Source: a virus. Taken from it: a stretch of DNA of 28,138 bases. Below the pieces are notes generated by a model, which was not told where the DNA came from, searched no databases, and saw only the letters and a list, made by a program, of their open reading frames with translations. Each line of letters begins with the position of its first letter. Positions within the stretch are counted from its first letter, which is position 1. Positions 1-28,138 of the stretch are shown in pieces. The stretch is taken from positions 1-28,138 of IMG/VR virus record IMGVR_UViG_3300032093_000657. The stretch is one strand, 5' to 3'. A program made the position numbers and the translations under genes.

Positions 1-238
1 GTCCCATCAGTCTAGTAGTCTCAAAGAATGACGCTATGGTAGTCTTTTTTAGGGTATCTAGCTTAGACCTACCAATGAGAGACTTAGTGCCTGCATACTT
101 GAGCCTCCTCTGTATCTGCCATATACACCCTAGTCTTGTCTTGCCTCCACCTGCAGCTCCTCCATACAGTATCATGTTGGCAGGGTGGTTATTCCTGAGA
201 TATATCAGTGCTTCTTTCTGCTTGTCTAGTAGTTCCAT
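1..238 (-). CDS. terL: Terminase large subunit, N-terminal part (cut by window edge)
   Basis: This is the first 79 codons of a leftward gene that runs off the left edge. Residues about 20-33 read MILYGGAAGGGKT, a Walker A P-loop of the type that opens phage large-terminase ATPase domains. It is followed by basic segments (IQRRLKYAG, IGRSKLDTLKKTT) typical of TerL N-termini. TerL is the ATP-driven DNA packaging motor that docks on the portal. The ATG overlaps the stop of the upstream 49-residue gene (TGATG), which fixes the start. The nuclease domain lies outside the window. TerL is on the minus strand at the end of the early operon, while the small subunit, portal and capsid genes are on the plus strand, which is unusual. 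Only the ATPase N-terminus is seen, but the motif context makes the call fairly firm. Confidence 0.87.
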   Translation of the reverse strand, partial: MELLDKQKEALIYLRNNHPANMILYGGAAGGGKTRLGCIWQIQRRLKYAGTKSLIGRSKLDTLKKTTIASFFETTRLMG

Positions 239-387
239 CACTTTTCTTTGCTCATGATGAGCTGAGCTTTGCACACTGCATACCTCTGTTGGTAGTCAGT
301 GAACTCTGAGTTCATGACTTCATCATTCATGCAACGGCCTATGAATTGCTCATCAGACTCATTTTGTTTTTTTGTAGGTAGTGGCAT
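238..387 (-). CDS. 49-residue conserved phage protein next to TerL
   Basis: A short gene (MPLPTKKQNESDEQF..., 49 codons) sits directly upstream of terL and overlaps it by one base. Its core has the pattern FIGRCM-x5-VMNSEF-x4-QRYAVC. I recall short phage proteins with this pattern (EFI-RCM ... EF-d--QR-A-C) encoded in or fused to head and packaging genes of diverse phages; their role is not known to me. The two cysteines (residues 19 and 39) do not form an obvious zinc site. Translational coupling to terL is likely. The gene is real by its motif, by position and by filling the space between neighbours. Its function is inference only: packaging or head association. Confidence 0.7.
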   Translation of the reverse strand: MPLPTKKQNESDEQFIGRCMNDEVMNSEFTDYQQRYAVCKAQLIMSKEK

Positions 388-390
388 ATT

Positions 391-627
391 TTAATTTATT
401 AGTTCTATTGATAGTCCTTTCTCTGTAAGTAGTTCTCTGAGGTATTCTCTAAGATCACAATAAGCTTGCTTGTACTCCTCATTTTTAGTCTCGTCATACT
501 TCACTGCCCTCCGCATGTACTCATCAAGCTCCCACAATACAAATGTGATTTCATCTATATGAGTGATGAGCTTGTGCTTTGCTCTATCATCTGGATCATT
601 GAGGTCAAAGGTGATGGTAGCTTTCAT
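391..627 (-). CDS. Conserved hypothetical phage protein (78 aa)
   Basis: A small acidic protein beginning MKATITFDLNDPDD, with a central WELDEYMRRAVKY segment and a largely helical, charged remainder. It resembles short proteins beginning with a KATITFDL strand that recur in Bacteroidetes phages and prophages; no function is known to me. It lies in the leftward operon, its start overlaps the stop of the next upstream gene by 4 bases, and only 3 bases separate it from the 49-residue gene downstream. No membrane segment, signal peptide or metal-binding motif is visible. Confidence 0.7.
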   Translation of the reverse strand: MKATITFDLNDPDDRAKHKLITHIDEITFVLWELDEYMRRAVKYDETKNEEYKQAYCDLREYLRELLTEKGLSIELIN

Positions 628-1205
628 TCTTGTCCTCCAAATGTTTCGTTATAGTATTGTTCGGATTTATGAATATAACCTTCTTGAGGCATCCAATTAT
701 GCGTGTTGAAATAAGCACTTGCCATTGCGTTTTTATATGAACTTATCATCTCCTCTTTGTGCATTGCTTTGGCTTGTCTCAAGATTGAGTGCCATTCGAA
801 TTTGTCTTTGGGTGTATTCAATAATTCAACAAAGAGCCATTCAATACTACTTTGTTTTTTGCTGATACTTTTAGGTTGCCATGTACTATCTATTCTTTTA
901 TAGCCTCTATCCCATAAGAATTGATCTACCAGTCCAGTGTTTTCTATTGCATTTTTAAGGTCAGTAAAATACTTAGCATCATCCTCATCACATTTATGTA
1001 TGAAATCATCAGAGATAATTTTCTTTACAAAAGTTTCTTTTGCTTTCTCAATCCATTCCTCTTTAGTAGGCAGATATTCCCTTTCGTCAAACATCTCAAA
1101 AGTCATGTATTTTTTGAGAGTCGCAGTATAGACATGATCATAAGAGTCTGTCATTGTTTTGATTTCTACCTCATTAAAATCAAATAGGTCATATATTTGT
1201 TTCAT
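624..1205 (-). CDS. Conserved hypothetical phage protein (193 aa)
   Basis: A 193-residue soluble, charged protein. The N-terminal half (residues 1-110) is rich in K, E, D and aromatic residues and matches nothing I recognise. The last 75 residues include SSIEWLFVELL, a HKEEMISSYKNAMASAYF stretch and YYNETFGG near the end. Similar C-terminal blocks (SAVEWLxxxL ... KQMEKEQI ... YYNETFG) recur in small proteins of Bacteroidetes phages with no assigned function. The N-terminal half may be a lineage-specific extension. It overlaps both neighbours by a few bases, so it belongs to the operon. The gene looks more AT-rich than its neighbours by eye. Confidence 0.7.
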   Translation of the reverse strand: MKQIYDLFDFNEVEIKTMTDSYDHVYTATLKKYMTFEMFDEREYLPTKEEWIEKAKETFVKKIISDDFIHKCDEDDAKYFTDLKNAIENTGLVDQFLWDRGYKRIDSTWQPKSISKKQSSIEWLFVELLNTPKDKFEWHSILRQAKAMHKEEMISSYKNAMASAYFNTHNWMPQEGYIHKSEQYYNETFGGQE

Positions 1206-1429
1206 AGTTCTTTGATGTGTTTTTTTACTTTAGTCCAGTACTTGATAGCTTGCTGTTCTCCAGTCTTATCTTCTACTGGTGCTGCAAGTATCCGATCCAC
1301 AGCTAACATCACTGACTCTTTGACTCTGTCTCTAGTCAGCTGTTCTAATTTCATTTCTTTGACTACAGCCAGTGCATGCTTCAGCATGAACTTTGCTTGT
1401 GCTTTTGGGGATGCTAGGAGCTTGCTCAT
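1202..1429 (-). CDS. Hypothetical phage protein (75 aa)
   Basis: A short, mostly helical basic protein (pattern QAKFMLKHALAVVKEM ... RDRVKESVMLAVDRIL ... YWTKVKKHIKEL). It has no recognisable domain, membrane segment or cysteine cluster. The start overlaps the stop of the upstream gene by 4 bases (ATGA), and its end overlaps the next gene, so translational coupling is likely. It could be a small adaptor or inhibitor, as is common in early phage operons, but nothing in the sequence says which. Confidence 0.6.
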   Translation of the reverse strand: MSKLLASPKAQAKFMLKHALAVVKEMKLEQLTRDRVKESVMLAVDRILAAPVEDKTGEQQAIKYWTKVKKHIKEL

Positions 1430-1662
1430 TTGTTGTATCTTTTATTCATTAAGTCTGAGGGATCATACTCTCGGTACAGCTGTCCCATTTCACAGCATAA
1501 GTCAAAGTGGTCTCTCTCATCCAGGATAAGCTTATCAATCAGCTCCTCTAGATCGTGCAGTGCTTGTACATAGCCACTGTTGTAAGTATTCAAAGCCCTA
1601 TTGAGCTTTGCCTCTATGAGATTATCTACCTCATCCTTAAAGATTTGCGCTGGTGTTTTCAT
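1426..1662 (-). CDS. Hypothetical phage protein (78 aa)
   Basis: A helical, acidic protein starting MKTPAQIFKDEVDNLIEAKLN, containing NSGYVQALHDLEELIDKL and a later CCEMGQLYREYD segment. The reading frame is open to an earlier ATG at 1689. I chose the ATG at 1662 because the shorter form begins with a natural helix and overlaps the upstream gene less (26 rather than 53 bases). No function is recognised. The amphipathic helical pattern could indicate a coiled-coil or dimerising protein. Confidence 0.55.
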   Translation of the reverse strand: MKTPAQIFKDEVDNLIEAKLNRALNTYNSGYVQALHDLEELIDKLILDERDHFDLCCEMGQLYREYDPSDLMNKRYNK

Positions 1663-1906
1663 TTGATAAAGATACATTATTTTTTTCAACTAACTGATAC
1701 TCACCTCTATTATCTAGTGGAATAAAGCCTGAGCCATTGCCATGTACTACCTTCATGAAGTCTACCTCTACCTTTGCAGAGTTCACTATCACTTGTGCTA
1801 CATCTGAGATAGTCTGTGCTTTCTCAATGTCTATGTCTCCATCCTTTAGCATTTCGATTACTTCAAAGAGATGGTTTCTTAAATCCTCAATCTTGTTTCG
1901 TGCCAT
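1637..1906 (-). CDS. Conserved phage protein of the LRNHLFE type (89 aa)
   Basis: Residues 9-55 have the pattern LRNHLFEVIEML ... DIDIEKAQTISDVAQVIVNSAKVEVDFMK, which I recognise as a widespread small phage and prophage protein family, usually near HNH or packaging genes. Biochemical function is unknown to me. The C-terminal 30 residues are polar and low complexity (ENTSANL). It follows the HNH endonuclease gene and overlaps it by about 20 bases. Family resemblance is confident; function is not assigned. Confidence 0.75.
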   Translation of the reverse strand: MARNKIEDLRNHLFEVIEMLKDGDIDIEKAQTISDVAQVIVNSAKVEVDFMKVVHGNGSGFIPLDNRGEYQLVEKNNVSLSNENTSANL

Positions 1907-2501
1907 GATTTCTTATTGTTTTTTTTAGTTTTGATATTGTTTTTATTGCTTGTACTATTTCTTTGGGATAGCGGTGGATAGTGTTTCTTGCCATAGCTTC
2001 CTCATAGGTCAGCAGCAGCAGATTATCTATTGATACATTGAGCTTATTATTATCCTTAAAAACTAGTTTATGTCGGGGTGGTATTGGTCCATTCACTTCC
2101 TCCCATACTATGTGATGTACTGCTTTCCATTTTTTTGGATCCGCTACCTTCCTCTCCAGGTATCCATCCACAGTGATTCTCTCACTGCCTACTGGTTTAT
2201 AGTTATGAGGCTTGTGTCCTTTCTTGAACTCAGTAGCTACACTCACCCTCATGTACTTACCTTTATTCCATGTAATATCGCCTTTCTTATACCGGTGCGC
2301 TTTGCCATACTTAAAAAGATTCTCGTTAGTCTTAGCTAACATCTGCTTCATGTACTCAGGATTCTTTTTTATTTTTCTACTGCACGCTATACCATGTACC
2401 TTGCTCTCTGTCAATCCATACTTGAGTGCTACTTCTCTTGTACTCATGTGTGGGTAGTCGGATAGTATTTGATGCAGGAATTCTTGACTGTACTTTTTCA
2501 T
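1887..2501 (-). CDS. HNH endonuclease with N-terminal HTH
   Basis: Residues 1-45 look like a helix-turn-helix (STREVALKYGLTESKVHGIACSR), suited to sequence recognition. Residues 95-165 carry an HNH core: KGHKPHNYKPVGSERI and DGYLERKVA strands, then H129-H130, a VNGPIPPRHKLVFKDNN segment and the closing N160 (SIDNL). This layout matches HNH_3-type free-standing phage endonucleases, which can be homing enzymes; HNH proteins are also known to assist terminase packaging in phages such as HK97. The basic C-terminus (KLKKTIRN) fits DNA binding. It lies in the same operon as terL a few genes on, compatible with either role. Confidence 0.85.
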   Translation of the reverse strand: MKKYSQEFLHQILSDYPHMSTREVALKYGLTESKVHGIACSRKIKKNPEYMKQMLAKTNENLFKYGKAHRYKKGDITWNKGKYMRVSVATEFKKGHKPHNYKPVGSERITVDGYLERKVADPKKWKAVHHIVWEEVNGPIPPRHKLVFKDNNKLNVSIDNLLLLTYEEAMARNTIHRYPKEIVQAIKTISKLKKTIRNHGTKQD

Positions 2502-2833
2502 GCGAATAAAGATAATTGTTGTGTTTTCGGTAATTCATCCTGCAAGATCTCAATGAGTCTTTTGTATGTCTCAGGCTCTGACCTATGCTGCAGTCTATAG
2601 ATAGACTCAGCTATTGCTTTCTCAAAGGCTGCATTTTCAGTGCTATATCTCCCCAAAGTATTTGCACATGAATATGCAAAACCCTCCAGCTTACCATCAA
2701 AGTGTATTCCATAAGTCCATAAGCTATTAGGTGCTTGAGCTACCTCTATCATGACACAATACTTTTTATTACACTTGTAGCTCATTGTCTTAGGATTGAT
2801 ACACACTCCATGCTTATTCCATTGATACTTCAT
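2498..2833 (-). CDS. Conserved phage protein with C-terminal clamp-binding-like QLSLF motif
   Basis: A 111-residue protein. The N-terminal half has a conserved-looking IEVAQAPNSLWTYGIHFDG segment and four cysteines (C11, C21, C26 and C56). The C-terminal half is helical and ends QQLSLFA. QLSLF matches the pentameric bacterial beta-clamp-binding consensus QL[S/D]LF, and its position at the extreme C-terminus is typical for clamp partners. I infer recruitment to the host sliding clamp, either for phage replication or to interfere with the host. I recall related phage proteins that also end in such a motif, but the protein itself has no named function. It overlaps both neighbours by 4 bases. Confidence 0.72.
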   Translation of the reverse strand: MKYQWNKHGVCINPKTMSYKCNKKYCVMIEVAQAPNSLWTYGIHFDGKLEGFAYSCANTLGRYSTENAAFEKAIAESIYRLQHRSEPETYKRLIEILQDELPKTQQLSLFA

Positions 2834-3606
2834 AGATCAGCTTTTATATTGTTCATGATAGTATTGAAAAGCTCCTCATTCTTGATGATGTGCTTATAGA
2901 CCTCACACTTGACCTGGTTAATCTGCTCAGTCTTTATCATTGACTTCCACTCCTCGCTGCTGTACTTAGCTCTATCCCATTCACCCATCACCTGATACAT
3001 ATTGCTTTTTACTTTGAGCTTGACATCACTTAGCCATTCATCAGAGATATACTCATCTTTGAAGTACCCTCTCTTGATTAGTGACTGCATGATTAGGGGT
3101 GCAGTGTATCTCACTTTCTTTTCAAAGAATGCATCTTGCTGGTCAGCTATCAGCATGTCATGGAGTGCTTGTATATTCACCCTCTCCTCAATCTTCATCT
3201 GCTTTCTTTCCTCTTTCTTGCTGATGTCTTGCATTGCCTTTCTGCTATACTCAATGTACCGGGTAAGTACATCACTGACATACTGCACGCTGAACATATT
3301 GTAGTGCTCTATCCTGGTCCACTCGGTACCCAATGCATTGAGGTCAAAAGCTAACTGCATCTCACCCAGTGTGATGTTGCCATACTTCTCCACTATGAGC
3401 TGAGAAAGTATAGTAAACTCTTCCTGAGATGGTAGCTGTTTAATTCCACTAATAGTGATAGGCTTGACCATACTCATCTTGAACTGCTGAGGACTGAGTG
3501 CATTGATTCTGACAGTGGTCTGTGCCTGGATCAGTGATTGCTCACTCTTTGTCAATCCACTGCTGTAGGTCTTGCCTGCTAATTCTACCGATTTTACTTG
3601 TGTCAT
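2830..3606 (-). CDS. Conserved phage replication-region protein (258 aa)
   Basis: A 258-residue soluble protein starting MTQVKSVELAG. Its middle contains LSQLIVEKYGNITLGEMQLAFDLNA followed by EHYNMFSVQYVSDVLTRYIEYSRKA, a pattern I recall from proteins in replication regions of Bacteroidetes phages that lie next to DnaA- or DnaD-like genes. The function is not established. The C-terminal half is charged and helical with no motif I recognise. An upstream in-frame ATG at 3654 would add 16 poor residues; I prefer 3606. It overlaps the upstream replication-like gene by about 65 bases, which is large but common in this operon. Confidence 0.68.
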   Translation of the reverse strand: MTQVKSVELAGKTYSSGLTKSEQSLIQAQTTVRINALSPQQFKMSMVKPITISGIKQLPSQEEFTILSQLIVEKYGNITLGEMQLAFDLNALGTEWTRIEHYNMFSVQYVSDVLTRYIEYSRKAMQDISKKEERKQMKIEERVNIQALHDMLIADQQDAFFEKKVRYTAPLIMQSLIKRGYFKDEYISDEWLSDVKLKVKSNMYQVMGEWDRAKYSSEEWKSMIKTEQINQVKCEVYKHIIKNEELFNTIMNNIKADL

Positions 3607-4144
3607 TTGATTGGTTTTTAAGTTTTGATTGTTGCTCCAAATATACATCAACATTAAATCCTACCCACTGCCTACCTATGGCATTCACAATAACTTGCTT
3701 AGCCAAGTCATGGTCATTGTTGCAGTCTCTCATCAGTGTGCTATATGCCATGTATTCACTCTTTGCAGATTTGTAGGAAGTCTTAGATACCTTAGTCTTA
3801 TACTCTATCCACTCATCCCAGCATCCTTCTAACTTTCCTACTAAATCTTTGTTTCTTGGCTCTTTGTACAGCTCATTCACTACTATTTGATCTACCTCAT
3901 ACTTGACAAGATTAGCTTTCTCTAGTGATGTGAATGCGACATCTAGAGCAAGAGCTTCCTGCTGGATCTTTGCCTCTCTCATAGATATGCCTGGATTGAT
4001 AAACATAGATGCAATGTGCAGAGCTATATTGTCACTCATTATCTCAGCTACTTGGTTATCCTTGCACAAGTAGTAGAGCTTGAAGTACACACCCACATGG
4101 TGTGAGTGCATACCTCTTAGCTTATTGATTGCATCTTTCTTCAT
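3542..4144 (-). CDS. Putative replication organiser (winged-helix-like N-terminus)
   Basis: Residues 1-95 (GMHSHHVGVYFKLYYLCKDN ... DVAFTSLEKANLVKYEVDQIVVNELYKEP) have the layout of a winged-helix domain as found at the N-terminus of phage replisome organisers. Residues 105-175 (CWDEWIEYKTK ... YKSAKSEYMAYSTL ... AKQVIVNAIGRQWVGF) resemble a C-terminal block seen in replication-region proteins of Bacteroidetes phages. The polar tail ends RISRQDLQQWIDKE. Its position between the DnaA-domain gene and the 258-residue protein supports a role in origin recognition or helicase loading, but no catalytic motif is visible. Confidence 0.6.
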   Translation of the reverse strand: MKKDAINKLRGMHSHHVGVYFKLYYLCKDNQVAEIMSDNIALHIASMFINPGISMREAKIQQEALALDVAFTSLEKANLVKYEVDQIVVNELYKEPRNKDLVGKLEGCWDEWIEYKTKVSKTSYKSAKSEYMAYSTLMRDCNNDHDLAKQVIVNAIGRQWVGFNVDVYLEQQSKLKNQSNDTSKIGRISRQDLQQWIDKE

Positions 4145-4674
4145 TTCAATATCTTTATATGTGAGATTGCCTTGAAGTGATCAGTGGCATCTATCCCTTT
4201 ACTCTGTAAATGTAATAAGATATTTTCTAAGTCTTGCCGGAAATTACGATCTACTGAGTACAGACTATCAATCCTTTTGATGCCATTGAGTACTGTTGCA
4301 TGGTCTCTGTTATAGTAGGAGCCAATGACATTGAGAGAAAAGTACTCTTTCAGATATCTTGATACCCACATGCACACTTGCCTGGTGAAGTTTATGTCAG
4401 CTACTCTATTGCGTGCCATGACATCAGTAACAGATATCCGGTGATATTTGCAGACAAGCTCTCTGACAGTCAATAGGGGATCCATTTTCGGATTGCCATC
4501 CTCATCATCTTTAGGTCTACCTTCATCCAGCTGTATCTTCACTTCATCAATCTGCTGCTGTATCATGGTCTCAAATAGATCAATGAGCTTTTGATGGACA
4601 TAGTTTTTCTTATCCTCAACAACACAAGCCATGATGTCATTGTACTTTTGTTTTAGTGGTATGAATGTTCTCAT
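4141..4674 (-). CDS. Stand-alone DnaA domain IV (origin-binding) protein
   Basis: Residues 68-150 match the C-terminal DNA-binding domain of DnaA. The segment RELVCKYHRISVTDVMARNR corresponds to the first helices, and NVIGSYYNRDHATVLNGIKRI is the DnaA signature, with R123, D124, H125 and T127 in the base-contacting loop. The AAA+ ATPase domain is absent: the protein is 177 residues against about 450 for DnaA, and the N-terminal 65 residues are helical and polar. It probably recognises DnaA-box-like repeats in the phage origin or competes with host DnaA. Neighbours (SSB-like, winged-helix, HTH) support a replication role. The domain call is firm; whether it initiates or inhibits replication is open. 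Confidence 0.87.
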   Translation of the reverse strand: MRTFIPLKQKYNDIMACVVEDKKNYVHQKLIDLFETMIQQQIDEVKIQLDEGRPKDDEDGNPKMDPLLTVRELVCKYHRISVTDVMARNRVADINFTRQVCMWVSRYLKEYFSLNVIGSYYNRDHATVLNGIKRIDSLYSVDRNFRQDLENILLHLQSKGIDATDHFKAISHIKILK

Positions 4675-4823
4675 GTGCCTGGAGTATTAAGTAGCTTTAG
4701 CATAAACATACAGCCAGCCTCAAAAGCCATCAGTCTAGTGCCATCACACTGACCATCCTCATTCATTCCGGCATATTGCTCAGATGCTGCTTTGATGGCA
4801 GTCATTATCTCAAATGCGTTCAT
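4671..4823 (-). CDS. 50-residue hypothetical protein
   Basis: A short gene starting MNAFEIMTAIKAASEQYAGM and ending MLKLLNTPGT. It exactly fills the gap between the HTH gene and the DnaA-domain gene, with ATGA overlaps at both ends, which strongly suggests it is translated. It is helical with no recognised motif. It could be a small partner of the adjacent DNA-binding proteins; nothing more can be supported. Confidence 0.6.
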   Translation of the reverse strand: MNAFEIMTAIKAASEQYAGMNEDGQCDGTRLMAFEAGCMFMLKLLNTPGT

Positions 4824-5110
4824 AGGTCTGACTCTTGTGTAGGTTGTACTGATTTGTACTGACAGTCATAGATGAACTGAGCCATGTCTTTCACTGACAT
4901 CTTGCAATGGTGAGCTAAAGTAAAGATGTCACCTATTGTCATCATGCCTGGATACTTCTCCCATCTGCGAGCTGTGGGCCAGCTAACATTGAGAACTTTC
5001 GCCATTTCGTAAGTAGAAACAAAGTATTGGCGCATTTTAGACACAAATGGTCTATTGATTAGGTTGCTTTCATCTGCCCTACTTAGGTAGATTTTGTCTA
5101 TCTGATTCAT
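4820..5110 (-). CDS. HTH DNA-binding protein (96 aa)
   Basis: Residues 29-80 contain a clear helix-turn-helix: FVSTYEMAKVLNVSWPTARRW (helices 2 and 3) followed by TIGDIFTLAHHCKMSVKDM. The TARRWEK sequence resembles recognition helices of Cro/MerR-type small regulators. No ligand or cleavage domain is present, so it is a minimal DNA binder, plausibly a regulator of early transcription or a replication accessory. The gene is joined to its neighbours by 4-base ATGA overlaps. Confidence 0.7.
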   Translation of the reverse strand: MNQIDKIYLSRADESNLINRPFVSKMRQYFVSTYEMAKVLNVSWPTARRWEKYPGMMTIGDIFTLAHHCKMSVKDMAQFIYDCQYKSVQPTQESDL

Positions 5111-5643
5111 GTAAATAAAGTTTTGATTTTTGCAAATATAGATTTTTTGTTTTGTAGTTCAGCTATCATCTTATCTTTTGTTTTGATAGTGAACTCTAGG
5201 GTAGATATTCTAGCCTGTTGTCTATTGAGATCAGATTGTAGATTCCTTATCTCATTCTTGTAGATTGCCTCCTGAGCTATCCCTTTCATGTCAGCTGGTA
5301 GTTCTACCTCGCATGTCACTATATCAGAGGTGGTATCTTTTTTAATAGACCTTGCCATGAGATTGTACTCAGCCTCATACCTAGACATCACATAGTCTAG
5401 AATATAGTCAGTGCTGTGGTTTTTAGGATTGGAGTATAGTACTGTCCTATCCTTAGTGTCAATGATCTCTAGCTCTCTGAGGTACTTCATGAACTGATGG
5501 CCTAGTCTATAGTTCTTTGACACATCATTGCTCGTGCCAGGTAGACACTGGAGGAGGTGCAGGTCATTGATTAGACCTGCTACCTTTACTCTTGTTTTTT
5601 GCTGTATGTTCATGCCTTTCTTAGTTTTAGCGTATCTATCCAT
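5107..5643 (-). CDS. Putative DNA-binding protein with C-terminal coiled coil
   Basis: A 178-residue protein. The N-terminal part (residues 15-75: VKVAGLINDLHLLQCLPGT ... LGHQFMKYLRELEII) could form a winged-helix-like fold. Residues about 125-165 form an uninterrupted heptad-like coiled coil (IRNLQSDLNRQQARISTLEFTIKTKD), followed by a short basic tail. This suggests an oligomeric DNA-binding or structural role in the early region. I do not recognise a family. The gene begins 11 bases after the SSB-like gene and overlaps the HTH gene by 4 bases. Confidence 0.6.
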   Translation of the reverse strand: MDRYAKTKKGMNIQQKTRVKVAGLINDLHLLQCLPGTSNDVSKNYRLGHQFMKYLRELEIIDTKDRTVLYSNPKNHSTDYILDYVMSRYEAEYNLMARSIKKDTTSDIVTCEVELPADMKGIAQEAIYKNEIRNLQSDLNRQQARISTLEFTIKTKDKMIAELQNKKSIFAKIKTLFT

Positions 5644-5654
5644 AGCTTTGGTAT

Positions 5655-6290
5655 TCAGAAGGGTAAGTCATTTTCATCTATAGATGCATCCATCTTGCGA
5701 TCATTGAATGCATTATCAATGGCATCTTGATCAGGCAACTGCCCAGTGTTCAAGTAATATTCAAAGTACTGAGCCATCTGTGCATATTCATGTTGCTGAT
5801 AACCTGGTCCCTTAGCATCTATTGCAGCTTTTAAGGCCACTGATCTCGCAATGTTCTCCTGCTGACTTGGTGCCTGCTTGGTCCCTACTTGGTTGGTACT
5901 TGGTCGGTACTGTTGGTCAGGTGCTTTCTCAAGCTTGATGCTGTACTGAGTCTTGCCCTTGAACTGACCCTTACTTTCGATGCTGTAGTAGATTTCTGCT
6001 CCAGTGCAGATCTTTGATGGCATCTTTTCTTTGGTGCCTACTGATCCCTCGTCTCCATTGTCTAGAGTGATGTTGTGGTAGTAGATTTTGCCTGATGGTC
6101 CCTCCCACTCCCGGGAGAAGACGCATGATGTAACTTTTGCGTTTTTCATTTTCTTTTTATTATTTGATTGTTCTATACTTTTGAGGAAGCCTTCATGCTC
6201 CACTGCTCTTTTGATATTATCCAACTGATTCTCCGGAGAGTCCTCAGCTACTAGGATGGGTGCTCCATCCTCATCTTTGATCCAGGGCAT
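5655..6290 (-). CDS. SSB-like single-stranded DNA-binding protein
   Basis: Residues about 48-125 (MKNAKVTSCVFSREWEGPSG, YYHNITLDNGDEGSVGTKEK, GKTQYSIKLEKA) alternate beta strands in the manner of an OB fold. A glutamine- and proline-rich linker follows, then an ARSVALKAAIDAKG helix, and the protein ends DASIDENDLPF. That acidic, PF-terminated tail is the hallmark of bacterial SSBs, which recruit replication and repair proteins through it. The inferred role is coating ssDNA during phage replication or recombination. The sequence is not a canonical SSB, so the call rests on fold pattern plus tail. The start overlaps the stop of the upstream 56-residue gene by one base (TAATG). Confidence 0.72.
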   Translation of the reverse strand: MPWIKDEDGAPILVAEDSPENQLDNIKRAVEHEGFLKSIEQSNNKKKMKNAKVTSCVFSREWEGPSGKIYYHNITLDNGDEGSVGTKEKMPSKICTGAEIYYSIESKGQFKGKTQYSIKLEKAPDQQYRPSTNQVGTKQAPSQQENIARSVALKAAIDAKGPGYQQHEYAQMAQYFEYYLNTGQLPDQDAIDNAFNDRKMDASIDENDLPF

Positions 6291-6460
6291 TACTTCTGAT
6301 AAGTTTTTTCTGTTAGTAGTTCCTCCATTCTTTCTAAGGGAGTTCTCTTAGTCCCTGCTGCAATATGCTGGGCTATCTGATTGTAGTCTAGCTTTTCTGT
6401 TGGATAGCTTGCAGACTGTACACAGATGTACTTTTTGGGGTAGGTTAGGTTGACTTTCAT
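6290..6460 (-). CDS. 56-residue hypothetical early protein
   Basis: A short gene (MKVNLTYPKKYICVQSASYP ... LLTEKTYQK) that fills the interval between the SSB-like gene and the next upstream gene, with a 1-base overlap on one side and an ATGA overlap on the other. No domain is recognised. The tight coupling and absence of other coding potential here make it a probable gene. Confidence 0.58.
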   Translation of the reverse strand: MKVNLTYPKKYICVQSASYPTEKLDYNQIAQHIAAGTKRTPLERMEELLTEKTYQK

Positions 6461-6663
6461 ATCTCTTGATTATTTAAGATTTCTAAATTTGGGTACTCAG
6501 GGATATACTTGTACGCAAATAGTTCCTCATGAGTGCTTGCAAGCTCCTCTTTGGTAAATACCTCACCTTCATATTTTGATGCGAACTTTTGCAATGCTAT
6601 TTGTAGGATAGTAAGCTCAGCATTAGTGAGCTCTAGCTTCCATGATTTTCTATTGTTTCTCAT
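6457..6663 (-). CDS. Hypothetical early protein (68 aa)
   Basis: A small protein with two predicted amphipathic helices (KLELTNAELTILQIALQKFA and TKEELASTHEELFAYK). There is no metal-binding, membrane or DNA-binding signature I can name. It is second in the leftward operon, three bases after the first gene's stop. Confidence 0.6.
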   Translation of the reverse strand: MRNNRKSWKLELTNAELTILQIALQKFASKYEGEVFTKEELASTHEELFAYKYIPEYPNLEILNNQEI

Positions 6664-6666
6664 GGC

Positions 6667-6876
6667 TTAGATGTTTTCGGTGATTTCAAAAATGTAGATC
6701 TCTTGTGATGGACGGACCTCATCATCACATGCCCAGGCAAAGCCATCAGCATCATAGCCAGTTAGCATTAGGTTGAGCTCACTGGCTTTCTCATTGACAT
6801 GATTGTTAGCCATTGCTTTTGTTGGTAGTTCAATCATACTTGTGTTGACACCCTCTCTGTAGATTACTTGATACAT
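6667..6876 (-). CDS. First gene of leftward early operon, hypothetical (69 aa)
   Basis: I place the start at the ATG at 6876 (MYQVIYREGVNTSM). The frame stays open to 6969, but the extra 31 codons are extremely AT-rich, contain promoter-like elements and look non-coding. The protein contains GYDADGFAWACDDEVRPSQEIYIFEI and no domain I recognise. Being first behind the divergent promoter, it is expected to be made very early, a position often used for host-takeover peptides. That role is inference only. Confidence 0.6.
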   Translation of the reverse strand: MYQVIYREGVNTSMIELPTKAMANNHVNEKASELNLMLTGYDADGFAWACDDEVRPSQEIYIFEITENI

Positions 6877-6899
6877 AGTTTTTTTGTTTTTGATTTCAG

Positions 6900-6907
6900 C
6901 AAAGATA
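6900..6907 (-). promoter_or_regulatory. Candidate leftward early promoter (-7 element)
   Basis: On the minus strand this reads TATCTTTG, an exact match to the Bacteroidota -7 consensus TAnnTTTG, about 24 bases upstream of the chosen start at 6876. A T-rich stretch (TTTTTTTCG near 6929-6936) lies close to the expected -33 position, but there is no perfect TTTG there. It would drive the whole leftward operon. Confidence 0.5.
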
Positions 6908-6947
6908 TGAATACTTTTGAATATAGACGAAAAAAATATCAATTCTT

Positions 6948-6971
6948 TTATTAACATAGTTATTAACATAG
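6948..6971. repeat. Tandem 12-bp repeat in divergent promoter region
   Basis: TTATTAACATAG occurs twice back to back (6948-6959 and 6960-6971) with no mismatch. It lies between the leftward and rightward promoter-like elements, where a regulator would control both directions. It may be an operator or simply AT-rich promoter DNA. Confidence 0.55.
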
Positions 6972-6982
6972 CAAAAGAGTAG

Positions 6983-6990
6983 TACCTTTG
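6983..6990 (+). promoter_or_regulatory. Candidate rightward early promoter (-7 element)
   Basis: TACCTTTG is an exact match to TAnnTTTG and lies only 6 bases before the ATG at 6996. If used, transcription would start almost at the start codon, giving a nearly leaderless mRNA. No clear -33 TTTG box is visible; the tandem TTATTAACATAG repeats occupy that position. Confidence 0.45.
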
Positions 6991-6995
6991 ATGTC

Positions 6996-7343
6996 ATGCT
7001 AGAGTCAGACATTCAAGAGGCAGTAGTCAAGTTTATAGATAGGACCTATCCAGGCACCTTGTATTGTGCCAGTGCCGGAGGGATGAGGACTAGCATGAGA
7101 CAAGCTATCAAGATGAAACGCACTGGCTATAAGAAAGGATTCCCTGACTTACAGATCATGCATCCCACACAGCTCCATCATGGCTTATTCATTGAGATTA
7201 AGACAAGCAAGGGTCAGGCATCACCTGAGCAGAAAGCTTGGAGGGATGAGCTGAATAAGAGGGGCTACAGAGCTGTGATATGCAAGGGCCTTGATGCATG
7301 CATACTTGAGATCATTACCTACATGAATGAGAGAGTTGAATAA
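6996..7343 (+). CDS. VRR-NUC domain nuclease
   Basis: A 115-residue single-domain protein matching the VRR-NUC branch of the PD-(D/E)xK nucleases. The N-terminal helix (ESDIQEAVVKFI) is followed by GYKKGFPDL (D51), LFIEIKT (E67, K69) and SPEQKAWRDELNKRGY (Q79), which together give the metal-binding and catalytic set. Phage VRR-NUC proteins are thought to cut structured DNA such as branched intermediates. It is the first gene of the rightward unit. The start is set by the conserved N-terminal glutamate helix, and the end overlaps the sigma-factor gene by 17 bases. Confidence 0.88.
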   Translation: MLESDIQEAVVKFIDRTYPGTLYCASAGGMRTSMRQAIKMKRTGYKKGFPDLQIMHPTQLHHGLFIEIKTSKGQASPEQKAWRDELNKRGYRAVICKGLDACILEIITYMNERVE

Positions 7344-7860
7344 GGCCATAGAACTGCACTACAAAGATTTCTTAGCACTGGCTAAGATTCTATCTAAAGG
7401 CAAGAGCTTTGATCCCTATGACCTCCTCCATGACACCATTGCTAGACTATACGAAAGAGAGGCTGACTTCATTGATGATATTATCAAGAGAGGAAAGTTC
7501 AAAGCATACATGGACTGCTCATTGAGGTTAGCAGCTAACAGCTCTACAAGTAGATTCTACTACACTCATCGCAAGTTTACCAATGACATGAGTGAGATCA
7601 CTGAGGATGCCTTACTGACAAAGGTGCCTGACATTGCATCTTTTGTCAACAGGGAGAATATTGACATCATCATCAGCAGATTGCCTGAATTTGAGAGCAA
7701 AGCACTGGAGCTATATCTCATGGGATTTAAGTATAAAGAGATCAGTGATGCCACTGATATACCTCTGACCTATGTATTCAGGGCAGTCAATACAGCTAAG
7801 CAATTACTAATAGATCATATATGTTATTTACAACAGCACAGCAAAGAAAAGAAAGACTAG
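7327..7860 (+). CDS. Sigma-70/ECF-like RNA polymerase sigma factor
   Basis: A 177-residue protein with the two-domain layout of ECF-type sigma factors. Residues 25-75 (FDPYDLLHDTIARLYERE, then FKAYMDCSLRLAANSSTSRFY) resemble region 2, which binds core polymerase and the -10 element. Residues 112-165 (ISRLPEFESKALELYLMGFKYKEISDATDIPL, then VFRAVNTAKQLL) form the region 4 helix-turn-helix. The linker is short. A phage-encoded sigma factor encoded just before the late operon is the natural candidate for switching host RNA polymerase to late genes. It could instead be a sigma-like anti-host factor. It overlaps both neighbours, so the three genes form one unit. Confidence 0.75.
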   Translation: MRELNKAIELHYKDFLALAKILSKGKSFDPYDLLHDTIARLYEREADFIDDIIKRGKFKAYMDCSLRLAANSSTSRFYYTHRKFTNDMSEITEDALLTKVPDIASFVNRENIDIIISRLPEFESKALELYLMGFKYKEISDATDIPLTYVFRAVNTAKQLLIDHICYLQQHSKEKKD

Positions 7861-8309
7861 ACATCTGCATGGCATGTCCTGTCTATGTAGCTAAAAGCAG
7901 CTCATGTGGAAAGTTCATGGACCTCTTTCAAGACCTTGTGACCATTGATGGAGTGACCTTCAAGCCATGTGGATGCCATCTCAGAGCAAAGGCATCACTC
8001 AAGCATTTTGATTGTCCAGCAGGGAAGTGGCCTACTATCTTCAGCAAGAAACAACTGTCTATCCTCAAAGATATAGCTGAGAGAGCTACTAAGCAAAAGT
8101 TCATAGTGAAAGAGGACAGAGACATGCTGAATGAAATCTTTCAGGCTGAGGACCCGAACTTCCGAGGATTCTCCTGCAGTTCATGTGGTAGTCAGATATT
8201 CACTACACTAGATCAGCTTTTGCAAGATATGCATAATGGTACTGTAGTCATTGATAACCCCTCAGATATTCCTGCAAGAATAAAAAGGAGTAGAAAAAAG
8301 AAGGAGTGA
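7821..8309 (+). CDS. Cysteine-rich zinc-binding phage protein (162 aa)
   Basis: The N-terminal 70 residues carry C16-x2-C19, C29-G, C50-G-C52 and C65-P in a pattern (R-x4-C-x2-C ... CG ... PCGCHLRAKA ... CPAGKW) that I recognise from conserved proteins of Bacteroidetes phages. It suggests one or two zinc sites. A second C-x2-C (FSCSSCGSQ) lies in the C-terminal third, which ends in a very basic tail (RIKRSRKKKE) suited to nucleic-acid binding. Function is unassigned; co-expression with the sigma-like factor allows a transcription role. The start overlaps the upstream gene by 40 bases. Confidence 0.68.
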   Translation: MLFTTAQQRKERLDICMACPVYVAKSSSCGKFMDLFQDLVTIDGVTFKPCGCHLRAKASLKHFDCPAGKWPTIFSKKQLSILKDIAERATKQKFIVKEDRDMLNEIFQAEDPNFRGFSCSSCGSQIFTTLDQLLQDMHNGTVVIDNPSDIPARIKRSRKKKE

Positions 8310-8310
8310 G

Positions 8311-8325
8311 ATATACTAATGGATA
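8311..8325 (+). repeat. ATATACTAATRGATA motif, copy 1
   Basis: ATATACTAATGGATA directly follows the stop codon of the zinc-protein gene. It matches the copies at 8856 and 10492 with one substitution (G for A). This copy runs into a hairpin and no substantial gene follows it. Confidence 0.6.
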
Positions 8326-8340
8326 GCTATCTATCCTTTA
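8317..8340 (+). terminator. Weak hairpin followed by T-rich stretch
   Basis: GGATAG (8321-8326) pairs with CTATCC (8331-8336) around a CTAT loop. The stem extends by TAA/TTA across one U-U mismatch and is followed by TAGTTTTTAG. It could terminate the early rightward transcript together with the stronger hairpin 30 bases on. Confidence 0.4.
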
Positions 8341-8364
8341 TAGTTTTTAGTTTTGATTTCATTG

Positions 8365-8393
8365 CAGCTCACAACGGTGGGCTGTTTTGTTTT
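8365..8393 (+). terminator. Rho-independent terminator
   Basis: CAGCTCAC (8365-8372) pairs with GTGGGCTG (8377-8384), an 8-bp stem with one G-U pair and an AACG loop, followed directly by TTTTGTTTT. It closes the early rightward unit (VRR-NUC, sigma, zinc protein) and insulates the region downstream. Confidence 0.8.
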
Positions 8394-8416
8394 ATAACTT
8401 TTCAACAACTATAGTC

Positions 8417-8450
8417 TGTAACATTTTTGCATGTATATTTGTTACATGCA
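8417..8450 (+). promoter_or_regulatory. Palindrome overlapping a TAnnTTTG promoter-like element
   Basis: TGCATGTA (8428-8435) and TACATGCA (8443-8450) form a perfect 8-bp inverted repeat with a 7-base spacer. TGTAACA (8417-8423) and TGTTACA (8440-8446) form a second overlapping one. TATATTTG at 8434-8441 matches the Bacteroidota -7 consensus and lies inside the palindrome, so a dimeric regulator bound here would block or modulate a promoter reading rightward. No clear -33 TTTG is visible. Confidence 0.5.
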
Positions 8451-8490
8451 TCACATACATAGGTTTTTAATTTGGTTTGAAAGTTTTGAA

Positions 8491-8816
8491 GTCCCCTTGA
8501 GTCTGGTGCATGGCTCTTGGGGACATTCTTTTGTTGGCGGTGCGAATACGCTAGGGCATAAGAATTAAGCACTACTAGGGGATGATAGCACAGTGCAGCG
8601 GTGGCATCAAGGAGTGAGCCGCAAGACTATCACAGAGGTCAGACACTCTGTTAAAGTAGACTCCAGACCATAGATCACTGATGATACTATGGGACTTGAA
8701 AGCGAAAGGACTCATGCGACAGATTGAGACTTAATGCTTGAGAGATGAGTGACAACTGATGTCAAGTCAGTAGGATATTCTCATGCTCTCTTAGCTCAGG
8801 ATCTATGCTCTAGATT
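8491..8816 (+). ncRNA. Candidate structured noncoding RNA or long structured leader
   Basis: This stretch is stop-rich in all frames and lacks gene-like ORFs, but contains many perfect complementary stems. Paired segments are 8491-8496 with 8519-8524 (GTCCCC/GGGGAC), 8583-8588 with 8627-8632, 8598-8602 with 8618-8622, 8632-8637 with 8646-8651, 8668-8673 with 8687-8692, 8693-8699 with 8762-8768 (GACTTGA/TCAAGTC), 8710-8715 with 8745-8750, and 8801-8805 with 8811-8815. An alternative 10-bp pairing (8740-8749 with 8780-8790, one bulge) competes with two of these or forms a pseudoknot. It follows a terminator and promoter-like palindrome and precedes the late operon. I cannot match it to tRNA, tmRNA, a group I or II intron or a riboswitch I know. 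It may also hold a packaging site, since terS is nearby. Boundaries are approximate and strand is inferred. Confidence 0.5.
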
Positions 8817-8855
8817 AAGTTTTAACTACTACTTATCTAGTAATTAAGTAAATTG

Positions 8856-8870
8856 ATATACTAATAGATA
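8856..8870 (+). repeat. ATATACTAATRGATA motif, copy 2
   Basis: ATATACTAATAGATA ends 2 bases before the ATG at 8873, the first gene of the late operon. It is identical over 15 bases to the copy at 10492. It is a candidate late promoter element or translation-start enhancer. Confidence 0.6.
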
Positions 8871-8872
8871 AC

Positions 8873-9229
8873 ATGATACTGATACCAGGACAAATTGAGT
8901 CAATTAAGTCAAGAAAAGACAAGACAACTGCTATTGTGTTAGGTAGTCAAGAGATGTCACCCCAAACTGCTGGTCAGCTTTTTGCTTTACAAAACAGCTT
9001 TGTCTATGTAGCTATCAAAGAGGAAAGTTTCATGCAGCAAGAGCTGGAAGTGATGGAGGATCTGAAAGCTGATTTTGAGCTAGAAAAGAAAAGCAATGGT
9101 CAGAGACTTAGGAATATACTCTATAAACTCTTTGAGCAAGATAAAGAGGGTTTCCTTACCTTTACAAAGTACTATGATCATCAGATGGAAAGATTGATTA
9201 ACCACTTTAAGAATAAATTGAATGACTAA
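8873..9229 (+). CDS. Conserved phage protein of unknown function (118 aa)
   Basis: The N-terminal half (GQIESIKSRKDKTTAIVLGS, QEMSPQTAGQLFALQNSFVYVAIK) looks like a small beta-rich domain and the C-terminal half is helical (SNGQRLRNILYKLFEQ ... YYDHQMERLINHFKNKL). I recall this combination in unannotated phage proteins, often near recombination or SSB genes; here it opens the late operon upstream of terS. No catalytic motif is visible. The ATG follows the ATATACTAATAGATA motif by 2 bases. Confidence 0.68.
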   Translation: MILIPGQIESIKSRKDKTTAIVLGSQEMSPQTAGQLFALQNSFVYVAIKEESFMQQELEVMEDLKADFELEKKSNGQRLRNILYKLFEQDKEGFLTFTKYYDHQMERLINHFKNKLND

Positions 9230-9392
9230 GTGTGGATGTGAAGTACCCAAGAAAGAGATATACCAGTGCAGTAAATGTACTGAGTCTTTTTGTGGTAGGC
9301 ATATCTACTATTATGTGGATGAGGCTAACATATCTATAACTAGAAATTCTAAGCCTCACTGTCAAAAATGTTATATTGAAAAATATGGATAA
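9222..9392 (+). CDS. 56-residue zinc-finger protein
   Basis: A short cysteine-rich gene starting MTKCGCEVPKKEIYQC. Ligand candidates are C4 and C6, C16-x2-C19, C24-x2-H27, and H46 with C47-x2-C50. This spacing suits a two-zinc treble-clef or AN1-like finger. It starts 8 bases inside the previous gene, and its stop overlaps the TerS start (ATGGATAA), so it is embedded in the late operon between two conserved genes. It could bind nucleic acid or another protein; the target is unknown. Confidence 0.68.
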   Translation: MTKCGCEVPKKEIYQCSKCTESFCGRHIYYYVDEANISITRNSKPHCQKCYIEKYG

Positions 9393-9783
9393 GGCCAACA
9401 AAACCAACAATAAAAAAGAGATCATGCTCAAATGCTTGCAGCAGAGTATGGGCATTGTGTCAACAGCTTGTCAGAAAGCTGATATCAATAGGACCACTCA
9501 CTATGACTGGTACAATAATGATCAAGACTATGCTGCTCAAGTAGATGCCATTCAAGAGTCATGCATTGACTTTGCTGAGAGCAAGCTCATGGAACTGATC
9601 AATGGAGCAAAGCACGAGGTGGCAACAGCTAAGGGTGAAGTACTGACAGTCCAGGATGGACCTAATCCAACTGCATGTATATTCTATCTCAAGACTAAAG
9701 GCAAGAAAAGAGGATATGTAGAGAAGTCTGAGCTTGAGGTAGGAGGCAATGGTATCAATATCACAATAGACTCTTTGATATGA
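9385..9783 (+). CDS. terS: Terminase small subunit
   Basis: A 132-residue protein with an N-terminal helix-turn-helix (SMGIVSTACQKADINRTTHYDWYNNDQDYAAQV), a central helix (CIDFAESKLMELI) and the segment CIFYLKTKGKKRGY. These match TerS-like proteins of Bacteroidetes phages, which recognise the packaging site and load TerL. I chose ATG 9385, which overlaps the stop of the zinc-finger gene; an in-frame TTG at 9376 would add three residues. The gene is distant from terL and on the opposite strand. It ends with an ATGA overlap into the tail chaperone. Confidence 0.82.
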   Translation: MDKANKTNNKKEIMLKCLQQSMGIVSTACQKADINRTTHYDWYNNDQDYAAQVDAIQESCIDFAESKLMELINGAKHEVATAKGEVLTVQDGPNPTACIFYLKTKGKKRGYVEKSELEVGGNGINITIDSLI

Positions 9784-10376
9784 TTACACTGGGCAAGTAC
9801 ATAGACTTCAAGAATGCCGGGGAGAATGTATTCCTGCAAGCTCAAGTGGTGACTGGTTACACAAAGGATGAGCTGAGAGAGAAGTCAATGGATGACATTG
9901 CACCCTTGATCAATAAGTTCATTGAGGATTGCAAGGGCTACAATGATAATAAGCTGCAGAAGTACATCAAGATGGGTGGCAAGACTATGGGCTTTCATCC
10001 CAACTTAGAGGCTATGAGCTTTGGTGAGTATCTTGACCTCAATGAGCTAGTGAGGTCTGACTTCACTAACAACTTACCCAAGATCATGAGTATATTGTAT
10101 AGACCAGTGGTGAGTGAGTTCATGCATAACTATGAGATAGAGAAATATGACAGTGCTGTGCACATCAAGAATGCTGACTTATTTAGAGAGGTAGACATGG
10201 CCTATGTCAATGGTGCAATGGTTTTTTTTTGTCTGCTCAGGGAAGATTTGCTGAGCAGTTCCCTCAAATTATTAGACCAACAGATGATTCAGCAGATGGA
10301 GGAGAGCCTGACTCTGATAGAGCAGGAGTTAGCCTCACATCTCAGTACGGATGGTGGCACATCATTGAGGAGCTAA
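9780..10376 (+). CDS. Tail assembly chaperone (zero-frame, G-like product)
   Basis: Residues 1-147 follow the pattern of tail assembly chaperones in Bacteroidetes siphophages: an N-terminal ITLGKYIDFKNA helix, VVTGYTKDEL, then MSFGEYLDLNELVRS, NLPKIMSILYRPVV and an aromatic end (NGAMVFF). Such proteins coat the tape measure before tail-tube polymerisation. At codons 148-150 the gene runs through T9; after it the zero frame continues for 48 less family-like residues and stops at 10376. The -1 frame is open to 10492. This resembles the gpG/gpGT arrangement of lambda-like phages. Unusually, the tape measure gene is about 8 kb downstream rather than adjacent. Confidence 0.72.
   Translation: MITLGKYIDFKNAGENVFLQAQVVTGYTKDELREKSMDDIAPLINKFIEDCKGYNDNKLQKYIKMGGKTMGFHPNLEAMSFGEYLDLNELVRSDFTNNLPKIMSILYRPVVSEFMHNYEIEKYDSAVHIKNADLFREVDMAYVNGAMVFFCLLREDLLSSSLKLLDQQMIQQMEESLTLIEQELASHLSTDGGTSLRS
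10222..10230 (+). other. T9 slippery tract, candidate -1 frameshift site
   Basis: Zero-frame codons are GTT TTT TTT TGT. Slippage back by one base gives TTT TTG TCT and opens the downstream 10229-10492 frame. Any T TTT TTT heptamer in the run satisfies the X XXY YYZ rule. A sequencing error in the homopolymer would give the same picture. Confidence 0.6.
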
Positions 10377-10492
10377 CAGATAGAGACATCACTAAGTTCA
10401 ATATGATCACTGACCTACCAGCTGCTCAAATCTTCGCTCACATCAGCTACATGAAAAGCTACAATAATGTCATGCACCCTTTGACCCTTTAA
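10229..10492 (+). CDS. Tail assembly chaperone C-terminal extension (-1 frame, GT-like)
   Basis: This 87-codon frame lacks a convincing start of its own (its first codon is TTG inside the T9 run) and overlaps the chaperone gene by about 150 bases. Its sequence looks genuinely coding: SAQGRFAEQFPQIIRP, then SQYGWWHIIEELTDRDITKF and AAQIFAHISYMKS, whose WW/helical ending resembles C-terminal domains of tail chaperone fusion products. Translation by -1 slippage would give a fusion of about 237 residues, made in small amounts relative to the short product. It ends directly before the motif at 10492. Confidence 0.62.
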   Translation: MSAQGRFAEQFPQIIRPTDDSADGGEPDSDRAGVSLTSQYGWWHIIEELTDRDITKFNMITDLPAAQIFAHISYMKSYNNVMHPLTL

Positions 10493-10506
10493 TATACTAA
10501 TAGATA
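10492..10506 (+). repeat. ATATACTAATRGATA motif, copy 3
   Basis: ATATACTAATAGATA overlaps the preceding TAA stop and its last base is the A of the ATG at 10506. It is identical to the copy at 8856. The sequence constraint extends beyond stop and start codons. Confidence 0.6.
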
Positions 10507-11939
10507 TGAGTACAAGTACCACTACCTATAATGTCATCATAAAAAGATTTGAGGACTTTGCCACTGCTCACCCTTTAATCAATCGTTTCACTTATGGCAC
10601 GATCCAAGAGGGAGACATCGGCAAGTCATGTACCTATCCATGGATGCATGTAGCTCCATCATCTACCAACTATGATGAAGGTCAGAGAGGTATGTCCTTT
10701 GACATTCTCTTTGCTGATCTAGTCAGAGACAAAGATGATAAGCCCGAGAATGAGAAAGAGATCATCAGTGACTGCTCACAGCTCTTTGAGGACTTGCTTG
10801 CCACTATCGAAAACAATACTTTGTTTGGTGACAATGCACTCCTACAAAAGCCTATCACTATCACTCCCTTTCTTAATTCATTCACTAACAACTTGACTGG
10901 AGTAGAGGGTACTGTCACTATTGAGCTAGACTACACCTTTGACTTTTGCTCAGTTCCGGTAGACTTTAACTTGAACATTCCTACGAGTGGAGGACAAGGT
11001 GGTGGAGTGCTGACCTTTGATGATAGTCTTAATCTATCCGGTACATCTGTCACATTAGATAATGATGTGGACACACCTGGCAATGACTACTACTATGGTA
11101 CAGATGCAACTGGTACAAAGGGATGGTATGTTCTACCAGGTGGAGGAGGACCTATCAGTGGTCCAGCAGGAGGTGATCTCACTGGTACCTATCCTAATCC
11201 AACAGTACACAGAGTGCATGGAGTAGACTTTCAATCAGGCACTCCATCAGATAATGAAGTGTGGATATACAAAGCCAGTGCAGCTAAGTGGCAACATCAG
11301 CATGTCCATGCCTCAGAGGTAACAAATGACAGTCAAGTCACTGGTACCAATGTAGATGATGCACTAGATCACCTTCATACTACCAAAGAGCCAACTATCA
11401 CAGCTGGTACTACTAGTCAGTATTGGAGGGGTGATAAGAGCTGGCAGACACTAGATAAGACAGCTGTAGGGTTGGGCAATATTGATAATACATCAGATGC
11501 AAGCAAGCCAATAAGCACAGCCACACAGACTGCATTGAATGGTAAGCTATCAAATCAGTTATTTACTTTTAATGTGGGTACAGCTATTGCAGGATCTGCT
11601 ACTACATGGATAGCAACTGGAGTGACTGCTGGTAGTAATGAAAGTATATCTACCGTTATCATTCCACATGCAATGACATTGAGTAATATGTATTTAATGC
11701 ATTACAGCACCAATCAGCCAGCTAGTGGAACTCAAGTCATAACAGTAAGAAAGAATGCTGTAGATACCCTTCTTGTCATTACAATAGCATCTAACTCTGC
11801 CCCGACCACCACACCTTATTCCAATACAAGCAACCCCGTTAGTTTTGTAGCGGGGGATAAGTTATCAATAAGAAGGGTCAACAATGCTACTGCTACTGGT
11901 GGTATATTTAATGGTCTATCATTTTCAATCACTAACTAA
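10506..11939 (+). CDS. Neck/tail-terminator-like domain fused to tail fiber
   Basis: Residues 1-155 (IKRFEDFATAHPLINRFTYG, YPWMHVAP, MSFDILFADLV, DCSQLFEDLLATIE, GTVTIELDYTFDFC) match a conserved Bacteroidetes phage protein with a tail-terminator or neck-like pattern. The remainder is fiber-like: a glycine-rich hinge, PAGGDLTGTYPNPTV, a pyocin/fiber repeat (VGLGNIDNTSDASKPIS) and a C-terminal beta-rich tip (residues about 345-477). The tip resembles that of the next gene, suggesting duplication of a receptor-binding head. The fusion of neck-like and fiber modules in one chain is unusual. The ATG overlaps motif copy 3. Confidence 0.72.
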   Translation: MSTSTTTYNVIIKRFEDFATAHPLINRFTYGTIQEGDIGKSCTYPWMHVAPSSTNYDEGQRGMSFDILFADLVRDKDDKPENEKEIISDCSQLFEDLLATIENNTLFGDNALLQKPITITPFLNSFTNNLTGVEGTVTIELDYTFDFCSVPVDFNLNIPTSGGQGGGVLTFDDSLNLSGTSVTLDNDVDTPGNDYYYGTDATGTKGWYVLPGGGGPISGPAGGDLTGTYPNPTVHRVHGVDFQSGTPSDNEVWIYKASAAKWQHQHVHASEVTNDSQVTGTNVDDALDHLHTTKEPTITAGTTSQYWRGDKSWQTLDKTAVGLGNIDNTSDASKPISTATQTALNGKLSNQLFTFNVGTAIAGSATTWIATGVTAGSNESISTVIIPHAMTLSNMYLMHYSTNQPASGTQVITVRKNAVDTLLVITIASNSAPTTTPYSNTSNPVSFVAGDKLSIRRVNNATATGGIFNGLSFSITN

Positions 11940-12661
11940 TGGCAAAGAAGCTAGTATATACAACTAATGCACCTGCAGCCAATACTGACTATGCTGCAGC
12001 TGATGGTACATGGAAAACAATGGGAGGAGGTGGTGGTGGAGGTACAGTCACATCTATCACAGCAGTATCACCTTTGACTGGTGGTACCATTACTACTAGT
12101 GGATCTATTGGTATCAATGCAGCAGGAGTAGCGAGTAGTGGATATCTGAGCAGTGGAGACTGGAATACATTCAACAATAAACAGACTGCAGTATCTCTCA
12201 CGACAAGTGGAACGAGTGGAGCTGCAACTTTCAATCCCACTACTGGTGCTTTGAATATACCAGTGTATGCAGGCTCAAGTACTAGCAGTTCAATACAACT
12301 AGTACCGGGTAGTGCAAGTGGTTTGGGTGCTGGTCTGACAAGATATGGAGTACTACCAGGCACAACTGCTGAGCCACAAGTCAGAATCCCAGTGCCTGAA
12401 GCTTGTACTATCAATCGCATGTACATCAGAACTGGAGCTACCATGCCAACCAATTCATCATTGCAAGTGACACTATTCAAAAATGGAGCAGCCACTGCAG
12501 TGACTATAACTGTATCAGCTGGCACTGTCAGTGGAGTCTATTCAGATTTAAGCAATAGTGCTACCTATGCAGCTGGAGATGGTTACACCTTAGAATATAA
12601 AAATACCGGAACTGCTACAGCTGCGGCTTGTAGTGGTATAGGTCTAAAAATCACAATATAA
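11939..12661 (+). CDS. Tail fiber/receptor-binding protein
   Basis: A 240-residue protein with an N-terminal adaptor (residues 1-28), a Gly7 hinge, a shaft with TVTSITAVSPLTGGTITTSG and GYLSSGDWNTFNNKQ (motifs frequent in Bacteroidetes phage fibers), and a beta-rich tip (residues about 118-240) ending GLKITI. The tip aligns by eye with that of the upstream protein: a hydrophobic strand, a Met-Tyr strand, a KN-A turn, a YSDLSN-like segment, then AAGD and a final Gly-rich strand. It likely contacts the host surface. TAATG overlaps join it to both neighbours. Confidence 0.75.
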   Translation: MAKKLVYTTNAPAANTDYAAADGTWKTMGGGGGGGTVTSITAVSPLTGGTITTSGSIGINAAGVASSGYLSSGDWNTFNNKQTAVSLTTSGTSGAATFNPTTGALNIPVYAGSSTSSSIQLVPGSASGLGAGLTRYGVLPGTTAEPQVRIPVPEACTINRMYIRTGATMPTNSSLQVTLFKNGAATAVTITVSAGTVSGVYSDLSNSATYAAGDGYTLEYKNTGTATAAACSGIGLKITI

Positions 12662-12867
12662 TGAACTATACACTAGAACAGAGAGAGCCTGGTATCACTC
12701 AGATCAGCATACCAACAGATGGACAATGGGGTACTATCTGCTTTGCATGGGAGGACTCCAATGTAGAATTTACTACAGCATTAGCAGAGAAAGGTCTAGA
12801 TGCCTTTATAGCTTTACTCATTGCTGACCCTAACACTGCATACACACTTTTCTGTGGAGCTGAATAA
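12661..12867 (+). CDS. Hypothetical virion-region protein (68 aa)
   Basis: A small acidic protein (TLEQREPGITQISIPTDGQW ... ALAEKGLDAFIALLIADPNTAY) with no recognised domain. It sits between the fiber and the gp10-like gene, joined by a TAATG overlap upstream and a 14-base overlap downstream. It may be a fiber chaperone or minor connector; this is positional inference only. Confidence 0.58.
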   Translation: MNYTLEQREPGITQISIPTDGQWGTICFAWEDSNVEFTTALAEKGLDAFIALLIADPNTAYTLFCGAE

Positions 12868-13453
12868 TCTCAAAGCACTGCTGCAAGAGTTCGTCACTGA
12901 GGTAGTACAAGAAGCTCAAAGGAATATTGGTGCCACTCAAAAGGTATCAAAATTCAAGGTGAGCAAGACTATCTCAAAGAACTTTGTAGCCAGTGGTAAG
13001 CTCAAGGATGGACTGAGGGGAAAGGTCAATAAGGACATGACTCTCTCATTCTTTGTGGTGGGTCCAGCTAAGCAGTATGCAATGGCAATAGAACATGGAC
13101 AGAAAGGTACAAAGGGAATGCCTACTGATGATCCATACTACATGCCCTCCAAGAATGCGACAACTGCAAAGATGCCTCCCTCCAAAATGATATTCAAGTG
13201 GATGGAGAGAAAGAACATCAAGTTCCGGGATGAGAATGGTAAGTTCATCAGCAAGCCATCAAAGAGCAAGAGAGAGGGGATAGCATACGCAATAGCAAAA
13301 GCAATACAAGAGAGAGGTAGAGTAGGCTTGCACTATTTTGAATATGCCTACTTAGATACACTCAAAGCAATGGGTCCTGATATACTTAATAGTGTAGGAA
13401 AGGATATTGAAGTAGAGCTACTCAATACTTTCAGACTGGTTAAAAAAGCATAA
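12854..13453 (+). CDS. HK97 gp10-like tail completion/minor tail protein
   Basis: A 199-residue protein. The pattern YAMAIEHGQKGTKGMPTDD ... PPSKMIFKWMERKNIKF ... IAYAIAKAIQERGRVGLHYFEYAY is the layout of HK97-gp10-like proteins, which cap or join the tail to the head. The N-terminal 80 residues are basic and helical. I chose GTG at 12854, just inside the end of the previous gene; an in-frame TTG at 12821 would add 11 poor residues. The assignment rests on the E-HG/W/AYAIA-x-I/G pattern and context. Confidence 0.68.
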   Translation: MELNNLKALLQEFVTEVVQEAQRNIGATQKVSKFKVSKTISKNFVASGKLKDGLRGKVNKDMTLSFFVVGPAKQYAMAIEHGQKGTKGMPTDDPYYMPSKNATTAKMPPSKMIFKWMERKNIKFRDENGKFISKPSKSKREGIAYAIAKAIQERGRVGLHYFEYAYLDTLKAMGPDILNSVGKDIEVELLNTFRLVKKA

Positions 13454-13456
13454 GCA

Positions 13457-14845
13457 ATGGCACTTACATTAGAAAGAACAACACAGACAATCACTACATA
13501 TAATAATGTCAGTAAGGGTGGTATAGATAATATAGTCACAGCACTGAGCACTGAGTACACTCAGCCTGGTTTCAGATATATAGTAAGTATATCAGTCAGT
13601 GATATGTATGGTAGTAGCAATAGCAGTACACTCTATGTGCATCCTAATCCATACGGAAGGGGCATCATCAATCTCAGACCTCATATCATTGACTCTGTTT
13701 TTTACAGAGGTCTGATAAACACATCTCTGAACTATCCCTGGATTCACAATACAAAAGCTAACAGTCCATCATCTGAATTGATTGCAGATATTGAAAATAT
13801 CAACTGTAGATTATCAGTGGTAGTATTTGAAGGATGGGAGGTAGGTGGAGTATTTACTCAAGATCCAGATGCTATTGGCTCGCAACAATTAGACCTCATG
13901 GCATTTTGGGGCTGGGACAATGCATTCAGTTTTAATGAAAACAATAGTGTAGTAAGTTTAGGCAGTGGTTTTAATGATATCACATCTAATACATACTATC
14001 AGAGACTAGCATCAAAGGTACCTCCATCATTCAGATCAGGAGTGACATTTGTACCATCATTGCCTAACAATATGGGTAGCTTTTGCATCAATGCAGATGA
14101 TGGTACATTCAGCTCTGAGCAGGACATAAATAACAAGTATGTAGAGTTAAAATTCTACACAGATGCAGGTTTGCTATTGATCACAGATACTACATCTTTC
14201 ACTATCACAGTTAGTCCTGGAGCTGTGGCACTTGTTCCGGCATTCGCTGGGAATATGACATACTTGAGAACTGGAGGTATACCAGCTACTACTGCATTCT
14301 ACACACTACAAATAAAAGATGCTATCACCAATGGGGCATGCAGTAAGAAATGGCTATTTGTTTTGGAGGACATTGACTGTAAGCACACACCGGTACCTTT
14401 GGGGTGGATAGGAAAGAAGGGAGGATGGAACTACTATAACTTCATCAAGACTAATCAGAACAGCATAGACATTGCCAGGACAGAATATAAAAAGCCCTTT
14501 GGAAACTATGGCAGACTTGGGGAGGGGATAGAGACTCCAGGCATGCTGACTACAGACTGGTCAGACAATAGGCAATATGTGAGCAGAGAGAACATGGTGA
14601 CTAAGTACTTGACAGTGACAAGTGACTGGATCACAGAGGAGGAGTTTGTATATCTTGAGAGCTTGATGGTAGCAGATGTAGTACATATAGTCAACTATGA
14701 TGGTAGAGGTGACTACATCCCAATGATAGTGACTGATAATAGCTATATAATGAGAAGGGAACGCAATAGTACTAAGTACAATCTGACATTAAAGCTCAAG
14801 TATGCACAAGACTATCAAGCAATAAACTATAATACTGGCACATGA
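13457..14845 (+). CDS. Distal-tail-like minor tail protein
   Basis: A 462-residue protein with a beta-rich N-terminal half (YIVSISVSD, RGIINLRPHI, INCRLSVVVFEGWE) and a C-terminal block I recognise from Bacteroidetes siphophage minor tail proteins: GWIGKKGGWNYYNF, SRENMVTKYLTVTSDWITEEE, LESLMVADVVHIV and YNLTLKLKYAQDY. In those phages this protein precedes the large hub protein, consistent with a distal-tail or host-adhesion role. It overlaps the next gene by ATGA. Confidence 0.7.
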   Translation: MALTLERTTQTITTYNNVSKGGIDNIVTALSTEYTQPGFRYIVSISVSDMYGSSNSSTLYVHPNPYGRGIINLRPHIIDSVFYRGLINTSLNYPWIHNTKANSPSSELIADIENINCRLSVVVFEGWEVGGVFTQDPDAIGSQQLDLMAFWGWDNAFSFNENNSVVSLGSGFNDITSNTYYQRLASKVPPSFRSGVTFVPSLPNNMGSFCINADDGTFSSEQDINNKYVELKFYTDAGLLLITDTTSFTITVSPGAVALVPAFAGNMTYLRTGGIPATTAFYTLQIKDAITNGACSKKWLFVLEDIDCKHTPVPLGWIGKKGGWNYYNFIKTNQNSIDIARTEYKKPFGNYGRLGEGIETPGMLTTDWSDNRQYVSRENMVTKYLTVTSDWITEEEFVYLESLMVADVVHIVNYDGRGDYIPMIVTDNSYIMRRERNSTKYNLTLKLKYAQDYQAINYNTGT

Positions 14846-17800
14846 ATGATGTGATTTTGACAGTGACCTCCAAAGCTGGAGTGCCTACTGTACTTGACTT
14901 ATATGGTCAAGATACTATATCAATGAACTTCAACTTTAACAGCATCACAACGCTAGAGGCTGGTGATGTCTATAGTCAAGAGTTCCGTATACCAGCTACT
15001 CAAAACAACTGTTCTGTATTTGGTCTGCAGAGTGATTTCAATTTTATCGGAATCAATGGAACTACTAATGATATCAGGAGGAAATTTAAGGCAGTGCTTA
15101 CTGTAGACACTATACCAGTGGCAGAAGGTTTTGTGCAGTTTAGGAAATCATACATCAAGAATGGCAAGATGTCTGATTTTTCAATAGTCTTTTTTGGTGA
15201 CTCAGTAGATCTTGGGACTAATCTGAAAGACCTTGATTTCACTGTGCTAGATTATTCAGACGCACAACATCAGATGTCCTATGACAATGTATGGCTAGTC
15301 AATGATGGTGGTATTGTTGGAGGGAATGACTACAGTGATCATAAGCTCATGTGGACATTGATAGATAGAGGTCAGCAATTCTTGACTTTTCCATCTAACT
15401 ATGTAGGCACTTTCGTCAATGCCTCCTATACAGCTATGAGCAATGCTAATAGGATAGATGTCACTGACCTCACTCCATGTCTGAAAGGAACTTATCTCAT
15501 TGATAGAATCAATGAATACCTAGCTAATGATAATAAAAGAAAAATAGCACTAAGCACAGATGTACAAGCAGAGCTGGACAAGATGTGCATGCCATTTATA
15601 GGCAAGGATGGTACTCTGAAATATGATGACAATGCAGCAGCTATTGAGTGGAGAGGAACTAACTACACTGATGATACTTTATCTTTTTCAGTACTTACTG
15701 GCAATCTATACACAGCCATCACTGGAATAGCTTTCAATGATGTCATAGATATAGGCAGCAATTTTGATACACTGAATAACCGTTATGTCATACCGGATGA
15801 TGGGTACTATCAGTTCAAGATCACTGGCACTATCAGGGGTGATGTAGCTGGTACACCTACTAGTCCTGCCTTTCCTATTGTGCCAGGTTTCTTAGTGAAT
15901 GGTACAGACTTTTATTCAGCCTTTAACTCAATATCAGGAGGTACTGTATATGCACAATTTGAGGCTCCCTTTATCAATGTGGATATAGCAAGCTACACAG
16001 CACAAGCTCCAGTCATTACGAGCAATGAGATAGTAGTACCAGTGTTCATCAATAATGCTGCAGCCAATGAGGATACTGCTGTATTCTTTAATGCAGGAGA
16101 CTATGTAGAGGTAGCATTCGCATCTGTGGGTGATCCAACAGCAGGAGGGACAATAGACATTATTGCTCAAGTCAATAATTGGACATTGCAGAAGTACAAT
16201 CTAACCTTATCCAATGCTATCAGTTTTGTCAATATGGCTCCTGAAAATTATCAGCTACTTGATTTCATACGCGATATCATGAAACTGACCAATGCAGTAG
16301 CTATTCCTAACTATAGCAACTATGGAGTGATTGATATCATCACCATGAATGAGTACTTAGCAGGGGGTGGTACAGTAGACTGGACCTACAAAATAGATGA
16401 GACTGCTGAGATGACTGTATTGCCATCATCTGAATATCAGACAAGGCATCAAAAATTCACATTTAGCGAGGGTGCAGATGTAGCAAGTCAGGCATATAAG
16501 TCAGTCGGTAGAGTATTTGGATCACTTGACTTGTATGATACTGCTAGTGATTTCACAGTGGGAGAAAATAAAGTAGAAGTAATAGCAAGCACTACTCCTA
16601 ATCAGATGTTTCCCAACGCGAGTAATATAGATTTTTACTTTCCTAAGTTCGTAGATGATGAGTACAAGTGGGTTTATCCTGATGCTAGATTATTCTACTT
16701 TTCTTTTGACCCTCTAGATACTTTAGGACTTAGACCTATTGGTGGAAGTACTAGCATTTATGGATCTTTATTGTATGTGCCCTTTATTGGTCACTATGAT
16801 CATGTGTATGTTGACCTCGCAACTAATGACTTGAACTTTGCTCAGGAGATACCTCTTCATCCTATCACATCAGCTCCAGTCAATACAATGTATTTCAAGT
16901 ATTACAACAATTATCTGCAAGAGCTGTATAGTGCAGAAAGTAAAGTACTAACTGCTCAATTTAATTTGTCAGTAGCTGATATACTCAACTTGAATTTTAA
17001 TGACAGTGTATTCTTATTCAACAGCTACTGGAGAGTATTGTCAGTGGATGGGTACAACATGGGTATGAATCAAAGCACATCAGTCACTTTAATCAAGAAG
17101 CTGAGTGCAGTAGACTTGCCTAATCTATGTGTAGACACTGCCATAGCTATTGAGAAAGATGGCTCAGTGCAGTGGCTCAATGGAGGTAGTCAAATATGCT
17201 GTGAGCAGATAGGTTACTATTGGGATAATGTACTCAATATGTGTTACAAAAGTCAGAATCAGGGAGGCATCAAAGATCCTATTATATCCCCATCTTTAGG
17301 AGTGACCTCTAGCTTTCTCAATCAGTTCACAAATGTTGGTGGAAAGAAAGACCCATCAGCTACCGGAACTATCGTAATAGGCAAAAGCTTGACTGTCACT
17401 GGAGCTGCAAAGAATAGTATAGTAGGTGGAGAGGACTTGCTTGTGCAGAATAGGGGTATATGGTATGGTGGAGGTAATGATGGAGTGCTAGTCAATAGAT
17501 CAGCGAGTGGTCAAATGGTATGGCAGGCTAAGGATGTATTCACATCAGCAGCTATGACTACTGTAGTAGGCTCATTCTTGACTCTTGAAAATTCAGTATA
17601 TTCAGCTGAGGTGATATTGACAGTTAGTTCATTCACTGTTGTAGGGGTAGATTTACAGCCATTTAGAACATACTCAATGAGTACTTATGCTATTCTTACC
17701 AACATAGGAGGCACAGCTACTGGTGATAATCCATGTAATCTCATTATTGATGTAGATCCAGGTACTGGTCCCTTTGAATTAGGATGGACTACAAATGCAG

Positions 17801-17910
17801 TCAATAGTAATATCATTGACTTAGAGCTAAAGAAATTGAGTGGACCATATCCATCAGACCAGTTTCATTTTACAGCACAAGTAAGAGTCACGCAAATAGG
17901 CACAGAATGA
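14842..17910 (+). CDS. Large tail hub/tail-tip protein (1022 aa)
   Basis: The largest gene in the window. The N-terminus (LDLYGQDTISMNFNF, EAGDVYSQEFRIPATQNN, RKFKAVLTVDTIPVAEGFVQF, FFGDSVDLGTNLKDLDF) matches large structural proteins of Bacteroidetes phages that occupy the tail-hub position; the SQEFRIPAT-NN signature is characteristic. The middle is beta-rich. Residues 763-801 contain a cysteine cluster (C763, C786, C787, C801) around GYYWDN, possibly a disulfide knot or metal site. The final 200 residues look like a carbohydrate-binding or fiber-attachment module. It is the probable baseplate hub, possibly carrying the fibers. Confidence 0.75.
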   Translation: MNDVILTVTSKAGVPTVLDLYGQDTISMNFNFNSITTLEAGDVYSQEFRIPATQNNCSVFGLQSDFNFIGINGTTNDIRRKFKAVLTVDTIPVAEGFVQFRKSYIKNGKMSDFSIVFFGDSVDLGTNLKDLDFTVLDYSDAQHQMSYDNVWLVNDGGIVGGNDYSDHKLMWTLIDRGQQFLTFPSNYVGTFVNASYTAMSNANRIDVTDLTPCLKGTYLIDRINEYLANDNKRKIALSTDVQAELDKMCMPFIGKDGTLKYDDNAAAIEWRGTNYTDDTLSFSVLTGNLYTAITGIAFNDVIDIGSNFDTLNNRYVIPDDGYYQFKITGTIRGDVAGTPTSPAFPIVPGFLVNGTDFYSAFNSISGGTVYAQFEAPFINVDIASYTAQAPVITSNEIVVPVFINNAAANEDTAVFFNAGDYVEVAFASVGDPTAGGTIDIIAQVNNWTLQKYNLTLSNAISFVNMAPENYQLLDFIRDIMKLTNAVAIPNYSNYGVIDIITMNEYLAGGGTVDWTYKIDETAEMTVLPSSEYQTRHQKFTFSEGADVASQAYKSVGRVFGSLDLYDTASDFTVGENKVEVIASTTPNQMFPNASNIDFYFPKFVDDEYKWVYPDARLFYFSFDPLDTLGLRPIGGSTSIYGSLLYVPFIGHYDHVYVDLATNDLNFAQEIPLHPITSAPVNTMYFKYYNNYLQELYSAESKVLTAQFNLSVADILNLNFNDSVFLFNSYWRVLSVDGYNMGMNQSTSVTLIKKLSAVDLPNLCVDTAIAIEKDGSVQWLNGGSQICCEQIGYYWDNVLNMCYKSQNQGGIKDPIISPSLGVTSSFLNQFTNVGGKKDPSATGTIVIGKSLTVTGAAKNSIVGGEDLLVQNRGIWYGGGNDGVLVNRSASGQMVWQAKDVFTSAAMTTVVGSFLTLENSVYSAEVILTVSSFTVVGVDLQPFRTYSMSTYAILTNIGGTATGDNPCNLIIDVDPGTGPFELGWTTNAVNSNIIDLELKKLSGPYPSDQFHFTAQVRVTQIGTE

Positions 17911-18119
17911 CAATAGACAAGATAGATCCTGCACAAATAGCAGAGGCACTAGCACTACTACAACAGAAACTACCAACGGAATCTGAGGTAGGTGCTATCG
18001 CGAAAGGTAAGTATAAGAATAAGATGAGCAAGTACATCACTAAGATCATCAATTACTCAATAGTGTTTATACTAATAAGTACAATAGTAAGCGGAGCAAT
18101 ATGGCTGATGAGATATTAA
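17907..18119 (+). CDS. Small single-pass membrane protein (70 aa)
   Basis: Residues 1-42 are soluble and charged; residues 46-68 (IINYSIVFILISTIVSGAIWLM) form one transmembrane helix. It overlaps the hub gene by ATGA and the tape measure start by 19 bases. Its location between tail genes could suggest a tail-tip membrane-perforation or assembly factor, but small TM proteins of unknown role are common in phages. Confidence 0.62.
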   Translation: MTIDKIDPAQIAEALALLQQKLPTESEVGAIAKGKYKNKMSKYITKIINYSIVFILISTIVSGAIWLMRY

Positions 18120-19762
18120 GTGGCCTTAGAGGCATAAAAACAGAATTAAGGGCGGTACAAGATCAGATGGCTGGTCTAGATGCTGGCTCTCAAGAGTTCG
18201 TGAAACTATCTCAGAAAGCTGGAGAGCTGAGGGATAGGATGAAAGATGTGAAAGAGGCAGTCAATGCCAATGCTGGTCCAGCTATAGCAAGCTTTGGAAA
18301 TAACCTTAGCATAGCTAGAGGTCAAATTATGGAACTTGACCTGGAGGGATTTGGTCAATCTATGACACGCATGGCATCCAATGTCAAGTCTGTAGATTTC
18401 AAATCATTCAAAGATGGCTTGGCTAGTATGGGTAGTGGACTAGCTAGTCTAGGAAGAGCATTGCTCACCAATCCTATTTTTTTAATTGCTGGAGCTATAG
18501 CTGGAGCTGTTGCAGCCTTTGAATATTTTACTGCTAAACAAGAGGAGGCTGCAAAAAAATTAGAGGAACAGAGACAAAAAGATTTAGCAGCGTATAAAAA
18601 AGAAAATGAGTTAAGGATAGTACAAGCACAAGGATCAGCGGATAAGATTTATTCTATTCGCATGGAAGAACTTAAAAGAGAGCAGGCATATCATTGGGCT
18701 ATATTGATGGTGGCAAAGGACTCACATGATAAAAGAATCAAGCTATCAGATGAGTTCCAAGCAAAAGAGAAAGAATCTCAGACAAAATATAATGAGATAA
18801 GGATAGAGATGGAAAAGCTGACTCAGGAAAGACTGAATCAGCTTACTCAAAAGCGACAAGAATTAGATGCACAGTATAATCTTATAGGACTGACTGAAAG
18901 ACAGAAAGCCTATAAGATGCTAGAAGATGAATACAATAGGCAACTCAGACAACTAGGTGAGCTAGGTGCAAGTGAGGAAGATGTGCATAAGCTTAGCATG
19001 GTATTCAGAGATAGAAGAAGCAAGCTAGATAAGCAATATGCAGAGGAAGATAAGAAGCTAATTAGAGAAGTCAAAAGAGATGAGCTAGAAAGAATCAATA
19101 GCAAGGATATTGCACTGATCACCAGCCATGAAAATCAAGTACAGCTACAGACTTCTCTTACACAAGTAACAATATCAGAGGAGGAAAAGAGAACAATAGC
19201 AGAAAGGAAAGCAGCAAATGAAAGAAAAGAGATTTGGGCTGCTGCATGGTATGCGAAGTATGAGCTAGCATCGGCCGCAACTGATGCCATGATGAACTTG
19301 AACAATGCACTCACAGAAAGTGGATTGATAAGCGCAGAGAAAGGTTTCAAGATAGGCAAAGGTCTATCCATCGCTCAGACTACAATCGCAACTATTCAAG
19401 GGGTACAAAATGCACTGAGTGCAGTCACTACTATTCCTGAGCCATTTGGTACAGCTCTCAAGATAGCAAATGCTGTCAGCATTGGGGCAGCAGGAGCTGC
19501 CAATATAGCCAAGATAGCTAAGACACAATTCAATGCACCCGATGCAGGAGTACAGCCTACAACAACAGTAGGTGGGGGTGGTGGTGGAGGAGCTATGTCT
19601 GCACCCTCAGCTCAATCACCCAGTGCTCTCAATCTTTCTTTCTTACAAGGCAATGTCAATACTGCACCCTTACAGACTTATGTACTAGCTGGTCAAGTGA
19701 GCAATGCACAGCAGGCTGAATTTAAAATAAAGAATACTGCATCTATACTAGGAGGAGGTTAA
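18101..19762 (+). CDS. Tail tape measure protein
   Basis: A 553-residue protein with an N-terminal helical domain, a hydrophobic segment at residues 119-141 (RALLTNPIFLIAGAIAGAV), a long coiled-coil region (about 145-390, rich in K, E, Q), a second hydrophobic region (IAQTTIATIQGVQNAL ... ANAVSIGAAGAANIAKIA), a Gly7 hinge and a C-terminal PLQTYVLAGQVSNAQQAE block common in Bacteroidetes tape measures. At the usual 1.5 A per residue, the tail would be roughly 80 nm. It lies after the tail hub rather than before the distal tail gene, an inverted order. It is distant from the chaperone gene. Confidence 0.8.
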   Translation: MADEILSGLRGIKTELRAVQDQMAGLDAGSQEFVKLSQKAGELRDRMKDVKEAVNANAGPAIASFGNNLSIARGQIMELDLEGFGQSMTRMASNVKSVDFKSFKDGLASMGSGLASLGRALLTNPIFLIAGAIAGAVAAFEYFTAKQEEAAKKLEEQRQKDLAAYKKENELRIVQAQGSADKIYSIRMEELKREQAYHWAILMVAKDSHDKRIKLSDEFQAKEKESQTKYNEIRIEMEKLTQERLNQLTQKRQELDAQYNLIGLTERQKAYKMLEDEYNRQLRQLGELGASEEDVHKLSMVFRDRRSKLDKQYAEEDKKLIREVKRDELERINSKDIALITSHENQVQLQTSLTQVTISEEEKRTIAERKAANERKEIWAAAWYAKYELASAATDAMMNLNNALTESGLISAEKGFKIGKGLSIAQTTIATIQGVQNALSAVTTIPEPFGTALKIANAVSIGAAGAANIAKIAKTQFNAPDAGVQPTTTVGGGGGGGAMSAPSAQSPSALNLSFLQGNVNTAPLQTYVLAGQVSNAQQAEFKIKNTASILGGG

Positions 19763-19766
19763 TACT

Positions 19767-20396
19767 ATGGAAAAAGATAAAAAGAAAATGAAGATCATTG
19801 AGTATGTTATCAATGATGATGATCAAAAGACTGGAGTCTATTGCATGTCACTTGTAGAGAATCCTGCCATCCTGGTGAACTGGATAGCACTATCTGCTCA
19901 AGAGAAGGTAGAGGAGCTAAAGTTCGCAGCTGTGGAGAGTGGAGAGCAGAGGATGCTGTATGGTCCAGTCATGATACCTGACCAACTTATCTACCGCTAC
20001 AATGACAAGACTAAGGAGGAGTGGATGGCTACCTATAAAGCAGAGACTATCAAGGCCATTGCTCAGAAGTACATGAGAAACAGCATGCACCAATACACCA
20101 ATGTAGAGCATGCTATCCCGGTACAAGGAGTGAACATAGTAGAGACATGGATACAAGCAGATGCAGAGAAAGACAAGTCAGCTGCATTGGGTTTCACTAC
20201 ACCCATAGGCACATGGTATATTGGAGGTCATGTGGATGATGATGGGTTATGGCAGGATGTCAAGAATGGAGTCTTTAAAGGATGGTCACTAGAGGGCTAC
20301 TTCTTAGAGAATGAGGAAAAGATGATGGATGAGTACGAGGTAGAGAAGATACTAGATCAGATGGTAGAGGAACTGAACATCTTGGAGCATCCATGA
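19767..20396 (+). CDS. XkdF-like prohead protease (Peptidase S78_2)
   Basis: A 209-residue protein. Residues 64-180 follow the XkdF/S78_2 pattern: LYGPVMIPDQLIYR, TIKAIAQKYM, then E114-H115 in NVEHAIPV, VNIVETWIQADAEKDKSAALGF, PIGTWYIGGHVDDDGLW and KGWSLEGYF with S174. H115 and S174 are the likely catalytic residues. It would cleave scaffold and capsid proteins during head maturation. Genes for scaffold and major capsid protein follow. The start is preceded by a strong Shine-Dalgarno-like AGGAGGT (19753-19759), unusual here but it also encodes the glycine end of the tape measure. An alternative ATG lies at 19788. Confidence 0.85.
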   Translation: MEKDKKKMKIIEYVINDDDQKTGVYCMSLVENPAILVNWIALSAQEKVEELKFAAVESGEQRMLYGPVMIPDQLIYRYNDKTKEEWMATYKAETIKAIAQKYMRNSMHQYTNVEHAIPVQGVNIVETWIQADAEKDKSAALGFTTPIGTWYIGGHVDDDGLWQDVKNGVFKGWSLEGYFLENEEKMMDEYEVEKILDQMVEELNILEHP

Positions 20397-20617
20397 GAGA
20401 GCTAATGAAAAAGCTCATAAGTGCCAACGATGATATGAGCTCCAAGAGATTTGCAGCTCTTATCTGTACTGCCACTGTCATAGTGCTTGCATTTATTGCA
20501 ACAACTGCTGATGAGGACAAGATCTGTCCAGAGTTCATGTATGATGCACTGTGCTTGATAGCAGGGGGAGGACTAGGCTTGTCAGTCATAGAAAGAATAT
20601 TTGAAAAAAGGAAATAG
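20393..20617 (+). CDS. Small membrane protein with two TM segments, holin-like
   Basis: A 74-residue protein. An N-terminal amphipathic segment (MRELMKKLISANDDMSS) precedes a first hydrophobic segment (FAALICTATVIVLAFIA, about 20-37) and a second (YDALCLIAGGGLGLSVI, about 50-66), with a short basic tail (ERIFEKRK). The two-TM, basic-tail layout fits small class II holins. Its location within the head module rather than with the lysin argues for caution. The start overlaps the protease stop (ATGA). Confidence 0.6.
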   Translation: MRELMKKLISANDDMSSKRFAALICTATVIVLAFIATTADEDKICPEFMYDALCLIAGGGLGLSVIERIFEKRK

Positions 20618-20635
20618 ACATTTATACTAAGACAC

Positions 20636-21289
20636 ATGGAAGTAAAAGACCGCATTTATCAGATTATTGCTAAAGCTCAAGAGAAGCTTTCAGCACATAA
20701 CATAAAGCTCTCAGTAGATGAGTCTGCTGAGGTAACAAAAGAGGAGACTGCAGAGGCTCTAAAGTTCATGGTAGAAACAGCACTAGAAGATGGCACTATC
20801 GTATTCACACCGGCTGAGAGCTGGGATCTTGGGGTTGAAATTTACACTAAGGATGCTGATGGCAATCCTGTGGCTGTTGCTGACGGTGACTATATTGTGG
20901 CCGATGGCACTGTGCTTTCAGTACTTGAGGGCAAGGTATCGGCTATTACTCCCAAAGAGGATGAAGTAGAAGTAGAGGTGACAGTAGAGGCTGAACAAGC
21001 AGAACAAGCTGAGGTATTGACAAAGCAATATGTAGATGATGCATTAACTGCAATCACCGAACAAATCACCGAACTAAAGGCCGAATTTCAAAAGATACTT
21101 TCTAGCAAAGAGATTGAGATGTCTGAGGTAGCTAAAGAGCTTGACACAGTGAAAGCTGCCTACTCTGCATTATCAAATCAAGCAGCAGCTGTATCTGTTA
21201 AGCAGACAGCAGTTAAGAAAGAAATCAAGCCAATGATCGAGTACAAGAGTGCTGCAGATCGCATCAAGGCAATTATCGCAAACAAATAA
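20636..21289 (+). CDS. Putative capsid scaffold protein
   Basis: A 217-residue, strongly acidic protein. Residues 70-120 form a small beta domain (EDGTIVFTPAESWDLGV ... GNPVAVADGDYIVADGTVLSV), of a type I recall in scaffold-position proteins of Bacteroidetes phages. Residues 120-140 are Glu/Val-rich, and residues 145-195 form a coiled coil (ALTAITEQITELKAEFQKI). The C-terminal basic segment (VKKEIKPMIEYKSAADRIKAII) fits capsid binding, as in other scaffolds. Its position between protease and major capsid gene supports the call. Confidence 0.7.
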   Translation: MEVKDRIYQIIAKAQEKLSAHNIKLSVDESAEVTKEETAEALKFMVETALEDGTIVFTPAESWDLGVEIYTKDADGNPVAVADGDYIVADGTVLSVLEGKVSAITPKEDEVEVEVTVEAEQAEQAEVLTKQYVDDALTAITEQITELKAEFQKILSSKEIEMSEVAKELDTVKAAYSALSNQAAAVSVKQTAVKKEIKPMIEYKSAADRIKAIIANK

Positions 21290-21307
21290 TTTAATAAATA
21301 GAAAAAA

Positions 21308-22255
21308 ATGGCAAGTACATTAACAATCTCTAGCAGCACATACGCAGGTGAATTAGCCTTACCGTATTTGCATGCTGCTCTTTTGACTGGAGATACCATC
21401 GCTAATCGCTATGTAACAGTCAAAGAAAATGTAAAATTCAAGGCAGTATTGAAGAAATTATCTTCTGCTAACTTGGTACAATCTTCATCACCTTTCGGTT
21501 GTGATTTCAGTGTAGGATCATCTTCATTGACATTGGCTGAGGCTGTATTGACTGTAACTGATTTGAAGACTAACATCGAAGTATGTAAAGAGCAATTTGC
21601 TCAAGACTGGGAAGCTATGCAGACTGGTCGTGGTTTCATCAATGATGTTATCCCTGCTAACTTCGCTGACTTCTTATTGACTTACTTAGCTGGCAAAATC
21701 TCTGAGCAGATTGAGTTCAACTTGTGGGTAGGTAATTTTTCGGGATCAGTAGGTGGAGCTAGTGGATACACTGCTTTCAATGGTTTGTTGAAGCAAATCT
21801 CTGACGCTAAGTCTGGAACTCCTGACTATAACATCACTGCTGCTTTGAGTGCTGGTAATATCATGACTAACATTGATAATACAGTAGCTGTTATCCCTGC
21901 ATCTATCATGGGATCACCTAACACTAAGTGTTACATGAGCAGAAAGACTTTCCAAATGTACTTACAAGCTTGTATGGCTGCTGGTACTGGAGGTCCACTT
22001 CAGCCTGCTGACAACGCTATCATGAAGCAAGTATATGGTTATGAAATCTATGTATGTCCAGGTTTCTCAAATGACTGCTTATTGTTCGCTCAGCCTGAGA
22101 ACTTATTCGTAGGTACTGACTTAGTATCTGACTTGAATGAGGTGAAGGTAGTAGACATGAGCTTGACTGATGCATCTGACAATGTGAGAATGGCTATGAG
22201 ATACCGCTTTGGTACTCAAGTAGGTTTCGCTGGTGATGTAGCTGTAGCATTCTAA
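21308..22255 (+). CDS. Major capsid protein
   Basis: A 315-residue protein in the scaffold-capsid position. It has an early basic/polar segment (NRYVTVKENVKFKAVLKKL), a central region (WEAMQTGRGFINDVIPANFADFLLTYLAGKISEQIEFNLWVGN) and a late MKQVYGYEIYVCPGFSND ... LLFAQPENLFVGTDL segment. These are typical of HK97-fold capsid proteins of Bacteroidetes phages (extended E-loop, spine helix, A-domain ending). It is followed by a strong terminator. By eye it uses preferred codons (CGT/CGC, AAC, TTC) more than neighbours, as expected for the most abundant virion protein. Confidence 0.85.
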   Translation: MASTLTISSSTYAGELALPYLHAALLTGDTIANRYVTVKENVKFKAVLKKLSSANLVQSSSPFGCDFSVGSSSLTLAEAVLTVTDLKTNIEVCKEQFAQDWEAMQTGRGFINDVIPANFADFLLTYLAGKISEQIEFNLWVGNFSGSVGGASGYTAFNGLLKQISDAKSGTPDYNITAALSAGNIMTNIDNTVAVIPASIMGSPNTKCYMSRKTFQMYLQACMAAGTGGPLQPADNAIMKQVYGYEIYVCPGFSNDCLLFAQPENLFVGTDLVSDLNEVKVVDMSLTDASDNVRMAMRYRFGTQVGFAGDVAVAF

Positions 22256-22280
22256 GACTAAAACATCTAACATAAAAAGG

Positions 22281-22307
22281 GGCGGGGTATTTGGCTCCGC
22301 CTTTTTT
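22281..22307 (+). terminator. Rho-independent terminator after major capsid gene
   Basis: GGCGGGG (22281-22287) pairs with CTCCGCC (22295-22301), a 7-bp GC-rich stem with one G-U pair and a TATTTGG loop, followed by TTTTTT. It would sharply reduce read-through from the capsid gene into the tail-tube gene, or act as a 3' end stabiliser for capsid mRNA. Confidence 0.85.
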
Positions 22308-22349
22308 ATAGAATATAAAAATGAATAAAAAATTTAATACACTTAAGCC

Positions 22350-22883
22350 ATGTCATGTCTAGCTACCGGGGGATTCCTTGTGGACTGTAAAAATTATGTG
22401 GGTGGTATCAAATCCTTTTGGATTGGTCCATACGCTACAATAAGCAATGCAGCTACAATAGATCCCACAACAGAACAAATCACTGCACTCCCAGCAGCTA
22501 CTTGGGAGACTTACAACATGAAGCCTCACACTGGAAACTTTGTGGAGGCAGCCACTGTATCAAAAGAGAATAACACTATTTTCTACACTCAGACCTTAAC
22601 TGCTCAGTTCACTAAGCTTTCTGCAGCTCGCAGATTACAGCTTGACACTTTCAGCAGAGGCCGTCATGTGATCATTGTACAAGACAACAATGACAACTAT
22701 TGGCTAATGGGTTACAAGGATGGTGCAGAGGTAGCTACTGAGTCTACTGAGACTGGTACTACTAAGATTGATTTCAATGGTTACAAAATTACATTCACTG
22801 CTGAGGAGATACACAAAGCATATCGCTTAGCTGACTCTATCGTGAATGACTTTGATGGTACAATAGACTCACCTACTCTCTAA
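22350..22883 (+). CDS. Major tail tube-like protein
   Basis: A 177-residue protein with CLATGGFLVDCKNYVGGIKSFWIG near the start, a middle TLTAQFTKLSAARRLQLDTFSRGRHVIIVQDNN and a late FNGYKITFTAEEIHKAYRL. The pattern (DNNDNYWLMGYKDG ... G-T) matches tail-tube proteins of Bacteroidetes siphophages. The CLATGG/CK-GGIK opening is a recurring signature. It is separated from the capsid gene by a terminator, so it may have its own promoter, but I see no clear one in the 42-base gap. Confidence 0.72.
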   Translation: MSCLATGGFLVDCKNYVGGIKSFWIGPYATISNAATIDPTTEQITALPAATWETYNMKPHTGNFVEAATVSKENNTIFYTQTLTAQFTKLSAARRLQLDTFSRGRHVIIVQDNNDNYWLMGYKDGAEVATESTETGTTKIDFNGYKITFTAEEIHKAYRLADSIVNDFDGTIDSPTL

Positions 22884-22891
22884 GAGATAGC

Positions 22892-23293
22892 ATGTTCTAT
22901 GTACAAACTAATACAGCCGCGCAGACAGCTTACCTCTCTCTAAAAGAGGGGGAGCTGATCTTGGCTGCTACTTATACTCACTACCTAGTGAAGCTGGTAC
23001 ATGAGAACACTGGTAAGGAGTATTTTTTCATTCCAACAGTACTAAGTGAGAACAACAGAGTAACTCACTTGCAATTTGACACTAATGTCAATGACCCTTT
23101 GAATGGGGGTATCTTGCTTGTAGATCCAGGCAGATATTGTTACAATATTTATGCACAAAACAGTGGGAGTAATTTAGACCCATCATTATCTTTGGGACTG
23201 GTAGAGGAAGGTTTCATGGAAGCTACAACGGGAGTGACCTACTATCAGACTCCATCATTTACTACACCATCAGACTATATATACAATGGATGA
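22892..23293 (+). CDS. Conserved virion-region protein (133 aa)
   Basis: A beta-rich protein (LVKLVHENTGKEYFFIPTVL, VTHLQFDTNVNDPLNGGILL, VDPGRYCYNIYAQNSGSNLDP) that recurs in structural modules of Bacteroidetes phages with no named function. It could be a decoration, neck or tail protein. It overlaps the portal gene by 8 bases. Confidence 0.65.
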   Translation: MFYVQTNTAAQTAYLSLKEGELILAATYTHYLVKLVHENTGKEYFFIPTVLSENNRVTHLQFDTNVNDPLNGGILLVDPGRYCYNIYAQNSGSNLDPSLSLGLVEEGFMEATTGVTYYQTPSFTTPSDYIYNG

Positions 23294-25580
23294 TAAATTG
23301 ACAAATATAGCTTTAGCTAAGTACATCAAAGTAGAGGAAGTAGAGAAAGAGACTACAAAGGGGTGGGTTGAATGGGGAGACGCTAACTCTATGCCAAATT
23401 ACCTTATAGATTTGTATCAATCTTCTCCGGTACATGGCAGCTTAGTCAATAGTATCTCATTCATGATAGCTGGTAAAGGTTTCAAGAGTGAGAATCCAGC
23501 TAGCCAGGTGAACATAGCAAAGCTTGAGCTAGATAATATATTGGGCTCATCTGCATTAGACTTAAAGTTACAAGGTGGAGTCTATTGGGAACTCATCTAC
23601 AGCATGGATCACACTCGCATTGTGCAAGTAAATCACTTGCCTTTCGAGAATGTGAGACTAGCTATATCAGATGAGGAGGATCATGTATGTGGAGTGTGGT
23701 ATAGTAGAGACTGGCAAGACATCAGAAAGCAAAAGAATAAGCCTGAATATGTACCTCTTTTCAATCCCGAAGATCAATCACCAAGACAAGTGCTTTTCTT
23801 CCATCTGCATAGTGTGGGATCATTGTACTATCCTCGCCCCGATTATATCAGTAGTAAAGATTGGATTGAACTGACTAGACATATCAGTGAGTACCATGTG
23901 AACAATATACTCAATGGTTTCTTTCCATCCTTTCACATTAACTTTCCTAACGGTGAGCCATCACCCGAAGCTCAGAGATTGATCTCTAGAGAGATTGAGA
24001 GAAATCTATCCGGCACTCAGAACGCTGGTAAGTTCCTCATTACATTCACTAAGAGTAAAGATGAGGCACCAGTAATACAGCCATTTCCAGTCACTGATGC
24101 TGACAAACAATATGAGTACCTATCCAAAGAGGCTACCTCTCAAATCATTGTGGCTCACAGAGTGACATCACCCCTACTAATGGGAGTGAGAACAGATGGC
24201 AATGGACTAGGCTCTAACACTGACGAGATTAAGGCTGCTCTATATGTATTCACTAAGCAAGTCATTGAGCCATTTCAGCGCATCATCACAGATGCAGTAG
24301 AGCAGATACTAGCATTCAATGGAGTACCATCACAAGTGACCATTGAAAAGAATGACATCATTGAGATAGCACAAGAGCAAGGTGCTCTACCATCTGATAC
24401 AACTGCTGCTGCACCAATAGATGTAGCAAGCCAAGCATTGAACGGAGCGCAGATAGCATCTCTACTTGAGATCATTGTACAGACTACAGCAAATGTATTG
24501 ACAGTTCCATCAGCAAAAGCTATCACTACTGCATCATTCCCAATGCTAAGCCAAGAGCAGATCAATAGCATCTTTGATAACCTATCATCTACACCTATCA
24601 ATCCAGCAACTGTACTCAGTGCTTTAAAAAAAAAAGTACTAGCTGCGGAGGATGAGGAGAACTCTTTTGCACCCACTAAAGAAATGGCAGCAGAGGCTGA
24701 GCTAGGTCTAAAGTGGAGAGAGGAGTACAAGAGAGGAGGAACAGAGGTAGGAGTCGCAAGAGCTAGAGACATCTCTAACATGCGTAACTTATCACTAGAT
24801 ACTGTCACTAGAATGAATAGCTACTTTGCTAGACATGAAGTGGACAAGGAAGCTCTAGGGTGGAATCAGGGAGAGGAAGGCTTTCCAACAGCAGGCAGAA
24901 TAGCATGGCAGTTATGGGGTGGAGATCCAGGTAAAGACTGGGCAGCTAGAATACTAGAAAGAGCAAATGCGCAATCATGTGCAGGTGGATGGAATGACTT
25001 CTCAGATGAGCAAGGTGCAGCATTCATTGAGCAACTAAAAGCAAAAGCTGAGTACATCAATGACGAATGGGAGCTCCTTAGTGATGAGAAAGTCACTGAT
25101 GCACTAGCGGAGGAGGACTTTGTACTACAGTGTCAGTCACTTGATAGCTATGCTAAGGGTGATGAGTCAGAGAGAAGTCAGTGGGGTGATGCTGGACTAT
25201 ACAAGCTACGCTATGCATACAGTCAAAATCTATCAGCTAATAGCAGAGACTTCTGTATAGAGATGGTAGCAATGAGCAAAGCTGGTGCAGTGTTCAAATA
25301 TGAGGACATTCAACAGATGAGTGATGATGGAGTGAATGGTGAGTTCGCTCCTGCAGGGCAGTCATCCTACGATATCTTCAGGTGGGTCGGGGGAGCCTTC
25401 TGTCATCATCACTGGAGAAGGCAGATATACTTTAGAAAACAAGAGAAAGGAAAGTTCCTACCTAATAAGGGGCTTGACAATGATAAGAGAGTGGGGAATG
25501 TACCTTATGTCAAACCGAAAGGTATTGAGGGCATTGCACCAATTAACAGACCAGGCAGAGGATCACTAAAATACGGATAA
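23286..25580 (+). CDS. Portal protein fused to DUF5824-like and MuF-like domains
   Basis: A 764-residue protein. Residues 1-445 are portal-like: WVEWGDANSMPNYLIDLYQSSPVHGSLV at the start, VYWELIYSMDHTRIVQVNHLPFENVRLA, and EKNDIIEIAQEQ later. A linker has an A10 run (codons 447-450). Residues about 460-570 match a phage head-associated domain (FAPTKEMAAEAELGLKWREE, GGTEVGVARARDI, MNSYFARHEVDK, IAWQLWGGD), of the DUF5824 type. Residues about 640-740 resemble a MuF-like head domain (NSRDFCIEMV, FKYEDIQQMS, GGAFCHHHWRRQI). Normal portals have about 450-500 residues, so the rest is a fusion. The portal is the DNA gateway at one capsid vertex. Confidence 0.85.
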   Translation: MDDKLTNIALAKYIKVEEVEKETTKGWVEWGDANSMPNYLIDLYQSSPVHGSLVNSISFMIAGKGFKSENPASQVNIAKLELDNILGSSALDLKLQGGVYWELIYSMDHTRIVQVNHLPFENVRLAISDEEDHVCGVWYSRDWQDIRKQKNKPEYVPLFNPEDQSPRQVLFFHLHSVGSLYYPRPDYISSKDWIELTRHISEYHVNNILNGFFPSFHINFPNGEPSPEAQRLISREIERNLSGTQNAGKFLITFTKSKDEAPVIQPFPVTDADKQYEYLSKEATSQIIVAHRVTSPLLMGVRTDGNGLGSNTDEIKAALYVFTKQVIEPFQRIITDAVEQILAFNGVPSQVTIEKNDIIEIAQEQGALPSDTTAAAPIDVASQALNGAQIASLLEIIVQTTANVLTVPSAKAITTASFPMLSQEQINSIFDNLSSTPINPATVLSALKKKVLAAEDEENSFAPTKEMAAEAELGLKWREEYKRGGTEVGVARARDISNMRNLSLDTVTRMNSYFARHEVDKEALGWNQGEEGFPTAGRIAWQLWGGDPGKDWAARILERANAQSCAGGWNDFSDEQGAAFIEQLKAKAEYINDEWELLSDEKVTDALAEEDFVLQCQSLDSYAKGDESERSQWGDAGLYKLRYAYSQNLSANSRDFCIEMVAMSKAGAVFKYEDIQQMSDDGVNGEFAPAGQSSYDIFRWVGGAFCHHHWRRQIYFRKQEKGKFLPNKGLDNDKRVGNVPYVKPKGIEGIAPINRPGRGSLKYG
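24626..24635 (+). other. A10 tract at the portal/fusion boundary, possible slippage site
   Basis: Zero-frame codons are GCT TTA AAA AAA AAA GTA, at residues 446-451. A -1 slip reaches TGA at 24653-24655 after six codons; a +1 slip reaches TAG at 24640-24642 after one. Either yields a portal of about 451-456 residues, the usual portal length. A plain Lys3 run is the null explanation. Confidence 0.45.
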
Positions 25581-25584
25581 TAAA

Positions 25585-26157
25585 ATGGCAGTACTACCGG
25601 AAATACTTTTAATTGATGAGACATTCATCAAGAAATATACAGCAATAAATGACAGTGTGGACACTGCCATCATCAGACCATGCATATATCTTGCACAAGA
25701 CAAGTATCTAGTGAACTATCTAGGTACTGATTTGACTAATAAGCTCAAGGCAGATGCACAAGCAGGCACCCTTGCAGGGGACTATGAGACACTTATAGAC
25801 CAATATGTGAGAAAGATGCTAGTGTGGTGGACCATGATTGAGCTATATCCCTTGCTAGTGTACAAGCATGACAATGGAAATATAGTCAGCAGAGACAGTG
25901 AGAATGCTACAAGCATCAGTGAGAGTGAACTGCACAAGCTAATGGATGCAGCAAAAGATAATGCGAGATATTACACACAGAGAATGCTAGACTACATCAG
26001 ACAGAATGTATCTTTATTCCCTGAATATAGCAGCAATACATCACCCGATCAGTCACCCTATACTCAACTGTATACACAGACTGGATTGATGTACTCACAA
26101 GGTCTAAAACAATCTACACTACGATGGTCAATAAAAGACTTCCTACCAGTCAAGTAG
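25585..26157 (+). CDS. Head-tail adaptor-like protein (DUF6712 type)
   Basis: A 190-residue helical protein with the pattern LIDETFIKKYTAINDSVDTAIIRPCIYLAQDKYLVNYLGTDLTNKL, RKMLVWWTMIELYPLLVYKHDNGNI and DYIRQNVSLFPEY. It matches a conserved Bacteroidetes phage family directly downstream of portal genes, of the DUF6712 type, and its all-helical layout fits head-tail adaptors. Adaptors bind beneath the portal. The last 34 bases overlap a 41-residue gene in another frame. Confidence 0.72.
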   Translation: MAVLPEILLIDETFIKKYTAINDSVDTAIIRPCIYLAQDKYLVNYLGTDLTNKLKADAQAGTLAGDYETLIDQYVRKMLVWWTMIELYPLLVYKHDNGNIVSRDSENATSISESELHKLMDAAKDNARYYTQRMLDYIRQNVSLFPEYSSNTSPDQSPYTQLYTQTGLMYSQGLKQSTLRWSIKDFLPVK

Positions 26158-26249
26158 ACAAGAGGAAAGAGTATGAAATGAAAATGAAATCTTTCTACAA
26201 CAAGATGATGAATGACTTAAAAAAAAGAGAGAGCAATGGTAACAAGTAA
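26124..26249 (+). CDS. 41-residue basic hypothetical protein
   Basis: A very basic, short gene (MVNKRLPTSQVDKRKEYEMK ... LKKRESNGNK) overlapping the adaptor gene by 34 bases and the membrane-protein gene by 14 bases. It fills the gap exactly. It is predicted helical. Function unknown; it could be a spurious frame, but the fit between neighbours favours translation. Confidence 0.48.
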   Translation: MVNKRLPTSQVDKRKEYEMKMKSFYNKMMNDLKKRESNGNK

Positions 26250-26427
26250 TGACACACCAGGTACAATAGGTGCTGTCACATCAATAAGCATGGCATCAGT
26301 AGCAAACCTAGAGCAAGTGGAGATCATTGTCAAGATCATTGCTGGTCTAGTCGCTATTGTTGTGGGAGTCATGACCATCATCTACTATCATAAGAAAATA
26401 CAAAAGCTGAATGCTGACAATAAGTAA
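26236..26427 (+). CDS. Single-pass membrane protein, candidate holin
   Basis: A 63-residue protein with a soluble N-terminus, one transmembrane helix at residues 30-52 (IIVKIIAGLVAIVVGVMTIIYY) and a basic tail (HKKIQKLN). It lies just upstream of the lysin-like gene and overlaps it by 17 bases. Small single-TM proteins in this location are often holins or antiholins, but the two-TM protein at 20393 is a competing candidate. Confidence 0.6.
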   Translation: MVTSNDTPGTIGAVTSISMASVANLEQVEIIVKIIAGLVAIVVGVMTIIYYHKKIQKLNADNK

Positions 26428-26956
26428 CCTATCATGGCTGCAGGAAAAGTTCGCCATCAAGGGATATCAGTGGGAGAGATTTCACCTGGTGGGTATCAGA
26501 ACAAAAGACTATGTACCCAATACTTTCTGTGATAATATCTTCCTGATTGATGGAGATAAGGCCTATTCATTTCATGCCACTACTAGACCAGGTAAGCACT
26601 GGTTAAAGAATCTACTCAATCCCAAAGGTACCGCTGTCCTCCAAGAGGGGCAGTACAAAAATAGCTGGAGGATAGGACTGCATCAGGGCAAATATGAGGC
26701 ACTTGTACAGATCTTGCCAGTGAATGTATTCAGAGACTCCAATAGAGATGAAAGAGCTGATGTCGGGGGAGTGATAGATAGGGGCATGTTTGGCATCAAT
26801 ATACACAGAGCCAATGCTAACTTGATGAGCAAGCTAGTAGACAAGTGGAGTGCAGGCTGTCAAGTGATAGCTGATCCATCAGATTTTAATTTTTTACTAA
26901 AGAAATGCAAGGATAGTGGGAAGGGAGTATTCACCTATACACTACTAAATGAATAA
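26411..26956 (+). CDS. L,D-transpeptidase-like peptidoglycan-active protein (candidate endolysin)
   Basis: A 181-residue protein. Near the C-terminus it has GMFGINIHRA with H132, and 14 residues later S147-A-G-C150-Q-V. This resembles the L,D-transpeptidase motif H-x14-17-[S/T]-H-G-C, with A in place of the second His. An upstream FRDSNRDERAD (107-117) looks like a calcium- or structural loop. It lies between a candidate holin and a spanin-like gene, so a lysin role is likely. I recall close relatives in Bacteroidetes phages with the HRA ... SAGCQV pattern. It has no signal peptide. The enzymatic activity (cleaving or transferring crosslinks) cannot be decided here. Confidence 0.7.
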   Translation: MLTISNLSWLQEKFAIKGYQWERFHLVGIRTKDYVPNTFCDNIFLIDGDKAYSFHATTRPGKHWLKNLLNPKGTAVLQEGQYKNSWRIGLHQGKYEALVQILPVNVFRDSNRDERADVGGVIDRGMFGINIHRANANLMSKLVDKWSAGCQVIADPSDFNFLLKKCKDSGKGVFTYTLLNE

Positions 26957-27926
26957 AACACAGTCAAAAAAAATAGCAGAGGAATACTGTGGCAAGTATC
27001 CTGACATGCCTAATCTAACAATAGCTAAACTACTAAAGAAAGAACATGGCAAGCTATATCATTCTGTTGAAAATGCTAGAGACTATGTAAGATATATAAG
27101 AGGACAGAAAGGTGATATGCACAGGCAAAAATCAGCTACTAAAAGTCTCTTTGTACCTATATCACCATACTTCACACTACCAAAATCAGCCATTGTCAAG
27201 AGGATGCCAGTCAATATCAAGGGCGAAAAGATACTTTTGCTCAAAGATATTCACTTCCCCTATCACGATGAGGAAGCTTTAGGCATTGCTCTGACCTATG
27301 GACTAGAGAAAGGCTGTGATACATTGTATTTGAATGGTGATATACTTGACTGCCATACGCTATCCAGGTGGGAGAAGGATCCTGAATCTAGGTCATTCTC
27401 TCAAGAGCTTGAGACAGTGAGGTCATTTCTCAAGATGGTATCCCCACTATTCAAAAAAGTGTACTACAAAGAAGGTAATCATGAGGAGAGGTATTGGAGA
27501 TACTTATCATCACATGCACCGGAACTGGTAGAGATAGATGCATTCAACTTGCAGTCACTTATGTGGCTAGATCAGTATGGGGTAGAGTGGATTGATGGTA
27601 GGACATTTGCTAAGTTCAATAGTCTAAGTGTAGTACATGGTCACGAATTTGGACAGAATGTATTCTCTCCGGTAAACATCGCAAGGGGTCTCTACCTAAG
27701 AGCTAAGAGTCATGCAATCTGTGGACACTGGCATCAGACATCTGAACACAATGAGAAAGACATCAATGGTAAAATCATCACCACATGGTCTGTTGGTTGT
27801 CTCTGTGACTTATCACCGCGCTATAGACCAGCTAATCAATGGAATCATGGCTTTGCTATCTTGCATAGAGATGGCAAGAACTTTCATGTAGAGAACAAGA
27901 AAATATATGAGGGAAAAGTATATTGA
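26949..27926 (+). CDS. Calcineurin-like metallophosphoesterase with N-terminal helical domain
   Basis: A 325-residue protein. Residues 1-90 form a basic helical domain (IAEEYCGKYPDMPNLTIAKLLKKEHG, ARDYVRYIRGQKGD), perhaps nucleic-acid binding. Residues 91-325 hold the metallophosphoesterase motif set: D100-x-H102, G130-D131, G176-N177-H178-E179, H230-G-H232 and G259-H260-W-H262. These coordinate two metals and catalyse phosphoester hydrolysis. Such proteins occur in phages without known substrate; candidates are DNA ends, nucleotides and host signals. Its placement between the lysin and spanin genes is a curiosity. It overlaps the lysin gene by 8 bases. Confidence 0.85.
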   Translation: MNKTQSKKIAEEYCGKYPDMPNLTIAKLLKKEHGKLYHSVENARDYVRYIRGQKGDMHRQKSATKSLFVPISPYFTLPKSAIVKRMPVNIKGEKILLLKDIHFPYHDEEALGIALTYGLEKGCDTLYLNGDILDCHTLSRWEKDPESRSFSQELETVRSFLKMVSPLFKKVYYKEGNHEERYWRYLSSHAPELVEIDAFNLQSLMWLDQYGVEWIDGRTFAKFNSLSVVHGHEFGQNVFSPVNIARGLYLRAKSHAICGHWHQTSEHNEKDINGKIITTWSVGCLCDLSPRYRPANQWNHGFAILHRDGKNFHVENKKIYEGKVY

Positions 27927-28138
27927 TGCATCCATCATGATCAGCATTGCACTGCTGTTACTTATAGGAGTAATAGTGCAAATACACTACAGACCTCAAG
28001 TAAAAGTAGTGACTATCACAAAAGACTCCATCCAAAAAGTAATAGAGCAAAGAATTGACACACTTGTCAAGACAAGAGTAAAAATCAAAGAGATATACCA
28101 TGAGAAGATTGATACTATCTATCTGTATGATAGCATTG
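27907..28138 (+). CDS. Inner-membrane spanin-like (Rz-like) protein, cut by window edge
   Basis: The first 77 codons of a gene running off the right edge, starting 20 bases inside the previous gene. Residues 9-28 are one N-terminal transmembrane helix (SIMISIALLLLIGVIVQI), followed by a charged periplasmic segment with repeated K/I/E/D spacing (VKVVTITKDSIQKVIEQ, RIDTLVKTRVKIKEIYHEKI) suited to a coiled coil. This fits i-spanins, which fuse membranes at lysis in Gram-negative hosts. The C-terminal end is outside the window. Confidence 0.6.
   Translation, partial: MREKYIDASIMISIALLLLIGVIVQIHYRPQVKVVTITKDSIQKVIEQRIDTLVKTRVKIKEIYHEKIDTIYLYDSI

Follow-up and report, generated by a model that had tools for sequence, protein, structure and literature searches.

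A conserved A tract behind the portal domain of a phage portal-fusion family is a probable programmed slippage site

Thermus thermophilus dnaX gives rise to tau and gamma at a ratio of 1:1 by transcriptional slippage on nine A/T, stops in both other frames making any slipped mRNA yield the short product, and bacterial RNA polymerase was reported to slip efficiently at run lengths of at least nine (PMC5009743). Runs of 9–11 A/T in tssM1, tssM3, mxiA, mxiE, spa13 and spa33 slip at 15–55%, and in Yersinia pseudotuberculosis tssM3 slippage of 15–25% leads to the shorter form with the longer one encoded in the unslipped frame (PMC4256274). In reporters, poly(A) slippage of the E. coli RNA polymerase was lower than poly(T) slippage, which counts against the proposal made here (PMC6260861). 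In the phage SPP1, a few gp7 molecules enter the procapsid by way of the portal protein gp6, and infectivity is increased by gp7 (PMC6316719). Searches of the open-licence literature yielded no account of a portal gene that undergoes slippage, nor of a phage head gene for which homopolymer slippage is used family-wide. Here, we report a tract of ten A residues in a viral portal gene, its conservation among relatives and the products that it may give.

The window, i.e., the whole stretch of DNA that was analysed, is the IMG/VR record IMGVR_UViG_3300032093_000657 with a length of 28,138 bases. On its plus strand it carries an open reading frame of 764 aa (23286..25580), the long product read without slippage, which is an HK97/PBSX-type portal by profile and fold matches over the portal core. 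The PHROG portal families match with E 3e-67 in the profile search, TIGR01540 portal_PBSX of NCBIfam (E 1e-10) and Pfam PF04860 match under their curated cut-offs, and the predicted fold resembles the solved portals of GTA, HK97 and phage 812 (Foldseek E about 1e-8 to 1e-6). These profile matches span aa 8–361, and the likeness to known portals stops near residue 361. The portal domain together with the linker upstream of the tract comprises about 446 codons (23286..24625, plus strand), as delimited by portal profiles and pLDDT, and is followed directly by the A10 candidate slippage tract (24626..24635, plus strand), read in frame as GCT TTA AAA AAA AAA GTA with TTA as codon 447 and the AAA codons as 448–450. 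This is the longest A run of the window, the runner-up being an A8. Since the structure model has a pLDDT below 50 at residues 436–458, the tract is predicted to lie mid-way in a flexible linker, with the portal upstream and about 300 extra residues downstream. A reading from sequence alone had noted both the uninterrupted A10 at these codons (within 24618–24656) and a portal about 300 residues too long, and both observations are borne out. It had also pointed out that slips in either direction soon reach a stop, as is indeed the case: a transcript which has lost one A (A9, +1 frame) runs into TAG at 24640..24642, and one which has gained an A (A11, or a -1 slip of the ribosome) into TGA at 24653..24655, both on the plus strand. 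The computed products are 451 aa (50.3 kDa) after +1 and 456 aa (50.6 kDa) after -1 slippage, compared to 764 aa (85.4 kDa) without slippage.

The residues following the tract include a helical phage-head accessory domain of the phrog_2859 type at aa 462–564 (24669..24977, plus strand; PHROG 2859, E 3e-25; confident helical model), which is optional in relatives and for which no clear match among solved structures was found. This domain recurs widely as an addition to phage head proteins, in portals, prohead proteases and XkdF-like proteins as well as in capsid-gene fusions, and the phages concerned are very diverse. The C-terminal conserved domain shows a Cys/His pattern (25035..25580, plus strand) and corresponds to the C-terminal part of the portal family phrog_33693, which is present in 34/34 relatives; a fold comparison of this part returned no PDB match with a Z of 5 or more. 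The sequence-only reading had assigned DUF5824-like and MuF-like domains to this region, but neither name is supported by a profile: aa 447–764 gave no Pfam match, phrog_2859 matching there instead, and among the 34 relatives no Pfam profile matched the C-terminal part, MuF included with E values up to 1 allowed. The portal gene is followed by a gene of the DUF6712 family (25585..26157, plus strand; Pfam PF20459, E 1.5e-16). As a separate observation, G+C-rich lineages carry, a few kb upstream of the portal, a gene of 191–192 aa (VQAISLVEFPAIE) with an A9 run 3–4 codons past its start, in the context ATG GAC / ATG GAA AC[CG] AAA AAA AAA GTT (L043:526-540, L055:1743-1757, L056:1737-1754, L058:594-611 and L060:1732-1749); its product looks like a relative of XkdF and prohead proteases.

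Relatives were collected in several scans: the protein itself retrieved 67 related contigs, an aligned set of diverse family members retrieved over 500 candidates, from which 80 were retained, and two further scans extended the collection to the divergent end of the family. All of them are metagenomic contigs except the phages P12024S/L and two bacterial genome loci. Of 141 distinct related genes, 136 have a run of A9–A12 at the junction, a count that leaves aside L171–L240, which mostly form a run-less sister group called "marine" here as a shorthand judged from its kin only. The conservation of run length in relatives, proposed as a check on the sequence-only reading, is thereby seen: 84 of the 136 genes have A10, 44 have A11, five have A9 and three have A12, all runs in the conserved clade having at least nine residues and none seven or eight. 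Even a lineage that shares only about 33% amino-acid identity with the window (L124) has kept the run. It is absent from L096, L121, L130, L162 and L164 among the 141 genes and missing in nearly all of the marine group and in the cultured P12024S. Within 559 kb of related contigs, 61 A9–A11 runs lie inside the portal gene, and outside it there are one other A10 on the plus strand and twelve A9s. The junction is spelled GAA AAA AAA AAG (48 times), CAA AAA AAA AAA (34), CAA AAA AAA AAG (10), GAA AAA AAA AAA (9), TTA AAA AAA AAA (7), GTA AAA AAA AAA (7), GGA AAA AAA AAA (5) or ATA AAA AAA AAA (4), with others including GAA AAA AAA AAC. Apart from the lysines the junction residues are variable, the downstream domains are interchangeable between distinct relatives, and optional blocks come and go on either side of the run. 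On this comparison the run is conserved at the nucleotide level, across codon phases and flanking residues. Of the cultured phages, Nonlabens P12024S/L are the only ones with a match over most of the portal and C-terminal region; other isolates match mostly in the phrog_2859 domain (proteases or capsid fusions) or weakly in the portal only, and of the two distant relatives at bacterial genome loci neither has the run.

Stops in the other frames are close to the run. Behind it, the first off-frame stop is met after 1.4 codons on average, whereas other positions of these genes give an expectation of 5.5 to 6.2 codons, with 5.5 for the 18 lineages thinned at 70% identity, and at least one off-frame stop occurs within one codon in 74% of cases vs 29% expected. 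Each frame singly is nearer to a stop than expected after thinning at 90, 80 and 70% identity, the last leaving 18 lineages (p 0.0034 or less throughout). An immediate +1 stop is present in some lineages and an immediate -1 stop in others.

Taken together, the A tract is probably a programmed slippage site from which both a portal of about 50 kDa and a fusion of 85 kDa are made, and among the enzymes that might slip RNA polymerase is more likely than the ribosome. RNA polymerase would add or drop A residues in a fraction of the transcripts. Transcripts with an unchanged run, or with one altered by three residues, would be translated into the 764-aa portal fused to head-accessory domains, and slipped transcripts would meet a nearby stop in either other frame and yield a complete portal of about 451–456 aa. 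The preference for RNA polymerase rests on runs of at least nine, on the free codon phase and third lysine codon, on the enrichment of stops in both off-frames and on the lack of a consistent stimulator. Alternatively, the short portal might come from -1 frameshifting of the ribosome at A_AAA_AAG or A_AAA_AAA with RNA polymerase not slipping at all, which we regard as unlikely. In favour of ribosomal frameshifting, such a -1 slippery heptamer stands in frame in nearly every run, -1 stops follow within 12 codons in 39/39 clusters, and the sequence downstream folds slightly more than expected (mean z about -0.6). However, seven A residues would do for the ribosome and yet the conserved clade has no run of seven or eight, codon phase and the choice of AAG or AAA at the third lysine vary freely, and near stops are enriched also in the +1 frame, where -1 shifting has no need of them. 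Moreover, a Shine-Dalgarno-like word upstream of the run is not consistent (9/39), no conserved stem-loop is seen and the downstream modules swap. Weak extra folding is found on both sides of the run, so that a ribosomal stimulator may exist. A consistent upstream hairpin seemed promising in single sequences, but its excess is lost on thinning (p 0.003 at 90%, 0.2 at 80% and 0.8 at 70%; 22 nt), and the downstream folding signal is weak and unspecific. Polymerase and ribosomal slippage can also act together.

Slippage, by whichever enzyme, has to be weighed against the null model of an A-rich Lys-Lys-Lys linker which results from codon usage, with the 85 kDa fusion as sole product. The linker KKK is encoded nearly always and many lineages are fairly A-rich in their codon usage, as this model expects. 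However, the run is far longer than codon choice accounts for: given the own codon usage and residues of each gene, the combined chance of such long runs in 39 clusters is about 1e-31, the clusters having been formed at 90% identity and treated as independent, which they are not fully. Elsewhere in these genes, KKK is written with AAA throughout at only 2/35 sites and is interrupted at 33/35, a conserved KKKNKP motif is all-AAA in 0/8, and in one relative (L134) a KKKK just past the run is spelled AAG AAG AAG AAA. Lineages with more than 50% G+C that prefer AAG retain the run, e.g., L044, whose portal ORF has three AAA and 24 AAG codons. The A preceding the lysines stays through changes of its residue (TTA/GTA/ATA/GGA), and wherever the run is gone KKK is gone as well (L130 QKEK, L162 SK, L164 KK). 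A Lys-Lys-Lys at the junction interrupted by AAG, which the sequence-only reading had named as a refutation of slippage, was not seen among the relatives found, and slippage is not refuted on this count. The enrichment of off-frame stops also stands against a mere linker. Judged from these codons, the run is retained beyond the needs of the protein and not merely as lysine codons. The null model is thus very unlikely, and the slippage proposed in the sequence-only reading is supported by the nucleotide-level conservation and the off-frame stops.

With a single exception, the genes that carry the run encode the long product in the DNA frame. This holds also for the recombinant L018, in which the upstream and downstream parts are of different phase and an A11 keeps the frame, with L034 being similar. 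Recombinants of this kind, and the different modules that flank the run on either side in L013 and L007, would suit the idea that the run is a recombination joint for the exchange of head-domain modules and is kept for that purpose. This is highly improbable, as ten A residues are too short for efficient homologous recombination, a joint needs neither near off-frame stops nor a length of at least nine, and modules also come and go where the run is absent, namely in the marine group. Phase variation at the DNA level, in which replication slippage would give subpopulations with or without the fusion, is hardly credible, since it draws on one contig with an out-of-frame A9 (L012), which ends just past the run and may be misassembled, and predicts frequent out-of-frame genomes where the long frame is intact in all other run-bearing genes. 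As to this contig itself (L012 / L156, IMGVR_UViG_3300002845_000006), it is a near-identical relative with A9 instead of A10 and a broken long frame; it ends a few bases past the run, and the A9 is possibly a true variant or an assembly fault.

The maintenance of both the run and the long frame suggests that selection preserves tract and fusion alike and that both products of the proposed slippage matter. On the tree of the portal core the run requires at least five changes. At 85% identity it is present in 32/65 lineages and fills the clade of the window (27/28), two smaller groups (L108/L089 and L124/L163) have it as well, and one lineage counted with the run in the other large group has an A9 in a lysine-rich stretch, which may be due to chance. 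Run-less relatives are mostly fusions, e.g., Nonlabens phage P12024S, and in L233 (2075-3310) and L240 the portal ends naturally at 412 aa without C-terminal extension, an adaptor-like gene following directly. The gene at this place looks similar to the DUF6712 gene of the window. By sequence comparison, the family has three states, which are portal alone, fusion alone and fusion with the candidate slippage tract, the last of which would make both forms. As fusions or single portals persist without the run, the device is dispensable for the fold. The logic of a normal-length portal made next to a portal fusion, put forward in the sequence-only reading, fits these data including the short portals of L233 and L240, and the part that is not supported is that the fusion would be the minority: it need not be, since in every contig except one the long product is read without slippage, and it need not be rare given the slippage rates known for runs of 9–11 A/T.

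Portal rings are usually pictured as twelve copies of one protein, and to our knowledge how phages load a few copies of internal head proteins is understood in few systems only. If both forms are made, they could co-assemble in the 12-subunit ring with the extra domains on some subunits only, which by analogy to SPP1 gp6/gp7 would equip the ring with a restricted number of internal-head domains inside the capsid. That this large phage clade builds such mixed portal rings, in which transcriptional slippage at A10–A11 sets the count of domain-bearing subunits among the twelve, is a proposal for which we see the chances as evenly balanced. If true, the ratio of plain to cargo-bearing portal subunits would be genetically encoded, and a phage head gene would make use of homopolymer slippage family-wide. 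The slippage reading predicts specific product masses and mRNA indels.

Among the known systems, Thermus dnaX shares with the family of the window a long product in one ORF, a homopolymer run, near stops in both off-frames behind it and a short product from slipped mRNAs, the latter being inferred here. It differs in being a cellular polymerase gene with demonstrated slippage, whereas the tract described here has A9–A12, lies in a phage portal gene and its slippage is deduced. The tssM3 gene and Citrobacter rodentium tssM1 are likewise poly-A runs with two length variants, which are predicted in our case; these are isolated cases in secretion-system genes, whereas the tract of the window is a conserved feature of a family. 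The lambda G/GT tail chaperones, which use -1 ribosomal frameshifts, and SPP1 gp17.1/17.1* set the ratio of a short to a C-terminally extended form of a phage structural protein (PMC6316719), as is predicted for the portal. In those cases, however, the ribosome shifts into another DNA frame that encodes the extension, whereas in the portal gene the extended form is the unslipped one. Finally, the proposed ring resembles SPP1 gp6/gp7 in that the portal would carry a few copies of a head protein or domain inside; gp6 and gp7 are products of separate genes in non-covalent contact, whereas the domain of the window, whose likeness to gp7/MuF is without profile support, is covalently fused to its portal.
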